From the NCBI RefSeq assembly GCF_002205635.1, contig NZ_NISJ01000006.1, positions 62,001 through 126,000 of the forward strand: a stretch of 64,000 bases of DNA, in the 5' to 3' direction. A program made the position numbers and the translations under genes. This DNA is from Sphingopyxis witflariensis. Lineage in GTDB: Bacteria; Pseudomonadota; Alphaproteobacteria; Sphingomonadales; Sphingomonadaceae. Positions within the stretch are counted from its first letter, which is position 1, and every line of letters begins with the position of its first letter. Under the pieces are notes generated by a model, which searched no databases, was not told the DNA's origin, and worked only from the letters and a program-made list of their open reading frames with translations. Shown here one piece after another: positions 1-64,000 of this stretch.

Positions 1-57
1 CAGCCAGACATAATTGTCGCTGAGGACGGGGATACGGACGATGTCGAGTGCAGTCAC
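1..57 (-). CDS. gloB: Glyoxalase II (hydroxyacylglutathione hydrolase), 5' end only
   Basis: Only the first 19 codons are present; the rest lies beyond the left edge. The start is GTG at 57, preceded by an AAAGGAAA ribosome binding site. The visible residues DIVRIPVLSDNYVWL match the conserved N-terminus of glyoxalase II, the metallo-beta-lactamase-fold enzyme that hydrolyses S-D-lactoylglutathione to D-lactate and glutathione in the cytoplasm. A glyoxalase-I-like gene lies just upstream on the same strand, which supports the assignment to methylglyoxal detoxification. The catalytic HxHxDH motif cannot be checked here. Confidence 0.75.
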   Translation of the reverse strand, partial: MTALDIVRIPVLSDNYVWL

Positions 58-130
58 GAACGTTTCCTTTCTCGCCAGCCTCTCAACCATTTAGACGGAG
101 CCGGTGGCGATCCGCCTTGATCGTACATCC

Positions 131-241
131 TCAATGCACGATTGCATCCTGTCCTTCCGCAATAAATTCGACATGGCCGAAAGTATCGGCGAGCAGGGCG
201 AGTTTGCCATAGCGAAAGCTATCTGTCTCCCCCTCTTGCAT
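131..241 (-). CDS. Possible 36-residue ORF between gloA-like and gloB
   Basis: The 241-bp gap between the two glyoxalase genes holds no recognised gene. One ATG-started ORF of 36 codons reads in the same direction and its translation is acidic and protein-like (for example ALLADTFGHVEFIAEGQD). No clear ribosome binding site or family match is visible. It may be a small gene, a decayed fragment or chance. Confidence 0.2.
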   Translation of the reverse strand: MQEGETDSFRYGKLALLADTFGHVEFIAEGQDAIVH

Positions 242-298
242 CGCCCATTGCGGTGATGCCGGGCACGTCGAAATCGATCGGCGCGCCCGGCATCATTG

Positions 299-736
299 TT
301 ACCAGCTTCCCGTGTTGGGCATCGATGCCCAGGGTTCCTGCGGCGGCAAATGGCCTTCCTGCAGCAGTTCGACCGAAATGCCGTCGGGCGAGCGGACGAA
401 CGCCATATGGCCGTCGCGCGGCGGGCGGTTGATCGTCACCCCGGCGTCCATCAGCCGCTGGCACGTCGCGTAAATATCGTCAACGCGATAGGCAAGGTGG
501 CCGAAGTTCCGGCCGCCGTCATAGGCTTCGGGTGCGCTGCCATCCTCGGCGGGCCAATTATAGGTCAGCTCGACCTCGGCGATGCCGTCCTGCCCCGGAC
601 AGGCGAGGAAGATCAGCGTGAAACGTCCCTGTTCGCTGTCAAAGCGGCGGGTTTCCTCCAGACCGATATGGTTGAAGAAGGCGATCGTTGCATCGGGGTC
701 GGTGACCCGGATCATCGTGTGAAGATATTTTGTCAT
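299..736 (-). CDS. gloA: VOC-family protein, lactoylglutathione lyase (glyoxalase I) type
   Basis: 145 residues, the usual length of a two-module VOC protein of the glyoxalase I family. It opens with YLHTMIRVTDPDATIAFF and has VELTYNW and FGHLAYRVDDI in the middle and a late SPDGISVELLQ, which supply the expected His/Glu metal ligands. The family isomerises the methylglyoxal-glutathione hemithioacetal to S-lactoylglutathione. It lies 8 bp downstream of a thioesterase gene and upstream of glyoxalase II on the same strand, so the pair probably forms a complete glyoxalase route. Specificity within the VOC superfamily is inferred from sequence and context. Confidence 0.8.
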   Translation of the reverse strand: MTKYLHTMIRVTDPDATIAFFNHIGLEETRRFDSEQGRFTLIFLACPGQDGIAEVELTYNWPAEDGSAPEAYDGGRNFGHLAYRVDDIYATCQRLMDAGVTINRPPRDGHMAFVRSPDGISVELLQEGHLPPQEPWASMPNTGSW

Positions 737-744
737 GGCCCTGT

Positions 745-1182
745 TTAGGCGCGCAGCGACATTTCTTCAAAGGCTTCGAACAAGGATATGAATTCATCCG
801 GAACAGGCGTGGGTGCGCCCTGCGCTTCGGCGACATGGACGCTGACTTCCATCCCCGCCGCACGCAGGTCGTCTTTCCCCGCGCCATGCAGTTCGAACAA
901 AAAGGTCATCGAGCTGCGGCCGACGCGCGAACAGCGCACGCAAATGTCGATTTCCTCGTCGAGCAGGATCGGCACCTTATAATCGACCTCGGCGCGCGCG
1001 ACGTGAAATTCGGGGCTCTCGCGCTCGGGCCAGCGATCATAGACCCCGGCGGCGCGCCAATATTCGGTGATGCCAATGTCGAAATATTCGAGATAGCGGC
1101 TGTTGAATACAACGGCCTGCGCGTCGATTTCGGCATAGCGGACGCGCTTGCGGACGGAGAAGCGAAACTCACTGCGGGCCAT
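745..1182 (-). CDS. Acyl-CoA thioesterase, 4-hydroxybenzoyl-CoA thioesterase (hotdog) family
   Basis: 145 residues with a single hotdog fold. The N-terminal block YAEIDAQAVVFNSRYLEYFD carries the Asp and the xVVFNSRYLEY pattern typical of FcbC/YbgC-like thioesterases, which hydrolyse acyl- or aroyl-CoA thioesters in the cytoplasm. The start is ATG, nine bases after the stop of the upstream alpha/beta hydrolase, so hydrolase, thioesterase and gloA-like gene probably share a transcript. The physiological acyl group cannot be told from sequence. Confidence 0.8.
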   Translation of the reverse strand: MARSEFRFSVRKRVRYAEIDAQAVVFNSRYLEYFDIGITEYWRAAGVYDRWPERESPEFHVARAEVDYKVPILLDEEIDICVRCSRVGRSSMTFLFELHGAGKDDLRAAGMEVSVHVAEAQGAPTPVPDEFISLFEAFEEMSLRA

Positions 1183-1191
1183 GGGAATCCT

Positions 1192-1962
1192 TTAGTTTCG
1201 GGTGTCTGTTGCGAGCCGCGCGACGGTGTCGATCAGCAGCGCGATGTCGCTATCGCGCGACAGGCGGTGGTCGCCGCCCTTGATGAGCGTGGTTTGTACA
1301 TCTTCGCTGGCGAGCGCCGCCGACAGGCGCAGGCTGATGTCGGGCGGGACGTCGCCATCTTCCTGCCCGTGGAGCAGACGGACCGGGCAGGCGAGCGGAA
1401 TGACGGCGCCCAGCAGCCGGTTCGCTTCGCCCGACTGAAAAAAGCCGCGCGTCGTCACATAGGGCTGGTCGCTGTACGGTGTTTCCTCGCGCAACTCGCC
1501 CTCGGCGAGGATGATCGCCTTTTCGGTGTCGCTGAAACCCCAGTCGGTGAAATCGGGCGCGGCCGCAATGCCGACCAGCCCCGCAACGCGGCTCGGCCCG
1601 TCGCGTCGGACAAGCGCGAGCGCGGCGAGCAGCATCAGCCAGCCGCCCATCGACGACCCGACAATCAGCACGGGACCTTCGACGCGTGCGTCGATCAGGT
1701 CGATGATATCGCCGCGCCAGTCGAGCAGGGTCTGTTCGGCGAACAAACCGTCCGACTGGCCGCAACCGGCATAATCGAGCAACAGGCAGGCGCGTCCTTC
1801 GGCCGCGGCCCAGGCATGAAGCGCGGTCGCCTTGCCGCCCTCCATGTCGGACATGTAACCGGGCAGGAAGATGATCGTCGGTCCCGTTCCCACGACGTGG
1901 CGATAGGCAAGGCGGGGGCGGCCGGACCGCTCCAGATATTCGGGTGCGGGCGTTTCGGTCAC
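1192..1962 (-). CDS. Alpha/beta hydrolase
   Basis: 256 residues with the alpha/beta-hydrolase layout: strand plus oxyanion region IIFLPGYMSDMEGGKA, a nucleophile elbow GSSMGG near residue 105, a late Asp in HGQEDGDVP and the catalytic His in KGGDHRLSR near the C-terminus. Resemblance is closest to ABHD10-type carboxylesterases/thioesterases, but the substrate is unknown. It is the first gene of the apparent hydrolase-thioesterase-glyoxalase operon, with a palindromic repeat immediately upstream. Confidence 0.8.
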   Translation of the reverse strand: MTETPAPEYLERSGRPRLAYRHVVGTGPTIIFLPGYMSDMEGGKATALHAWAAAEGRACLLLDYAGCGQSDGLFAEQTLLDWRGDIIDLIDARVEGPVLIVGSSMGGWLMLLAALALVRRDGPSRVAGLVGIAAAPDFTDWGFSDTEKAIILAEGELREETPYSDQPYVTTRGFFQSGEANRLLGAVIPLACPVRLLHGQEDGDVPPDISLRLSAALASEDVQTTLIKGGDHRLSRDSDIALLIDTVARLATDTRN

Positions 1963-1981
1963 GCCGCTCCGTCCTCTGTTT

Positions 1982-2063
1982 CCGTTCGTGTCGAGCGAAG
2001 TCGAGACACCCCTCGTCGTGGCGCAGGGCCGAGGGGCATCTCGACTTCGCTCGATGCGAACGG
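1982..2063. repeat. Palindromic intergenic repeat, class 'TCGAGCGAAGTCGA'
   Basis: Imperfect inverted repeat of about 80 bp. The arms contain TCGAGCGAAGTCGAGA and its complement CTCGACTTCGCTCGA, bounded by CCGTTCG and CGAACGG, and separated by a short G/C-rich loop. The same element recurs at 45617-45698 and in a minimal form at 8005-8026. It lies between the hydrolase operon and the DUF6356 gene. Confidence 0.85.
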
Positions 2064-2095
2064 GTCTTTTGACGAATGCGTTTCGGTCACGCCGG

Positions 2096-2359
2096 TCAGA
2101 TGACCCAGTCGACCGTGCTCATCTGGGCAACGGCCTGTCCCTTGGCGCTTCGCTGTTCGACCATGATCTTGTTGAGGCGGCGGATCGTGTCGCTACCGGT
2201 GGTGATGCACCAGCCGGGAACGACCGCATGGACCAGTGCGCCCAGCCCGCCCCAGATCATCGTGACCCCGAATTTCGACGCGACGCCGAAATGCTCGATA
2301 TAATCTTCATCGACGCTCCTGGGATGGTCGACGAACAGATGTTTGAACAGCTTGAGCAT
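2096..2359 (-). CDS. DUF6356 family membrane-associated protein
   Basis: 87 residues from the ATG at 2359, which has an AAGGAG site 12 bases upstream. This start is preferred to an upstream in-frame ATG because the protein then begins MLKLFKHLFVDHPRSVDE, the usual N-terminus of the DUF6356 family of sphingomonads. The family has no known function. A central segment (FGVTMIWGGLGALVHAVVPG) is hydrophobic enough to be one membrane span. It follows the XRE regulator gene by 80 bp on the same strand. Confidence 0.7.
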   Translation of the reverse strand: MLKLFKHLFVDHPRSVDEDYIEHFGVASKFGVTMIWGGLGALVHAVVPGWCITTGSDTIRRLNKIMVEQRSAKGQAVAQMSTVDWVI

Positions 2360-2439
2360 TGGGGGGACGGCTCCTTTTCCGGCTGCTGCCGCCCTAGCGG
2401 GATCGTATATCGCTCGCAAGGGCGGCGGCTTTCGAAGGC

Positions 2440-2631
2440 TCAATCTCTCAGGAAAATGGCCTCGATCGGCAGGCCGAACAGGTCGGCGATACGAAAGGCG
2501 AGGGGGAGCGACGGGTCATATTTCCCTGTTTCGATCGCATTGACCGACTGGCGCGACACTTGCAGCCGCTCGGCGAGGTCGCCCTGGCTCCAGTCGCGTT
2601 CGGCGCGCAGGACTTTCAGCCGGTTCTTCAC
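2440..2631 (-). CDS. XRE-family (Cro/CI-type) helix-turn-helix regulator
   Basis: 63 residues from a GTG start whose GTGA overlaps the TGA stop of the upstream membrane-protein gene, implying translational coupling. Almost the whole protein is one HTH_3 domain: RAERDWSQGDLAERLQVSRQ then VNAIETGKYDPSLPLAFRIA. Such compact XRE proteins paired with small membrane proteins are common and usually autoregulate their operon. Targets are not visible here. Confidence 0.85.
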   Translation of the reverse strand: MKNRLKVLRAERDWSQGDLAERLQVSRQSVNAIETGKYDPSLPLAFRIADLFGLPIEAIFLRD

Positions 2632-3224
2632 GCGCCGCGCACCTTGTTGACAAGCTGGCCGACGGCCAGTCCTATCGCCCACATCGGCACCACCGCCCAT
2701 GTCGGGACATGGGGTGCGACGCCGAAAGTTGTCAGAAAACCCCAAAAGGTTCCGATCGCGAGCAGCAATCCCGTCGCCATGAGCGCAGCATTGACCGTCC
2801 GGGCACGCAGATATTCGTCACTCTCTTCGATGACATAGCGCGTCATCGCCCAGATCATGCCGAAAGTACCGAGTGTGGGCAGCAGCGACAGTGTCGCGGC
2901 GACCGACTTCGAAACCGCCCGATCGTCGAACAGCGCCACCGCGATCAAAAATCCGATCACATAGGCGAAAGAGGCGGCGAGCATCCGCCGACTATAGCGC
3001 ATCGCAGCGGGCGAAGCGGAACCGGTCGCTCGCTGCATCCGCTCGGGCGCGCGCACCATCGGGATCAACAGCAGCATCGGGAGCAGCATCACCGCCATGC
3101 CCCACGGCGGCTGGATGAAGTCGCCCGATATGATCAGGAGACCGGCGGCGATCATGCCGACCATGAAGGCGGTTACCCAGAAGAGGGTGGCGCGTTTTGC
3201 GGAGGCAGCGGTATTGGTCGTCAT
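2628..3224 (-). CDS. Multi-pass membrane protein paired with XRE regulator
   Basis: 198 residues with about six predicted hydrophobic spans: LFWVTAFMVGMIAAGLLII, MAVMLLPMLLLIPMV, MLAASFAYVIGFLIAVALF, LLPTLGTFGMIWAMT, ALMATGLLLAIGTFWGF and WAVVPMWAIGLAVGQLV. No enzymatic motif is seen. It is the first gene of a two-gene unit with the XRE regulator and overlaps it by 4 bp. The arrangement resembles other small membrane protein/HTH modules, but I do not recognise a named family. Confidence 0.7.
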   Translation of the reverse strand: MTTNTAASAKRATLFWVTAFMVGMIAAGLLIISGDFIQPPWGMAVMLLPMLLLIPMVRAPERMQRATGSASPAAMRYSRRMLAASFAYVIGFLIAVALFDDRAVSKSVAATLSLLPTLGTFGMIWAMTRYVIEESDEYLRARTVNAALMATGLLLAIGTFWGFLTTFGVAPHVPTWAVVPMWAIGLAVGQLVNKVRGA

Positions 3225-3319
3225 GTCAAGCTTCCTTGCGAATAAGTAAAGGAAGGTTGATATTTTGAAACGGGTGAGTCAAGTTTCATTGACAAGGTGC
3301 AAAGCTATCAAGACTATAT

Positions 3320-3397
3320 CGTCACCCCGGACTTGATCCGGGGTCACGCTTTGCCCGCGAGGAAAGGATGGATGCCGGATCAAGTCCGGCATGACGC
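3320..3397. repeat. Palindromic repeat, class 'CCCCGGACTTGATCCGGGG'
   Basis: About 78 bp. The left arm GTCACCCCGGACTTGATCC pairs with the right arm GGATCAAGTCCGGCATGACG across a short loop. It sits between two convergent or tandem minus-strand units. The same class occurs at 16867, 17044, 30957, 35048, 50103 and, split by an IS, at 52790/53859. Confidence 0.9.
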
Positions 3398-3400
3398 ATG

Positions 3401-3802
3401 TTAGGGGGATGGCAAAGCCGGGGCTTCGCCGATCAGCCGGCTCGGCCAGCCAATCCGTACCAGCGTTTCGTCGGGGTCTGACAACGCGAACTCATACATG
3501 CCCCATGGCTTGTGCGTCGGCGCCTTTTCGCGCTCGAGGATATGGTCGCGCATCCGTTCCGCGATGTCCTCGACGCGCGCAGTGTAGAAATAGAGGCCGA
3601 AGGGATTTTGTCCCGGCACCAGCCAACCGTCGGGCGACTCGCTGGTCAGGTGAAGCTGCCAGCCCGCGCCATCGCTCAGGATGCGATAGCTGCCATAATC
3701 ACCTTCGACCGCCAGCCCGAGCCGTTCGTAAAAGGCGGTGCTGACATCGAGGTCGGTGCACGGCAGGATGGCGACGATGCTATGCTGGGGCTGGTCGGTC
3801 AT
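3401..3802 (-). CDS. VOC-family protein (bleomycin-resistance/glyoxalase fold)
   Basis: 133 residues, a two-module VOC fold: SIVAILPCTDLDVSTAFYERLG, then LYFYTARVEDIAERM and YEFALSDPDETLVRIGWPS. The family covers glyoxalases, dioxygenases and antibiotic-binding proteins; the sequence does not settle which. It overlaps the merC-like gene by an ATGA, so the two are co-translated. Confidence 0.75.
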   Translation of the reverse strand: MTDQPQHSIVAILPCTDLDVSTAFYERLGLAVEGDYGSYRILSDGAGWQLHLTSESPDGWLVPGQNPFGLYFYTARVEDIAERMRDHILEREKAPTHKPWGMYEFALSDPDETLVRIGWPSRLIGEAPALPSP

Positions 3803-4233
3803 AGGCGCAGGCTATCGTGCGCCGCCCGAACGGCCAAGCGATGACGCCACCGCCAGTTGAGAAGATGCGCGGAAGCAAGGCTGATTGCCCCCGCCGACGT
3901 CAGCAGCCGGTCGGCCAGCTCGCGATCCGCCGTCGCGATCCAGCCTTCATGCGCCGCAAGCCCAAGCGCCAACAAGCCGAGCCCCAGTGCGGCAAGGAAC
4001 GCGGGGGCAAACCGCCGGTGCCGCCGCCACCCGTCTGACATTGCGATCAGCGCGGCGGGCAGCGCGAGCAGCAGGATCGCGGCATGCACACCCTCAGGCA
4101 GGGTCAACCAGTGGCCGAGCGCCGGAGCGAGCAGGATGGCGAGCGGCAAGGCGAGGCAATGGATCAGGCAGGTCAGCGACAGGCCGACCCCCGCCAGATC
4201 GGCGGCGCGCGGGCGGAGTGTGGGGAGGCACAT
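3799..4233 (-). CDS. MerC-domain membrane protein
   Basis: 144 residues. The N-terminal ADLAGVGLSLTCLIHCLALP matches the MerC domain, where the CxxHC-like cysteines lie in the first membrane helix. Three or four hydrophobic spans follow (LAILLAPALGHWL, AAILLLALPAALIAM, FLAALGLGLLALGLAA). MerC proteins were named for mercury uptake, but chromosomal homologues without a mer operon are often tied to zinc homeostasis. A near-perfect palindrome lies about 40 bp upstream of the start. It overlaps the downstream VOC gene. Confidence 0.75.
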   Translation of the reverse strand: MCLPTLRPRAADLAGVGLSLTCLIHCLALPLAILLAPALGHWLTLPEGVHAAILLLALPAALIAMSDGWRRHRRFAPAFLAALGLGLLALGLAAHEGWIATADRELADRLLTSAGAISLASAHLLNWRWRHRLAVRAAHDSLRL

Positions 4234-4272
4234 GCAATGTCTTTCGCGGGAGGGGTGGCGCTGCCCAGATAA

Positions 4273-4287
4273 GGATACAATGTATCA
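4273..4287. promoter_or_regulatory. Fur/Zur-like palindrome upstream of merC-domain gene
   Basis: A 13-bp perfect palindrome GATACAATGTATC, extended by one more near-match on each side, lies 41 bp upstream of the merC-type gene and 94 bp upstream of thrS. Its AT-rich core and size resemble Fur-superfamily operators. Whether Zur, Fur or another regulator binds it is inference. Confidence 0.45.
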
Positions 4288-4317
4288 TTGCAAGGTCTAT
4301 TGTGAATCGGGCACTTG

Positions 4318-4378
4318 CCGCCCCTGTTGCGCGCTGGCAAAGGGGCGGGTGTTTATCCCGCCAGAAAGGCCCCTTTTT
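4318..4378 (+). promoter_or_regulatory. thrS leader with two competing hairpins
   Basis: CCGCCCCT at 4319-4326 can pair with AGGGGCGG at 4341-4348. The latter is also the left arm of a second hairpin (AAAGGGGC at 4339-4346 with GCCCCTTT at 4369-4376, containing an inner CGGG/CCCG pairing) followed by a T run that ends 2 bases before the thrS ATG. The second hairpin looks like a Rho-independent terminator and also covers the likely AAAGG ribosome binding site. This could be an attenuator or an RBS-masking switch. Confidence 0.4.
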
Positions 4379-4380
4379 CG

Positions 4381-6384
4381 ATGTCCCAGATGATCCGTGT
4401 CACCCTTCCCGATGGCTCTGCCCGAGAAGTCGCGCGCGGAACTACTCCGGCGCAGATTGCCGCCGACATCGGACCCGGCCTTGCCAAGGCCGCGCTCGCA
4501 GCGAAAATCGACGGCGAACTGCGCGATATCATGCGCCCGCTGGAGGAGGATACCAACCTCGCGCTGGTGACCAGCCGCGATGAGGCCGATGCGCTTGAAC
4601 TCTTCCGCCACGACTTTGCGCATGTGCTGGCCGAAGCGGTGCAGAACCTGTTTCCGGGCACCCAGATCACCTTCGGTCCGTCGACCGGCGACGGCTTTTA
4701 TTATGACTTCGCGCCCGCCGCCGATCGCGGCCCGTTCCGCGACGACGAACTGCCGCTGATCGAAGAGGAGATGCGCCGCATCATCGCCGCCGACCTGCCG
4801 CTGACCCGCGAAGTGTGGGAGCGCGACAAGCTGATCGCCAAATGGGCCGCCGATGGCGAGAGCTTCAAGGCCGAATGGGCCGCCGAATTGCCCGAGGGCG
4901 AGGAACTGACCGTCTACCGCAGCGGTGACGGCTGGATGGACATGTGCCGCGGCCCGCACTTGGCCTCGACGGGCAAGCTCGACCCCGCCGCGTTCAAGCT
5001 GACGCGCGTGTCGGGCGCCTATTGGCGCGGCGACCAGAAAAACGCCCAGCTCAGTCGCATCTATGGCACCGGCTGGCTCAACAAGAAGCAGCTCAACGAG
5101 CATCTTGTCCGGCTCGAAGAGGCCGCGAAGCGCGACCACCGCAAGATCGGCCGCGAGATGGACCTGTTCCACCTGCAGGAAGAAGCCCACGGCAGCGTCT
5201 TCTGGCACCCCAAGGGCTATCGCATTTACCGCGAGCTTGAGGCCTATATGCGCCGCGCGATCGACGGTTCGGGCTATGCTGAGGTCAAGACCCCGCAGGT
5301 GATGGACGCCAAACAGTGGGAGCAGTCGGGCCACTGGGGCAAATATCGCGAGAATATGTTCGTCATCCCCGACGAAGTCCCGAACATCGAGGATGAAGGC
5401 CCGATCGTCTCCGACGACGCCGAGTGGATGGCGCTCAAGCCGATGAACTGCCCCGCGCACGTCCTGATCTTCCGTCAGGGAACCAAATCCTACCGCGACC
5501 TGCCGCTGCGCATGGCCGAAATGGGCTGCTGCCACCGCAACGAGCCGCATGGTGCGCTCCACGGCATCATGCGCGTGCGCCAGTTCACGCAGGACGATGG
5601 CCATATCTTCTGCCGCGAAGACCAGATCGTCGAGGAAGTCCGCGATTTCTGCGCGCTGCTCGACCGCGTCTACAAGCAGCTTGGGTTCGAGAAATATGCG
5701 GTGAAGCTCGCGCTGCGCCCCGACATGCGCTTCGGCACTGAAGAAATGTGGGACAAGGCCGAGGCCGAGCTTCGCGAAGCGGTTGAACGCGCGGGCATGG
5801 CGACCGAAGAATATGGCTGGGAAGAATTGCCGGGCGAGGGCGCTTTCTACGCCCCCAAGCTCGAATTCCACCTGACCGACGCGATCGGCCGCACCTGGCA
5901 GTGCGGGACGATCCAGTCCGACCGCGTGATGCCCGAACGTCTCGATGCGAGCTATATCGGCGAGGACGGCGCGCGCCACCGCCCGGTGATGCTCCACCGC
6001 GCGATCCTCGGCACCTATGAACGCTTCATCGGCATATTGATCGAGCACTTCGCCGGTCGCTTCCCGACCTGGCTCGCACCGGTGCAGGCGGTCGTCGCGA
6101 CGATCGTCTCCGACGCAGACGACTATGCCAGCGACGCGCTCGCCCAGCTCACCGCGGCGGGCATCCGCGCCGAAAGCGACCTTCGCAACGAGAAGATCAA
6201 TTACAAGGTCCGCGAACATAGCCTGCAAAAAGTTCCCTATCTGCTCGTCGTCGGCAAGCGCGAGGCCGAAGAAGGCACCGTCGCGATCCGCACCCTCGGT
6301 CAGGACGGCCAGCGCATCATGCCGCTCGCCGAAGCGATCGCGATGCTGAAGGGCGAAGCGACCCCGCCCGATCTGCGCGATTGA
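4381..6384 (+). CDS. thrS: Threonyl-tRNA synthetase
   Basis: 667 residues, the normal bacterial length. Order of domains: TGS (1-65), editing domain with HDFAHVLAE near residue 78, second additional domain with CRGPHL, class II catalytic core (about 270-560) with MNCPAH supplying the zinc cysteine, CCHRNEPHG (motif 2 region) and [13 protein letters not shown] (motif 3), then the anticodon-binding domain. It charges tRNA-Thr. The ATG at 4381 is chosen because the protein then begins with the TGS domain; upstream in-frame sequence is leader. Its stop overlaps the next gene's TTG start. Confidence 0.97.
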
Positions 6385-7238
6385 GCGTGAAGCCGCGGCG
6401 ACGCTGGTGGCGCTGGCTGTTGCTGCTGGCGCTTGTCGGCGTCGCGCTTCTGGCCAAAGGTTATTGGAACGCGACGCGCGATCCGGTGATCCGGTCTGCG
6501 ACGGTGGAGGTCGCCGACTGGCCCGCGGGCCAGCCGCCGTTGAAACTGCTTCTACTGTCTGACATTCATGTCGCGGGCCCCGACATGCCGCCCGCGCGGC
6601 TGACGCGCATTGTTGCGGAGCTCAATGCGCTGCGGCCCGACGTCGTGCTGATCGCAGGCGATCTCGTCAGCGAAAAGCGGGCCGCCACGCACATTTATAC
6701 GGCTGCGCAGGTCGTTGCGCCGCTAGGCGGCTTTCGCGCGCCGCTGGGCGTTGTCGTCGTACCGGGCAATCACGACCATTGGTTTGACCCGGCGGCGCTA
6801 CGCGGCGAGTTGGAAACGCAGAAAGTCCGGGTTCTGCAAAATGAGGCGGTGAAGCTTGGCCCGCTGGTCATTGGCGGCATCGACGATGATTATTCAGGCC
6901 ACGCCGATGTTGCCGCAACGCTGGCGGCAATGGACCGTCTCGGTCCCGGCGTCCCGCTGATCCTCACGCACAGCCCCGACAGCATACCCGCGGTCAAGCG
7001 GCCGGTCGCGGCTATCCTCGCCGGCCATACCCATTGCGGCCAGATCCGTTTTCCCTTCATCGGCGCGATTTCCTATGTCTCGCGCTACGGCGACCGCTTC
7101 GCCTGCGGCGACATGATCGACCGGAGCCAGCGTATCTTCGTCGGCGCCGGGCTCGGGACGAGCCTCTTGCCGCTGCGATTCAACACACCGCCCGATGCGT
7201 GGCTGGTCACTCTCAAAGCAAAGGCCGCCCGCCCATGA
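6381..7238 (+). CDS. Membrane-anchored metallophosphoesterase (calcineurin-like)
   Basis: 285 residues. An N-terminal span [18 protein letters not shown] anchors it, with the catalytic domain probably outside. Metal-binding blocks are all present: LSDIHV, IAGDLVS, PGNHDHW, THSPDS and GHTHCGQ. This is the YkuE-type phosphoesterase family, whose members act on phosphoester or lipid-linked substrates. The start is a TTG overlapping the thrS stop (TTGA), and the stop overlaps the next gene (ATGA), so three genes appear translationally coupled. Confidence 0.85.
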
Positions 7239-7996
7239 CCGACCTGTCGCAGCTTGTCGGCATCGCCCCGCTGACCCTCGCCGGCGCGGCGGCGATGACC
7301 TTTGGCGCCGCTTATGTGCGCGGGCTGACCGGCTTCGGGATGGCGATCATTCTCGTGCCCCTGCTCGGCCTGATCATGGCGCCGGGCGAGGCGGTGGTGC
7401 TCGGCATCTTGCTGCAACTGCTGATCGGCCCCGTGGGGATCAAGGTCATCATGGCCGACGCCGACCGGACGACCGCGGTGCCGATCGCGCTGCTCGCGAT
7501 GGCGTCGACGCCGATCGGCATGTTCGCGCTCAATGCCACGACACCCGATCTCGCGCGGATATTGATTACGACGGTCGCGGTCGGGGCGTTCGTCGCGGTG
7601 CTGCTGCCGAAGCAGGCGGAAGGTCATCAGCCCGGCCGCCTCGCGGTGGGAGGAACAGGCATAGCGGCGGGTATCTTGACCGGATTTGCCGCGATGCCGG
7701 GGCCGCCCGTTGTGCCCTTCTATTTCCGCCGCCACCTCGAACCGCGGGTGACGCGGGCGTCTATGCTGCTGATCTTCTTTGCGACCGCGATCGCGGGTTC
7801 GCTCGCGGCGCTGTGGGTCGGGATTGCAACCTGGCGCCTGTTCCTGCTCGCGGTGCTGCTGTTCCCGCCGATGTGGCTCGGCAACCGCGTCGGCGCGCGC
7901 CATTTCGGCCATGTCCCGCCGCGCGTGTGGCAGACGATGGTCGCGGTTGTCCTCGGCGTTGCCGCGGTGTCGGCGGTGGTGCGGGCGCTGAACTGA
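7235..7996 (+). CDS. TauE/SafE (TSUP) family membrane transporter
   Basis: 253 residues with seven or eight hydrophobic helices and a duplicated architecture. The first half holds MTFGAAYVRGLTGFGMAII and the second holds AAGILTGFAAMPGPPVVPF, both carrying the G-x-x-x-G-F-G/A pattern of TSUP anion exporters. The family moves sulfite, sulfoacetate and similar organosulfur anions; the substrate here is unknown. The ATG overlaps the upstream stop. No sulfur-metabolism genes are adjacent. Confidence 0.8.
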   Translation: MTDLSQLVGIAPLTLAGAAAMTFGAAYVRGLTGFGMAIILVPLLGLIMAPGEAVVLGILLQLLIGPVGIKVIMADADRTTAVPIALLAMASTPIGMFALNATTPDLARILITTVAVGAFVAVLLPKQAEGHQPGRLAVGGTGIAAGILTGFAAMPGPPVVPFYFRRHLEPRVTRASMLLIFFATAIAGSLAALWVGIATWRLFLLAVLLFPPMWLGNRVGARHFGHVPPRVWQTMVAVVLGVAAVSAVVRALN

Positions 7997-8004
7997 CTCG
8001 TTTT

Positions 8005-8026
8005 CCGTTCGCTCGACACGAACGGG
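8005..8026. repeat. Minimal palindrome between convergent genes
   Basis: CCGTTCG, 8 bases, CGAACGG. It carries the outer ends of the repeat found at 1982-2063 and 45617-45698 but lacks the long arms. It lies between the convergent TSUP exporter and ABC permease genes and could act as a weak bidirectional transcript end. Confidence 0.6.
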
Positions 8027-8030
8027 CAAT

Positions 8031-10532
8031 TTATAGACTCCGCAAAGCCTGCGCCGGTCGCGCCGAGAGCAAGGGCCAGCTTCCCGCAATCCCGATCAGG
8101 AACGACAGCCCCGCGCCGCCGAGCAGGGTCGCGCCGACGATGAACGGATCGGGGGCAAAGGTGAATTCGAACAGCTGGGTGACCACATACCACGCCCCGG
8201 CAAGCCCGAGCCCGAGCGCCAACACCGCAAGGATCGCCGCCAGCACCGCATATTCCAGTCCCTGCGCGCCCAAAATCTGGCCTCTCGTGGCGCCGAGCAG
8301 CTTCAGGATCACGCTGTCGTAAACGCGCCGTTCGCGGCTCGCGGCGATCGCGCCGATCAGCACCGCAATGCCCGCGAGGATCGCGATGCTCGCCGCCGCC
8401 GCAATCGCCTGGCTCATCTGGGTGAGCAAAGTCGTGACCTGCGACACGACATCGCGCACCGCGATCAGCGATGCCGAGGGGAAGGCGCGCGGGATGCTGC
8501 GTGCGAGAGCGGTCTCGGCCTGCGGCGATACCGCCACCGTCGCGACCATATTGTGCGGCGCGGCGTCGAAGGTGCCGGGCGAAAATACGAGCACATAGTT
8601 GAGCCCGAAATTGTCCCATTCGACGGTGCGGAGCGATGCGACCTTGGCCTGCACCTCGACCCCCAGCACATTGACCGACAGCGTATCGCCGATCTTCAGC
8701 CCCAGCGAGGTCGCGACTTCCTGCTCGACGCTGACCAGCGGCGGTCCCTTGTAATCGGCCGCCCACCATGCGCCGCCGACCAGCGTGCTGCCGTTGGGAA
8801 GGACGGGGCTATAGGTCAGCCCGCGGTCGCCGCGCAGCACCCATGCGCCTTCGGGTAATTCGGCGAGCTCATCGACGCGCTGCCCGGCGAATTCGGTGAC
8901 GCTGCCGCGCAGCGCGGGGATCAGATTGACGTCGGCTTGCGGGTCGGCCCCGCGCACCAGCGCGCGGAACGGCGCGATCCCGTCGCGCGGCACGTCGAGG
9001 ACGAAAAAGCTGGGCGCACGCTGCGGCACGGTGCGGCTGATCTCGGCGGTGATGCTCGTCTGGATCGCGGCGAGGGTGACGAACAAAGTCAGCCCGAGCC
9101 CCAGCGCCACCACCAGCGCGCCCGTCGCGGCGCCGGGGCGGTGCAGATTGGCGAGAGCGAGGCGGAACAGCGGGCGGCGCGGGCGGGGCAGGCGGCTCGC
9201 GGTGCGGCGCACCAGCCAGCCGAGTCCAACGAGGATGAGGAGCAAGCCAACCGCTGCGCCGATGAAGCTCAGCGCGAACAAAGGCTCGCGCGCGGTGCCG
9301 ACCGCGAGCGCGATGATCGCGGCGAGCGCCGCGCCCACCGCGAGGATCGTCGGCCGGTCGACGCGCGCCGCGCTGTCGACCGTCGCGCGATAGAGCCCCG
9401 CCGCCGGGACATGCTTTGTCGCCGCGAGCGGGGGCAGGGCAAAGGCGATCGCGATCAACAGGCCATAAGCCGCGCTGACCGCAAGCGGCAGCGGATAGAT
9501 GGCGAAGCCCGGACGCACCGGCAGCACGTCCCCCGCGACCGCACCGATCGCAATGGGCGCGAGCGCGCCAACGATCAGCCCGGCGACGATCGACACCGCC
9601 GCGACTGCCAAAATTTGCAGGCCATAAATGCGCAGCACCGCGCCGCTGTCGGCGCCGAGCACCTTCAGTGTTGCAAGGCCGGGGCGTTTGCCCGCGAGAT
9701 AGCTCGCGACACCATTGCCGACGCCGATCCCGGCGATCACCAGCGCGGCGAGCCCGACGAGCGACAGGAACTGTCCCATCCGCTCGATGAAGCGCCGCGT
9801 GCCCGGAGCGCCATTGCTGCGGTCGGCAATGTCCCAGCCGGCCTCGGGGAATTGGGCGGTCAGCGCCTTGCCGACCGCTTCGGGGTTGGCGCTATCGGGC
9901 AGACGCAGGCGATATTTGCTCTCGTAAAGGCTGCCCGGCTGGATCAACTGTGTTGCAGGCAGGTCGGACAGCCCGATGATCGCGACCGGGCCGAGGGTGA
10001 AGCCTTCGCCCAGCCGGTCGGGCTCTTCGGCGATGATGCCGTCGATTTTAAATGTCTTGTCGCCAAATTTCACGCTGCCGCCGACATTGAGGTCAAGCCG
10101 TGACGCGAGATCCTTGCCGATCCAGATGCCGCCCGGCGGCGGCGGGCCGCGGCGTTCGCCGTTTTCCAACCGCATGCTGCCATAGAGCGGATAGGCGCCG
10201 TCGATCGCCTTGAGTTCGGAAAGCAATGCGTCGCCGCCCGGCGCATTGGCCATCGCGCGCATTCGTACCGTGGCCGAAGGCGCGCCGGCGCGGCGGAAAC
10301 CCGCCATCTCCTCTGCGGTCGCTTCGCGCTGCGGCAGGCTGAATTCGACGTCGCCGCCAAGGATCGTCTGGCCACGCACCTCGAGTTCGGACGTAATACC
10401 GCGCGTGAGGCTGCCGATCGCCGCGAGCGTCGCGACGCCGAGGAACAGGCAGACCGCAAGCAGCCGGAGGCCACGGATACGCGTCGCAAGATCGCGCCGG
10501 GCGATCCGCCAGAGGGTGGCGAGCGGGAGCAT
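8031..10532 (-). CDS. ABC transporter permease, FtsX/YbbP type
   Basis: 833 residues from the ATG at 10532. The layout is an N-terminal span (LLAVCLFLGVATLAAIGSL), a periplasmic MacB-like core domain, an FtsX domain of three spans (about 270-400), a central pair of spans, a second periplasmic region, and a C-terminal FtsX domain with IAAAASIAILAGIAVLIGAI. This duplicated layout matches E. coli YbbP, part of a type VII ABC complex probably working with outer-envelope lipids or lipoproteins. Its ATPase gene lies upstream and a TesA-like esterase is divergent, the same neighbourhood as in E. coli. Confidence 0.88.
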   Translation of the reverse strand: MLPLATLWRIARRDLATRIRGLRLLAVCLFLGVATLAAIGSLTRGITSELEVRGQTILGGDVEFSLPQREATAEEMAGFRRAGAPSATVRMRAMANAPGGDALLSELKAIDGAYPLYGSMRLENGERRGPPPPGGIWIGKDLASRLDLNVGGSVKFGDKTFKIDGIIAEEPDRLGEGFTLGPVAIIGLSDLPATQLIQPGSLYESKYRLRLPDSANPEAVGKALTAQFPEAGWDIADRSNGAPGTRRFIERMGQFLSLVGLAALVIAGIGVGNGVASYLAGKRPGLATLKVLGADSGAVLRIYGLQILAVAAVSIVAGLIVGALAPIAIGAVAGDVLPVRPGFAIYPLPLAVSAAYGLLIAIAFALPPLAATKHVPAAGLYRATVDSAARVDRPTILAVGAALAAIIALAVGTAREPLFALSFIGAAVGLLLILVGLGWLVRRTASRLPRPRRPLFRLALANLHRPGAATGALVVALGLGLTLFVTLAAIQTSITAEISRTVPQRAPSFFVLDVPRDGIAPFRALVRGADPQADVNLIPALRGSVTEFAGQRVDELAELPEGAWVLRGDRGLTYSPVLPNGSTLVGGAWWAADYKGPPLVSVEQEVATSLGLKIGDTLSVNVLGVEVQAKVASLRTVEWDNFGLNYVLVFSPGTFDAAPHNMVATVAVSPQAETALARSIPRAFPSASLIAVRDVVSQVTTLLTQMSQAIAAAASIAILAGIAVLIGAIAASRERRVYDSVILKLLGATRGQILGAQGLEYAVLAAILAVLALGLGLAGAWYVVTQLFEFTFAPDPFIVGATLLGGAGLSFLIGIAGSWPLLSARPAQALRSL

Positions 10533-10535
10533 CAG

Positions 10536-10668
10536 ATCCTCCCCCAACGGGGGAGGGGGGCCACCCGCAGGGTGGTGGAGGGGCACGGGAGGCCATGCGC
10601 AGCGCTTGACTGAACGTGCCCCTCCACCATACTTTGCATGGTCCCCCTCCCCGTTTCGGGGAGGATGG
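10536..10668. repeat. Palindromic repeat, class 'TCCTCCC', diverged copy
   Basis: G/C-rich inverted repeat filling the gap between the ABC permease and ATPase genes. The ends GATCCTCCCCCAACGGGGGA and its counterpart around 10649-10668 pair, and an inner GTGGAGGGGCACG pairs with CGTGCCCCTCCAC. It is related to, but more diverged than, the copies at 12111 and 36543. Its presence implies the two ABC genes are either co-transcribed through a strong hairpin or separately expressed. Confidence 0.75.
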
Positions 10669-10677
10669 CTTCGCCCT

Positions 10678-11376
10678 TCACGCCCGTTCCTCAATTCGCC
10701 CATCGTGCATCACCACAACACGGTCGCAATGTTCGGCAAGCTCAGGATCATGGGTGATGATCAGCAATGTCGCCCCTAGCGCGGCGCGGCGCGCGAAGAT
10801 CAGCTCGATGATCGCATGCCCGGTCGCGGTGTCGAGATTGCCCGTCGGCTCGTCGGCAAAGATGATAGCGGGTGAACTCGCCATCGCGCGCGCGATCGCG
10901 ACGCGCTGCTGCTCGCCGCCCGACAGTTGCGCGGGATAATGGGTGAGCCGGTGGCCTAGCCCGACCGCCTCCAACTCGGCGGCGGCACGTCCGAATGGAT
11001 CGGATATTCCCGCCAGTTCCAGCGGCACCGCGACATTCTCGAGCGCCGTCATCGTGGGGAGAAGATGAAACGCCTGCAACACGATGCCGACGCGCCCGCG
11101 CCTGGCCCGTGCCAGATCATCCTCGTCCATCGTCGCAAAATCGAGTCCCGCGACGTGGATACTGCCGCCGTTGGCGCGTTCGAGCCCCGCCAGCACCGCC
11201 ATCAGCGAGCTTTTGCCCGATCCCGACGGGCCGAGCAGCGCGACCGATGTTCCGGCCGGAACCTCCAGGTCGACCCCGCGCAATATTTCGACAGGGGCCT
11301 TGTCGCTCCCCAAAGTCAGCGTCACATTATGGGCGGCGATCGCCAGTTCTGGCGAAGGTCGATGCGCGTCGGTCAA
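10678..11376 (-). CDS. ABC transporter ATP-binding protein, YbbA/LolD type
   Basis: 232 residues with Walker [10 protein letters not shown] (about 50), Q-loop VLQAFHLLP, signature [14 protein letters not shown], Walker [13 protein letters not shown] and the switch histidine in [11 protein letters not shown]. This is the LolD/MacB/YbbA group that powers FtsX-type permeases. The only plausible start is a TTG at 11376 with AAAGGG about ten bases upstream. The divergent esterase gene begins 17 bp away, so the promoters of the two genes must overlap each other's 5' regions. Confidence 0.9.
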
Positions 11377-11393
11377 GGAAGGACCCTTTGGAA

Positions 11394-12107
11394 ATGAGAA
11401 CGGCCGGATGGCGCTCTTGCGCTTTATATGGTTGCGCCATCGCGCTTTGCCAACCGCTTGCTGCGTGCGGATCGGCGGAGACGCCATCGGCTTCGACCAA
11501 TGACAAGGCCGCAGCGAAGGCTGGGCCCGCGATCCCCGCCGACGCGCCGCTCGTCATTGCCTTTGGTGACAGTCTCTATGCCGGCTATCAGCTTGCTCCA
11601 AAGGAAGGCCTCGCCCCGCAATTGCAGGCGGCACTGACCCAGGATGGCGTCGTCGCGCGGGTGCAGAATGCCGGTGTGTCGGGCGACACCACCGCGGCCG
11701 GGCGCCAGCGCCTGACCTATGTGCTCGACAATGCAAAGACGAAGCCGGCGCTCGTCGTGCTGGGACTCGGCGGCAACGACATGCTGCGCGGAATCGGCCC
11801 CGACCAGACACGCGCCAATCTCGACGCGATGCTGGCCGAACTCAAGAAGCGCGAGATTCCTGTGCTGCTGACCGGCATGGTCGCGGCGCCGAACCTCGGC
11901 AACGACTATGCCAAGGCGTTCAACCCGATTTATTCCGACCTTGCCGGGAAATATGGCGTGAGCTTCTACCCCTTCATCCTCGACAATGTCGTCACCGATA
12001 AAAAACTGATGCTCGCCGACAATATGCACCCCAATGCCAAAGGGGTGACGGTGATCGCGGAGGGACTGGCGCCGCTGGTCGAACAGGCGCTGCCGAATAC
12101 GCAATGA
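11394..12107 (+). CDS. tesA: SGNH/GDSL lipoprotein esterase, TesA-like arylesterase
   Basis: 237 residues from ATG with an AAGGAAGGA ribosome binding site. The N-terminus is a lipoprotein signal ending in the lipobox LAAC. The four SGNH blocks are visible: FGDSLYAGY (Ser), GVSGDTTAAG (Gly), GLGGNDMLRG (Asn) and DNMHPNAKG (Asp/His). TesA-type enzymes hydrolyse acyl esters, thioesters or lysophospholipids in the periplasm. It is divergent from an ABC pair as tesA is from ybbA-ybbP in E. coli. A lipid anchor rather than a cleaved signal is a difference from E. coli TesA. Confidence 0.85.
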   Translation: MRTAGWRSCALYGCAIALCQPLAACGSAETPSASTNDKAAAKAGPAIPADAPLVIAFGDSLYAGYQLAPKEGLAPQLQAALTQDGVVARVQNAGVSGDTTAAGRQRLTYVLDNAKTKPALVVLGLGGNDMLRGIGPDQTRANLDAMLAELKKREIPVLLTGMVAAPNLGNDYAKAFNPIYSDLAGKYGVSFYPFILDNVVTDKKLMLADNMHPNAKGVTVIAEGLAPLVEQALPNTQ

Positions 12108-12110
12108 TAA

Positions 12111-12247
12111 ATCCTCCCTGTGCCGCAGGCATGGGGAGGGGGACCGCCGCGAAGCGGTGGGGGAGGGGCTGCGACGCCAGCGCCAAAGCTCCTCCGTCAG
12201 CGGTCTTGCCGCTGCCACCTCCCCATCGCTACGCGACAGGGAGGATT
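12111..12247. repeat. Palindromic repeat, class 'TCCTCCCTG', complete copy
   Basis: About 137 bp with outer arms TCCTCCCTG and CAGGGAGGA, mini-hairpins at each arm (TGCCGCAGGCA and TCGCTACGCGA) and an asymmetric core containing GCGACGCCAGCGCCA. A second full copy is at 36543-36678. It lies between convergent tesA-like and YnfA genes. Confidence 0.88.
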
Positions 12248-12254
12248 GAAGGTA

Positions 12255-12578
12255 TCAGCCCCCGCGCGGCCCGAACAATATGATCGCCGCGCCGCCCAGA
12301 CAGACAGCTGCACCGATCACATCCCAGCGATCGGGCTTGGCCCCCTCGACCGCCCACAGCCAGATCAGCGCCGACACGATATAGACCCCGCCATAGGCGG
12401 CGTAAGTGCGTCCGGCATGTTCGGCATCGACCAGCGTCAGCAGATAAGCGAACAGCGCCAGCGACGCCATTCCCGGCGCGATCCACCACACCGACTTGTC
12501 CATCCGCAGCCACGCCCAAAAGGCGAAGCAACCGGCAATTTCGGCGAGCGCGGCGCCGATATAGGCAAATGCTGTCAT
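12255..12578 (-). CDS. YnfA/UPF0060 family small membrane protein
   Basis: 107 residues with four transmembrane helices in a small-multidrug-resistance-like fold: [56 protein letters not shown] and [18 protein letters not shown]. The conserved AAYGG motif between helices 2 and 3 is typical of UPF0060. Some homologues give efflux of drugs or cations, but the role here is unknown. It begins ATG and stands alone on the minus strand. Confidence 0.88.
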
Positions 12579-12611
12579 CCGCTGCTGTTGGCGTCACCGC
12601 GCGGTAAGCGC

Positions 12612-12645
12612 AAACAAAAAGGGGCGGCCCGATGGACCGCCCCTT
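12612..12645 (-). terminator. Rho-independent terminator of the outer-membrane protein gene
   Basis: Reading on the minus strand, AAGGGGCGGTCC and GGGCCGCCCCTT form a strong stem with a 3-base loop, followed by TTTTTG. It starts about 26 bp after the stop of the beta-barrel gene. Confidence 0.85.
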
Positions 12646-12670
12646 CCTGTTTCAGTTTCTGTCCGAAGGA

Positions 12671-13129
12671 TCAGAAAGCCATGCCGAGGCCGACAGCAAA
12701 GGTGTCGAAGTCGCTGAAGTTTTCGATGAACTGGTGGCGATATTCAACCTTGCCGTACAGGTTCTGGCCCAGCTTGTGCTGGTAGCCTGCACCGACATAG
12801 GGATCGTCGATCTGGCCGAAGGTGTAACCGGCGTTGACATAGGCCTTGCCGTTGGCGCCAACCTTGGCACCAGCGCGGCCGCCAGCCGAGAACTGAACCT
12901 TGTAACCGTCGGCGAGAACCTTGTCGCCAGCGATTTCGGCGCCCGCGAATGCGGTCGAGCCGAGGTCGAAATCATAACCTGCAGCGACGCCAGCAGTGGC
13001 ATCGTCGAGGCCGCCGCCGGTGATGTAGCCGCCGCGCACTTCGACGCGAGCTTCGCCACCATCAGCAGCCAGGGCCGGGGTTGCAACAATGGCCGACAGG
13101 AGAGCGGCTGCAACTGCGAATTTTTTCAT
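12671..13129 (-). CDS. Small outer-membrane beta-barrel (opacity/Omp25-like) protein
   Basis: 152 residues from ATG at 13129. A cleavable signal MKKFAVAAALLSAIVATPALA is followed by alternating hydrophobic/polar strands (VEVRGGYITGG, GVAAGYDFDLG, AYVNAGYTFG, NLYGKVEYRHQF) and a terminal Phe typical of BAM substrates. The size suggests a six- or eight-stranded barrel. It is monocistronic, with its own terminator and a 270-bp upstream region that must carry its promoter. An upstream in-frame extension is rejected because the signal peptide would be buried. Confidence 0.82.
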   Translation of the reverse strand: MKKFAVAAALLSAIVATPALAADGGEARVEVRGGYITGGGLDDATAGVAAGYDFDLGSTAFAGAEIAGDKVLADGYKVQFSAGGRAGAKVGANGKAYVNAGYTFGQIDDPYVGAGYQHKLGQNLYGKVEYRHQFIENFSDFDTFAVGLGMAF

Positions 13130-13400
13130 TTTTATTCCTTCACTCTGACTTGGCCACGCCCTTTGGGTCGCGGTCCGGCCCCTAAATGGCGTTTTCGGCT
13201 GTCGCTTCAATGAATGGATCGTTCAGATTGTGACAATTTTCTTACCTGTGTTAATTTTACAACACAGCATAGGTATGCGCTGGCGCAATGGGCCGAATAA
13301 CAGGCGCATGGGACCTCGGTCCCGGCGAAAGAGAAGCTCGCCGGGGCAATTTTACGCGGTGATGGAGGCCCGTTATTCGCCGGGATGGCGACTCGAAGGC
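13130..13400. other. Intergenic region upstream of beta-barrel gene
   Basis: 271 bp between rlmN and the outer-membrane protein gene, both read on the minus strand. It is locally AT-richer around 13225-13275, as expected for a promoter of the barrel gene, and has a short GGCGAATAACGGGCC-like hairpin-forming stretch near 13365-13385. I see no gene. Confidence 0.5.
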
Positions 13401-14648
13401 TTAGCCGAGCGCCGCCTGCTTTTCCTCGGCGATGCGGTCGAGTTCGGCGCGGGTCGGCTTGGTCGCCGCGCTCTTCAGCTGACCGCAGGCGGCCATGATG
13501 TCGCGCCCGCGCGGGGTGCGAACCGGCGCCGAAATCCCCGCCTTGAAAATCAGATTGCTGAACGCACGCACCCGCTCGGGTGACGAACATTCATACATCG
13601 CGCCGGGCCAGGGGTTGAAGGGGATCAAGTTTACCTTCGCGTGCAGGCCATATTGCTTGATCAGCCGGACGAGCTCGCGTGCATCGTCGTCGCTGTCATT
13701 CTTGTCCTTCAGCATCACATATTCAAAGGTGATGCGCCGCGAATTGCCGGCGCCAGGATAATCGGCGCACGCCTGCAACAATTCCTCGATGCCATATTTG
13801 CGGTTCAGCGGCACGATCTCGTCGCGGATTTCCTTCGACACCGCGTGGAGCGAGACCGCGAGATTGACGCCAATTTCTTCGCCCGCGCGCGCCATCATCG
13901 GCACGACGCCGCTGGTCGACAGGGTGATCCGGCGCCGCGACAGCGCCAGGCCGTCGCCGTCCATGACGATCTTGAGCGCGCCTTTGACTTCGTCGAAATT
14001 ATACAGCGGCTCGCCCATGCCCATCATCACGATGTTGGTCAGGATGCGGCCGTCGGCGGTGTAATGACCGCCCTCTTCGTCGCCGTCGTCCTCTTCGGGA
14101 TCGGGTCCAAAGCCCGCCATCGTGCCCTTGGGCCATTCGCCCAGTTCGTCGCGCGCCAGCATCACCTGTCCGACGATCTCGCCCGCGGCGAGGTTGCGGA
14201 CGAGGCGCATCGTTCCGGTGTGGCAGAAACGGCAATTGAGCGTGCAGCCGACCTGGCTCGACACGCAGAGCGTTCCCCGATCGGCGTCGGGGATGAAGAC
14301 CATTTCATATTCCTGGCCGTCGGCGGCGGCGAGCAGCCATTTGCGCGTGCCGTCGTTCGACACCTGCGCCTCGCGCACCGTCGGGCGGCCGATGATGAAA
14401 CGGTCGGTCAGCCACGGGCGCATCGTCTTGGCGATGTCGGTCATCGCCTCGAAATCGGTGACCCCGCGGTGGTAGATCCAGTGCCAGATCTGCTTGGCGC
14501 GCAGCTTCGCGGCCTTGGCGTCAAGCCCGGCCTCGACCAGCACGCCGCCGATGGCGTCGCGGGTCAATCCGACAAGGTCGATGCGGTTGCCCCCGCGCAG
14601 GGGAACGGTGCCCGTCGTGACGGGGTCGATATGGCCGGGGATCTGCAT
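13401..14648 (-). CDS. rlmN: Dual-specificity RNA methyltransferase RlmN
   Basis: 415 residues. The radical-SAM cluster motif is CTLNCRFC near residue 137, preceded by SSQVGC. Other family marks are [11 protein letters not shown], the SLHA block and a late cysteine in the C-terminal [24 protein letters not shown] region used for the covalent intermediate. RlmN methylates C2 of A2503 in 23S rRNA and of A37 in some tRNAs. A stretch rich in acidic residues ([12 protein letters not shown]) around 200 is an insertion relative to the shortest homologues. Confidence 0.96.
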
Positions 14649-14720
14649 GATGTCGGCCCTATAGTCGCGAAGCGGCGTCAGCGCAATTGCGCGCTGCGCC
14701 TCCGCCCGTTCGTCCGCGCG

Positions 14721-15062
14721 TCAGGCCCCGTGATAGGTCTCCAACGCGTCTTCCAGTTCCTCGACCGTTCCGACCTGGGTGCGGTCCTCATCGGCCACAT
14801 GCGGGAAAATCGCATCGAGCCGGCGTCGCAGCGTCGCGTCAAAGGTCGGCTGATTCGAAATGCGTGCATTGCCGACGGTCAGTTCCATGCGGATCGCATC
14901 CTTGATCCGCTGCAGCGCCGCGCCGTCCAAAATTCCGGCAGTCAGCAATTCTTCGCACAACTGGATCAACCCGACGGTCGTTGCGTGCGAACGCAGGCCG
15001 ATGAACTCCAGCGTCCGGTGCTTCTCGCGCGGGCATAGTTCATTCTGGCTGACAATATTCAT
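14721..15062 (-). CDS. Hypothetical protein, 113 residues
   Basis: Starts at the ATG at 15062 with GGAGAAGGAAG eight bases upstream; longer in-frame starts lack a site. The sequence is soluble and mixed alpha-helical (LIQLCEELLTAGILDGAALQ, TFDATLRRRLDAIF) with no membrane span. I do not recognise a family. It lies 72 bp upstream of rlmN on the same strand. Confidence 0.6.
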   Translation of the reverse strand: MNIVSQNELCPREKHRTLEFIGLRSHATTVGLIQLCEELLTAGILDGAALQRIKDAIRMELTVGNARISNQPTFDATLRRRLDAIFPHVADEDRTQVGTVEELEDALETYHGA

Positions 15063-15300
15063 CTGACAGGCTTCCTTCTCCATCCGTACCCGCCGAAGTG
15101 ACGCGCCCATTTCGGGTCTGTCATCTGCCACATCGGCTTGCGGTGGATCATGAGCCTATATCCAGCATTTCGGCAAGTGCCGACACGCGTCACCGTCAAT
15201 TTAGTTGTCGAAGGATCGCCAGAATAGCCCGCGCCGCCAGGATATCGCACATCCGGCGACCGATCGCTGCCGCGCCTCGGCCACCAGGCGAGCATATCGA

Positions 15301-15630
15301 CTATTTCTGGATCGAGCTGACGCGAATGGGTTGACCGTGCGATGCATTGGCAATCACCATTTCGGCCTGTGCCGAGGCAAGGGTCCGCGTCTCGTTGCGG
15401 CAATGCCGGACATCATTCTGGCCTGCGAGATCGAAATCCGACGCCGATCCGCACACCGCAACGGCGGCGCGCCATATCCGGCGGTCGAGCGTCCGGGCAC
15501 CTGCCTCGGTTCGCAGGTCGAGGTCTTTATGCTGCACGATCATGCTCGGGTTCGCGGGCGCAGGCTGGGCGAGCACTGGCTGGCCAAAGGAAGCGGCAGT
15601 CAGGGCGGCGAGGATCAAAAGCTTTTTCAT
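15301..15630 (-). CDS. UrcA family secreted protein
   Basis: 109 residues with a signal peptide MKKLLILAALTAASFGQPVLA. The mature part has the UrcA pattern: DLDLRTEAGARTLDRRI followed by paired cysteines (AVCGSA and RHCRNE), which probably form a disulfide in the periplasm. UrcA proteins are abundant in sphingomonads and have no established function. The gene is divergent from a LysR regulator across 152 bp that carry a perfect inverted repeat, so LysR control is likely. The 238 bp downstream (15063-15300) show no gene. Confidence 0.8.
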   Translation of the reverse strand: MKKLLILAALTAASFGQPVLAQPAPANPSMIVQHKDLDLRTEAGARTLDRRIWRAAVAVCGSASDFDLAGQNDVRHCRNETRTLASAQAEMVIANASHGQPIRVSSIQK

Positions 15631-15729
15631 CTTGTGTCTCCATCGGCCGGCTAAGCAGGAGGGGAGGAAGCCGGTGACACACCAGATAATCGATCGCGCG
15701 GAGCGAAAGGAGCAACGATGTTGCGCGAC

Positions 15730-15751
15730 CATTCTGCAAAATTGCAGAATG
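15730..15751. promoter_or_regulatory. Perfect inverted repeat between urcA-type and lysR genes
   Basis: CATTCTGCAA, 2 bases, TTGCAGAATG: a perfect 10-bp inverted repeat 31 bp upstream of the lysR ATG and 100 bp upstream of the UrcA start. It contains a T-N11-A type LysR box. Position and symmetry suggest it is the regulator's own operator. Confidence 0.6.
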
Positions 15752-15782
15752 AGCCAAAGACGATTATGACGCACAAGACGCC

Positions 15783-16667
15783 ATGTACGACTGGAACGAC
15801 CTTAAAGCCTTTCTCGCGGTGGCGGAGACAGGCAGCACGCTATCCGCGGCGCAGACCCTGCGCGTCAGCCAGACGACGGTGGCGCGCCGCGTGGCCGCTC
15901 TGGAGCAGGCGACCGGCCTCAACCTCTTCGAGCGGCGACAGGCGGGCTATGCGCTGACCCCGGTGGGCGAGGCGATGATGGCGAGCGCCGTCGCGGTTCG
16001 CGATGCGGCCGACCGTTTCGGCGAAGCGGCAGGCGCCCGGTCGCGCGACGCGGGCGGTACGGTCAGCCTGACGGCGATGGAAATTTTCGCGGTGACGATC
16101 CTGCCGCCGATCCTGCGCGATCTTCGCGCCGCGCACCCCGGCATCCATATCCACCTCGACACCGCCGACGAACCGCGCGATCTGGCCGCCGGCGCGGCCG
16201 ACATTGCGATCCGCAGCAGCAAACAGCCCGCCGGTGCGGGCCTCGTCGGGCGGCGCATCGCCGACAATCCCTGGACCCTCTATTGCAGCCGCGATTATGC
16301 CGACCGGCACGGCATCCCGCACAGCCGCGCGGAACTTGCCGCCCACCCCTTCATCGGCGGCGGCGGCGGAGTCTGGGAACCCTATCAGGCCTGGCTGCGG
16401 CAATATGGGCTCGAGACATCGGTGGTGATGCAATATGATAGCGGAACCGGCCTGCTCGCGGGTGTCCGCTCGGGCATGGGCCTCACCATCTTGCCCGCCT
16501 TCATCGCCGACCGCGAACCCGATCTCATCCGCTGCATTCCGCCCAAAAGCGAAGACACCACAGGCCTGTGGCTGCTCACCCACGAACGGCTGCGCCATGT
16601 GCCGCGCGTCCGCCTGGTCCTCGACTTCATCGCGGCTGAACTGACGAAGCTGGCGCGGGAGAAGTAG
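15783..16667 (+). CDS. LysR-family transcriptional regulator
   Basis: 294 residues. N-terminal winged HTH with AAQTLRVSQTTVARRVAALE and a LysR substrate-binding domain from about 90 onward (VSLTAMEIFAVTILPPILRD, DIAIRSSK, GMGLTILPAFIAD). It starts ATG shortly after a perfect inverted repeat and is divergent from the UrcA-family gene. The effector is unknown. Confidence 0.9.
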   Translation: MYDWNDLKAFLAVAETGSTLSAAQTLRVSQTTVARRVAALEQATGLNLFERRQAGYALTPVGEAMMASAVAVRDAADRFGEAAGARSRDAGGTVSLTAMEIFAVTILPPILRDLRAAHPGIHIHLDTADEPRDLAAGAADIAIRSSKQPAGAGLVGRRIADNPWTLYCSRDYADRHGIPHSRAELAAHPFIGGGGGVWEPYQAWLRQYGLETSVVMQYDSGTGLLAGVRSGMGLTILPAFIADREPDLIRCIPPKSEDTTGLWLLTHERLRHVPRVRLVLDFIAAELTKLAREK

Positions 16668-16866
16668 CAAGGACGGCGACTGGCCCCACCACTCAGAAAT
16701 CGCTGTCCTACAATATTCGGCCGATCTAGCCTTGTCGGCCATGGCCCGCCACACCCCTTTCCCATTCTTCCTCGCGCCGGACAGGGCGGGTGCCGGTGCG
16801 GGCAGAATATGCGATTCCGGAGTGAAGTTACGCAGTTTTCCATCGCCCAGCGCCAACCAGCCCTCT

Positions 16867-16953
16867 CTTCACCCCGGGCTTGACCCGGGGCCTGCCTTGT
16901 TTTGGCGGCATACACCAAAGGCAGGCGGGTCCCGGGTCAAGCCCGGGATGGCG
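16867..16953. repeat. Palindromic repeat, variant 'CCCCGGGCTTGACCCGGGG'
   Basis: Arms CACCCCGGGCTTGACCCGGG and CCCGGGTCAAGCCCGGGATG around a 30-bp loop whose ends (GCCTGCCTT/AGGCAGGC) also pair. It has the same design as the CCGGACTTGATCC class with compensating G/C changes in both arms. Confidence 0.85.
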
Positions 16954-17043
16954 ATCCGGGAAATACAGCGCGTGGAGTCGCGATTCCTGAATGAAGTTGC
17001 GCAGAATTCCGCCCTTTCGACGGAAATCCGCAACCCCCTCCTT

Positions 17044-17119
17044 CGTCACCCCGGACTTGATCCGGGGTCCCGCTTTCGGGCGTCGCGGAGCGGGACCCCG
17101 GATCAAGTCCGGGGTGACG
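17044..17119. repeat. Palindromic repeat, class 'CCCCGGACTTGATCCGGGG'
   Basis: CGTCACCCCGGACTTGATCC and GGATCAAGTCCGGGGTGACG form perfect 29-bp arms with the flanking GGGTCCCGCT/AGCGGGACCC, giving one long hairpin with a small loop. Confidence 0.9.
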
Positions 17120-17183
17120 ATTAGGATTGGCTTTCAGAATGAAGTTGCGCAGTTTTCCGGGCGATTCCCTTGGCCACTTCATC

Positions 17184-17263
17184 CTGTTCCCCGGCGAAAG
17201 CCGGGGCCCATACCCTTGGCGCCTACCCGCCGTTTCCGGACTCCGGCGTTCGCCGGGGGAGCG
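17184..17263. repeat. Palindromic repeat, class 'TTCCCCGGCGAAAGCCGGGG'
   Basis: Left arm TTCCCCGGCGAAAGCCGGGG is itself a small hairpin; a degenerate right arm lies at 17241-17263. Same class as 31116-31195, 50358-50448 and the half copy at 57491-57519. Confidence 0.75.
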
Positions 17264-17335
17264 GGCTGGAAGCTGCCCGCGGAACGGGAATCGCGAATGA
17301 AGTTACGCAGAATTCTGCCACTTCTCGAAACCGCC

Positions 17336-17833
17336 TCAGCGGATCGAGGCGCACCCCAATGCCGCGGCGTCGATCGCCGTCGCCGCGCCGCGCAGCCGAT
17401 AGGTGTCGGTGATCGCCCCACCGCCCGCCGTGCCACTCTGAACGCGCATGCTCGGCGCCGATCGCATCGCGGCGACGATCGCGGCGTCCATCCGCGCATC
17501 GCTTGCCCAGCCGTGCGCGCCATTGCCGGTCAGGATGAAGCGGCGGTCGCCGATCGTCAGGCGCAATTCGCGATTCGGTGCGCGCGCTTTCGACAGGCGG
17601 ACATAAAATTGGCCGCGGATGCGTGCTTTTGGCCAGGTGCCGACGCTGGCATAGGCCTTGATCTGCGGCGTCCCGATCGTCGCGGATGGCGCGGCGATGG
17701 CATAGCAGCGCGGGGTCGCCGGATCGCGAAACGCGCCCCAGTCGCCGAAAATGCCGAGCGCGGTTGGCGACGCGGCGAGCGTTACGGCTGGAACCGCTGC
17801 CAAAAGGGCGAAAAAGGGCAGGGCGCGCCGCAT
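17336..17833 (-). CDS. Secreted protein, IalB-like sphingomonad family
   Basis: 165 residues from ATG at 17833 with GAGG five bases upstream; a longer frame exists but the signal peptide MRRALPFFALLAAVPAVTLAA fixes this start. The mature protein opens GIFGDWGAFRDPATPRCYAI, similar to the beginning of invasion-associated locus B (IalB) domains, and has a second cysteine near the end (ALGCASIR). IalB-like proteins are periplasmic and poorly characterised. It is divergent from dnaN. Confidence 0.65.
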   Translation of the reverse strand: MRRALPFFALLAAVPAVTLAASPTALGIFGDWGAFRDPATPRCYAIAAPSATIGTPQIKAYASVGTWPKARIRGQFYVRLSKARAPNRELRLTIGDRRFILTGNGAHGWASDARMDAAIVAAMRSAPSMRVQSGTAGGGAITDTYRLRGAATAIDAAALGCASIR

Positions 17834-18004
17834 CGCGCCTCGTTCGCGCGAATGGGCATGCATTGCAAGCATGGCTTGCACGGCGCGACGCGTACGTTAA
17901 GGAAGGTGGACATTTTCAGGGGCAGGGAATCGGGGCGCCGAATCGCTTGGGTATCCGCCCCTCCAGGGACTTCTCCCGCACGAAACACAGGATGGCGGAT
18001 TAGA

Positions 18005-19120
18005 ATGAAAGCGACGATCGAACGCGCAGTGTTGTTGAAAAGCCTCGGCCACGTCCAGTCGGTGGTCGAACGGCGCAATACGATTCCCATCCTCTCGAAC
18101 GTCCTGATCGAAGCCGACGCGTCGGGCCAGCTGAAATTGATGGCGACCGACCTCGATTTGCAGGTCGTCGAAACCATCGCGGCCAAGGTCGAAACCCCGG
18201 GCACCACCACCGTATCGGCGCACACGCTTTTCGAAATCGCCCGCAAGCTGCCCGAGGGCGCCGAGGTCAGCCTCGCCGCTGCCGACGGCAAGATGCAGGT
18301 CAAGGCCGGCCGTTCGAACTTCAACCTGCCGACGCTGCCGCGCGACGATTTCCCGGTGATCGCCGAAGGCGACCTGCCGACCAATTTCGAACTGCCGGTC
18401 GCCGAACTGATCCAGATCATCGACAAGACGCGCTTCGCCATCTCGACCGAAGAAACGCGCTATTACCTAAACGGCATTTTCCTGCACGTCGCCGAGGACG
18501 CATCGGGTCCGGTGCTGAAGGCCGCGGCGACCGACGGCCACCGCCTCGCGCGCTACACCGTTACCCGCCCCGAAGGCGCGTCGGCGATGCCCGACGTCAT
18601 CGTCCCGCGCAAATGCGTCGCCGAAATCCGCAAGCTGCTCGATGAGGCCGAAGGCAATGTCGAAATCAGCCTGTCGGCGACGAAGATCCGTTTCCAGCTC
18701 GGGCATGCAATCCTGACCTCGAAGCTGATCGACGGCACTTTCCCCGATTACAGCCGCGTCATTCCGACCGCGAACGACAAGCTGCTCAAGGTCGATCCGA
18801 AGAGCCTGTTTCAGGGCGTCGACCGCGTCTCGACGATCGCCAGCGAAAAGACCCGCGCGGTCAAGGTCGGCCTCGACAAGGACCGCATCACCCTGTCGGT
18901 GACCAGTCCCGAAAACGGCACTGCGGCCGAAGAGGTCGCGGCGGTCTATGACAGCGAGGCGATGGAGATCGGCTTCAACGCCCGCTATCTGTCCGACATT
19001 CTGGGGCAGGTCGACGGCGACACGGTCGAACTGCACTTGGCCGATGCCAACGCCCCGACGCTGATCCGCGAAAGCGAAAAGAGCCCGGCGCTCTACGTGC
19101 TGATGCCGATGCGGGTCTAG
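18005..19120 (+). CDS. dnaN: DNA polymerase III beta subunit (sliding clamp)
   Basis: 371 residues, standard length for the three-domain clamp. Visible marks are the N-terminal MKATIERAVLLKSLGHVQSV, RNTIPILSNVLIEA, ISTEETRYYLNGIFL, ATDGHRLA and the C-terminal PALYVLMPMRV, where the last residues form the cleft that binds client peptides. It forms the ring that tethers Pol III to DNA. The ATG at 18005 fits the family start. dnaA and recF are not adjacent, as is common in alphaproteobacteria. A terminator follows 20 bp after the stop. Confidence 0.97.
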   Translation: MKATIERAVLLKSLGHVQSVVERRNTIPILSNVLIEADASGQLKLMATDLDLQVVETIAAKVETPGTTTVSAHTLFEIARKLPEGAEVSLAAADGKMQVKAGRSNFNLPTLPRDDFPVIAEGDLPTNFELPVAELIQIIDKTRFAISTEETRYYLNGIFLHVAEDASGPVLKAAATDGHRLARYTVTRPEGASAMPDVIVPRKCVAEIRKLLDEAEGNVEISLSATKIRFQLGHAILTSKLIDGTFPDYSRVIPTANDKLLKVDPKSLFQGVDRVSTIASEKTRAVKVGLDKDRITLSVTSPENGTAAEEVAAVYDSEAMEIGFNARYLSDILGQVDGDTVELHLADANAPTLIRESEKSPALYVLMPMRV

Positions 19121-19141
19121 AAACCCGATACAAGGCGAAAC

Positions 19142-19174
19142 AAAAAAGGCCCCGCAGTTGCGGGGCCTTTTCTT
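19142..19174. terminator. Bidirectional Rho-independent terminator
   Basis: AAAAAAGGCCCCGCA, short loop, TGCGGGGCCTTTT between the convergent dnaN and dehydrogenase genes. A/T tracts on both sides let it serve both strands. Confidence 0.88.
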
Positions 19175-20516
19175 ATCCGGTCTTCGTAACCCGCCAGATC
19201 ACCCCGCCGGTATCATCCGCAACCAGCGCACTGCCATCCTTCGCGACCTTCACATCGGCCGGACGGCCGCGGGTCGTCTTGCCGTCCTTGGCGAGGAACT
19301 GGTCGAGCAGCGTGACCGGCAGCGCATCGACGGGCCTGCCGTTGGCGCCGAACTTGACGAATATGACGCTGTAACCCGCGACGGGCTCGCGGTTCCATGA
19401 TCCGTGCAGCGCAACCAGCGCGCCATTCGCCCAGCGGTCGCCAAGGTCGAGGCCCTGCGTAAAGGTCATCCCCAGCGGCGCGGTGTGCGCGCCCAGCCCA
19501 TATTTGGGGCGCTTGACATATTGGCGGCGATCCTCGCCCTCGGGCTCGACCCGCGGATCGATGACGCCGCCCCAATAATACCAGGGCCAGCCATAGAAAT
19601 CGCCCTCGGTGACGTCGGTCAGATAGTCCGGAACCAGATCGCTTCCCAGCATGTCGCGCTCGTTGACGACGGTCCACAGCCGCCCGCCGTCCGGGTAGAA
19701 GCCGAGCCCGACGGGGTTGCGAATGCCAGCGGCGAAGGTGCGCATATATTTTTGTTCGGGCCGCACTTCGAGGATGCTGGCGCGGCGAACCTCATTGCCC
19801 ATGCCTTTTTCGCCGATGTTCGAATCGGCGCCGACCCCGATGTAGAGCCAGCCATTGGGCGCGGCAGCGAGGCTTTTGGTCCAGTGACGGTTGGTGCCCT
19901 TCGCGGGCAGGTCAACGATCTTTTCCGACTTGCCGCTCATCTGCGTCTCGCCGGCGACATAGGGGAAGGCAAGCAGCGCGTCGGTGTTGGCGACGTATAG
20001 CGTGTTGCCGACCAGTGCCATGCCATAGGGTGAGTTGAGGCCGGTGAGATAGGCGGTCTTGACCTCCGCCTTGCCATCGCCGTCGGCGTCGCGGAGCAGG
20101 GTGATGCGGTTCGCCGACGGGCGGCGACCCGTGCCGCCCTTGCTCATCAGATTGCCCATGATCTTGCCCTCGACCCCCGATGTATCGCGCGGCGGGCTCT
20201 GCGCCTCGGCAACCAGCACGTCGCCATTGGGCAGGACGAGCATATTGCGCGGATGGTCGAGCCCTTCTGCAAAGCGGGCGACCGCCAGGCCTTCGGCGGC
20301 GCGCGGCGCCTGCCCCGCGGGCCAGCTTGTTGCCTCGGGGACGTTGATCGTCGGGAATGTCTCGGTGCGCTGCGACGCCATTACCGGCACGCGGCCGCTA
20401 AGTTCGGCGGTCGAGAAGCGCGCGACGTCGGGCCGCGACATGACGTAAAGCGTGACGCCTCCCGCAACTGCGATCGGCAACAGGGCGAGGGCGGTATATT
20501 TCAGGATCTTGCGCAT
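19173..20516 (-). CDS. PQQ-type sugar (sorbosone/glucose) dehydrogenase-like beta-propeller protein
   Basis: 447 residues. An N-terminal span LALLPIAVAGGVTLYVM exports or anchors it. The rest is a six-bladed propeller of the soluble glucose/sorbosone dehydrogenase type, with LAVARFAEGLDHPRNMLVLP, DGDGKAEVKTAYLTGLNSPY, the catalytic-region motif KGTNRHWTKSLA and ALHGSWNREPVAGY. Such enzymes oxidise sugars in the periplasm with PQQ, but no PQQ synthesis genes are in the window, and many homologues have unknown substrates. Convergent with dnaN. Confidence 0.8.
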   Translation of the reverse strand: MRKILKYTALALLPIAVAGGVTLYVMSRPDVARFSTAELSGRVPVMASQRTETFPTINVPEATSWPAGQAPRAAEGLAVARFAEGLDHPRNMLVLPNGDVLVAEAQSPPRDTSGVEGKIMGNLMSKGGTGRRPSANRITLLRDADGDGKAEVKTAYLTGLNSPYGMALVGNTLYVANTDALLAFPYVAGETQMSGKSEKIVDLPAKGTNRHWTKSLAAAPNGWLYIGVGADSNIGEKGMGNEVRRASILEVRPEQKYMRTFAAGIRNPVGLGFYPDGGRLWTVVNERDMLGSDLVPDYLTDVTEGDFYGWPWYYWGGVIDPRVEPEGEDRRQYVKRPKYGLGAHTAPLGMTFTQGLDLGDRWANGALVALHGSWNREPVAGYSVIFVKFGANGRPVDALPVTLLDQFLAKDGKTTRGRPADVKVAKDGSALVADDTGGVIWRVTKTG

Positions 20517-20697
20517 GATCCCTGTCTACACGGCGATGGCGCGGCGGCAAAGGGGCGAAACATGCCCCGTCGCTATCGGAAGACGGTTAACGTCAATCCT
20601 CTCCCAATTAACCTTACCCATTTGTTCATTACGGTTGGGAACGGGGCGGTGAGGGCACGGGTCTAAGGGTGAGGTTCGACGCAACGGACCGGGATTC

Positions 20698-20913
20698 ATG
20701 CAGCTGCCAGCGCCCTTTCTTGCCGACCGCACGGCGGTCGAAGACGCCCATATGCTGATCGACCAGCATGGCGAGGAAGCGGGCTTCGCCGCCGCCGCCC
20801 GCGCCGAGCAATATCGCGTGCTCGGCAACCATGTGCATTTCGCGCGCTGGCGCCAGATCGAGCGGCTGATCACCTATTTGTCGGTCGAAACCATACTCGA
20901 CACGGTGCACTGA
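20698..20913 (+). CDS. Conserved small protein, 71 residues
   Basis: ATG start; no strong ribosome binding site is visible. The protein is helical and charged (AVEDAHMLIDQHGEEAGFAA, NHVHFARWRQIERLITYLS) and has no membrane span. Its stop lies one base from the end of convergent argC. Similar short proteins are common in sphingomonads, but no function is known to me. Confidence 0.65.
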   Translation: MQLPAPFLADRTAVEDAHMLIDQHGEEAGFAAAARAEQYRVLGNHVHFARWRQIERLITYLSVETILDTVH

Positions 20914-20914
20914 A

Positions 20915-21841
20915 TCAGAGCTGCAGCCCGGCCGTCTCGGGCAATCCCGCCATGATGTTGAGATTCTGGACGCAGGCGCCGCTCGCGCCCTTACCCAGAT
21001 TGTCGAGCCGCGCGACGAGGCGTGCCTGACTGCCGTCAGCGTCGCCGAACAGGAACAGCTCCAGCAGGTCGCTGCCCTTGCTGGATGCGCGCAGCAACAT
21101 TTCACCGTCAGCGGGCGGTTCGCCCATGACCACGACGGGGCTGCCAGCGTAGAATTTGGCAAGCGCGTCGCGCAGTGCATCCGGTGATCCGGCACCCGAC
21201 ATGGCGGCCAAATGCAGCGGCACTTCGACCACCATACCGCGATGTGCCGCAACGACTGCGGGCGAGAAAAGCGGCGCGATGGTCAGGCCGCAGCGTGCCT
21301 GCATCTCGGGCACATGCTTGTGGCCAAGCTGCAGGGCATAGCCGCGCCACGCAATGTCACTGTCACTCTCGAAGCGTTCGATCAGCGCCTTGCCCCCGCC
21401 CGAATAGCCGCTGACGGCGTGGCAAATATAGGGCCAGTCGGCGGGGAGGAGACCTGCCCGGACGAGCGGCGCGATCAGAGCGATGAAACCGGTCGAATAG
21501 CAGCCCGGGTTGGAAACGCGCATCGCTTCGGCGACGGCATCATGCCCGCTAACTTCCGGGAAACCATAGATCCAGCCCGGAGCGACGCGGTGCGCGGTCG
21601 AGGCGTCGATTACCCGCGTGCGGTCATTGTCGATCATCGCCACGGCTTCGCGCGCGGCATCGTCGGGCAAGCACAGGATGACGAAATCGGCGCTGTTCAG
21701 CGCCTCGCGCCGTGCGGTGGCATCCTTGCGGCGCGCTTCGTCGAGGGTGATGAGGGCAAATTCGCTCCGGCCGGACAGCCGCTCGGCGATTTCCAGGCCC
21801 GTCGTTCCCGCCGCGCCGTCGATGAATACATTATAAGTCAT
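20915..21841 (-). CDS. argC: N-acetyl-gamma-glutamyl-phosphate reductase, type 2
   Basis: 308 residues, matching the shorter type-2 enzymes. NADP-binding IDGAAGTTGLEIAERL at the start, the catalytic cysteine in SNPGCYSTGFIAL (about 115), and SGYSGGGKALIE. It reduces N-acetylglutamyl phosphate to the semialdehyde in arginine synthesis. It begins three bases after the NlpC/P60 gene stop and is the last gene of an M17 peptidase-NlpC/P60-argC operon; the link between peptidases and arginine synthesis is positional only. Confidence 0.95.
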   Translation of the reverse strand: MTYNVFIDGAAGTTGLEIAERLSGRSEFALITLDEARRKDATARREALNSADFVILCLPDDAAREAVAMIDNDRTRVIDASTAHRVAPGWIYGFPEVSGHDAVAEAMRVSNPGCYSTGFIALIAPLVRAGLLPADWPYICHAVSGYSGGGKALIERFESDSDIAWRGYALQLGHKHVPEMQARCGLTIAPLFSPAVVAAHRGMVVEVPLHLAAMSGAGSPDALRDALAKFYAGSPVVVMGEPPADGEMLLRASSKGSDLLELFLFGDADGSQARLVARLDNLGKGASGACVQNLNIMAGLPETAGLQL

Positions 21842-21844
21842 GGA

Positions 21845-22789
21845 TTATTTCAGTCGTTTATAGCCGGAAACCGGCGGATCATGGTCCTTGGCCGCCGATC
21901 GTGCGATCACGTCGGCGAGCGGTTCGCTTTTGACCGCCATCCATCGTCGGCTTGCATGAATGATATGCCGGTCGTCGGCCATGATGCCGACGTGGCCGGG
22001 GAAGAAAACCAGATCGCCACGCGCCAGATCAGCGGGCGCGACATCCTTGTCGGCGGCGAGCGAGGCGAGTTGCAAATCGCTGTCGCGCGGCAACTGGACG
22101 CCCGCGGCGCCCCACGCGAGCTGGACGAGTCCCGAACAATCGACGCCCTTCGGGGTGCGGCCACCCCACGCATAGGGCGTGCCGATCATTTCTTCGGCGA
22201 TGGCGGCGGGATCGGCGTGCTGCACCCCAACCTCAACCATCGCGGCCAGCGGGAGGAAGCCGTGCGCGGTCGCGAGCCATTCGCCCTGTTCCTCGCCCAT
22301 CACCAGTGCGCCGCGCGGCAGCACGCCGGGGCCGCCGCTCGCGGCATCGGGCGCGCCATGCAGCATCGCTTCGCTCATTCCGACGCGGTGGGTCGGCGCG
22401 ATCGGCGTTCCCAGCGCTTCGGCGGCGAGATAGCCGACATAATGGTCGGGGAGGGAATAGCCCCACGCCCAGCCGCCGGTCAGGTCGAGCAGGGCAAAGC
22501 CTTCGCCGAACAACAGCTCGCTCGTCTGCTCGGCCTCGAGCGATGGCGAGGCGCGCAAAGATGCGGCGGGCAGGACGCCGCTGCGCATCATCGGCGCGGC
22601 ATAATGCGGTGCGAAATGCTGACCGGCGACGGCAATATCGGCAAGGTCGGGGCGGATCGCGACGATGCGCGGATCATAGATTTGCGACGTGCCCGTCAGG
22701 CCAAAGCGGCCGCGGCCAGCACCCGCTGCAGCGGGGCGCCCCATGCGCACGCGGTTCGCCGCTGAATGTTCGCCTGTCTCCGCTGTCAC
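21845..22789 (-). CDS. C40 (NlpC/P60) cell-wall peptidase with SH3-like domains
   Basis: 314 residues. Two SH3b-like regions (about 60-190) precede the C-terminal NlpC/P60 domain, whose catalytic Cys is in GVDCSGLVQLAW, with His in PGHVGIM and a second His in HIIHASRRW. This is the dipeptidyl-peptidase-VI layout: such enzymes cleave gamma-D-Glu-diamino acid bonds in peptidoglycan fragments. No signal peptide is evident, suggesting a cytoplasmic role in wall-peptide recycling alongside the M17 aminopeptidase upstream. Confidence 0.88.
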   Translation of the reverse strand: MTAETGEHSAANRVRMGRPAAAGAGRGRFGLTGTSQIYDPRIVAIRPDLADIAVAGQHFAPHYAAPMMRSGVLPAASLRASPSLEAEQTSELLFGEGFALLDLTGGWAWGYSLPDHYVGYLAAEALGTPIAPTHRVGMSEAMLHGAPDAASGGPGVLPRGALVMGEEQGEWLATAHGFLPLAAMVEVGVQHADPAAIAEEMIGTPYAWGGRTPKGVDCSGLVQLAWGAAGVQLPRDSDLQLASLAADKDVAPADLARGDLVFFPGHVGIMADDRHIIHASRRWMAVKSEPLADVIARSAAKDHDPPVSGYKRLK

Positions 22790-22864
22790 TTGCCGTCCTG
22801 TATATGCCGGTGGTCCGCCGCTGACGGATAATCGCGCGCCATTAGACCAGCAGGCGGCGCTTTA

Positions 22865-24277
22865 TCAAGAAGCTTCACTGCGGCCGCGGCGGTCATAGCG
22901 TGCCTGCAACATCGCCCAGGCGGCGCGCAGCCCCAAGGCCGCGCCGCCCTTGGGCCGCCCGGGTTTTGCCGACGGACGCCAGGCGAAGGTGTCAAAATGC
23001 GCCCAGAGCGTATCGCCGGGAACAAAGCGCTTGAGGAACAGTGCCGCAGTTATCGACCCGGCAAAGGGCGAACTCCCCGCATTGCCCAGGTCTGCGATGT
23101 CAGTTTCGAGCAAATCGGCATAGCCATCCCACAGCGGCATCCGCCACAGCGGATCGTCGCGCTCGGTCCCGCCCGCCAGCACATCGGCGGCGAGGGCATC
23201 GTCATTGGCAAAAAGCGCGGGCAGGTCGGGGCCGAGCGCGGTGCGCGCGGCGCCGGTCAGCGTCGCGAAATCGAGAATCAGCTCGGGCTTGTCCTCGCCC
23301 GCCTTCGCCAGCGCATCGGCCAGCACCAATCGGCCCTCGGCGTCAGTGTTGCCAATCTCGACCGTGAGCCCGAGCCGACTTTTGATTACGTCGCCGGGGC
23401 GGAAGGCGTCCGACGAAATCGCATTTTCCGCTGCTGCGATCAGACAGTGGAGGCGGACCGGCAGGCCCGACGCCATCACAAGTTCGGCGAGCGCAAGGGC
23501 ATGTGCGGCGCCGCCCATGTCCTTCTTCATCAGCCGCATGCCCGATGCAGGCTTGATGTCGAGCCCGCCGCTGTCGAAGCTGATCCCCTTGCCGACCAGC
23601 GCGACGCGGGGGTGATCTTCCTTGCCCCAGACAATTTCGATCAGCCGTGGTGCGTGATGCTTCGCCGCGGCGCGCCCGACCGCGTGGATCATCGGATAGC
23701 CTTGTTCCAGCGCCTCGCCCTTGGTGACGGTCAGCTTGCCGCCTTGCGCCTTGGCGATGCGTTCGGCTTCCTTTTCGATCGCCGCCGGTCCCATGTCGGC
23801 GGCGGGGGTGTTGACGAGGTCGCGGACGAGCGCGGCCGCGCGTACTTCTGCCACCGTCGGCGCGATTGCGCCGACGTCGCTGGTCAGCAGGACGCGTGGC
23901 CCTTTTATGTCGGCCTTGGATCGATAGGCGTCGAAGCGATATTGCGCGCTCATCCATCCGAACAAGGCCTTGCCTGGTTGTCGGCCTTCAAGGCGATAGC
24001 GACCTTCGGGAAGAATTTGCCCTAGCTTGGCGAGGCACCAAGCGGACAATGTGTCGACGTTGGCGACCGTGGTGACAACCGCCCATTTTTCGGGGTCGTC
24101 GCCGGGCAAGATCGCGTGGACGAAAGCGTCGGGCCTGAAACCGACTGCGGCGAGGTGGGCGCGCTCGCGGGCGTTACGTCCCGTCAGCCATTCGTGATAG
24201 CCTTGCTTGTCGACGAGATGGATAGTGCGGGCGTCCTGCCCCTTGTCGGGCTGAATCATGTCGGAATAGTCGATCAT
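22865..24277 (-). CDS. M17 leucyl aminopeptidase family protein
   Basis: 470 residues. The M17 catalytic core is clear: VGKGISFDSGGLDIKP (metal Lys/Asp), MKKDMGGAA, the signature NTDAEGRLVLADAL and ATLTGAARTALG. The N-terminal third is shorter and less conserved than in PepA, so it is probably the PepB-like branch. It removes N-terminal residues from peptides using two metal ions. It is followed by the NlpC/P60 peptidase gene on the same strand, 75 bp away, consistent with joint peptide recycling. Confidence 0.92.
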   Translation of the reverse strand: MIDYSDMIQPDKGQDARTIHLVDKQGYHEWLTGRNARERAHLAAVGFRPDAFVHAILPGDDPEKWAVVTTVANVDTLSAWCLAKLGQILPEGRYRLEGRQPGKALFGWMSAQYRFDAYRSKADIKGPRVLLTSDVGAIAPTVAEVRAAALVRDLVNTPAADMGPAAIEKEAERIAKAQGGKLTVTKGEALEQGYPMIHAVGRAAAKHHAPRLIEIVWGKEDHPRVALVGKGISFDSGGLDIKPASGMRLMKKDMGGAAHALALAELVMASGLPVRLHCLIAAAENAISSDAFRPGDVIKSRLGLTVEIGNTDAEGRLVLADALAKAGEDKPELILDFATLTGAARTALGPDLPALFANDDALAADVLAGGTERDDPLWRMPLWDGYADLLETDIADLGNAGSSPFAGSITAALFLKRFVPGDTLWAHFDTFAWRPSAKPGRPKGGAALGLRAAWAMLQARYDRRGRSEAS

Positions 24278-24331
24278 GATTTTCTGCTAGGCCTGCCGGG
24301 AAACTTTGTCGATTCCCGGAGTTATGGCAGC

Positions 24332-25174
24332 ATGACAGTAGCAAACCTCCCCCTCAGCCGCGCTTTGGTCCTGCCGGGCATCCTTCTTCTCGCCGCCTGC
24401 TCGGGCGAAAGCGACGCTCCGGCCAGTCAGGTCGACAAGGCAGCGGCTGCCGCGGTCCCCGGGGCTCCTCCTGGCGGGGCGGGCGATCTTGCCGCGAAAA
24501 ATGCCCCCGCATCCGACGTGAAGGAAAACAGCGATCTGCTCGAATTCGCCTATGGCTATCCCGCTGAGGCGGCGCAGATCCCGAAACTCGCGGCATGGCT
24601 CGACAATGACCGCGCGACGAAACGTTCCGCGCTCGTCGCGGCGGCCGAGCGCGATCAGGCGGGGGCCAAAAAGGAGGGCTTTCCCTATCGCGCCCACACC
24701 CATTTACAGAAATGGGAAAAGGTCACCGACACCCCGCGCTTTCTCAGTCTGTCGAGCGAGATTCAGACCTATACCGGCGGCGCGCATGGGATGACCGGTT
24801 TCGACAGCTTGATCTGGGACCGTAATCGCGGCATCCAGCTTAAGCCGCTCGACCTTTTTACCAGCGGCGCGGCGTTCGATGCCGCAATCCGCGACGATTT
24901 CTGCGCAGCGATCGCGCGCGAGAAGGCGGCGAGGGGGATCGCACTTCCCGAGGAACCCGACAGCCCGTTCGCCAAATGCCCACCCGCATCGGCGCAGACG
25001 ATCTGGCTGGGCTCGTCCGACGGGCGCTATCTCGACCGGCTGACCGTTGCGATCGCACCCTATGAAGTCGGCCCCTATGCCGAGGGCAGCTACAAGATCA
25101 ACGTGCCGATGAGCCGGGCGGTCGTGGGCGTCGTGAAGAAGGAATTCGCGCGCGACTTTCTTCCCACCAAATGA
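24332..25174 (+). CDS. Lipoprotein with DUF4163/DUF3298 (RsiV-like) domains
   Basis: 280 residues. A lipobox LLAAC follows a short hydrophobic stretch. The body has YPAEAAQIPKLAAWLDND, IQTYTGGAHGMTGF (a hallmark of the DUF4163 region) and a C-terminal VAIAPYEVGPYAEGSYKINV typical of DUF3298. In Firmicutes this fold in RsiV binds lysozyme; in proteobacterial lipoproteins the ligand is unknown. Divergent from the M17 peptidase by 54 bp. Confidence 0.8.
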   Translation: MTVANLPLSRALVLPGILLLAACSGESDAPASQVDKAAAAAVPGAPPGGAGDLAAKNAPASDVKENSDLLEFAYGYPAEAAQIPKLAAWLDNDRATKRSALVAAAERDQAGAKKEGFPYRAHTHLQKWEKVTDTPRFLSLSSEIQTYTGGAHGMTGFDSLIWDRNRGIQLKPLDLFTSGAAFDAAIRDDFCAAIAREKAARGIALPEEPDSPFAKCPPASAQTIWLGSSDGRYLDRLTVAIAPYEVGPYAEGSYKINVPMSRAVVGVVKKEFARDFLPTK

Positions 25175-25237
25175 TCGGGGGCGGGCAGGCAGAGGTTACA
25201 TTGTTCACAGATAGGGGGGGCAGACAGGAGATTTGTC

Positions 25238-25420
25238 ATGCCAGCCAAATCGAAAGCACAGCAGAAAGCCGCCGGCGCTGCATTGAGCGCCAAGCGCGGT
25301 GACACGCCCAAATCGAAGCTCAAGGGCGCGTCGAAAGAAATGCTCGAAAGCATGAGCGAAAAACAGCTCGAGGATTTTGCCAAAGGCTCGACCAAGGGCA
25401 AGCCCGAACATGTTGATTGA
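25238..25420 (+). CDS. DUF3008 family small basic protein
   Basis: 60 residues beginning MPAKSKAQQKAAGAALSAKR, the near-invariant start of DUF3008 proteins, followed by KEMLESMSEKQLEDFAKGS. It is lysine-rich and soluble. Function unknown. Single gene with ATG start and an AGGAG-like site upstream. Confidence 0.88.
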   Translation: MPAKSKAQQKAAGAALSAKRGDTPKSKLKGASKEMLESMSEKQLEDFAKGSTKGKPEHVD

Positions 25421-25428
25421 CGGACCGG

Positions 25429-26967
25429 CTACTCGGCGGCTTGCAGTTCCGCCGATGCCGCCACCGCAGCCCGCGCACCGCCGAAGGTCAGCACGCCGTC
25501 GTCGATCGCGCCGGTCCGCATGTCGATGCGATCCTGCACATAATTCTGGCTGAGCCGCCATGGCAGCGCGACTGTACTTTTGGGCATGATGTGCAGCGAG
25601 CGCTGGATATAACCCGAAGAGAAATCGAAGACATTTTCTTCTTCGAGGCTTGACGGGTCCGCCAGCGCCGGCGTCGCGACGGTGGTCGCGGTGTCGCGCA
25701 TATGATTGAGCACGCGGCAGACATATTCCGAAACGATGTCGGCACGGAGCGTCCAGCTCGCATTGAGATAGCCGAATACGGCCGAAAAGTTCGGTACGTT
25801 CGAGAACATGCACGCCTTATAATAGAAATGCTCATGCCATTCGACGGCATGGCCGTCGACGCGCACAGGAATCTTGCCCGCGACCGCAAGGTTCAGGCCC
25901 GTCGCGGTCACGATGATGTCGGCATCGAGATGCTTGCCAGACTTCAGCTGAATACCCGTAGCGTCGAAACGTTCGATGTGATCGGTCACGACCGAGGCCT
26001 TGTCAGCCTTGATCGCTTCGAACAGGTCGGCGTCGGGAACGAGGCACAGGCGCTGGTCCCAGGGATTATAAGGCGGGGTAAAGGCTTCGGCGTCATAGCG
26101 GTCGCCGAGTGCGGCCTTGACCTTCTTGGTCAGGAAGTCCTTGACCTTCTGCGGCTTGTCGCGGGCCTTTTTGAAGACGATATCCTGTAACTTCACATTC
26201 TTGAAACGCGTGATTTTGTAAGCCAGTTTTTCGGGCAGAATCTTGCGCAGGAAATTGGCGAAGCCATCCTTGGCCGGACGGATCGCGTACCAGGTCGGGG
26301 TACGTTGCAGCATCGTTACATGCGCCGCATCCTTTGCCATCGAGGGAACGATTGTCACCGCCGTGGCACCCGAGCCGATCACGACGATTTTCTTGCCCTT
26401 ATAATCGAGATTTTTCGGCCAGAATTGCGGGTGGATGGTCTGGCCCCTGAAATCCTCGCGTCCCGCCAACTGCGCGTCGAACGGCTCGTCATAATCATAA
26501 TAGCCCGCACCAAGGTACAGCCAGCGCGCGGTCGTCGTCGATGTCGCGCCCTTGTCATCCTCCATCGTCACGGTCCAGCGCGCGGTGCCGCTGTCCCAAT
26601 CGGCGCCCACCACCTTTTGGCTCAGACGGATATGTTCGCGAATATGACGCTCATCGACGATGCGATTGAGATATTCGAGAATCGAGGGGCCGTCGGCGAT
26701 CGCCTTTTCATGCTTCCACGGTTCGAAGACGAAGCCCAATGTATGCATATCACTGTCCGAGCGAATGCCGGGGTAGCGAAACAGGTCCCATGTCCCGCCA
26801 AGATTGGCGCGGCGATCGACCAGCGTAAAACTGCGATCGGGGCTATATTGCTGCAAATGCGCCGCCATCCCGATACCCGAAATGCCGGCGCCGACGATCA
26901 GTACATCCTGATCGACCGGAGCGGCCGTTCCGTTTGCGGGGCGTTCCATCGTCGCCGTGCCTGCCAT
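25429..26967 (-). CDS. Flavin-containing monooxygenase (Baeyer-Villiger type)
   Basis: 512 residues. FAD-binding GAGISGIGMAAHL near residue 27, NADPH-binding GSGATAVTIVPSM near 200, and between them FRGQTIHPQFWPKN, which is a variant of the FxGxxxHxxxWP monooxygenase fingerprint. Further marks are GGTWDLFRYPGIRSDSDM and TATGLNLAVAGK. These enzymes insert oxygen into ketones or oxidise heteroatoms with NADPH. No catabolic operon is attached, so the substrate is open. Convergent with the DUF3008 gene. Confidence 0.88.
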   Translation of the reverse strand: MAGTATMERPANGTAAPVDQDVLIVGAGISGIGMAAHLQQYSPDRSFTLVDRRANLGGTWDLFRYPGIRSDSDMHTLGFVFEPWKHEKAIADGPSILEYLNRIVDERHIREHIRLSQKVVGADWDSGTARWTVTMEDDKGATSTTTARWLYLGAGYYDYDEPFDAQLAGREDFRGQTIHPQFWPKNLDYKGKKIVVIGSGATAVTIVPSMAKDAAHVTMLQRTPTWYAIRPAKDGFANFLRKILPEKLAYKITRFKNVKLQDIVFKKARDKPQKVKDFLTKKVKAALGDRYDAEAFTPPYNPWDQRLCLVPDADLFEAIKADKASVVTDHIERFDATGIQLKSGKHLDADIIVTATGLNLAVAGKIPVRVDGHAVEWHEHFYYKACMFSNVPNFSAVFGYLNASWTLRADIVSEYVCRVLNHMRDTATTVATPALADPSSLEEENVFDFSSGYIQRSLHIMPKSTVALPWRLSQNYVQDRIDMRTGAIDDGVLTFGGARAAVAASAELQAAE

Positions 26968-27176
26968 ATTCCTGTCTCCCGGCTATGTTTTGCGGACAGC
27001 TTACGCACCGCGTTTCATTTTGCAATCGAATTGACAGGGGTGAAAGTAGGGGGCGGAATAGGGGGGAGGCGGTGAAGCATCCTTGTCGCTGTCACAATAT
27101 TGTCATAGGGGCGTAGCGTTTTTATCAGCTGCCGGGCGTCCCGCCCCGCTGAATTCCATGGAAAGGATAAAGCCCG

Positions 27177-28301
27177 TTGCGCCAGATCGCTGTCCTTCCC
27201 TATCGTTTCGGGGGCCCCGCGCAGGATGGGCCGACCGAGATTTTGCTGATCACGTCGCGTGAAACGAAGCGCTGGGTGATTCCCAAGGGCAATCCGCTGA
27301 CCGGGATGGAGCGCCACGCCGCGGCTGCGATCGAGGCCGAGGAAGAGGCCGGTGTACTGGGCGCCGTCTGCCCGACCGCGATCGGCAGCTATGAATATCG
27401 CAAGCGCCGCGCCAATGGCGCGCAGATCATGTATAATGTCGAGGTCTTCCCGCTCGCCGTGACGTGCGAACTTTCCGAATGGAAGGAAATGGACGAGCGC
27501 GACCGGCAGTGGTTTTCTTTTGACGCCGCCGCGGCGGCGGTCGAGGAGCCCGATCTTCAGGCGCTGATTCGCTCGTTCGGTGACACCGGCTTTCGTGCTG
27601 TTGCCGCGCCGCGCGGCGTCGTCCAAAATGTAGCAGAGAAGACAGGGGTTAGCTGGATGTTCGCATGGTTTCAGCGTTTGCTGCCGCGACAGGGGAATTT
27701 TTTCGAGCTGTTCGAAAGCCACGCCGCGACCCTCGTCGCCGGCGCCAACGCCCTGTCGCGCATGCTGCAGGGCGGCGAGGGCATGGCCGACCATATCCAG
27801 GAAGTCATCGAGCGCGAGCATGACGCCGACGCGATTACCCGCGAAGTGCTGCAGACCGTCCGCCGCACCTTTCTGACGCCGTTCGACCGCAGCGCGATCA
27901 CCAGCCTGATCGCCTCGATGGACGATGCGATCGACGAGATGCAGAAGACCGCGGGCGCGGTCGATCTGTACGACGTCAAGGAATTCGACCCCGAAATGCG
28001 CGACATTGCCGGCATCATCGTCGATGCCGCGCGGCTGACCGCCGAGGCGCTGCCGCTGCTCCGCAACATCGGCGCCAATGGCGCACGCCTTCACGAACTG
28101 ACCGAGCGGTTGGTGCGGATGGAGGGGCATGCCGACGAAATCCACGCCGCGGGCCTGCGCCGTCTGTTCAAGGAACATGGGGAGTCGAACACCGTTCACT
28201 TCCTGATCGCCCGTGAAATTTACCGCCATCTCGAGCGCGTCACCGACAGTTTCGAGGATGTCGCGAACGAGATCGACGGTCTGGTCATCGACCACGCATA
28301 A
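27177..28301 (+). CDS. NUDIX hydrolase fused to DUF47 (PhoU-like) protein
   Basis: One open frame of 374 residues. Residues 1-155 form a NUDIX domain: WVIPKGNPLTGMERHAAAAI then EAEEEAGV, a NUDIX box in which the usual Arg of REUxEE is Ile. Residues 161-374 form a DUF47/PhoU-like helical bundle (MFAWFQRLLPRQGNFFELFE, EHDADAITREVLQTV). The start is TTG at 27177 with AAAGGA ten bases upstream. An internal ATG at 27657 has AGGGG upstream and could start a separate DUF47 protein. DUF47 proteins partner with Pit transporters, and the Pit gene follows after 15 bp. Confidence 0.75.
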   Translation: MRQIAVLPYRFGGPAQDGPTEILLITSRETKRWVIPKGNPLTGMERHAAAAIEAEEEAGVLGAVCPTAIGSYEYRKRRANGAQIMYNVEVFPLAVTCELSEWKEMDERDRQWFSFDAAAAAVEEPDLQALIRSFGDTGFRAVAAPRGVVQNVAEKTGVSWMFAWFQRLLPRQGNFFELFESHAATLVAGANALSRMLQGGEGMADHIQEVIEREHDADAITREVLQTVRRTFLTPFDRSAITSLIASMDDAIDEMQKTAGAVDLYDVKEFDPEMRDIAGIIVDAARLTAEALPLLRNIGANGARLHELTERLVRMEGHADEIHAAGLRRLFKEHGESNTVHFLIAREIYRHLERVTDSFEDVANEIDGLVIDHA

Positions 28302-28316
28302 GCGGGGGCGCTCACC

Positions 28317-29330
28317 ATGCACGAACTCGCTCTTCCGCTTCTCGTCGGCCTTGTCATTCTGGCGCTGGCGTTCGACTTCCTCAACGGGCTGCACGACGCC
28401 GCCAACAGCATTGCGACCGTCGTTGCGACGCGGTTGCTGCGTCCGGTGCAGGCGGTGCTGTTCGCCGCCTTCTTCAACTTCGCCGCCTATTTCCTGTCGG
28501 TGATCTTCCCCGAACTCCACAAGGTCGCCGAAACGATCGGCAAGGGGATTATCGACAAGGATCTGGTCACCCCGGCGGTCGTGTTCGGCGCACTCGTCGG
28601 CGCGATGTTCTGGAACATTGTCACCTGGCTGAAGGGGATTCCGTCGTCGTCGAGCCACGCGCTGGTCGGCGGCATCGTCGGTGCGGGCGTCGCGCATGCG
28701 GGGTTTGAGGGGATCGAGTGGACCGGGCTCAACAAGACCGTCATCGCGATCTTCCTGTCGCCGCTGCTCGGCATGATGCTCGCGATGGTGGTGATGCTGC
28801 TCAGCAGCTGGGCGCTGCGCCGTGCGACCGCCAATTTCGCTGAAAAGACCTTCCGCCGCCTGCACCTTCTGTCGTCCGCCGCCTATTCGATCAGCCACGG
28901 GCTCAACGATGCGCAAAAGACGATGGGGATCATCACCGTCCTTCTCTATTCGACCGGCTATCTCGGCGGTGAGTTCCATATCCCCCACTGGGTCGCGTTC
29001 AGCTGCTATGTTGCCATCGCGCTCGGCACGCTGTCGGGCGGGTGGAAGATCATCGAGACGATGGGCGGTCGCATCACCAAGCTGTCGCATCATCAGGGCT
29101 TTGCGGCTTCGACCGGCGGATCGATCATGGTCTTCACCGCCAGCCTGCTCGGTATTCCGGTATCGACGACGCACACGATCACTGGCAGCATCATCGGCGC
29201 CGGCGTCGCCCGCCGGGCCAGCGCGGTGCGATGGGGCGTGGCGAGCAATGTCGTCGCGGCATGGTTCATCACCATCCCGGCGAGCGCGGTCGTCGCGGCG
29301 GCATTTTACGGACTGACGCGGCTCTTCTGA
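28317..29330 (+). CDS. pit: Inorganic phosphate transporter, Pit family
   Basis: 337 residues with about ten membrane helices. Both Pit repeats carry their signature: DFLNGLHDAANSIATVVATR in the first half and SISHGLNDAQKTMGII in the second, plus GIPVSTTHTITGSIIGAG. It moves phosphate (as metal-phosphate) with protons across the inner membrane. The DUF47 module just upstream is the usual accessory protein. Confidence 0.93.
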   Translation: MHELALPLLVGLVILALAFDFLNGLHDAANSIATVVATRLLRPVQAVLFAAFFNFAAYFLSVIFPELHKVAETIGKGIIDKDLVTPAVVFGALVGAMFWNIVTWLKGIPSSSSHALVGGIVGAGVAHAGFEGIEWTGLNKTVIAIFLSPLLGMMLAMVVMLLSSWALRRATANFAEKTFRRLHLLSSAAYSISHGLNDAQKTMGIITVLLYSTGYLGGEFHIPHWVAFSCYVAIALGTLSGGWKIIETMGGRITKLSHHQGFAASTGGSIMVFTASLLGIPVSTTHTITGSIIGAGVARRASAVRWGVASNVVAAWFITIPASAVVAAAFYGLTRLF

Positions 29331-30809
29331 TCACTTCACCGGCCGATAATCGACGCTCGCCCCGCCGACCATCTGCACGGGCAGGTAGAGGCCGTTACCA
29401 TAGGCCTTGATCTCGCCGATTGCGAAGCTGTCGACGCGGGTGCGGATGACGAAGGGGCCTTCGCGCCTTTGATCCACCGCGCGCTTGATCTTGCCTTGTA
29501 ACTTATCGAGATCGTTTGCGAAATTCTGGGTCAGCGCGTCGGCGATCAGCGGCGCGAAGCCTTCGCTTCGGCCGAGCAGGATGAGCAGATCGCCGCCGAC
29601 CCCGTCGGTGTCGCCGTTGATCGAGAGGTTGCTGAAATGGACCTCGGCCGAGCCCGGTCTGTTGACGGGAATCGCGGTCATCCAGATGCGGCCGCGTGTG
29701 GGATCTCCCGTGCGGGTCTCCAGCTTCGCAGCGACATCGACCCCGACCGCGATGCGACCACCGGGCGCGCCATAGATGGTCGACTTGCCGAATTTGACCA
29801 TCATCGAGCCGAGCTTAGGCAGGACGAAGGGGCGCTGCGACCGTTTCGCGAGTGCGCGGTCGACGACCGGCTGAAGTATGGCATAATCGGCGATCACCGG
29901 CACGCGCACGTCGAGGTGCGGGCGCGGCATTTCGTGCACCAGCCGGGGCAACGGGGTGGGCGTGGGGTCGGTCGGACGACCCGAGACGAAGGTTTCGGTG
30001 ATCGCCTCCAGCCCGAGGTTGAGGTTCATCCGCTGGCCCTCGATCCGATAGCCGCCGTAGAGGATGCGCTGCGGCGTTACGCGCATCCACACCGGCGGAT
30101 TTTCGCGGTTGAGTTCGAGCGCGGTGAAGCTCTGCCGCCAGATATCGGAGGCTTGTTTGCGGATATCGATCTTCGCGATCTCGCGGCTCACTTCGCGTTC
30201 GATGTCGCGCACGACGGGAGCGAGCTTGGCATCGGCCTCATCGGTGAAGGTGATACGCTTGCCGAGGAAATCGATCCCGGGCGGTTGGGTCCAGCCATAG
30301 CTGATCCGCGCCTTGCCCTGGGTGCGCCAGTCGGGGGTGAGTTCGACGCGGATGCGCGCATGCGCCATCGCGGCGCCGGTCGCGGTCTCGCCCTTCAGCA
30401 CCCCGCCGACGTCGCGGGCGCGGATCGTCGCGTGGATCGGCACGTCGACGACGATCTCCCTGCCTTCGCCGCGCAGGCGTAGCGGGCCGCGCGTCACCTG
30501 CCCGACGATGGTGCAGGCGATCGGCGGGGTCACCTTGACCTTCTTGCCGAACAGTTTGACCCGTTGCGGCGGGACGCAGGCGGGCTCGCGCTTGTCGATC
30601 GTCCATAGCGTCGTCGGCACCGCGCGTTCGAGCGCCTGTTTGAGCGAGGCGGTGCTGGCGTTGATCGGGACCGCGATCAGCGAGGTTTGCGTGGGGGAGG
30701 GGGCGGTATCGGTCGCGCGTGGTGGCGGGGCGACGTCGGTCTTGCTGTCGCAGGCGGTGAGGGCGGCGGTCAAGATGAGTGTCGCGGTCGCCAGTTGGAC
30801 TAAACGCAT
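29331..30809 (-). CDS. DUF4403 family lipoprotein
   Basis: 492 residues with a lipobox LTAC after a hydrophobic signal. The body matches DUF4403, with the repeated beta-rich segments VPIHATIRARDVGGVLKGET, RITFTDEADAKLAPVVRDIE and PVIADYAILQPVVDRALAKR. The fold resembles lipid-binding TULIP-like domains in large envelope proteins, but function is unknown. Convergent with the Pit gene. Confidence 0.8.
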   Translation of the reverse strand: MRLVQLATATLILTAALTACDSKTDVAPPPRATDTAPSPTQTSLIAVPINASTASLKQALERAVPTTLWTIDKREPACVPPQRVKLFGKKVKVTPPIACTIVGQVTRGPLRLRGEGREIVVDVPIHATIRARDVGGVLKGETATGAAMAHARIRVELTPDWRTQGKARISYGWTQPPGIDFLGKRITFTDEADAKLAPVVRDIEREVSREIAKIDIRKQASDIWRQSFTALELNRENPPVWMRVTPQRILYGGYRIEGQRMNLNLGLEAITETFVSGRPTDPTPTPLPRLVHEMPRPHLDVRVPVIADYAILQPVVDRALAKRSQRPFVLPKLGSMMVKFGKSTIYGAPGGRIAVGVDVAAKLETRTGDPTRGRIWMTAIPVNRPGSAEVHFSNLSINGDTDGVGGDLLILLGRSEGFAPLIADALTQNFANDLDKLQGKIKRAVDQRREGPFVIRTRVDSFAIGEIKAYGNGLYLPVQMVGGASVDYRPVK

Positions 30810-30956
30810 GCTGTGCCCCTGCTGCGGTTTCTACTTACTATAACATCGAATGCGTAAAGCCGTTCCTTGGCGAGGAGGGTTGGTCGGAAAGTGACGGAAA
30901 TCTCACTAACTTCACACTGAAATCGCATTTTGCACTCGTTCCGCACGACCAAGCCT

Positions 30957-31032
30957 CGTCAACCCGGACTTGATCCGGGGTCCCGCTTTTCGACGCCGCA
31001 GAGCGGGGCCCCGGATCGAGTCCGGGGTGACG
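30957..31032. repeat. Palindromic repeat, class 'CCCCGGACTTGATCCGGGG'
   Basis: CCCGGACTTGATCCGGGGTC pairs with GGCCCCGGATCGAGTCCGGG; inner CCCGCT/AGCGGG also pairs. One arm carries a G for A change that leaves a wobble. Confidence 0.85.
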
Positions 31033-31115
31033 AAAGGGGGGAGGGGGGCTGGCTTCCGAAAGGGCGGAAAACTGCGCAACTTCACGCTGAAATTGTTTGT
31101 TCTGGTGGTTTTGTC

Positions 31116-31195
31116 CCGTTCCCCGGCGAAAGCCGGGGCCCAGCGAACCAAGCCTCGCGCTACCACTCTGGGCCCCGGCTTTCGTCGGGGAACGG
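31116..31195. repeat. Palindromic repeat, class 'TTCCCCGGCGAAAGCCGGGG'
   Basis: Arms CGTTCCCCGGCGAAAGCCGG and CCGGCTTTCGTCGGGGAACG around a 30-bp loop. Confidence 0.85.
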
Positions 31196-31327
31196 AAAGC
31201 GTCGAAGAAACGGCAGAAATCTGCGCAACTTCACGCTGAATTCGCTGTTTATCTTCGCGGGCCAAGATCATCCCGCAAGGCTATGTCGCCGGGATAATGT
31301 AGGACAGCGATTTTTCGGGGTTGGCGT

Positions 31328-32695
31328 TTAGGCCACCACCCCGAACAAATCATGCTCGTCGGCATCCTCGATTTCGACATCGACAATATCGCCGGCCTTG
31401 AGCGTTGCGGCGACGTCGCGCAGATAGACGTGACCGTCGATTTCGGGTGCATCCGCCTGTGAGCGGCCGGTGGCGCCGATGCTGCCGTCTTCGTCCGCAT
31501 CACCGACTTCGTCGATGATCACGGGCATTGTGCGGCCGATCTTGGCTTCGAGCTTGGCGGCGCTGATCGCGGCGGTCTTTTCCATGATGCGCTGATAGCG
31601 CTCTTCCTTGACCTCTTCGGGCACCTGATCGTCGAGCGCATTCGCCTGCGCCCCCGCGACGGGTTCGAAGCGGAAGGCGCCGACGCGGTCGAGCTGGGCT
31701 TCGTCGAGCCAGTCGAGGAGATATTGGAAATCGGCCTCGGTCTCGCCGGGGAAGCCGACGACGAAGCTCGAACGCACCGCGATATCGGGCGCAATCGCGC
31801 GCCAGTTCTTCAGACGGTCGAGTACCTTCGCCTCGTTCGCCGGGCGCTTCATGCGCTTGAGGACGCTCGGGCTCGCATGCTGGAAGGGGATGTCCAGATA
31901 AGGAGTCAGCAATCCCTCGGCCATCAGCGGGATCACCGCGTCGACGTGGGGGTAGGGGTAAACATAGTGGAGGCGCACCCATGGGGCGCGGCCTTCGCTG
32001 GTCTGGAGCTGGCCGAGTTCGCGCGCGAGGTCGGTCATGTGGGCGCGGACTTCGCGGCCCTTCCACTGGCGCGGATCGTGGCGCGTGTCGACGCCATAGG
32101 CCGAGGTGTCCTGGCTGATCACCAGCAGTTCCTTGGTGCCCGCAGCGACGAGCTTTTCGGCCTCGCGCAGCACCGCGTCGATGCGGCGGCTGACGAGTTT
32201 TCCGCGCAGATCAGGGATGATGCAGAAAGAGCAGCTGTGGTTGCAGCCTTCGCTGATCTTCAGATAGCTGTAATGGCGCGGAGTGAGCTTTAGCCCGCCC
32301 TCGGGCACCAGATCGATGAACGGACCTTGGGTGGGCGGGGCGGCTTCGTGGACCGCGTCGACGACCTGTTCATATTGATGCGCGCCGGTGACCGCGAGGA
32401 CGTTGGGAAAGCGTGCGCGGATGACGTCGGCTTCATTGCCCATGCAGCCGGTGACGATGACGCGGCCATTTTCGGCCATCGCTTCGCCGATCGCCTCGAG
32501 GCTTTCTTCTTTCGCCGAATCGAGGAAGCCGCAGGTGTTGACGAGCACGACGTCGGCGCCCGCATAGTCGGGCGACAGGCCATAGCCGTCGGCACGCAAC
32601 TTGGTGAGAATCCGTTCGCTGTCGACCAAAGCCTTGGGACAGCCGAGCGAAACCATGCCGACTTTCGGCTGGGCGGGAAGGGTTTTGGTTGCCAT
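31328..32695 (-). CDS. rimO: Ribosomal protein S12 methylthiotransferase RimO
   Basis: 455 residues. N-terminal MTTase domain with cysteines in [18 protein letters not shown] and VTGCMGNE (first Fe-S cluster), the radical-SAM motif [16 protein letters not shown] near 155, and a C-terminal TRAM domain with [15 protein letters not shown] before it. RimO adds a methylthio group to Asp88 of S12. The PKALVDSE residues after the first cysteine distinguish RimO from MiaB. Confidence 0.96.
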
Positions 32696-32814
32696 GATTG
32701 GGCGCGCCTTTACGCGATTTCGCGGCCCTTGTCACGCGCAGCGCGCGGGGCCATGCAGCAGGGCGACAAAGCGAGGCCTGACGGTAAGGGCGCGCAGATG
32801 AAGGATGATCGCAT

Positions 32815-33141
32815 ATGATAGGCGTGTTTGCGGCGATTTCGGCGGCCATTGCGGTCGCGGCGGGGGCGTTTGGCGCGCATGGCGCGGCGGGGCAGCAGGA
32901 GGCCGAATGGCTGCGCACCGGCGGGCTGTATCAGCTGATCCATGCGGTTGCGGCGCTGGCGATCATGGGCGTTGCGCGCGGACCGGCCGCGATGCTGCTC
33001 GGTGGGTCGATTCTGTTTGCCGCGACGCTTTATGCGATGGCGCTGGGTGCGCCGCGCTGGCTGGGGGCGGTGACGCCGATTGGCGGCACGTTTCTGATCA
33101 TCGGATGGCTGTGGGCCGCGTGGATTTACTGGCGGGGTTAG
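32815..33141 (+). CDS. DUF423 family small membrane protein
   Basis: 108 residues with three or four hydrophobic helices. MIGVFAAISAAIAVAAGAFG and HGAAGQQEAEWLRTGGLYQ carry the FGAHG and YHQ-like (here YQLIHA) blocks of DUF423 (YgdD). Function unknown. Divergent from rimO, 119 bp away. Confidence 0.88.
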   Translation: MIGVFAAISAAIAVAAGAFGAHGAAGQQEAEWLRTGGLYQLIHAVAALAIMGVARGPAAMLLGGSILFAATLYAMALGAPRWLGAVTPIGGTFLIIGWLWAAWIYWRG

Positions 33142-33154
33142 GCATCGGGGCCGG

Positions 33155-34222
33155 TCAGCCGCCGGGGACGCTCGCCTCGCACTCTTCGCAGCGGACAACC
33201 TCGACCACCTGGTCGCCATGTTCGAGACGCTGCGCTTCGGCTTCCCAAAAGCCATAGGGCTTGCCGCCGCGATAGATGCGCAGCCCGCGTCCGCCGCTGG
33301 CGAGCTCGTCGAGGCTGCGGCCGATCTCTTCGGCGCTCACCGGCCGTTCGCGCAACTGGACACGGCCGCCGATGCTGGCAAGGTCGGCCATATAGTCGGC
33401 GACATGCGCGCCCTGCGCCGATCCCGCGAGCAGCAGGCCAGTGAAGCTGACCGGATTGATGACATTGTTCGCGCCCGCCTGCCGTGCGAGCAGTTCATTG
33501 TCCTGGGTGCGGATGACGACGCTGATCGGGACATGCGGCGCGAGGTGGCGCACGGTGAGGACCATCAGGATCGAGGTGTCGTCGCGGCCCGCCGATACAA
33601 GCACCGACTGCGCCTCGCTGATCCGCACGTCGATCAGCGTTTCGTCACTCGACGCATCGCCTTCGAGCACGTTGCATCCCATGGCTTCGGCGGCGTTGAC
33701 GCGGTTGCGGCTGCTGTCGATGACGACGATACAGGCAGGGTCGGTGCCGCGCGCGATGAGTTCGCGGACCGCTTCGCTGCCACTGACGCCGAAACCCAGT
33801 ACGACGATATGGTTGGTGAGCTTTGCCTGGATACGGGCCATGCGCCATTTTTCCCATGTGCGTTTGAGGACGAAATTATAGGCGGTGCCGACGAAAATGA
33901 AGAGCACTGCGATGCGGATCGGGGTGACGATCACCGCCTCGATCAATCGCGAGCGGTCCGACACCGGGGCGATGTCGCCGAACCCCGTCGTGGTGACCGA
34001 GATCATCGTGAAATAGACGACGTCGAGGAAGCTGATCTGGCCGTCGTGGCTGTCCTTCAGCCCCGCGCGGTCGATCCAGTGAACGAGGACGACGATGCCG
34101 ATCAGCAAAAAGGCGACGCTGAGGCGCGTGACGACATCGGCCCAAATCGGCCATTTGCTCGCCCGGCGCAGCGGGTTGAAGCGGTGTTGCAGCTTCAGCT
34201 TGTCGGACGGCTTGCGGCTCAT
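33155..34222 (-). CDS. Potassium channel with RCK (TrkA-N/TrkA-C) domain
   Basis: 355 residues. Two membrane helices flank the pore loop TMISVTTTGFGDIAPVS, whose TTTGFGD is a selectivity-filter variant of TxGYGD. An RCK domain follows with NAD-binding VVLGFGVSGSEAVREL and EGDASSDETLIDV, then a TrkA-C-like tail. It should gate K+ in response to a cytoplasmic ligand. The GFG instead of GYG is a known variation. Next to surE, 40 bp apart, same strand. Confidence 0.88.
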   Translation of the reverse strand: MSRKPSDKLKLQHRFNPLRRASKWPIWADVVTRLSVAFLLIGIVVLVHWIDRAGLKDSHDGQISFLDVVYFTMISVTTTGFGDIAPVSDRSRLIEAVIVTPIRIAVLFIFVGTAYNFVLKRTWEKWRMARIQAKLTNHIVVLGFGVSGSEAVRELIARGTDPACIVVIDSSRNRVNAAEAMGCNVLEGDASSDETLIDVRISEAQSVLVSAGRDDTSILMVLTVRHLAPHVPISVVIRTQDNELLARQAGANNVINPVSFTGLLLAGSAQGAHVADYMADLASIGGRVQLRERPVSAEEIGRSLDELASGGRGLRIYRGGKPYGFWEAEAQRLEHGDQVVEVVRCEECEASVPGG

Positions 34223-34262
34223 TGCCGCTCTTGTGCCAAAGCGATGGCGCTTAGGCTAGCCG

Positions 34263-35027
34263 CTAAGCGCTATAGGCCCCGCGCAACGCGGCGAGCGAGG
34301 CGTCGTGGGTCAGGTCGAGCTGGAGCGGGGTGACCGAGATAAAGCCATCGTCAATCGCTTCGAGGTCGCTGTCGTGCCCCGGCGAATGTTCGATGCCGTG
34401 GAGGCCGAACCAATAATAGGGATAGCCGCGCGGGTCGGTGCCCTCGACGATCAGGCTGCGGCCATAATCGTGGAAGCCCTGGCGTGCGACGCGGATACCG
34501 CGGACGTCGGCGGCGGGGATCGCGGGGAAGTTGATGTTGATCAGCGTGCGCGGCGGCATCATTGTGGTGAGCAGCGGGCGAATGGCTTTTGCGCCCCACG
34601 CCTCGGCGGCTTCGAACGGCACGGTGTCGGCCATGCCTTCCTGCGCATAAACCTGGCTCAGCGCGATCGCCGGGATGCCCGCGAGCGCGGCTTCGATCGC
34701 GGCCGATACGGTGCCCGAATAGGTGACATCGTCGCCGAGGTTCGCGCCGCGGTTGACGCCGGAGAGGACCAGATCGGGCTTTTCGGGCATCAGCTTGCCG
34801 ATCGCCATCATCACCGCGTCGGTCGGGGTGCCGCTGCACGACCAGCGGCGTTCGGCGTGCTGGCGGATGCGGACGGGGCGCGACAGGGTGAGCGAATGGC
34901 CGGCGCCCGATTGCTCCTCGGCGGGGGCGCAGACCCAGATATCGTCGGAAAGCTCGCGCGCGATGGCTTCGAGGACGGCCATGCCGGGGGCGTGATAGCC
35001 GTCGTCGTTGGTGAGGAGGATGCGCAC
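34263..35027 (-). CDS. surE: 5'/3'-nucleotidase SurE
   Basis: 254 residues from a GTG at 35027, so the protein begins (M)RILLTNDDGYHAPGM, which carries the catalytic NDD. Other marks are PAEEQSGAGHSLTL, GTPTDAVMMAI and LSGVNRGANLGDDVTYSGTV. SurE dephosphorylates nucleoside monophosphates and short polyphosphates. Upstream in-frame sequence to 35117 comes from a palindromic repeat and is not coding. serS lies upstream on the same strand. Confidence 0.95.
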   Translation of the reverse strand: MRILLTNDDGYHAPGMAVLEAIARELSDDIWVCAPAEEQSGAGHSLTLSRPVRIRQHAERRWSCSGTPTDAVMMAIGKLMPEKPDLVLSGVNRGANLGDDVTYSGTVSAAIEAALAGIPAIALSQVYAQEGMADTVPFEAAEAWGAKAIRPLLTTMMPPRTLININFPAIPAADVRGIRVARQGFHDYGRSLIVEGTDPRGYPYYWFGLHGIEHSPGHDSDLEAIDDGFISVTPLQLDLTHDASLAALRGAYSA

Positions 35028-35047
35028 TTTTCTGGTCTTTCTCTTTT

Positions 35048-35144
35048 CGTCACCCCGGACCCTTCGACCTGGCTCAGGACAGGCTTGATCCGGGGTCCAC
35101 TCCGGCGCCGAGGGCATGGACCCCGGATCAAGTCCGGGGTGACG
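35048..35144. repeat. Palindromic repeat with a 23-bp insertion in one arm
   Basis: Class CCCCGGACTTGATCCGGGG. The right arm (35116-35144) is intact, but the left arm reads CACCCCGGAC, then about 23 extra bases with CCTTCGACCTGGCTCAGGAC, then CTTGATCCGGGG. The insert resembles an arm of the class at 63658-63747. Confidence 0.8.
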
Positions 35145-35149
35145 ATGGT

Positions 35150-36490
35150 TTAGTTGGTTGTCGGGGTGAGGCGAGTGATCCCGCCCATGTAAGGAAGCAG
35201 CACGTCGGGAATGATGACGCTGCCGTCGGCCTGCTGGTAATTTTCCAGCACCGCGACGAGCGTCCGCCCGACCGCGAGGCCCGACCCGTTGAGCGTGTGG
35301 ACAAATTCATTGGCGCCCTTCTTTGTCATGTGCCCATGACCGTGATGCCCGGAGCCGTGATGGCTCCCGGCGGGCACACCCTCGCGGCGGAAGCGCGTGT
35401 TCATGCGGCGCGCCTGGAAATCGCCGCAGTTCGAGCAGCTCGAAATCTCGCGATAGCTGTTCTGGCCGGGCAGCCAGACTTCGAGGTCATAGGTTTTGCG
35501 CGCGGCAAAGCCCATGTCGCCGGCGCACAGCAGCATGCGGCGATAGGGGAGTTCGAGCGCTTCGAGGATCGATTCGGCGGCGCGGGTCTTGCGTTCGAGT
35601 TCGGCGTCGGCGTCCTCGGGACGGACGACCGAGACCAGCTCGACCTTCCAGAATTGATGCTGGCGGATATAGCCGCGCGTGTCGCGCCCCGCCGAACCCG
35701 CTTCGGAGCGGAAGCAGGGGGTGAGCGCGGTCATGCGGAGGGGCAGGTCGGCGTCGGGCAGGATTTCCTCGCGCACCGCGTTGGTCAGGCTCATTTCTGA
35801 GGTCGAGATCAGCCAGCGGCCGTCGGTGGTCTGGAACAGATCCTCGCGGAATTTGGGAAGCTGGGCGGTGCCGAACGCCGCTTCGTCGCGGACCAGCAGC
35901 GGGGCAGCACATTCGGTGTAACCGGCCTCATTGGTCTGACGGTCGATCATAAACTGACCGAGCGCGCGTTCGAGGCGCGCCATCGGGCCTTTGAGGAACG
36001 CGAAGCGTGCGCCCGCCATCTTCGCTGCGGTCTCGAAATCAAGGCCGAGCGCGGGGGCGAAATCGGCATGTTCCTGCGGCGCGAAGTCGAAGCTGCGTGG
36101 GGTCCCCCAGCGCGCAATTTCGACATTGCCATCCTCGTCGACGCCCTCGGGGACGTCGGCGGCGGGCAGGTTGGGGAGCGCGGCGAGTGTGTCGTGCAGC
36201 GCGGCAAGCTGTTCGCGCTCGGCAGCCTCCTGCTCGGGCAGCGACGTTTTGAGCGCCGCGACTTCGGCCTTCAGCGCCTCGGCGGTGTCCTTGTCGCCCT
36301 TTGCCATCGCCTGACCGATCGCCTTCGACGCCTCGTTGCGGTGCGCGAGCGAAGCCTGCATTTCGGTTTGCAGCGCGCGCAGCGATGCGTCGGCGGCAAG
36401 GATGGAGGCGGACAGGGGTTCGAGACCGCGGCGCGCGAGGCCGGCGTCGAATGCTTCGGGATTGTCCCGGATCAGGCGGATATCATGCAT
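35150..36490 (-). CDS. serS: Seryl-tRNA synthetase with a His-rich insertion
   Basis: 446 residues from ATG at 36490, giving the usual [20 protein letters not shown]. The long coiled-coil arm (30-105) is followed by the class II core with [35 protein letters not shown] (motif 2) and [19 protein letters not shown] (motif 3). Just before motif 3, residues about 370-392 form an added segment with [12 protein letters not shown], absent from common SerRS, where the arginine loop leads straight into [10 protein letters not shown]. It charges tRNA-Ser. Confidence 0.95.
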
Positions 36491-36542
36491 GGACGCGCTA
36501 TGGCGTTGCCGCCCAGCGCGCGCAAGCCCGACGTCGCTTGGT

Positions 36543-36678
36543 CCTCCCTGTCGCGAAGCGATGGGGAGGGGGACCGCCGCCGCAGGCGGTGGTGGAGGGG
36601 CAGCGACGCCAGCGCCCATAGCCCCTCCGTCAGCCCTTCGGGCTGCCACCTCCCCATGCCTGCGGCACAGGGAGGATT
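36543..36678. repeat. Palindromic repeat, class 'TCCTCCCTG', complete copy
   Basis: Same 136-bp element as at 12111-12247. Relative to the outer arms, the asymmetric core is inverted between the two copies. It abuts the stop of the SRPBCC gene. Confidence 0.88.
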
Positions 36679-36679
36679 G

Positions 36680-37138
36680 TTATTCCAGCAAGGCGGCGAG
36701 TTGACCGATCGCAGTGCCCCAGCCTTCCTGGAAGCCCATTTGGTCATGCTTGTCACTGTCCTCGGGGCTCTTGTGCAACACGCGGGCCGAATAGAGCGTG
36801 CCGCCATCCTGCGCCTCGAAGGTCAGGATCGCGGTGAGCGCAAGCCAGGGTTCGGCGGGCTGCCAGCCCTCGGTCAGCACCGTCGTGAAGACCAGCCGCC
36901 GTTCGGGGATGGCTTCGAGGAAACAGCCGTCGACATGCGGCTGGAAATCGCCGCTGCCCTCGCGCATCCGCGTGACGAAGCCGCCGCCGGGGCGCAGGTC
37001 GAGCGTGACGACCTGGCACTCGATCGGGGCGGGAATCCACCATTTTTCGAGATTGGCGGGGATGCTCCAGGCGTTCCACACCGCGGCGGGCGGCGCGGCG
37101 ATGAAGCGTGAAATCGTCAATTCGGTGGGGTTGGTCAT
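36680..37138 (-). CDS. SRPBCC/AHSA1-domain protein
   Basis: 152 residues. The Activator-of-Hsp90-ATPase-like START fold begins LTISRFIAAPPAAVWNAWSI, with EKWWIPAPIECQVV and the C-terminal GFQEGWGTAIGQLAALL typical of the bacterial AHSA1 group often named for phenazine or glutathione-linked roles. Ligand unknown. It overlaps the arsR gene by ATGA, the standard ArsR-SRPBCC pairing. Confidence 0.88.
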   Translation of the reverse strand: MTNPTELTISRFIAAPPAAVWNAWSIPANLEKWWIPAPIECQVVTLDLRPGGGFVTRMREGSGDFQPHVDGCFLEAIPERRLVFTTVLTEGWQPAEPWLALTAILTFEAQDGGTLYSARVLHKSPEDSDKHDQMGFQEGWGTAIGQLAALLE

Positions 37139-37476
37139 TCTTCGCTCCCGGGATGTTGCGATTCGACGAAGGCGGCGAGGCGGTCGGTGCGCCCCTGCCA
37201 GACGGCGCGCTGCTCGCCGAGCCAGTCTTCGGCGGTGGCGAGGCGGTCAGCGTTGAGGTGGCAGGTGCGGACGCGGCCGCGCTTTTCGGAGCGGATCAGC
37301 CCGGATGCCTCCAGCACCGACAGATGCTTCATGAAAGCAGGTAGCCCCATGGCGAAAGGCTCCGCCAGCCGTGTAACCGGCGCGCCGCCGCTGAGCAGTC
37401 GGCCGACCACCGCGCGTCGGGTCGGATCGGCGAGGGCGTGAAAGAGTGAATCGAGCGCGGGCTGTTGCTTCACCAT
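37135..37476 (-). CDS. ArsR-family transcriptional regulator
   Basis: 113 residues from ATG at 37476: MVKQQPALDSLFHALADPTR, followed by a winged helix with RLAEPFAMGLPAFMKHLSVL and IRSEKRGRVRTCHLN. No cysteine metal-site motif of ArsR/SmtB is present, as in the subgroup that controls SRPBCC genes. This start lies inside the operator; the upstream ATG at 37488 is in the likely -10 region and so is disfavoured. Stop overlaps the next gene. Confidence 0.9.
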   Translation of the reverse strand: MVKQQPALDSLFHALADPTRRAVVGRLLSGGAPVTRLAEPFAMGLPAFMKHLSVLEASGLIRSEKRGRVRTCHLNADRLATAEDWLGEQRAVWQGRTDRLAAFVESQHPGSEE

Positions 37477-37509
37477 ATGGGAAACCATAATCAATGCTTT
37501 CCCATATGG
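37473..37509 (-). promoter_or_regulatory. arsR promoter and operator
   Basis: Perfect 12-bp inverted repeat CCATATGGGAAA / TTTCCCATATGG separated by 13 bases. On the minus strand a TTGCCA box, 17 bases and TATGGT form a sigma70-like promoter within it. The predicted transcript start is at or within a base or two of the ATG, so the mRNA would be leaderless and the regulator would block its own promoter. Confidence 0.6.
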
Positions 37510-37605
37510 CAAAGTAATTGACCTGGCCAAGAAAAAGGGGCCGTCCGATGAAGAACGACCCCAGGGTGGTGGTCCGGGTTGCCCCCCTGACCCCCAGTGG
37601 ATGGC

Positions 37606-38685
37606 TTAGGCCGCGTCGGTGTCGGCGCTGTTCCGGCTGGCGGCGCGGCGGCGGACGACGAGGGCGGCGGCGGCGGCGCCGAACAACAGGATCATCGGCG
37701 GCGCCGGCACGGGGGTCGGGTCGCCCGACGAGCTGCTGGTGCTGCCGTTCGAGGATGACGAACTCGACGATGAACTGCTGCTCGACGATGAGGATGAAGT
37801 GGAACTGCTGCCGAAGCTGCTGCTGCCGCCGGTCGCGCCCGATGAGGTCGCGCCGCTCGACGTGCTGCTTGATGAAGAGGATGAAGAAGAACTGCTGCTC
37901 GATCCGCCCGACGAACTGCCGCCGTGCGAGCTGCTGCCATGCGACGATCCGCCCCAGCCCGAGCTGCCATGACCGTGCGAGCTGCCGCCGCTCGACGACG
38001 ATGAGCTCGACGAGGAAGAGCTGGACGACGAACTCGACGACGAGCTGCTGCTCGACGATGTGGATGTGCTGACATTGCCCGACGAGGTTGATACGCCGCC
38101 GGTCGAGGTGCTGACGCCGCCCGTCGAGGTCGAAACGCCGCCGGTAGAGGTCGACACACCGCCCGTCGAAGTCGAAACCCCGCCAGTGGAGGTCGAGACC
38201 CCCGACGAGGTGCTGGTGGTCGAGCTGAGGCCACCGGTCGTCGTCGAGGTGACCACGATGCTGCCGCTGCTGCCGCCGCTGCCGCCGCCGCCAAAGCCAC
38301 CGCCGAAGAAGCCGCCGCCGAAACCGCCGCCAAAGCCGCCGCCGATTACCGTGACGCCGCCGCCGCTGCCGCCGCCTTCAAAGCGCTGCTGCGGGAAGGG
38401 GGCATAGGGGATGGGGGGCAGCGGGATCGTCTGCGTTACCACCTGTGTCTGCGGCGTTTCGGTGCGGATGATGCGCTTGGTCGTCACGACGCGGCGCACG
38501 CGCTTGACCGGCTTGCGCGCCGCATGGCGCTTGCGCACGACCGGCTTGGTGCAGGGGGTGCAGGACGGCGCCTTGCGGACCTGCGCCGCTGCGGGCACTT
38601 CGGCGATCTTCATCGCGCCGCTGCCAATGATGGCGCCGCCGCAGGTGCAGGCGCATAGTTTGGCGAGGGCCATTCGGACAGACAT
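37606..38685 (-). CDS. Serine-rich low-complexity protein with PEP-CTERM-like sorting tail
   Basis: 359 residues. After a Cys-containing N-terminus and a basic Pro/Arg/Val region (KPVKRVRRVVTTKRIIRTE), there is a Gly-rich stretch (about 105-140), six heptads of the type STGGVST, then long runs of Ser broken by His/Gly (GGSSHGHGSSGWGGSSHGSS). The C-terminus is PTPVPAPPMILLFGAAAAAL followed by VVRRRAASR: a short Pro motif, one hydrophobic span and Arg, the plan of PEP-CTERM/exosortase signals. It may be a surface or matrix protein. No exosortase gene is in the window. Confidence 0.7.
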   Translation of the reverse strand: MSVRMALAKLCACTCGGAIIGSGAMKIAEVPAAAQVRKAPSCTPCTKPVVRKRHAARKPVKRVRRVVTTKRIIRTETPQTQVVTQTIPLPPIPYAPFPQQRFEGGGSGGGVTVIGGGFGGGFGGGFFGGGFGGGGSGGSSGSIVVTSTTTGGLSSTTSTSSGVSTSTGGVSTSTGGVSTSTGGVSTSTGGVSTSTGGVSTSSGNVSTSTSSSSSSSSSSSSSSSSSSSSSSSGGSSHGHGSSGWGGSSHGSSSHGGSSSGGSSSSSSSSSSSSSTSSGATSSGATGGSSSFGSSSTSSSSSSSSSSSSSSSSNGSTSSSSGDPTPVPAPPMILLFGAAAAALVVRRRAASRNSADTDAA

Positions 38686-39119
38686 CAGATTTCTCTCTTC
38701 TTTCCCATTGCGGGCGATCGGCGCCGCCGGCCCGGCACCCGTTCACACGATCAGCTACGGCCAAAAGGCCAAGGCTTTGTGAACACGGCAATCGTGTTAA
38801 CCGCGTTCACCTGTCCGACAGCGGGAATTGCACCCCGGAATCAACCCTGAACACTGCTTTTGTCCCAAAACAGCACGAAAATGGCAACAATTCTATGTCG
38901 TTGACGAGGCTTTGTCTCAATATCGGTCGTTTTCGCGGGGGTGGGGCGCCGCGAGAATCATCCGGCGTCGGGCAATAGTTCACCGCTGATTCACTTGTTC
39001 CGCATTAGTTGGTCGCTTCGGCGCTTGTGTAGAAACCAGTGGCTGGTTATAGGCCCGGCGCATTCCCCGGTCTGCCACCGCGGCGGCCGCGGCGAGAGGA
39101 AAGGACGCAAGCCTTCGTC
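38686..39119. other. Divergent intergenic region, serine-rich gene / dksA
   Basis: 434 bp with no credible gene. It contains ACACG-N5-CGTGT near 38782 and a possible promoter for dksA: TTGTGT at 39025, 16 bases, TTATAG at 39047. AT-rich stretches around 38860-38930 may hold the promoter of the serine-rich gene. Confidence 0.45.
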
Positions 39120-39581
39120 ATGCCGACCCAGATTGCCGACATTGGCGCCGACGCGCTTCGACAAGCCAAATCAAACCTCGATTCGGATTATGTTCCCAGC
39201 GACAACGAAGAGTTTATGAATGAGCGGCAGCAGGAATATTTCCGCGGCCTGCTCCTCGCCTGGAAAAAGTCGATCCTGACCGAATCGGAATCGACGCTCG
39301 CGCATCTGCAGGACGGGCCGCTCCGCGAACCCGATCTCGCCGACCGCGCCTCCAGCGAAACCGACTGGGCGATCGAGCTTCGCACCCGCGATCGCCAGCG
39401 CAAGCTGATCTCCAAGATCGACTCGGCGATTCGCCGGATCGACGAGGGCGAATATGGCTATTGCGCGGTGACGGGCGAACCGATTTCGCTCGCCCGGTTG
39501 CAGGCGCGTCCGATCGCGACGATGACGCTGGAGGCCCAGGAGCGCCACGAGCGCAACGAACGCATCTCGCGCGAAGATTGA
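39120..39581 (+). CDS. dksA: RNA polymerase-binding protein DksA, zinc-finger-degenerate
   Basis: 153 residues. The coiled coil (about 40-110) carries FMNERQQEYFRGLLLAWKKS and ends DSAIRRIDEGEYGYCAVTGE, the normal lead-in to the finger. Of the four zinc cysteines of E. coli DksA only this first one remains; the second is Thr and the later pair is replaced by MTLEAQ. Alphaproteobacterial DksA proteins often have this form. It acts with ppGpp on RNA polymerase. The ribosome binding site AAAGGA is rather far (16 bases). Confidence 0.92.
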   Translation: MPTQIADIGADALRQAKSNLDSDYVPSDNEEFMNERQQEYFRGLLLAWKKSILTESESTLAHLQDGPLREPDLADRASSETDWAIELRTRDRQRKLISKIDSAIRRIDEGEYGYCAVTGEPISLARLQARPIATMTLEAQERHERNERISRED

Positions 39582-39662
39582 CCTTCTTCTAACGGTTTAC
39601 GTTTCGGCAACGGCTCTATCCTAAATTCGCCGCCTCGGTATTTTTACGGGGAACGGGTCGCA

Positions 39663-40052
39663 ATGGATGGTCAAATACCGGTTACGCTGGATGAAGAGGG
39701 AGCGGCGCTGTCGCGCGGCGCCGATCGGGACAGCCTGTTCCTGCAGGCAAGCCTGCTGCTTCCTGGTCGTCCCGACCCCGTCATCGTGCGCGTACGCAAC
39801 CTGTCAGCAGGCGGGATGCTCGCCGAAAGCCCGGTCTCGGTGACCGAGGGTGCGGCGATCGCGGTCGAGTTGGGCAATGTCGGCCGGGTTTCGGGACGGG
39901 TCGTGTGGGCGGGTGAGGGCAAGTTCGGCATTGCCTTTGACCAACAGGTCAATCCGCAGGCGGTGCGCCGTCAGGTGGTTCAAAAATCGGATTTACCGCC
40001 GCATCTGCGGCGTAGCGGACTGGAGCGCGTGCCAATCTACCGCCGGCGCTGA
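39663..40052 (+). CDS. PilZ-domain protein
   Basis: 129 residues with one PilZ domain. VRVRNLSAGGMLAES is the (D/N)xSxxG half and GRVVWAGEGKFGIAFDQQVN the end of the barrel. The RxxxR half is not obvious in the N-terminal part, so c-di-GMP binding is uncertain. Single gene downstream of dksA; a strong hairpin spans its stop codon. Confidence 0.85.
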   Translation: MDGQIPVTLDEEGAALSRGADRDSLFLQASLLLPGRPDPVIVRVRNLSAGGMLAESPVSVTEGAAIAVELGNVGRVSGRVVWAGEGKFGIAFDQQVNPQAVRRQVVQKSDLPPHLRRSGLERVPIYRRR

Positions 40053-40084
40053 TGTTTCCGGGGGGAAGCATCAGCCGGCGGTAG
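40037..40084. terminator. Long hairpin spanning the PilZ stop codon
   Basis: CTACCGCCGGC(GC)TGATG(T)TTCC, loop GGGG, GGAAGCATCAGCCGGCGGTAG: about 21 pairs with a 2-base bulge and one G-T pair. It lies between convergent PilZ and DUF465 genes. No T run, so it may be a processing or stability hairpin rather than an intrinsic terminator. Confidence 0.55.
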
Positions 40085-40099
40085 CGGCTGGATGGTCTA

Positions 40100-40258
40100 T
40101 CAGGCGATCGTGACCATCTCTTCCTTGATCCTGAGCTTTTGTTTCTTCATTTGCGCCAGCAGGCCCACGTCGGGGGCGGGGCGGCGCTCTTCATTCGCAA
40201 TTTTCACATCGAGGTCCGCGTGGCGGGACTTCAGGGCGGAAAGGTGCGACATGCTCAT
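40100..40258 (-). CDS. DUF465 (YdcH-like) small protein
   Basis: 52 residues: MSMSHLSALKSRHADLDVKI, then PDVGLLAQMKKQKLRIKEEM. This is the DUF465 helical hairpin with its L-K-x-x-K-L-x-x-K/R-E pattern. ATG start with GGAGAATGG upstream. It is divergent from a second DUF465 gene at 40384, an arrangement frequent in alphaproteobacteria. Function unknown. Confidence 0.85.
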   Translation of the reverse strand: MSMSHLSALKSRHADLDVKIANEERRPAPDVGLLAQMKKQKLRIKEEMVTIA

Positions 40259-40383
40259 TGGCCATTCTCCTTTTCGACTCGATTGGCAGGGCCGAGTAAA
40301 TCACGAATCGCCCCCCATGTCGTGGCGATTCGGCCAGCCGGTCCCCGTTGCGGACCAACCGTGATCGTGGCAGGAAGACCTTT

Positions 40384-40581
40384 GTGAACCCCGATGAAAT
40401 TTCCCAGCGCCTGGAGCTACTTCGCGTGGAGCACCGCGATCTCGATGCCGCGATCATTGCGCTCGCCGACGGGGCGGTGCCCGACCAGTTGCAACTCGCC
40501 CGCCTGAAAAAGCGCAAGCTGCGGCTGCGCGACGAGATTCAATGGTGCGAGGATCAACTGCTCCCCGACATCATCGCCTGA
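40384..40581 (+). CDS. DUF465 (YdcH-like) small protein
   Basis: 65 residues from a GTG start with AGGAAG eight bases upstream. QRLELLRVEHRDLDAAI and LQLARLKKRKLRLRDEIQWC give the DUF465 pattern: a helix, a short loop and the LKKRKLxLRDE helix. Divergent from the paralogue at 40100-40258. Function unknown. Confidence 0.85.
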   Translation: MNPDEISQRLELLRVEHRDLDAAIIALADGAVPDQLQLARLKKRKLRLRDEIQWCEDQLLPDIIA

Positions 40582-40668
40582 GGCGCAGGCTGATTCAAAA
40601 CGGGACGGCGGCGTTTTTCATGGTTACCGCCATTGCGGACCCGGGCGCGGCCATGCCATTCTGAGCCC

Positions 40669-41151
40669 ATGTTCAGGGGCCAAACGCATATCAGGACCGC
40701 CGACCTTCCGGTGCAGCGCGCCCAGGTCGAGAATCTCTATGTCGAGGCGATGCTGCTCGCCGATGAGGCGCATGCGGCTTTTGCGACGCAGCGCGATCTG
40801 GGCCGAATAGAGGGAGGGCAGCGGACCCGTGACGCGCTGTTCCTGATCGACCTTGCGTGCGAATCGCTCAAGACCACGACGCGACTGATGCACATCATCG
40901 CCTGGCTTCTCCACCGCCGGGCGATGATCGCGGGTGATCCCGGCGCGGCGGCGAACGACAGCGCAGCGGGCATCGGCGACCCCGTCGCGGCAGATTGGGA
41001 TATTTGCGCTAGCTTCGACGAATCGACCCGCCGCATCATCGCGGCGAGCGAACGGCTGTTCGAACGCGTTGCGATGCTGGAGACGGGGTGGGATGCGCCT
41101 GCGGTGGCCCCGGTGCAGCAGTTACTCGCACAGCTGGAAGCGCGGCTCTAA
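40669..41151 (+). CDS. DUF1465 family protein
   Basis: 160 residues, all-helical. LYVEAMLLADEAHAAFA is the hallmark of DUF1465, followed by LACESLKTTTRLMHIIAWLL and a C-terminal ASERLFERVAMLE. The family is confined to alphaproteobacteria and often found near DUF465 genes, as here. Its role is unknown; some annotations call it a regulator of autolysis without good evidence that I know of. Confidence 0.85.
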   Translation: MFRGQTHIRTADLPVQRAQVENLYVEAMLLADEAHAAFATQRDLGRIEGGQRTRDALFLIDLACESLKTTTRLMHIIAWLLHRRAMIAGDPGAAANDSAAGIGDPVAADWDICASFDESTRRIIAASERLFERVAMLETGWDAPAVAPVQQLLAQLEARL

Positions 41152-41160
41152 ACTTTGTTG

Positions 41161-42240
41161 TCATCCCAGCCACTCGACCCACGCGCCATGCGCGTGCGAG
41201 CGGCCAAGCATTTTCGGTGTGCCGTCGCCCGGCCAGTGGCGCACAACCAGTTCGTGGTGATGGATGGTGCGGTTCGCCTCTAGCGCGATCCACGCGAGCG
41301 GGCGCTCTGCGGTCGCGCGAGCGCCTGCGGCTTCCATCGCTGCGGTGACGCGCGCCTGCTGGGCGGCGGGGACATATTGCCAGACGATCGAGTGCATCAG
41401 GACGCGTGTCGTGCCCTCGGCCTGTGGCTTGGCGAGTTCGGCCTCGACGAAATCGGCGGCGTTGCTTTTCACGAAATTCGGCTTCTTTTCCGTGGCCGCC
41501 GCGATCGCGGCCTCGATGCGCGCGAAGCGGATATGATGTTCGGGCCAGACATAGGCTTTGAGCCGCAGCGCCTGCGCGGGATCGGTCAGGTCGACCGGCG
41601 CCACGTCGCAGCCCTTCAAGCCCGCGAAGGCGATCTTGTGCTGCGGCGGATGGTTGCCGCGCCATTCGGGGGTGAAGGCCATCACACCGGGCTGGGGCCC
41701 GACCTGCACCGCGGCCAGATCGTAATGATAGCGGTCGATCATCAGATTGATCCCCGCGCTTGACCCGATTTCGAGGCAGTCGAACAGCGGAGGCAGGCCC
41801 TGTTCGGTCAGCCACAGCATCGCGGCGATGAAGTTCGACGAGCGCCCTGCTTCGTTGGTCTGCGGCGGGCCGTCGAGCCAGGGGAGCAAGGCGGCCTCGT
41901 GGCGCGCGGCGACCCCGGCGACGATCGCGGCGTCGTTAATATCCTCGGAATCGGCATAGATGGGCGCGAGTTCATGCGCGGCGCCCGCCAAGTGCAGGGC
42001 GTGCATTCCGCCCGCGGCGCGCAGTGGCAGCGCATCGGCCAGCGGTGCGCCTTTCCAGTCGGCGATGCGTCGCGCAAATATGGTGGCGGGCTTGTCGAGG
42101 AGTGTTGCCAGCGCGGCGACGATCCGGGCGGTAATCGGTGCGTCATTGGCGCGGCAATAGGCGACCTGATTGGCAAAAGCGGTGCGGACGGCCCGCGGAC
42201 CGGTTTCGGCCATATCGACTGGCTGATAGCGCTCGCTCAT
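41161..42240 (-). CDS. DUF2332 family protein
   Basis: 359 residues. Typical blocks: [38 protein letters not shown] (glycine-rich, methyltransferase-like), [18 protein letters not shown] and [20 protein letters not shown]. The family is conserved in actinobacteria and alphaproteobacteria; it looks like a Rossmann-type methyltransferase but activity is unproven. Divergent from hisG with only 38 bp between starts. Confidence 0.85.
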
Positions 42241-42278
42241 TGCCCTTTTTTCCTCCGCCGCCTATGTGCGCGACGCTT

Positions 42279-42935
42279 ATGCCCGAACCGATCATCTTTG
42301 CCATCCCCAAGGGACGGATCCTCGACGAGGCGCTGCCGCTGCTCGCGCGCGTCGGAATTGAACCTGCGCCGGACTTCTTTGATTCGAAGAGCCGTTCGCT
42401 GATCTTCGGGACCAATCAGCCGCATATCTCGCTGATCCGCGTCCGCGCGTTCGACGTCGCGACCTTCGTCGCACATGGCGCGGCGCAGCTTGGCATCGTC
42501 GGGTCCGACGTCGTCGACGAATATGATTACAGCGAACTTTATGCGCCGGTCGACCTGGGTATCGGTCATTGCCGCCTGTCGCTCGCCGGCCCCGCCGACA
42601 GCGCCCCGCCGGGAATCGGTGCGAGCCATATTCGCGTCGCGACCAAATATCCCGCGACGACGCGCCGGTGGTTCGAAGGGCAGGGCATCCAGGCCGAGTG
42701 CATCAAGCTCAATGGCGCGATGGAAATTGCGCCGAAGCTTGGGCTCGCCTCGCACATCGTCGATCTGGTCTCGACCGGAAAGACGCTCGTCGAAAATGCG
42801 CTCGCCGAACAGGTGGCGATTTCGCAGGTATCGGCGCGGCTCGTCGTCAACCGTGCCGCGTTCAAGCTGCGTTCGGCCGAGGTGCCGGCGCTGGTCGAGA
42901 AATTCCGGCAGGCGGTGGGCGATGCGGCGGCTTGA
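42279..42935 (+). CDS. hisG: ATP phosphoribosyltransferase, short form
   Basis: 218 residues, the short HisG type that needs the regulatory subunit His[21 protein letters not shown] is the N-terminal signature and [20 protein letters not shown] the second. It catalyses the first step of histidine synthesis. The ATG at 42279 gives the family start; one at 42264 is possible, neither with a good ribosome binding site. hisZ is not in the window. Overlaps hisD by 14 bp. Confidence 0.93.
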
Positions 42936-44214
42936 CGCCTCCGCGCCCGGCTTTGCGGCCGCGTTCGACGCGCTGGTCGATGACCGGCGCGAAAGCGCGT
43001 CCGACGTCTCGGCCGATGTTGCGGCGATTGTCGCGCGGGTAAAGGTCGAGGGCGACGCTGCGCTCGCAGATTATACCGCGAAGTTCGACCGCTTCGATTT
43101 GGACGCGAGCGGCTGGAGCATTTCGAAAGAAGAGTGCGCCGCCGCCTATGACGCGCTGTCGCCCGAACTGCGTGATGCGCTGAACCTCGCGGCCGACCGC
43201 ATCCGCGCCTATCACGCCGCGCAGTTGCCCGAGGATCGCGATTATCGCGACGATATGGGCGCGCGGCTTGGCGCGCGCTGGAACGCCGTCGATGCCGCGG
43301 GGGTCTATGTCCCCGGCGGGCGCGCCGCTTACCCTTCCTCGGTGCTGATGAACATCCTGCCCGCGAAGGTCGCGGGCGTCGAACGTATCGTAATGATGAC
43401 CCCGACCCCGGGCGGTGAGGTCAATCCCGTGGTGATGGCCGCCGCGCATATCGGCGGGGTCGATGAAATCTGGCGCGTCGGCGGAGCGCAGGCGGTTGCG
43501 GCGCTCGCTTATGGCACCGACAGGATCGCGCCGGTCGACGTCGTTACCGGCCCCGGCAACGCTTGGGTCGCCGAGGCGAAGCGCCAGCTTTACGGCGTCG
43601 TCGGCATCGATATGGTTGCGGGGCCGAGCGAGATCGTCGTCGTCGCCGATGCGAAAAACGAACCGCACATCATCGCCGCCGACCTACTCAGCCAGGCCGA
43701 GCATGACCCGACGAGCCAGTCGATCCTGTTCACCAACGATGCCGCCTTCGCCGATGCGGTCGCCGCCGCGGTCGATGCGATCATTCCGACGCTGAGCACT
43801 GCCGCAACGATGCGCGAAAGCTGGGACGTCAATGGCGCGATCATCGTCGTGCCGACGCTCGCCGATGCGATCCCGCTGTGTGACCGGCTCGCCGCCGAAC
43901 ATCTCGAACTTGCGGTCGATGCCGATGAGGCCGACGCGCTGTTTGCGAAGGTGCGCCACGCCGGATCGGTCTTCCTTGGCCGCCACACCCCCGAAGCGAT
44001 CGGCGATTATGTCGCCGGTCCCAACCATGTGTTGCCCACCGGTCGCCGCGCGCGTTTTTCGAGCGGGCTGTCGGTCACCGACTTTATGAAACGCACCAGC
44101 TTCCTCGCGCTCGATCCGGCCTCCCTCGCCGCGATCGGTCCTGCCGCGGTTGCGCTTGCCGGCGCCGAGGGGCTTCCCGCCCACGCGCTGTCGGTCAGCC
44201 AACGCCTCAAGTGA
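42922..44214 (+). CDS. hisD: Histidinol dehydrogenase
   Basis: 430 residues. [55 protein letters not shown] and [15 protein letters not shown] cover the NAD- and zinc-binding residues. It performs the last two steps of histidine synthesis with NAD+. Starts inside hisG (ATG at 42922) in another frame, so translation is coupled. nusB follows after 13 bp. Confidence 0.96.
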
Positions 44215-44227
44215 AACGAAAAAAGCC

Positions 44228-44680
44228 ATGAACAAACGCTCCCAGTCCCGCTCCGCCGCCCGTCTCGCCGCCGTCCAGGCGCTCTATCAGCATGAGATGG
44301 AGGGGACTCCGGTCGCCAAGCTGATCCACGAATTCCATATGCATCGCATCGGTGCGACGATCGAAGATGCCGAATATGCCGACGCCGACGTCGAATTTTT
44401 CGACGATATCGTGAAGGGCACGCTGGCGCGCTCCGCAGAGATTGACGCAGCAATCGTCGCGCGGCTCGCGAGTGGCTGGTCGATGGAGCGGCTCGACCGC
44501 ACGATGAAGGCGATCCTGCGCGCCGGTTCCTATGAGCTGATGGCGCGGTCCGATGTTCCCATCGGCGCGGTGGTCAGCGAATATGTCGATGTCGCCAAGG
44601 CCTTCTTTGACGCGCGCGAAGCGGGCTTCGCCAACGGCCTGCTCGACGCGATCGGCAAGAATGTGCGGAAGAGCGCCTGA
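44228..44680 (+). CDS. nusB: Transcription antitermination factor NusB
   Basis: 150 residues. SRSAARLAAVQALYQHEMEG is the conserved N-terminal arginine-rich region that binds boxA RNA; the C-terminus has MKAILRAGSYELM, SEYVDVAKAFF and GFANGLLDAIGKNV. NusB with S10 promotes rRNA antitermination. Preceded by hisD (13 bp) and followed by an SDR gene, then thiL. Confidence 0.95.
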   Translation: MNKRSQSRSAARLAAVQALYQHEMEGTPVAKLIHEFHMHRIGATIEDAEYADADVEFFDDIVKGTLARSAEIDAAIVARLASGWSMERLDRTMKAILRAGSYELMARSDVPIGAVVSEYVDVAKAFFDAREAGFANGLLDAIGKNVRKSA

Positions 44681-44693
44681 GGCGAACAAAGGC

Positions 44694-45572
44694 GTGGCCG
44701 AGGTCCATAAGATCCGCTTTGACGGACAAGTCGCGCTGATCACCGGCGCCGCGCGCGGTATCGGCCATGCCTATGCCCGGCTGCTCGCCGAACGCGGCGC
44801 GACGGTCGTCATCCACGATATTGGCGCCGATTCGGACGGGCAGGGCTGCGACCCCACCGTCGCCGAAGGCGCGGCGGACGCACTGCGGGGTGCGGGTTGG
44901 CAGGCATCGGCGGCGCATGATGCGATCGATACGCGCGATGGTTGTCACGGGCTGGTCCAATCGGTGCTAGCCGCGCACGGCCGGATCGACATGCTGATCC
45001 ACAACGCCGGTTGGGTCGGCTATCAGAGCATCGAGACGCTCGAGCCCGCTTTCCTGCAACGCGCGCTCGCGCTTCAGGTCGAGGCGCCCCTGTGGCTGGC
45101 GCAGGCGGCATGGCCCGCGATGGTCGCGCAGACGCATGGCCGCATCCTGTTCACCACATCCGACCGCGCTCTCTATCCTCAATATGCGTTGAAGGGGCTC
45201 ACCGCCTATGCGGCATCGAAGATCGCACAGGTCGGCATCATGAATGTGCTCGCGCTCGAAGGCGCCGACCATAATATCTGCGTGAACGCGATCTCGCCGG
45301 TCGCCAAGACGCGCATGTGGGGCGTCGAGGATGAGCCCGACGAACTCCACCCCGAAGCCATCGCGCCTGGCGCCATCTGGCTGGTCTCTCGCGATTGCCG
45401 CGAATCGGGCTGGGTGTTGCGCGCCAGCAACGGGCAGTTTCATGCCGTGCGTCCGGCCGAAGCGAGCGGGGTCGATTATCCGCGCGATTTGCGCGCGGTT
45501 GTCGCAGACACGCCCGAGGCGGTGGCTGCAGCATGGTCGCGCATCGCGGTTTCGGAACCCGAGCGGCGGTAG
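44694..45572 (+). CDS. Short-chain dehydrogenase/reductase
   Basis: 292 residues with a GTG start at 44694 (ATG at 44661 inside nusB is an alternative). NAD(P)-binding GAARGIGHAYARLL, LIHNAG and the catalytic AYAASKIAQVG (Y-x3-K) with the Ser in ILFTTSDRAL. The C-terminal VAKTRMWGVEDEPDELHPEA is like SDRs of the HSD17B4/MFE-2 group, which act on 3-hydroxyacyl-CoA; the substrate is unknown. It is inserted in the common nusB-thiL pairing. Confidence 0.82.
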   Translation: MAEVHKIRFDGQVALITGAARGIGHAYARLLAERGATVVIHDIGADSDGQGCDPTVAEGAADALRGAGWQASAAHDAIDTRDGCHGLVQSVLAAHGRIDMLIHNAGWVGYQSIETLEPAFLQRALALQVEAPLWLAQAAWPAMVAQTHGRILFTTSDRALYPQYALKGLTAYAASKIAQVGIMNVLALEGADHNICVNAISPVAKTRMWGVEDEPDELHPEAIAPGAIWLVSRDCRESGWVLRASNGQFHAVRPAEASGVDYPRDLRAVVADTPEAVAAAWSRIAVSEPERR

Positions 45573-45616
45573 CCGTCGCTCCGGCGGAGTGTGCGGGGAA
45601 CCAGCATCGCCGGTAT

Positions 45617-45698
45617 CCGTTCGCATCGAGCGAAGTCGAGATGCCCCTCGACTTGGCACTGTTCCGAAGGGTGTCTCGACTTCGCTCGACACGAGCGG
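45617..45698. repeat. Palindromic intergenic repeat, class 'TCGAGCGAAGTCGA'
   Basis: Second long copy of the element at 1982. CATCGAGCGAAGTCGAGATG pairs with GTGTCTCGACTTCGCTCGAC, outer ends CCGTTCG and CGAGCGG. Confidence 0.85.
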
Positions 45699-45732
45699 AT
45701 AAGGACTGCCCGGAATGTGACGAGAGGGTCAT

Positions 45733-46662
45733 ATGAGCGAAGCCGATTTCATCACCCGCATGCGCGCCATCGCGACCGATCCTGCCGCGCGCGGGCTCGC
45801 CGACGATGCCGCTGTGTGGGAGGGGCTGGTCCTCACCCATGATATGATCGTCGAGGGCGTCCACTTCCTGCCCGACGACACGCCGCAGGATGTGGCGTGG
45901 AAACTCGTTGCGGTGAACCTGTCCGACCTTGCCGCGAAGGGCGCTGTGCCGATCGGCGTGCTCGTCGGTTACAGCCTCGGCGACGATGCGTGGGACGCGG
46001 CTTTTGTCGATGGGCTGGAGAATGTGCTGCGCCGCTTCGGCGTCATCCTGATCGGTGGCGATACGGTGCGCGTTCCGGCGGGAGCGCCGCGCAGTTTCGG
46101 CCTGACCGCGATCGGCCGCGCGCCCGAGGGCGGGGCGCCCTCGCGCAGCGGCGTCCGTCCGGGCGACCAGCTGTGGGTGACGGGGGCGATCGGCAATGCC
46201 GGGCTCGGCCTCGCGATGCGGCTGGGGCAGGAGGAGGCGAACGAGACCTGCCTGGCCGCCTATAGCCGCCCGCAGCCGCAGGTGACCTTTGGTCAGGCGG
46301 TCGCGCGCCATGTCCATGCGATGATGGACGTGTCCGACGGGCTGCTGATCGATGCGCAGCGCATGGCCGACGCCAGCGGGTGTCAGCTGGGGATCATGGT
46401 CGAAACCATCCCGCTGTCGGCGGCGCTGCTCGCGGTGCGCCCCGATGTCCTCGACACGCGGCTTGCGGCGGCGACCGCGGGCGACGATTATCAGCTGCTT
46501 TTCGCCGCCGATCCGGCTGTGGCGGAGCGTATTCGCGAGATTTCGGCGGGGCTCGACATCGCCGTGACACCGATCGGTCATGCGGGCGTCGGCGAGGGAC
46601 TGATGCTCACCCACCATGCTCAGCGCATCACGCTTCCCGCGCGTTTGGGCTTCATGCACTAG
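45733..46662 (+). CDS. thiL: Thiamine-monophosphate kinase
   Basis: 309 residues, AIR-synthase/ThiL fold. GLADDAAVWEG, LTHDMIVEGVHFL, AVNLSDLAAKGAVPIGVLV, GGDTVR, MMDVSDGLLIDAQRMA and TAGDDYQLLFA are the ATP and substrate sites. It phosphorylates thiamine phosphate to the diphosphate. It sits near nusB as in many bacteria, here separated by an SDR gene and a palindrome. Confidence 0.95.
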   Translation: MSEADFITRMRAIATDPAARGLADDAAVWEGLVLTHDMIVEGVHFLPDDTPQDVAWKLVAVNLSDLAAKGAVPIGVLVGYSLGDDAWDAAFVDGLENVLRRFGVILIGGDTVRVPAGAPRSFGLTAIGRAPEGGAPSRSGVRPGDQLWVTGAIGNAGLGLAMRLGQEEANETCLAAYSRPQPQVTFGQAVARHVHAMMDVSDGLLIDAQRMADASGCQLGIMVETIPLSAALLAVRPDVLDTRLAAATAGDDYQLLFAADPAVAERIREISAGLDIAVTPIGHAGVGEGLMLTHHAQRITLPARLGFMH

Positions 46663-46702
46663 TTGATGTTCCGCAAGTCGCGGCCCGGCAAGGGACGGTG
46701 CA

Positions 46703-47758
46703 ATGGGAGAGTTTGCTTTGAAATCGGTTCGGATGTTGGCGATCTGCTTCGCATGGCTTGGGTGCCTGGCGTATTCCGCGCAGGCGGCCGCGGAGCCAGT
46801 GGTCGCTGTCACACAAGCGCAAACCGTCGATCCCGACGAATTGCCGACTGACGAGACACCCGATCGCATCGCAGCCCTGACAGCCGAGTGCGATGCCGAC
46901 GACGCCAAGGCCTGCACACGGCTCGCCTATTTCTACCACGAAGGCGACGACGTCCCACAGGATGACGTCCGCGCGACCGCGCTTTTCGCGCGCGCCTGCC
47001 ATTTGGGCGACATGACGGGCTGTTCGATGGCGGGCTATGCCTATGGCGCGGGGCAGGGCGTCGAACGCTCGCACGAGCGGGCCGCGGCCTATTATGCTTT
47101 CGCCTGCCATGGCGGCGATGCGACCGCCTGCTCGAACCTTGGCCTATCCTATATCGGCGGCGACGGGGTGCCAGTGGATGCGAAGCGCGCCGTGCAATTG
47201 TTCCGGCAAGCCTGCGACATGGATGACATGGATGGATGCGCGAACCTGGGGGCATCCTATTCACTGGGCAAGGGCGTGACGCCGAACCAGCGTCAGGCCG
47301 CGCGGCTTTTCGAGCGCGCCTGCAACGCCGACGACCAGCATGCCTGCTATAATCTGGGCGTTCTCCACCGCGACGGCCTCGGCATGCCGCGCGACTATAA
47401 AAAGGCTTTTGCGCTGTTCCAGCAAAGCTGCGGGGTCGACGAGGCGGCTGCCTGCGGAAATCTGGCGATGCTGGTGAACGACGGGCGCGGCGTGCGCCGG
47501 GACCGCGAGCGGGCCCTCGAATTGTTCGACCGGGCCTGTCAGTTTGGCGAGCCCGAAAGCTGCTTCACGCTGGGGCGGGCCTATCAGACCGGAAAGGGCA
47601 TCGAGCCCGACGCCGCGCGCGCCATCGAATTGCTCGAGCGGGCGCTGGAACTTGACCCGAATACCGAATCCGCTGCGGAAGCGCGAAAGGCGCTGAACCT
47701 CGCGCGCGGTACGGACGTCGGGGCTAGTCAAAACAAGCCACGGAAAACTGCGGAATAA
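46703..47758 (+). CDS. Secreted Sel1-repeat protein (Hcp-like)
   Basis: 351 residues with a signal peptide around LAICFAWLGCLAYSAQA. The mature part has about seven Sel1-like repeats of 36 residues, each with paired cysteines (ACTRLAYFYHEG, GCSMAGYAYGAG, ACSNLGLSYIGG, GCANLGASYSLG, ACYNLGVLHRDG, ACGNLAMLVNDG, SCFTLGRAYQTG). The pattern is that of Helicobacter cysteine-rich proteins, with disulfide-linked alpha/alpha repeats used for protein binding. It lies just upstream of hppA; a smaller relative is at 50550. Confidence 0.88.
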   Translation: MGEFALKSVRMLAICFAWLGCLAYSAQAAAEPVVAVTQAQTVDPDELPTDETPDRIAALTAECDADDAKACTRLAYFYHEGDDVPQDDVRATALFARACHLGDMTGCSMAGYAYGAGQGVERSHERAAAYYAFACHGGDATACSNLGLSYIGGDGVPVDAKRAVQLFRQACDMDDMDGCANLGASYSLGKGVTPNQRQAARLFERACNADDQHACYNLGVLHRDGLGMPRDYKKAFALFQQSCGVDEAAACGNLAMLVNDGRGVRRDRERALELFDRACQFGEPESCFTLGRAYQTGKGIEPDAARAIELLERALELDPNTESAAEARKALNLARGTDVGASQNKPRKTAE

Positions 47759-47912
47759 CCGGCCTTGCCCTTGGCTGGCTTTCTTCCCATAACTTGGCGT
47801 CCAAAATTTGGGGCGGTCGCACGGGGGAGAGGGCGAACCGGCAATCAATAAGTCGGACGTGCTCGACTGCTATCTCTGCGTCGCCCTTCTCAATGGGAAG
47901 GAACAGTCACGC

Positions 47913-50030
<2,118 letters not shown>

Positions 50031-50055
50031 GCCGCACCGCCTGCGGGCAAAAGAA

Positions 50056-50091
50056 AGGCCCCGTCGGAGAGATCCGGCGGGGCTTTTTTTT
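50056..50091 (+). terminator. Rho-independent terminator of hppA
   Basis: AGGCCCCGTCGG, loop, CCGGCGGGGCTTTTTTTTG, starting 26 bp after the hppA stop. Confidence 0.88.
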
Positions 50092-50102
50092 GTCTGCGCT
50101 GT

Positions 50103-50175
50103 CGTCACCCCGGACATGATCCGGGGTCCAGAAGGCGAGGGGGCCCATGGATCCCGGATCAAGTCCGGGATGACG
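50103..50175. repeat. Palindromic repeat, class 'CCCCGGACTTGATCCGGGG'
   Basis: CGTCACCCCGGACATGATCC with GGATCAAGTCCGGGATGACG; first of three palindromes in a row. Confidence 0.85.
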
Positions 50176-50216
50176 AAGAGGGGGGGCGCTAGGGGGTGGT
50201 TAGCTGACAATGATTT

Positions 50217-50319
50217 CGTCATGCTGAACTTGTTTCAGCATCCATGGCCTGCCCCCTAATCCGGTGCGGCGCTGACGGAGAGGACTGACCATGGACCCTG
50301 AAACAAGTTCAGGGTGACG
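50217..50319. repeat. Palindromic repeat, class 'GCTGAACTTGTTTCAGC'
   Basis: CGTCATGCTGAACTTGTTTC with GAAACAAGTTCAGGGTGACG and inner CCATGGCC/GGCCATGG-like segments; loop about 50 bp. Second of the three. Confidence 0.85.
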
Positions 50320-50357
50320 ATAAATGAAACGGCGGTTTTTGGTCGCAATTCGCCGCT

Positions 50358-50448
50358 CCTGTTCCCCGGCGAAAGCCGGGTTCCAGTGCGTCTTAACGCA
50401 GGCCTCGCTTGGTGGCGCTCTGGGCCCCGGCTTTCGCCGGGGAACGGC
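50358..50448. repeat. Palindromic repeat, class 'TTCCCCGGCGAAAGCCGGGG'
   Basis: CTGTTCCCCGGCGAAAGCCG with CGGCTTTCGCCGGGGAACGG. Third in the tandem run. Confidence 0.85.
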
Positions 50449-50481
50449 TCCTGTCCGTCGCGACCCGCCACTCAGGACGCG

Positions 50482-50524
50482 GACGTCGCCTTACATCTGC
50501 TGCGCATTGCCCGCCTGCACCATC
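50482..50524 (-). pseudogene. Duplicated 3' remnant of the SDR gene
   Basis: On the minus strand it reads MVQAGNAQQM then stop, nearly the same as the SDR C-terminus MVQAGYAQQMKATR encoded at 51060-51105. About 30 of 34 bases agree. It lies just beyond the end of the Sel1 gene. Confidence 0.5.
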
Positions 50525-50549
50525 CCCCAACCGCTCCGATCGGCGCAAA

Positions 50550-51020
50550 TCATGACTTGCTGATCGCCAACCGCACGACCCGGGCCTGCGAACAGCTGTC
50601 GTCATTGCCCGCTTTGCAGGATTTTTCGTATAGCTGGAGCGCGCGCGTCAGATCTTGCGGCAAGCCTTCACCGCTTTCATAGGCCGCTGCGGCGAAGTGA
50701 CAGGCATAGCTTCCGAACTCGTCGTCGCTCTTGCTGATGTCGCAGGCGGTCCGGTACATCGCAATGGCGCTGGCGGCATCCTGTGCCACGCCATTGCCGT
50801 CGCGATACATATGGCCGAGCGTCAGGCAGTCGATCGCCACGCCATCGTCGCAGCCCTGCTGCATGTCTTCGAGGGTGATGGGAGCCGGGTCGGATGGATC
50901 GGCTTCGGCCTCGTCGGCTTCCTGGATATCGGCACTCGCCGCATATGCCCAGCCGGGCTGACCCGGGCCAACGCAGGCCAGCACCCACACCGCTGTTATC
51001 GTCAGTCGTCTATATGCCAT
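50550..51020 (-). CDS. Small secreted Sel1-repeat protein
   Basis: 156 residues. N-terminal signal TITAVWVLACVGPGQPGWAYA. Then an acidic linker and two Sel1-like repeats with cysteines (GCDDGVAIDCLTLGHMYRDG, SYACHFAAAAYESGEGLPQD) plus a last half repeat KSCKAGNDDSC. Related in design to the larger protein at 46703-47758. Probably periplasmic and protein-binding. It shares the minus strand with the SDR gene upstream. Confidence 0.82.
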   Translation of the reverse strand: MAYRRLTITAVWVLACVGPGQPGWAYAASADIQEADEAEADPSDPAPITLEDMQQGCDDGVAIDCLTLGHMYRDGNGVAQDAASAIAMYRTACDISKSDDEFGSYACHFAAAAYESGEGLPQDLTRALQLYEKSCKAGNDDSCSQARVVRLAISKS

Positions 51021-51059
51021 TTTATCCCCCCCTTGTTTCCCGTCACAGATTCCATCCGC

Positions 51060-51872
51060 CTATCGCGTCGCCTTCATCTGCTGCGCATAGCCAGCTTGTA
51101 CCATCGCGCTCATCTGGTCGAACAGCGCATCGGGATTGCTGCGGCGCAGCTGGGCGATCGCCGTCTCGATGCCGCCAGCGACCACCAGTTCGCGCGTCCC
51201 CGCATCGACCGCAGCGAGCATTTGGGCTGCTGCATCATCGGGCGACAGGCCGTTTTCGATCGCGGCGTCGCTTTCCCCGCGCACGCTGCCATCGGCGTTG
51301 AGCGCATTGCGGCTGATGTTGGTCGCGATCGATCCCGGTGCGACGACGAGGACCTTCAGTCCCAGATGCTCATTCTCGGAACGCACGCTGTCATGATAGC
51401 CGATCAGCCCGTGCTTCGCCGCCGAATAGGCGCTGCGCAGCGGCACCCCGGCAATCCCCGCGACGCTGGAAATGGCGACAATCTGGCCGCCGCCCGCCGC
51501 GACCATGCGCGGCAGCAGCGCCTGCGTCAGCGCGATCGGGGCGAGCAGGTCGACCGCGATAATCTGTTGATAGACCGAAAAATCGGTTTCGATCGCGAGG
51601 CTGCGCTGCGAGATGCCGGCGTTGTTGACGAGGCCGTCTATGCGGCCGCACCAGTCCCATGCCTGCTCGGCAATGGCAGGAATCGCTTCATAATCGGTGG
51701 CTTCAAAGGGCAGGATCATCGTTCCGGCGCCGCAATCGGCCGCCACCGCCTCGAGCGCCGCGACATTGCGTCCCGACAGGATCAGCTTTGCCCCGCGTGC
51801 CGCCAGTGCCCGCGCCAGCGCCGCGCCGATCCCCGACGAAGCCCCTGTAATCCACCAGATTTGATCTTGCAT
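51060..51872 (-). CDS. Short-chain dehydrogenase/reductase (classical)
   Basis: 270 residues. ITGASSGIGAALARALAARG (cofactor), LVNNAGISQR, the catalytic Ser in IVAISSVAG and YSAAKHGLIGY (Y-x3-K). Similar to SDRs of the DltE/dehydrogenase RdhA type; substrate unknown. ATG start. Confidence 0.88.
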   Translation of the reverse strand: MQDQIWWITGASSGIGAALARALAARGAKLILSGRNVAALEAVAADCGAGTMILPFEATDYEAIPAIAEQAWDWCGRIDGLVNNAGISQRSLAIETDFSVYQQIIAVDLLAPIALTQALLPRMVAAGGGQIVAISSVAGIAGVPLRSAYSAAKHGLIGYHDSVRSENEHLGLKVLVVAPGSIATNISRNALNADGSVRGESDAAIENGLSPDDAAAQMLAAVDAGTRELVVAGGIETAIAQLRRSNPDALFDQMSAMVQAGYAQQMKATR

Positions 51873-51960
51873 GCCGGCCTCTCCATTTGCTGATTTGTGT
51901 CAGCGTGAAACGGTCGGAGAGGGGCGTCAAGCCGCGGATGCGCGGATTTCCGTGCGGGGG

Positions 51961-51989
51961 TGGCAATTTTGTTGCGAATCTGATATAAT
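51961..51989 (+). promoter_or_regulatory. Extended -10 promoter, probably for carD
   Basis: TGATATAAT (TG-n-TATAAT) at 51981-51989 with GTGGCA 18 bases upstream of the hexamer. Predicted start near 51996, 190 bases before carD. Confidence 0.5.
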
Positions 51990-52133
51990 AAATATCAACA
52001 CGCCGACATTCTGCCTCTTCCCGTCTCCGGGCTGGGGCATATTCGGCGTTTCCGATGGAGCCATATCCCTTGCCACGCTGACTGGCTAGCGCCGCACAAC
52101 GGTTCATCGCCCTCGGCAAGAGGGTGGGAGGCC

Positions 52134-52184
52134 ATGTTGTTGTCGCACTTTCCAACCGAGGTCAAGGCACAGAAAGGAAGCTGA
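52134..52184 (+). CDS. Possible 16-residue leader peptide upstream of carD
   Basis: ATG at 52134 with GGGTGGGAGG upstream, reading MLLSHFPTEVKAQKGS and ending TGA directly before the carD ATG (TGAATG). Its stop position and own ribosome binding site suggest coupling to carD translation. No homologue known to me. Confidence 0.35.
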   Translation: MLLSHFPTEVKAQKGS

Positions 52185-52715
52185 ATGTCCGCTAGCACGC
52201 TTTTGTTCGAAGTCGGTGATTATGTCGTTTATCCCAAGCATGGCGTGGGGCGCGTCATCGAGCTGCAGAAGTCCGAAATCGCCGGTATGCAGCTGGAACT
52301 TTATGTCCTGCGCTTCGAAAAGGAAAAAATGACGCTTCGCGTGCCGACGAACAAGGCCGAAGGCGTCGGGATGCGCAAACTGTCGTCGGACAAGACGCTG
52401 AAGGAAGCGCTTCAGGTCCTGACCACCAAGCCGAAGGTCAAGCGCACCATGTGGTCGCGCCGCGCGCAGGAATATGAAGCGAAGATCAACTCGGGCGACC
52501 TCGTGTCGATCGCCGAAGTGACCCGCGACCTGTTCCGCGCCGACGACCAGCCCGAGCAGAGCTATTCGGAGCGCCAGATCTTCGAAGCCGCCTCGAGCCG
52601 CCTCGCGCGCGAACTGGGTGCGATGGAAGAAAGCGACGAAAAGACCGCGCAGGCGAAGATCCTTCAGATCCTCAACGAGCATGCGCCGTTGTATTATGCC
52701 GAAAAAGCTCTCTGA
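52185..52715 (+). CDS. carD: CarD-family transcriptional regulator
   Basis: 176 residues. N-terminal RNA-polymerase interaction domain with FEVGDYVVYPKHGVGRVIEL, and the C-terminal helical DNA-binding part with VKRTMWSRRAQEYEAKINSG and DLVSIAEVTRDLFRADDQ. CarD stabilises open complexes, notably at rRNA promoters. AGAAAGGAAG ribosome binding site. Usually a ferredoxin gene precedes carD in alphaproteobacteria; none is seen here. Confidence 0.95.
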   Translation: MSASTLLFEVGDYVVYPKHGVGRVIELQKSEIAGMQLELYVLRFEKEKMTLRVPTNKAEGVGMRKLSSDKTLKEALQVLTTKPKVKRTMWSRRAQEYEAKINSGDLVSIAEVTRDLFRADDQPEQSYSERQIFEAASSRLARELGAMEESDEKTAQAKILQILNEHAPLYYAEKAL

Positions 52716-52736
52716 GCTGAGGCGATAGCGATAGTC

Positions 52737-52768
52737 AAAAGGGCGGTCCGAAAGGGCCGCCCTTTTTC
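52737..52768 (+). terminator. Rho-independent terminator of carD
   Basis: AAAAGGGCGGTCC, loop GAAA, GGGCCGCCCTTTTTC. Confidence 0.88.
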
Positions 52769-52842
52769 GTTGTCCGCCATTTTCTTTCGTCATGCCGGAC
52801 TTGATCCGGCATCCATCGCGGCGTTGAAGTCGTGGATCCCCC

Positions 52843-53857
52843 TGAGTTCACAAACGAAGTGCAACACCTCACACAGGTGTTGCCATGTCGAGATACCGTC
52901 AGTTATCGATTGAGGAGCGCTGTTCGATTGCCCGTCTTTATGAAGACGGGCAATCGATCCGGCAGATCGCTACAGCTCTGGATCGCCAGCCGTCGACCAT
53001 CGCGCGCGAGTTGAAGCGCAACTGTGGAGCCAAGGTCGGTTACCAGCCTGCCTATGCGCAGGCGCAGGCCGATGCTCGGCGCTGGACCGGGACGCGGCTC
53101 GAGCGTGACGATGCCTTGCGTGAACAAGTGCTCGACCGGCTCGCGCAGGGCTGGTCGCCTGAGCAGGTGGCGGGGCGTCTGGCCCATGAACAAGGCCATC
53201 AGGTCATCAGCCATGAGACCATCTACCGCTTCGTCTATGCCCAGCTCAAACGCACCAACGACCGGCGCTGGCGCTTCTACCTCCCGCGCGCCAAGTACAA
53301 GCGCGGCTGGCGCACCAAGGGCGGCTGGCCGCGCTATACCGACCGTCTCTCGGTCCACGACCGCCCCGACAGCATCGCCACCCGCAAGCAGGCAGGCCAT
53401 TGGGAGGCCGATGCCATGCTCTTCTCCACTTCGGGACAGGCGATCCTGATCGCCCATGAACGCCACTCGCGGATCGCCATCGCCCTGCGTCAGGCCAGCC
53501 TCAAGGCCGATCCCGTCGCCGACGCGCTCGTCGGGATGCTGAGACCCCTGCCAGCCGCGCTGCGACGCTCGATCACCTTCGACAATGGCACCGAATTTAC
53601 CCGCCATCACCGCATCGAACAGCAGCTCGGCCTCAACGCCTACTTCTGCGATCCGCACGCTCCATGGCAGAAAGGCGGTGTCGAAAACGCCATCGGCAGG
53701 CTGCGCCGCAACCTGCCCCGAAAAACCAACCTCGACGACTTGTCAGCCAAAGCCATCGACGCCATCATCGCAAACTACAACAACACACCCAGAAAATGCC
53801 TCGGCTTCAAAACCCCAGCCGAAACCTTCCGCACGTTGCACTTCAAATGTGAATCCA
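52843..53857 (+). mobile_element. IS30-family insertion sequence
   Basis: About 1.0 kb. Imperfect terminal inverted repeats: left TTCACA-N3-GAAGTGCAAC (52847-52865) and right GTTGCACTTC-N3-TGTGAA (53835-53853), extendable by four bases. It holds one transposase gene. Exact ends and target duplication (IS30 types usually make 2-4 bp) are not resolved. Confidence 0.88.
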
Positions 53858-53880
53858 CACCCGGATCAAGTCCGGGGTGA
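52885..53880 (+). CDS. IS30-family transposase
   Basis: 331 residues. N-terminal HTH (SIEERCSIARLYEDGQSIRQ, TIARELKRN) is typical of IS30. The DDE catalytic triad is D in GHWEADAML, D in FDNGTEFTRHH and E in KGGVENAIGRLRRNLP. The last ten or so residues (CESTPGSSPG) and the stop codon fall beyond the terminal inverted repeat, in the flanking palindrome, so the host site supplies the end of the protein. The gene otherwise looks intact. Confidence 0.93.
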   Translation: MSRYRQLSIEERCSIARLYEDGQSIRQIATALDRQPSTIARELKRNCGAKVGYQPAYAQAQADARRWTGTRLERDDALREQVLDRLAQGWSPEQVAGRLAHEQGHQVISHETIYRFVYAQLKRTNDRRWRFYLPRAKYKRGWRTKGGWPRYTDRLSVHDRPDSIATRKQAGHWEADAMLFSTSGQAILIAHERHSRIAIALRQASLKADPVADALVGMLRPLPAALRRSITFDNGTEFTRHHRIEQQLGLNAYFCDPHAPWQKGGVENAIGRLRRNLPRKTNLDDLSAKAIDAIIANYNNTPRKCLGFKTPAETFRTLHFKCESTPGSSPG

Positions 53881-53896
53881 CGAAGGGTGGTGATTG

Positions 53897-54637
53897 CTAG
53901 GGATATTTCGCTGCCACAAAATACAGTCCGTCGGGCGGCGCGTTCAGCCCCAGCGCGTTGCGATCCGCCGCCTCCAGCGCCGCCTTCAGATCGCGCGCCG
54001 ACCATTTGCCGTAACCGACCATCGCGAGGCATCCGACCATCGAGCGCACCTGATGGTGCAGGAAGCTGCGCGCCGCGGCCTCGATGATGATTTCCTCGCC
54101 GTGGCGGCTGACGGTGAGCTTATCTAGGGTCTTCACCGGGCTTTGCGACTGGCAATGCGCCGAGCGGAAGGTGGTGAAATCATGGAGGCCAATCAGCTGC
54201 TGCGCTGCAGCGTGCATCGCGTCGGCGTCGAGTGGCCGCGCGACTTGCCACGACAGCCCCTTGTCCCATGTCAGCGGCGCGCGGCGGTTGACGATGCGAT
54301 ATTCGTAGCTGCGACCGATGCAGGCGAAGCGTGCGTGCCAGTCGTCAGGGACGATCTCGGCCGCGACGATGGCGATCGGTGCGGGGCGAAGCTGGGCATT
54401 CAGCGCCTCGGTCAGCTTGAACGGCGTCAGCGACTTTTCGATATCGACATGCGCGCGCATCGCGATGGCATGGACCCCGGCGTCGGTGCGCCCGGCGCCG
54501 AGCACCGGCACCGTCTCGGCGGTGAAGCGGTGGATGGCTTCCTCGATCGCCTGCTGGACGCTGGGGCCGTGCGCCTGCCGCTGCCAGCCCATATAGGGGC
54601 GGCCGTCAAATTCTATGGTGAGGGCGAAACGGGTCAT
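53897..54637 (-). CDS. truA: tRNA pseudouridine(38-40) synthase TruA
   Basis: 246 residues. [20 protein letters not shown], the catalytic Asp in [24 protein letters not shown] and [14 protein letters not shown]. It isomerises U38-40 in tRNA anticodon stems. ATG at 54637; the upstream frame to 54736 overlaps fmt's end and is noncoding. fmt lies upstream on the same strand, 43 bp away. Confidence 0.96.
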
Positions 54638-54656
54638 GTCGGGCCTGTAGCAGAAA

Positions 54657-54676
54657 CCCTCTCCTTTGGGAGAGGG
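54657..54676. repeat. Short palindrome of the CCTCTCCC class
   Basis: CCCTCTCC TTTG GGAGAGGG between truA and fmt: the minimal core of the larger elements at 59174 and 60966. Confidence 0.65.
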
Positions 54677-54680
54677 GGAT

Positions 54681-55601
54681 TCAGGCCAGCCGCGTGCCCT
54701 TGGCGATTGCGCGTCCGCGCAGCAATTCGCCGGCATCCATCGCGGGCTTGCCCGCGCGTTGCACCCGCGTCGCGCGGATCGCGCCGGGGTTGCAGGCGAT
54801 GGTCAGCGTATCGTCGAGCGTCACGCCGGGCGTAGCGCCAGTGACGGTTTCGGACGGATGGACGACTTCGGCCGCCAGTATCTTGTAGCGCTCGCCTTCG
54901 AGTTCGAAAAAGGCGCCCGGCATCGGGTTGAAGGCGCGAATTTGCCGCTCAACCTGCACCGCGCCGGTCAGGAAATCGAGCCGCGCCTCGCTCTTGTCGA
55001 TCTTGGCGGCATAGGTCACGCCGTCGTCCGGCTGGGCGTCGGGCGCAAAGGCATGGAGGTCGCTCAGCACCTTCACCATCAACCCGGCGCCCATCGCCGC
55101 GAGTTCGTCGGTCAGTTCGCCCGCGGTCTTGCCATCGACCGGCGTCCGCCCGATCAGCCGCATCGCACCGGTATCGAGCCCGACATCCATCTGCATGATC
55201 GTCACCCCGGTCTCGGCATCGCCCGCGAGGATCGCGCGCTGCACCGGCGCCGCGCCGCGCCAGCGTGGCAGGATCGAGCCATGGACGTTGAGGCACCCCT
55301 CGCGCGGGGCGTCGAGGATCGCGGGCGGCAGGATCAGGCCATAGGCCGCCACCACCGCGATATCGAGGTCCAGTGCCGCGAATTCGGCCTGTTCGTCGGC
55401 GCCCTTCAGGCTCTTCGGCGTGCGGACCGGAAGGCCATGTTCCTCTGCCCAGACATGCACTGCGGATTGCTGCAATTTCTTGCCGCGCTGCGCGGGGCGG
55501 GGGGGCTGGGTATAGACAGCCACAATTTCGTGCCCCGCCGCGTGGAGCGCGGCGAGCGTCGGCACCGCAAAGGGCGGCGTTCCCATGAAGGCGATACGCA
55601 T
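54681..55601 (-). CDS. fmt: Methionyl-tRNA formyltransferase
   Basis: 306 residues. [20 protein letters not shown], catalytic [20 protein letters not shown] (Asn/His) and [12 protein letters not shown]. It formylates initiator Met-tRNA. ATG at 55601. def, its usual partner, is 1.2 kb away on the other strand, separated by the GIY-YIG unit and recR. Confidence 0.96.
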
Positions 55602-55641
55602 GATGCGCGCATTGGCGGAGGATGCGGGGTTGTGCAAGGTT

Positions 55642-55730
55642 GATGGTTGGAGATTGCCGCGTCGCTACGCTCCTCGCAACGACAAGCTCAAACCGTCATT
55701 GCGAGCGAAGCGAAGCAATCTCCAGCCATC
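55642..55730. repeat. Palindrome of class 'GGAGATTGC...GCAATCTCC', left of the nuclease gene
   Basis: GATGGTTGGAGATTGCCGCG, then CTCGCAACGA, loop AAGCTCAAAC, then CGTCATTGCGAGCGAAGCGA and GCAATCTCCAGCCATC. It ends four bases before the stop codon of the GIY-YIG gene. Confidence 0.85.
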
Positions 55731-55733
55731 GGC

Positions 55734-56033
55734 CTATCCGCCGGTCAGTTCAGGATACAGGTCACGCCATTCGGGATTTTCCACCTCGATCAACGCCACC
55801 TTCTTCGCCCGCGATCCGGCCTTGATCTGTTTTTCGCGCGTGATCGCCGAATGCATGTCACCGTGCAGTTCGAACCACACCAGTTTGTCGCACCGATAGC
55901 GCGCTGAAAATCCATGCTGTTTCTGCCTGTGCTGCCACGCCCGTGCGATCAGGTCCGACGTCACGCCGACGTACAGCACGCCATCCTTGCGATTGGACAT
56001 CATATAAACCGCTGGCTGCCGCTCTTCCCGCAT
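55734..56033 (-). CDS. GIY-YIG domain nuclease-family protein
   Basis: 99 residues. [20 protein letters not shown] is the GIY-YIG motif, followed by the conserved Arg (LIARAWQHR), a His-Tyr-free loop and the Glu in [19 protein letters not shown]. This is the UPF0213/YhbQ-like group of small predicted nucleases. The ATG at 56033 is 2 bp from one palindrome and the stop 4 bp from another of the same class, so the gene fills the space between them. Confidence 0.85.
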
Positions 56034-56034
56034 C

Positions 56035-56128
56035 GCTGGAGATTGCTTCGTCGCTGCGCTCCTCGCAATGACGAATTTGGGAACGTCATTACGACCCCGG
56101 TGAAGGCCGGGGGAAGCGATCTCCAGCC
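56035..56128. repeat. Palindrome of class 'GGAGATTGC...GCAATCTCC', right of the nuclease gene
   Basis: GCTGGAGATTGCTTCGTCGC, CTCGCAATGACG, loop AATTTGGGA, ACGTCATTACG and GCGATCTCCAGCC. The right arm is partly replaced by GACCCCGGTGAAGGCCGGGG. Its orientation matches the copy at 55642. Confidence 0.82.
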
Positions 56129-56171
56129 AACGGCCTTGCGCGACGCCAGCGGGCAAGCCAAACACCACCTC

Positions 56172-56768
56172 ATGGCCTCCACCGAAATCGAAGCGCTCGT
56201 CCAGCAACTCGCCCGGCTTCCCGGGCTCGGCCCGCGTTCGGCGCGGCGGGCGGTGCTGCATCTGATGAAGAAGCGCGAAAGCGCCTTTGCGCCGCTGCTC
56301 GCGGCATTGCAGATGGTGTCCGAACGGCTCGTCACCTGCACCATTTGCGGCAATGTCGACACGCATGATCCGTGCGCGATCTGCGCCGACCCGCGCCGCG
56401 ATGCGCGGTCGCTGTGCGTCGTCGAGGAAGTCTCCGACCTGTGGGCGCTCGACAAGTCGCGGCTCTTTCCCGGCAAATATCATGTCCTCGGCGGACGGCT
56501 CTCGGCGCTCGAGGGCATCCGTCCGCAGGACCTTGCCATCGACGCGCTGGTCGCGCGCGTCGCGGAAGGCGGGATCGACGAGGTCGTGCTGGCGATGAAC
56601 GCGACGCTTGAGGGACAGACGACCGCTCATTATCTTGCCGAGCGGCTCGAGGGGTATCCGATACGGCTGACCCAGCTGGCGCATGGTTTGCCGGTGGGCG
56701 GTGAGCTGGATTATCTCGATGAGGGGACGCTGGCGCAGGCATTGCGGGCGCGGCGTCCGGTGGGTTGA
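56172..56768 (+). CDS. recR: Recombination mediator RecR
   Basis: 198 residues. [20 protein letters not shown] (HhH), the C4 zinc finger [16 protein letters not shown] and the Toprim domain with [13 protein letters not shown]. Acts with RecF/RecO in loading RecA on gapped DNA. ATG at 56172; the upstream 44 bp include the nuclease-flanking palindrome, so its promoter must lie in or near that repeat. Followed by def after 31 bp. Confidence 0.95.
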
Positions 56769-56799
56769 CGCGGAGCCTTTGAGTTCATACCTGCGCACC

Positions 56800-57333
56800 A
56801 TGGCCTTACTCCCAATCATAGAGACCCCGGATCCCCGGCTCCGCGTCATTTCCAAGCCCGTCGAGACCTTCGACGCCGAGCTGAAGGCGTTGATCGCCGA
56901 CATGTTCGAGACGATGTACGACGCCCCCGGTATCGGGCTGGCCGCGATTCAGGTCGGGGTGCCGAAGCGCATCCTGGTGATCGATCTGCAAGAAGCCGAT
57001 CCCGAGGATGAAGAGGGCAAGAAGGTGATCCGCGAGCCGCGCGTCTTCATCAACCCCGTCTTTTCCGACGAGAGCGAAGAGCACAGCGTCTATCAGGAAG
57101 GCTGCCTGTCGGTCCCCGAGCAGTACGCCGATGTGACGCGTCCCGCCGAGGTGACGGTCGATTGGCAGGACGCCGACGGCAAGCATCATCAGGAACGCAT
57201 GACCGGCCTGATGGCGACGTGCATCCAGCACGAGCATGACCATCTGGAAGGCATTCTCTTCATCGACCATCTGTCGCGGTTGAAGCGCGACATGGTGCTG
57301 AAGAAACTCATGAAGATGCGCAAGGCGGCTTGA
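56800..57333 (+). CDS. def: Peptide deformylase
   Basis: 177 residues. Motif 1 GIGLAAIQVG, motif 2 EGCLSVPEQ, motif 3 CIQHEHDHLEGILF (HExxH metal site). It removes the formyl group from nascent chains. ATG start; recR upstream, same strand. Confidence 0.96.
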   Translation: MALLPIIETPDPRLRVISKPVETFDAELKALIADMFETMYDAPGIGLAAIQVGVPKRILVIDLQEADPEDEEGKKVIREPRVFINPVFSDESEEHSVYQEGCLSVPEQYADVTRPAEVTVDWQDADGKHHQERMTGLMATCIQHEHDHLEGILFIDHLSRLKRDMVLKKLMKMRKAA

Positions 57334-57360
57334 GCGTCATAATTCTAGGCTGATTATCTT

Positions 57361-57457
57361 CGTCATTGCGAGCGAAGCGAAGCAATCTCCAGCCATCAGT
57401 CTTGCGTAAGGCCGACGACTGGAGATTGCCGCGTCGCTTCGCTCCTCGCAATGACGA
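57361..57457. repeat. Palindrome of class 'GCAATCTCC/GGAGATTGC', gene-free copy
   Basis: CGTCATTGCGAGCGAAGCGA, GCAATCTCCAGCC, loop, GACTGGAGATTGCCGCGTCG and CTCGCAATGACG. Here the CGTCATTG ends face outward, the reverse of the two copies by the nuclease gene. Confidence 0.85.
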
Positions 57458-57490
57458 TTCTCAGGCTCTAATCTGACGTTCGTTTTTGCA

Positions 57491-57519
57491 CGCTGGACCC
57501 CGGCTTTCGCCGGGGAACA
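57491..57519. repeat. Half copy of the TTCCCCGGCGAAAGCCGGGG palindrome
   Basis: One arm GCTGGACCCCGGCTTTCGCC followed by GGGGAACAG; no partner arm nearby. Confidence 0.65.
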
Positions 57520-57540
57520 GTTTGTGCGGCCGGGGGCTGA

Positions 57541-58086
57541 TTACCCCGCCTTGGCGACCGCGACCATCGCGGGGCGCAGCAGGCGGTCTTTCATCATATA
57601 GCCGGCCTGCATTTCCTGCACGATCGTGCCGGCGTCCTTGTCGCTGGGGATTTCGAGCATCGCCTGATGCTGGTTCGGGTCGAGCGGCAGGCCGATTGCG
57701 GCGATGCGGGTGATGCCGTGGCGTTCGAACACGCTCATCAACTCGCGCTCGGTGGCTTCGAGGCCGGTGACGAGCGGCTTGATCGCCTCGTCGGCGCGCT
57801 GTTCGTCGCTCAGCGACGCGAGCGCGCGGCCGAGATTGTCGGCGACCGACAGGATGTCGCGCGCGAATTTGGTCGCGGCATAGGCGTGCGCGTCGGCGAC
57901 TTCCTTCTCGGCGCGGCGACGCACGTTCTGCGTCTCGGCGCGCGCATAGAGGATGTCCTGCTGCGCGGTCGCGAGCTGTTCGGTCAGCTTGGCCACCTCG
58001 TTATTCGCGCCTTCGGCGGGCGCTGCGGTTTCAACTTCGGGGTTCGCGCCGTCTTCGACCGGCGTGTCATTCTCTGTATTTGTCAT
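57541..58086 (-). CDS. grpE: Nucleotide exchange factor GrpE
   Basis: 181 residues. An acidic N-terminal tail, a long helix (VAKLTEQLATAQQDILYARA, AETQNVRRRAEKEVADA) and the C-terminal beta domain with GLPLDPNQHQAMLEIPSDKD and AGYMMKDRLLRPAMVAVA. Releases ADP from DnaK. Four bases after hrcA, same strand: the two are one operon. No CIRCE element was seen upstream. Confidence 0.95.
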   Translation of the reverse strand: MTNTENDTPVEDGANPEVETAAPAEGANNEVAKLTEQLATAQQDILYARAETQNVRRRAEKEVADAHAYAATKFARDILSVADNLGRALASLSDEQRADEAIKPLVTGLEATERELMSVFERHGITRIAAIGLPLDPNQHQAMLEIPSDKDAGTIVQEMQAGYMMKDRLLRPAMVAVAKAG

Positions 58087-58090
58087 AAAC

Positions 58091-59134
58091 CTATCGTATC
58101 AGTCTGGAGAGCGATTGTGCGGTGAAATCTACCATGGGTACGATCCGCGCATAGTTCAAGCGCGTCGGGCCGATCACCCCGACGACGCCGACCACGCGAC
58201 CGTCGCTGCCATGATAGGGTGCGGCGATAACCGACGATCCCGACAGCGAGAAGAGCTTATTCTCCGACCCGATGAAAATGCGGGTCGCGCTGCCTTCGCG
58301 GGCGCTGTCGAGCAGATGGGCGATATCCTGTTTGGTTTCGAGCTCGTCGAGCAATTGCCGCACGCGGTCGAGGTCGCCGACCGCACTGTCGTCGAGCAGA
58401 TTCGCCTGGCCGCGCACGATCAGCACCGGGCGGTCGGCGCCGTCGGACGACCAGATGGCGAGCCCGCGCGATACCAGATCCTGCGCCGCGCGGTCGATCG
58501 CGATCCGTTCGGCCTCAATCTCGCGCCGTACCCGCGCCATCGCCTCGGTCAGCGTCAGGCCTGCGAGCATCGCGGTGATATAATTGCCCGCCTCGACGAG
58601 CGCCGAGGGGTTGAGTCCCGCCGGAAGGTCGATGACGCGATTTTCGACCGCGCCATCGCCCGCGACGAGGACGACGAGCGACTGGCTCGCCGACAAGGGC
58701 ACGAAGGCGATTTGTTTCAGTATCCGCTCATGCTTGGGGACGAGGACGAGTCCCGCACACGCCGAGAGGCCCGACAGCGCCGAAGTCGCCTGCGCGAGCG
58801 CGCTTTCGATCGGGCCGGCGTCGGACAGGCTCGCCTCGATCTGCGCGCGGTCTTCGGCCGATGGCTCGGCGACCTGCATCATCCCGTCGACGAAGAGGCG
58901 CAACCCCTGTTCGGTCGGCAGCCGCCCCGCGCTGGTGTGCGGGCTGGCGAGCAGGCCGAACTCCTCGAGATCCTGCATCACGTTGCGGATCGACGCGGGG
59001 GAGAGGTTGAGCGCGGTGAGTTTCGACAGCGTGCGCGATCCGACCGGCTGGCCGGTTTCCAGATAGGCGTCGACGACCATCCGGAACACGTCGCGGGCGC
59101 GCGTGGTGAGTTCGGTGATCGGCAGCGTGGTCAT
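58091..59134 (-). CDS. hrcA: Heat-inducible repressor HrcA
   Basis: 347 residues. N-terminal winged HTH (RDVFRMVVDAYLETGQPVGS and SKLTALNLSPASIRNVMQDL), a GAF-like middle and a C-terminal dimer part (ENKLFSLSGSSVIAAPYHGS). It represses heat-shock genes at CIRCE operators; none is in this window. grpE follows directly. Confidence 0.95.
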   Translation of the reverse strand: MTTLPITELTTRARDVFRMVVDAYLETGQPVGSRTLSKLTALNLSPASIRNVMQDLEEFGLLASPHTSAGRLPTEQGLRLFVDGMMQVAEPSAEDRAQIEASLSDAGPIESALAQATSALSGLSACAGLVLVPKHERILKQIAFVPLSASQSLVVLVAGDGAVENRVIDLPAGLNPSALVEAGNYITAMLAGLTLTEAMARVRREIEAERIAIDRAAQDLVSRGLAIWSSDGADRPVLIVRGQANLLDDSAVGDLDRVRQLLDELETKQDIAHLLDSAREGSATRIFIGSENKLFSLSGSSVIAAPYHGSDGRVVGVVGVIGPTRLNYARIVPMVDFTAQSLSRLIR

Positions 59135-59173
59135 AAAGGGGATTTAGGGATGGCGAGGGGCGGGGGCAAGCAT

Positions 59174-59341
59174 AGTCGCCCCTCTCCCGCCGGGAGAGGG
59201 CAGCGAGACTTGCGAACTTGTTCGCTAGTCGCAGCGGGTGAGGGTCTGTGCGTTATCGGAACGGAACCGCCCCTCACCCAGCTTCGCCTAGGCGGCAAGC
59301 CGCCAAGGCTGCGCAACCCTCTCCCGACGGGAGAGGGGATT
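59174..59341. repeat. Palindromic element, class 'CCTCTCCCG', empty form
   Basis: About 168 bp. Left half: CCTCTCCCGCCGGGAGAGGG, GCGAGACTTGC, the hairpin GCGAAC-TT-GTTCGC, CTAGTCGCAGC and GGTGAGGG. About 25 bp later the right half CCCCTCACCCAGC, a GGCGGCAAGCCGCC hairpin and CCCTCTCCCGACGGGAGAGG. It lies between hrcA and the dienelactone-hydrolase gene. Confidence 0.85.
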
Positions 59342-59396
59342 CGGACTCGCTAGCTTGCAAAACCAACGCTAACCTTCCGTCCCGGGGGGGAAATAT

Positions 59397-60197
59397 ATGA
59401 CCACACGACCGTTAACCCAGGACGACCCGCTCGACGATTTCGAGCATCGCGATATCATCCTGCTCGGCCGCAAGCAGCGCGTTTACACGATGGGCAGCGG
59501 TCCCGCCGTCATCGTGATGACCGAAATGCCGGGGATCAGCCCGCATGTCGCGCGCTTCGCCCGCTGGGTGCGTGACGCGGGTTTCACCGTCTATATGCCG
59601 CATATTTTCGGCAAGGATGGCGCGGTGCCGCGGATGCCCGGTGCGGTCTTCACGATGATAGGCGGTTGCATCAGCCGCCAGTTTCGCGCCTTCCAATCGA
59701 ACGAAAGCTCGCCCGCGACGCGGTGGCTCCGCGCCCTCGCGGCGCAGGCGCATAAGGAATGCGGCGGCAGGGGCGTCGGCGCGATCGGCATGTGCTTCAC
59801 CGGCAATTTTGCGCTGTCGATGATGCTCGAACCCTCGGTGCTCGCGCCCGTGCTCGCGCAGCCGTCGTTGCCGCTGAATAACCCGGCGGGCATGCACATC
59901 GCCCCCGACGAACTGGCGGCGGTCAAGGCGCGGATGGAGGCCGAGGATCTGACCGTCCTCGCATACCGGTTCGAGGGCGACACATATTGCAAGGCGGCGC
60001 GCTTTGCCGCCTATGAGGATGCGCTCGGCGACCGCTTCATCGGCCGCGTGCTGCCCGACGCTGCGGCGAACCCCGACAGCCCGATGAAAAACCCGCACAG
60101 CGTCGTCACCATCCATCTGATCGACGAAGTGGGCCAGCCGACGGTCGAGGCGCGCGACGAAATCCTCGAATTTTTCCATATGCGGTTGAGCGATTGA
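59397..60197 (+). CDS. Dienelactone-hydrolase family protein
   Basis: 266 residues, alpha/beta hydrolase. VIVMTEMPGISPHVARFARW, the nucleophile elbow GAIGMCFTGNFALSM (Cys, as in dienelactone hydrolase) and a late His in NPHSVVTIHLID. Substrate unknown; no aromatic-degradation genes nearby. It interrupts the usual hrcA-rph order. Confidence 0.82.
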   Translation: MTTRPLTQDDPLDDFEHRDIILLGRKQRVYTMGSGPAVIVMTEMPGISPHVARFARWVRDAGFTVYMPHIFGKDGAVPRMPGAVFTMIGGCISRQFRAFQSNESSPATRWLRALAAQAHKECGGRGVGAIGMCFTGNFALSMMLEPSVLAPVLAQPSLPLNNPAGMHIAPDELAAVKARMEAEDLTVLAYRFEGDTYCKAARFAAYEDALGDRFIGRVLPDAAANPDSPMKNPHSVVTIHLIDEVGQPTVEARDEILEFFHMRLSD

Positions 60198-60245
60198 CGC
60201 CGAGCGCCTAAGCGCGGCGCCAATCATCCATTGAAAGGAATTTCC

Positions 60246-60962
60246 ATGCGTCCCTCCGGCCGTGCGCCCGACCAGATGCGCTCCATCGCGATCGAACCCG
60301 CCTTCACCATCCATGCCGAGGGCAGCGTGCTCGTCAGCTTTGGCAATACGAAGGTGCTGGTGACCGCCAGCGTCGACGAGAAGGTTCCGCCCTTCCTGCG
60401 CGGCAAGGGTGCGGGCTGGGTAACGGCCGAATATGGCATGCTTCCCCGCGCGACGCATACGCGCGGCAGCCGCGAAGCAGCGAAGGGCAAGCAGTCGGGA
60501 CGCACGCAGGAAATTCAGCGGCTTATCGGGCGGTCTTTGCGCGCCGTCGTCGATATGAAAAAGCTCGGCGAGCGTCAGATCATCATCGATTGCGACGTCA
60601 TTCAGGCCGATGGTGGCACGCGCACCGCGTCGATTTCGGGCGCGTGGGTCGCGCTGCGCCTTGCGGTCGACAAACTGCTTGCAGCCAAGACGATCAGCGA
60701 AGATCCGATCGTCGACAAGGTCGGCGCGATTTCGTGCGGCATCTACAAGGGCACGCCGGTTCTCGACCTCGACTATGACGAGGATTCGGTCGCCGAAGCC
60801 GACGGCAATTTCGTGCTGACCGGCAAGGGCCAGATCGTCGAAGTCCAGGCGAGCGCCGAGGGCGCGACCTATGACGAAGAAGGTCTGCTCCGCCTGCTCC
60901 GCCTCGCGCGCATCGGCTGCACCGAGATTTTCGCGGCGCAGGACAAGGCGACGGGGCGCTGA
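60246..60962 (+). CDS. rph: Ribonuclease PH
   Basis: 238 residues. [40 protein letters not shown], the Arg-rich [20 protein letters not shown] and [20 protein letters not shown] (catalytic Asp) are all present. It trims tRNA 3' ends phosphorolytically. ATG at 60246 with AAAGGAA. Part of the common rph-rdgB-hemW order. Confidence 0.96.
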
Positions 60963-60965
60963 TAA

Positions 60966-61034
60966 ACCTCCTCTCCCGGCGGGAGAGGAAGCGAGACTTG
61001 CCAGCTTGCTGGCTAGTCGCAGCAGGTGAGGGGA
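60966..61034. repeat. Left half of palindromic element around the DUF559 gene
   Basis: CCTCTCCCGGCGGGAGAGGA, GCGAGACTTGCC, hairpin GCCAGC-TT-GCTGGC, CTAGTCGCAGC and GGTGAGGGG. Same as the left half at 59174, except that the GCGAAC/GTTCGC stem is GCCAGC/GCTGGC here: changed on both sides. Confidence 0.85.
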
Positions 61035-61035
61035 T

Positions 61036-61436
61036 GTGACGGAGAAGGTGCACAAACCGTCTACGTCTATGGCCCGCAAGCTGCGGCGCAATGACACCGA
61101 GGCCGAGAAGCGACTGTGGAGCGCGCTGCGCTCCCGTCAATTTCTTGGCCTCAAATTCCGGCGGCAATCACCGGTCGGAGAGTTCATCGCCGATTTCCTG
61201 TGCGAAGGCATGCGGATCATTGTCCAGGCCGATGGCGGGCAGCATGCGGACAACCCCGCCGACACCGATCGTACGGTACGCTTGCAAGCCGCAGGCTATC
61301 ACGTCATCCGTTACTGGAACAATGCATCATGGACAATCTGGAGGGCGTGTTGGAGGATCTGCGCGGACGTATGGCTGCTATCGCTGACGGCAGAACCCCT
61401 CACCCAACCCTCTCCCAAGGGGAGAGGGCTTTATGA
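61036..61436 (+). pseudogene. DUF559 (Vsr-like endonuclease fold) gene, frameshifted
   Basis: LRRNDTEAEKRLWSALRSRQ, KFRRQSPVGEFIADFLCEG and HVIRYWNN are DUF559 marks. Two defects: the usual catalytic Glu in the IVELDGGQH-type motif is Gln (IVQADGGQH), and one base is lost near 61324 so that WNN runs into a wrong frame; restoring it gives IMDNLEGVLEDLRGRMAAIA, the normal family tail, ending in a TGA that overlaps the rdgB ATG. The GTG start at 61036 directly follows one half of a palindrome and the restored end lies in the other half. Confidence 0.8.
61391..61430. repeat. Right half of palindromic element around the DUF559 gene
   Basis: GAACCCCTCACCCAACCCTC then TCCCAAGGGGAGAGGG. Same as the right half at 59280-59341 without the inner hairpin. 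Confidence 0.8.
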
Positions 61437-62059
61437 CCCACCGCGAACTCTCCCCCGGTAAACTCGTCATCGCCAGCCACAACGCTGGCAAGGTGCGCGA
61501 GATTCGCGCGCTGCTTGCGCCCTATGGGATCGAGCCGGTGTCGGCGGGCGACCTCGGGCTTCCCGAGCCCGAGGAGACGGGGACGACCTTCCGCGACAAT
61601 GCGTTGCTCAAGGCGCATGCCAGCGCCTCGGCTTCGGGCTTGCCCGCGCTCGCCGATGACAGCGGGCTCGAGGTTGCAGCGCTCGGCGGACGCCCGGGGG
61701 TTTACACCGCCGACTGGGCCGAGCGTCAGCCGTATGAGGGCGAACCCGGTCGCGACTGGTATATGGCGATGGGGAAGGTCGAAGGCCTGCTCGCCGAACA
61801 GGGACCGGACGCCGATCGCAGCGCCTGTTTCGTCTGCACCCTCGCGCTCGCCTGGCCCGACGGCCATGCCGAGGTTTTCGAGGGCCGGGCAGAGGGCAGT
61901 CTGACCTGGCCGCCGCGCGGGATATTGGGCTTCGGTTATGATCCGGTATTCGTTCCGATCGGTAACTCGCTGACTTATGCTGAAATCTCGCCCGAAGAGA
62001 AGCATGCAACCAGCCACCGGGCCGATGCGTTTGCGAAGCTGGTGGCGGGGGTGTTCTAG
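61433..62059 (+). CDS. rdgB: dITP/XTP pyrophosphatase (RdgB/HAM1)
   Basis: 208 residues. [54 protein letters not shown] and [15 protein letters not shown] with [15 protein letters not shown]. It removes non-canonical purine nucleotides. The ATG overlaps the restored stop of the DUF559 pseudogene; its CTAG stop is shared with the convergent gene. Confidence 0.96.
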
Positions 62060-62427
62060 CCCAATCCCAAATGGACAACGGAGCTGTTGATGCATTGATA
62101 GAATTGGGCGGTGCGGTGCCAATCCATTCCCCGTTTTCCTAATTCTACATAGGCACAATAGCGTCGATCTTCTGACCGGAATTCATAAGCGGCGACGGCC
62201 ATTGCGGTTGAATCGTGGGTTCCGACCAGCTTGAATTTTAGCGCTCTCAAGTCGTCCACTTTCGTGTCATCCTCGATCAAACAGCGCTCGTCCGGGCCGT
62301 CGAGGCAGTGATGCAGGATTTCCCAGGCCATAGCGGAATCAGGTCGGTTTGGACGCATAAACCAGTATGCGGCCGCAGTTGCCGTGATCAAGGCCACGGC
62401 TATCATGATCCATCTCTTTGAGGGCAT
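62056..62427 (-). CDS. Hypothetical membrane-anchored protein, low GC
   Basis: 123 residues from ATG at 62427: an N-terminal span [18 protein letters not shown], then a soluble part with four cysteines ([28 protein letters not shown]). GC is visibly lower than that of its neighbours (near 50%). I do not recognise a family. It ends in a CTAG that is also the stop of convergent rdgB. Signs point to acquisition. Confidence 0.55.
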
Positions 62428-62497
62428 GGCATGGCATGGGTCAGATAGATTGTCGGTGCAAGCTGACATTTCCCGTCAAATGACTATATCGCCCCCA

Positions 62498-63643
62498 ATG
62501 GCCGAACCCCTTGCCCTGTATGTCCATTGGCCGTTTTGCGTGTCGAAATGCCCTTATTGCGACTTTAACAGCCATGTCCGCGAGAGCGTCGATCAGGCGG
62601 TGTGGCGCGATGCACTGCTGACCGACTTGCGTCACGAGGCGGCTCTGCTGCCGGGGCGCCGCGTCGGGTCAATCTTTTTCGGCGGTGGCACCCCCAGCCT
62701 GATGCCGCCCGCGACCGTCGCGGCGGTGATCGCGGCGGCGGAGGCCGCATGGGGGCTGACCGATGATGTCGAGATCACGCTGGAGGCGAACCCCAATTCG
62801 GTCGAGGTTGCCAATTTCGCCGACCTTGCCGCCGCTGGGGTCAACCGCGTGTCGATCGGGGTTCAGAGCTTCGACGCGCAAGTGCTTGAATTTCTGGGAC
62901 GCGCCCACAGCGAGGATGAGGCGCGCCGTGCGATCGCGACCGCGCAGGATCATTTCGCGCGGGTCAGCTTCGACCTCATCTATGCGCGACCGGGCCAGTC
63001 GCTGACGGCGTGGGAGAGCGAACTGACGAGCGCGCTCGCCTTCGGGACCGACCATCTTTCGCTCTATCAGCTCACCATCGAACCCGGAACGCGCTTTGCG
63101 ACGCTCGCGGCGAAGGGCGATCTTACCATCCCCGACGGCGACACCGCCGCCGACCTGTTCGAGGCGACCGACGCGATGACGCGCGCCGCGGGTCTACCGC
63201 GCTATGAGGTCTCGAACCACGCGCGTGTCGGTCAGGAAAGCCGCCACAATCTCGCTTACTGGCGCTACGCCGATTATGCAGGGGTCGGGCCGGGCGCGCA
63301 TGGGCGGCGGCTTGGACAGGCGACCGAGCGGCACAAGAAGCCCGAGAATTTCATCACAGCCGTCGAGCGAAACGGCCACGGCCTGAAGGTCGAAGCCGAC
63401 CTGCCCGCGAATGAGCGCGCGACCGAGGCGATGCTGATGGGGCTGCGGCTGACCGAGGGCGTCGACCTGGCTCGGATCGAGATGCGGAGCGGGTTGGCGC
63501 GCTATGCGTTCGTCGATGGCGATGCGGTGGCGCGGTTGGTAGGGCAGGGGCTGATGCGGCAGGCTGGCGATCGGCTGATGGTCACTGACGACGGCATCCT
63601 CCTGCTCGACTCGATCCTTTCCGAGGTGGTGCGAACAAGCTAG
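62498..63643 (+). CDS. hemW: Radical SAM heme chaperone HemW
   Basis: 381 residues. LYVHWPFCVSKCPYCDFNSH has the radical-SAM CxxxCxxC plus Phe-Asn-Ser-His typical of HemW (not coproporphyrinogen oxidase HemN), then IFFGGGTPSLMPP, ITLEANPNSVE and GVNRVSIGVQSFD. It hands heme to target proteins. Start chosen at the ATG at 62498; 62480 is also possible. End of the conserved rph-rdgB-hemW run. Confidence 0.94.
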   Translation: MAEPLALYVHWPFCVSKCPYCDFNSHVRESVDQAVWRDALLTDLRHEAALLPGRRVGSIFFGGGTPSLMPPATVAAVIAAAEAAWGLTDDVEITLEANPNSVEVANFADLAAAGVNRVSIGVQSFDAQVLEFLGRAHSEDEARRAIATAQDHFARVSFDLIYARPGQSLTAWESELTSALAFGTDHLSLYQLTIEPGTRFATLAAKGDLTIPDGDTAADLFEATDAMTRAAGLPRYEVSNHARVGQESRHNLAYWRYADYAGVGPGAHGRRLGQATERHKKPENFITAVERNGHGLKVEADLPANERATEAMLMGLRLTEGVDLARIEMRSGLARYAFVDGDAVARLVGQGLMRQAGDRLMVTDDGILLLDSILSEVVRTS

Positions 63644-63657
63644 CATCCTGTTCCAAA

Positions 63658-63747
63658 GCCCGTTCGCCCCGAGCTTGTCGAAGGGCTGTTCTTTCTTTCG
63701 CCGGGCTGGAGGAAAGAGCGGGGCTTCGACAAGCTCAGCCCGAACGG
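63658..63747. repeat. Palindromic repeat, class 'GAGCTTGTCGAAG'
   Basis: CCGTTCGCCCCGAGCTTGTC with GACAAGCTCAGCCCGAACGG and inner CTTTCTTTCG/AGGAAAGAGCG. About 90 bp between hemW and the recombinase gene. The insert in the repeat at 35048 resembles one arm. Confidence 0.85.
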
Positions 63748-63755
63748 ATTAAAGG

Positions 63756-64000
63756 TTGGCGCAAGACATCATCCGCGACTGGGACGCTCATCTGGCGCAT
63801 GAAAAGCGCCGGTCCGAACACACGCGCCGCGCCTATATCGCGACCGCCGAGCGGTTCAGCACCTTCCTGTCCGAACATCGCGGCGGCGAAGCCGATAGTG
63901 CGATGCTCACCAAACTCACCCCGAACGATCTGCGCGCCTATCTCGCCACCCGCCGCGCCGAGGGGCTGGGCAACGCTTCGGCGGCGCGGGAACTCAGCGC
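63756..64000 (+). CDS. xerC: Tyrosine recombinase, XerC-like, 5' part
   Basis: Only 81 codons before the right edge. It starts at a TTG (63756) because an in-frame TAA lies just upstream. LAHEKRRSEHTRRAYIATAE and LTKLTPNDLRAYLATRRAEG and the repeat of Ala/Arg helices are the SAM-like core-binding domain of XerC/XerD. The catalytic domain is beyond the window. XerC/XerD resolve chromosome dimers at dif. Confidence 0.8.
   Translation, partial: MAQDIIRDWDAHLAHEKRRSEHTRRAYIATAERFSTFLSEHRGGEADSAMLTKLTPNDLRAYLATRRAEGLGNASAARELS

Follow-up and report, generated by a model that had tools for sequence, protein, structure and literature searches.

The closest described systems are the REPINs and RAYT genes (REPtrons), in which REPs form inverted pairs, an enzyme gene is accompanied by its cognate REP class, and gene-less pairs behave as non-autonomous forms (PMC3116915; PMC8266576; PMC3733652). 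REPs with a different tag, CGTC, are known from five phyla (PMC3733652). In the passages found of that paper, CGTC REPs have a CGTC or TGTC tag and a CCA tail, occur mostly as HH dimers, are commonly heterodimers, and have an alphaproteobacterial focus. Di Nocera et al. (2013) equated CGTC-1 of Neisseria with dRS3, and CGTC-1 and CGTC-4 of R. conorii with RPE-6 and RPE-4, respectively; they described CGTC REPs as apparently without a dedicated transposase, and wrote of the heterodimer preference that it 'has no obvious explanation' (PMC3733652). The same passages cite the processing of inverted repeats by SbcCD and make no mention of a GIY-YIG gene. Nor was a GIY-YIG gene linked to REPs in any paper among the top matches listed from the open PMC literature.

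Results

The locus between fmt and recR

The DNA analysed, referred to as the window, is a stretch of 64,000 nucleotides from Sphingopyxis witflariensis. A sequence-only reading of it had proposed that a GIY-YIG gene lies between two copies of a ~90-bp palindrome, that a third copy near by has no gene, and that gene and palindromes move or are maintained as a whole. The features of the locus are as follows.

54681-55637, minus strand: fmt, left neighbour (name recognised from the sequence alone)
55647-55684, minus strand: outer REP half, left, long loop
55694-56073, minus strand: candidate REP-gene-REP unit, 380 bp from outer tag to outer tag, with the inner REP halves in HH layout and ends placed by the architecture of the T3 units described below
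55694-55725, plus strand: inner REP half at the 3' end of the gene, short loop, with the CGTC tag facing outward and the CCAG tail facing the gene
55734-56033, minus strand: GIY-YIG nuclease gene, 99 aa, ATG at 56033, stop at 55736-55734, PF01541 at E 2.5e-12
56036-56073, minus strand: inner REP half at the 5' end of the gene, long loop, tag outward
56084-56126, plus strand: outer REP half, right, diverged loop, seen by eye and missed by the REP pattern
56172-56768, plus strand: recR, right neighbour (name recognised from the sequence alone)
57361-57456, no strand assigned: gene-less HH heterodimer of a short-loop and a long-loop half, 34-bp spacer, polarity as in the gene unit, from the pattern search; candidate internally deleted derivative

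The gene was present between palindromes as proposed, on the minus strand. Palindromic blocks were found at both flanks, but each consists of two CGTC-type REP halves whose tags are face to face. The gene starts 2 bp from the long-loop half and stops 8 bp from the short-loop half, and these inner halves form the tags-outward (HH) pair that encloses it. The extra REP half on each side makes the ends of the window unit less certain. The third copy was confirmed as a short-loop plus long-loop HH pair. As single-stranded DNA this gene-less dimer folds far better than shuffled sequences (z -7.3); the single class A halves at the ends of the window gene fold no better than shuffles (z -0.8 and +1.1). 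The class A REP of the window has a 5-bp outer stem, with 9-17 nt from GAG to the closing stem. Its short-loop form has 55 copies in the genome at three mismatches or fewer, some of the three-mismatch matches being sister class members, and 37 copies at one mismatch or fewer; the reversed control gave none. A search of the 64 kb with Rfam gave no match at the gathering threshold.

The unit was also said to separate genes that usually lie together. It does lie between the fmt side and the recR side; however, in each of the 30 genus loci read, fmt and recR stand next to each other in divergent orientation, 35-570 bp apart. The unit thus occupies an intergenic space and disrupts no operon there.

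Eight loci of the family, genes or remnants, were found in the same genome by protein search (ten rows, one gene appearing as two and one row being a chance match at E 0.2). Palindromes lie hard against both ends in all eight and were assigned by eye to seven fine classes: the ATTGCGAG type, the TGAActtgtTTCA type, the CCGGacttgaTCCGG type (two genes), the CCGGGcttgACCCGGG type and three GCGAAAGC-loop types. One end of L004 is a REP remnant only, cut by an IS, and L008 is mixed, with a T3 palindrome (CCGGGcttg type) upstream and a T1 palindrome (CCGGactt type) downstream. Three of the eight copies are broken by stops or a frameshift. A separate, IS30-like transposase gene in the window (52785-53890; HTH_38 and rve domains) lies between the halves of a T1-class REP pair; by eye, this IS also seems to be the one that cuts the REP on the left of L004.

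The predicted nuclease

The window protein scores 47.3 bits against Pfam GIY-YIG (curated cut-off 22.6). Among aligned rows, Y10 (81/81), Y21 (81/81), R31 (79/81), E67 (80/81) and N86 (80/80) are kept; these are the putative active-site residues. A passage of PMC1564403 calls an Asn specific to the UvrC+ lineage, to which the conserved N86 need not be equivalent; the string 'palindrom' does not occur in that paper. In-frame stops were present in 6 of 80 matches. Median dN/dS lay between 0.05 and 0.18 in ten clades, some with few pairs; judged by their sequences, the nuclease genes are under purifying selection.

An AlphaFold2 model of the protein had a pLDDT of 90.7. Its top Foldseek matches were UPF0213, the UvrC GIY-YIG domain and Slx1, the best being 1zg2 at E 1.6e-3 with a TM of about 0.5; no match reached E 0.001, and I-TevI was listed at a non-significant E of 1.4. 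A sequence search of the PDB to E 0.01 returned only 1zg2 and 1ywl (E 5e-7 and 6e-4). Entry titles describe Slx1 as acting on branched DNA, so a hairpin or cruciform would be a plausible substrate. Y1_Tnp (PF01797), the RAYT-type transposase family, had no match in the window's own genome and none in 34 of 40 genus genomes.

Palindromes at homologous loci across phyla

Homologues were examined at 80 named loci, taken from 582 confirmed homologues and many of them from metagenome assemblies or bins; they span Proteobacteria, Chloroflexi, Bacteroidota, Omnitrophota and others. Flanking repeats were scored in a class-free manner, by comparing the 120 bp on one side of the gene with the 120 bp on the other and taking the best local match; the threshold was the 99th percentile of the scores from 3085 pairs of control windows. 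A repeat common to both flanks exceeded this level at 58 of 78 named loci. The same level was reached by 9 of 208 neighbour genes more than 250 bp away, and by 17 of 304 neighbour genes overall. Palindromes are thus far commoner here than around other genes, contrary to one outcome that the earlier reading had allowed for, and homologues elsewhere bracketed by the same palindrome, which it had predicted, occur across phyla, the T3 clade of the genus being the clearest case. Four rows were excluded, for short flanks (L053, L117) or for want of a match near the centre (L129, L146).

A REP finder, whose criteria include the CGTC tag and tail (the class-free score uses neither), was applied as well. 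A tagged REP was found within about 175 bp on at least one side at 73 of the 80 named loci and on both sides at 54, as compared with 102 of 2760 distal windows drawn from named and genus loci. The superclass on the two sides agreed in 50 of the 54, differed in one and involved an untyped palindrome in three. The innermost tags faced outward in 34 of the 54, and in 25 of 38 genus loci, against an expected 25%. Seven named loci were negative (L088, L092, L094, L104, L109, L117, L118), although L088 has one palindrome by eye. Within the genus the finder was positive at 61 of 75 loci, 38 of them on both sides, with superclass agreement at all 38; where it was blank (14 of 75), palindromes were visible by eye on both sides in 13 and upstream only in L218. 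In L064, from a Bdellovibrionales MAG, the flanking REPs form, by eye, an inverted repeat of ~60 bp in all that runs past the tags and resembles long terminal inverted repeats.

A distant GIY-YIG subfamily from the same genus (L221-L240) was tried as a negative control and rejected, having palindromes of its own on both sides at 20 of 20 loci. By the class-free score it was positive at 2 of 20 loci, as against 53 of 75 genus loci of the first subfamily. The neighbour-gene control stands.

Nuclease lineage and REP class

Within the genus, 39 of the 40 loci typed on both sides carried the same fine class on each (shuffled mean 4.9, maximum 15), with the class patterns written after the flanks had been seen; 75 loci were usable, 12 of which were typed on neither side. 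On a protein tree of 73 genus members (two of the 75 being untyped), the 13 REP classes need 13 changes, as compared with a minimum of 12 and a shuffled mean of 53. As typed here, every nuclease lineage goes with a REP class of its own. Class T3 comprises two enzyme lineages, L150 standing apart and yet having T3-type palindromes.

Site counts, obtained by comparing flanks in both orientations, placed 9 of the 13 classes at a single genus site; A_ct, T1 and T2 each have two, and T3 palindromes have six, L150 and L195 sharing one place. Four of the five members of the window's own clade are at one site. Because most clades occupy a single site, much of the match between class and clade reflects shared descent at one site. 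A G4-class unit in L220 was seen at the same place as those in L149, L212, L214 and L219, in the opposite orientation.

The number of repeats per genome was also compared with the presence of the cognate gene in 40 genomes, by rank tests that ignore relatedness and with genomes carrying broken or partial copies (such as G037 and G025) counted as lacking the gene. Medians were 40 with and 1 without the gene for A_ct (p 0.0012), 54 and 6 for A_cc (p 0.0004), and 8 and 1 for T3 (p 0.005). One of six non-cognate pairings fell below 0.05 (the A_ct gene with A_cc repeats, p 0.03). Some genomes are rich in repeats with no gene in the table, G004, G018 and G031 having 15-24 T3 repeats and G002 having 85 A_ct repeats. 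Presence of the gene and number of repeats are thus not strictly coupled; such genomes would be accounted for by a later loss of the gene.

T3 units at several sites and their proposed gene-less derivatives

T3 is the only clade that gave clean copies at several sites. The clade proper has six loci at six sites, and its units measure 394-396 bp between the outermost tags; the unit of the separate L150 lineage, which has T3 palindromes, measures 384 bp. Two copies at unrelated sites in G023 are 99.0% identical over 416 bp, and their homology extends beyond the tags by ~4 bp on the right and by about 15-17 bp on the left. Inverted ends and defined boundaries are present in T3 units; for the window copy they are read from the layout. 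Outside five of the six T3 units, the adjoining 200 bp contain no tagged REP. In G025, a genome with 25 T3 repeats, the ends of contigs C5, C7, C24 and C81 (L303-L306) carry T3-like nuclease copies that are 79-82% identical to the L195 unit; an assembly interrupted by several near-identical copies would be expected to look like this.

Gene-less T3 dimers were picked from the listed T3 matches, which are not a full census. Nine of them match the unit at either end (over roughly its first 32-48 and last 35-40 bp) and retain the bases inside the hairpin pair that are unequal between the two ends; four others fit the ends of the L150 lineage better. As they carry the two unequal ends of the unit, these dimers look like internally deleted derivatives. 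Class A dimers of the window's genome are comparable: among 55 matches, 30 were read and 28 were readable (L035 and L040 being missed by the pattern), and 20 of 21 dimers pair a long-loop with a short-loop half, like the ends of the window unit. The remaining 7 of 28 have no partner by pattern, the window gene's own REP included.

The proposal that the unit moves or is maintained as a whole is supported. Since most clades, and four of the five members of the window's own, are at one site, the window's unit looks maintained more than freely moving.

Occupied and empty sites

The fmt-recR interval was read in 30 of the 40 genus genomes with a match. Four have the gene with palindromes, two have one class-A REP pair and no gene, six have gene-less T1 dimers, seven have a bare 35-bp gap and 11 have other palindromes or sequence. 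The four filled rows need four changes on a recR plus fmt tree, i.e. they are scattered, and the interval changes its occupants between genomes. Relatives thus do not all keep the gene at this place, contrary to the other outcome that the sequence-only reading had allowed for.

Other sites were less simple. Upstream of ruvB, no clean empty site was found in the 30 loci read of 39 genomes with a match, gene-less relatives carrying other sequence there. The joined flanks of a T3 site detected no precise empty site in 80 genomes, the positions being taken by other units, dimers or inserts. One orthologous intergenic site holds, depending on the genome, a T3 unit, a reverse-oriented L150-type unit or dimers that belong to other classes and lack the gene. 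Inspection by eye of seven sites, with no precise empty site as reference, showed no target-site duplication. T3 units and other dimers (L143, L206, L150, L276, L277) were often seen by eye inside a motif AGCGGACGTTG ... AACGTCCGCT; this motif may be an inverted repeat in its own right and may be favoured for insertion.

Further nuclease genes next to palindromes

In the second GIY-YIG subfamily (L221-L240; YYTGHTDNL), the palindromes on both sides at 20 of 20 loci are of GAGCTTGTCGAAG or CGAGCGAAGTCGAG type. This motif, chosen after those loci had been seen, occurs in 3 of 200 distal windows and on both sides at none of 75 first-subfamily loci; a copy of the repeat is in the window at 63671-63736. 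Protein tails of this subfamily such as SEVEG...STSLDTNG look like translated palindrome.

The window also contains a DUF559 gene (61036-61461, E 5e-31). CTCTCCC...GGGAGAGG palindromes precede the gene (60965-61038) and overlap its 3' end (61405-61437). Twenty-one of the 30 DUF559 loci in the genus (L321-L350) have a both-flank repeat above the control 95th percentile; the window copy scores below it. The CTCTCCC motif is on both sides at 10 of the 30 and in 1 of 161 distal windows. DUF559 and its palindrome are possibly a third nuclease-palindrome pairing.

Discussion

The pairing of nuclease and palindrome is, as a fact of sequence, near certain. We consider it likely that the two make up a very small autonomous mobile element, a nuclease with cognate REPs that would spread by nicking and copying and leave deleted dimers as derivatives. 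The element would consist of the GIY-YIG gene between two inverted CGTC-tagged REP hairpins, ~0.4 kb in total. The enzyme would recognise the hairpin of its cognate REP, or the cruciform that a REP dimer can form, and nick it near the tag; host replication or repair would then finish copying the unit into its new location. Gene-less REP dimers of that class, which are abundant, would be internally deleted, non-autonomous forms that have kept both ends. Mobilisation by the nuclease is likely; that it cuts REPs, at that position, and that cutting drives the copying, we infer. The nuclease is probably the missing partner of the CGTC REPs, and the heterodimer preference could be explained by descent from a parent unit whose ends are unequal.

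Homing offers a different account of the same layout: the nuclease would cut empty REP sites, and gene conversion through flanking REP homology would copy the gene in. GIY-YIG is the catalytic fold of homing nucleases too, I-TevI being in the fold list at its non-significant E value; one versus two REP pairs at fmt-recR fits the conversion of one site to a filled one, and target-site duplications were not seen. REP dimers at new sites would then need another origin, however, and the scarcity of tagged REPs just outside T3 units counts against homing. Deletion-type dimers elsewhere with the unit's unequal ends imply that the ends themselves must move, and we regard homing as unlikely. That the nuclease is a domesticated guardian, kept by the host to process REP hairpins or cruciforms much as SbcCD deals with inverted repeats, with the flanking REPs regulating its gene and no current movement, seems to us distinctly unlikely. 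Patchy presence at fmt-recR, broken copies (in-frame stops in 6/80 matches, 3/8 copies in the window's genome) and T3 copies at several sites all speak against it, even though purifying selection, the occupation by most clades of one genus site, as a domesticated gene would do, and the weak nearness of the fold to the branch-cutting Slx1 would suit such a role.

Two further accounts give the nuclease no part in movement. If a RAYT or IS transposase mobilised CGTC REPs and the nuclease gene merely hitchhiked between two of them, a near one-to-one match of nuclease clade and REP class would not be expected, and Y1_Tnp, the transposase family searched, has no match in the window's genome and in most genus genomes; REPs are reported IS targets (PMC1525189), and the window itself has a transposase gene between two T1 REP halves, but we hold this to be very improbable. 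Ordinary regulation, with the palindromes acting as terminators or similar signals around a small gene, would agree with the mostly downstream position of REPs in the passages found of PMC3733652. It is scarcely tenable given the same fine class on both sides, upstream of the start included and mostly inverted, and the rarity of both-flank repeats at other genes (9/208).

The mobile-element reading, the one we prefer, could extend further. There may be a broad, unrecognised class of elements in which a small nuclease is embedded in its own palindromic repeat, two GIY-YIG subfamilies owning two palindrome superfamilies and DUF559 perhaps a third, with a large share of orphan repeats (CGTC REPs, dRS3, RPE-4/6 and others) as deleted descendants; we see the case for and against this extension as evenly balanced. 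If the pairing is right, the spread of CGTC REPs and the heterodimer excess become directly testable with a protein of ~100 aa and a hairpin of ~35 nt, and the thirteen enzyme/hairpin classes in one genus form a natural specificity series.

Comparison with known systems

The analogy with REP/RAYT drawn in the earlier reading is apt in layout and pairing, since inverted REP pairs, an enzyme gene with its cognate REP class and gene-less pairs are found in both; but the enzyme is no RAYT, being a GIY-YIG nuclease in place of a HUH tyrosine transposase (Y1), and the tag is CGTC in place of GTAG. If the pairing is right, a type of mobile element with a GIY-YIG nuclease as its enzyme would be added. 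To our knowledge, ~395 bp would rank among the smallest autonomous elements. I-TevI-type homing endonucleases are likewise selfish genes that lie beside their own presumed target, and they share the catalytic domain. Unlike them, the family described here consists of the ~99-aa catalytic domain alone, with no intron seen and a dispersed repeat family as presumed target. Its nearest PDB matches are small GIY-YIG proteins of the UPF0213 kind (1zg2, 1ywl), both of which are placed in the Slx1 family in a passage of PMC1564403. The repeats share with the published CGTC REPs the tag, the tail, the mostly HH dimers, the common heterodimers and the alphaproteobacterial focus. To the published stem of 8-9 bp and loop of 4-5 nt (PMC3733652, passages found), the T and G classes are a fit by eye, and class A has an outer stem of 5 bp. 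Unlike the CGTC REPs in those passages, the HH pairs around the nuclease genes have a spacer that is occupied by a GIY-YIG gene.
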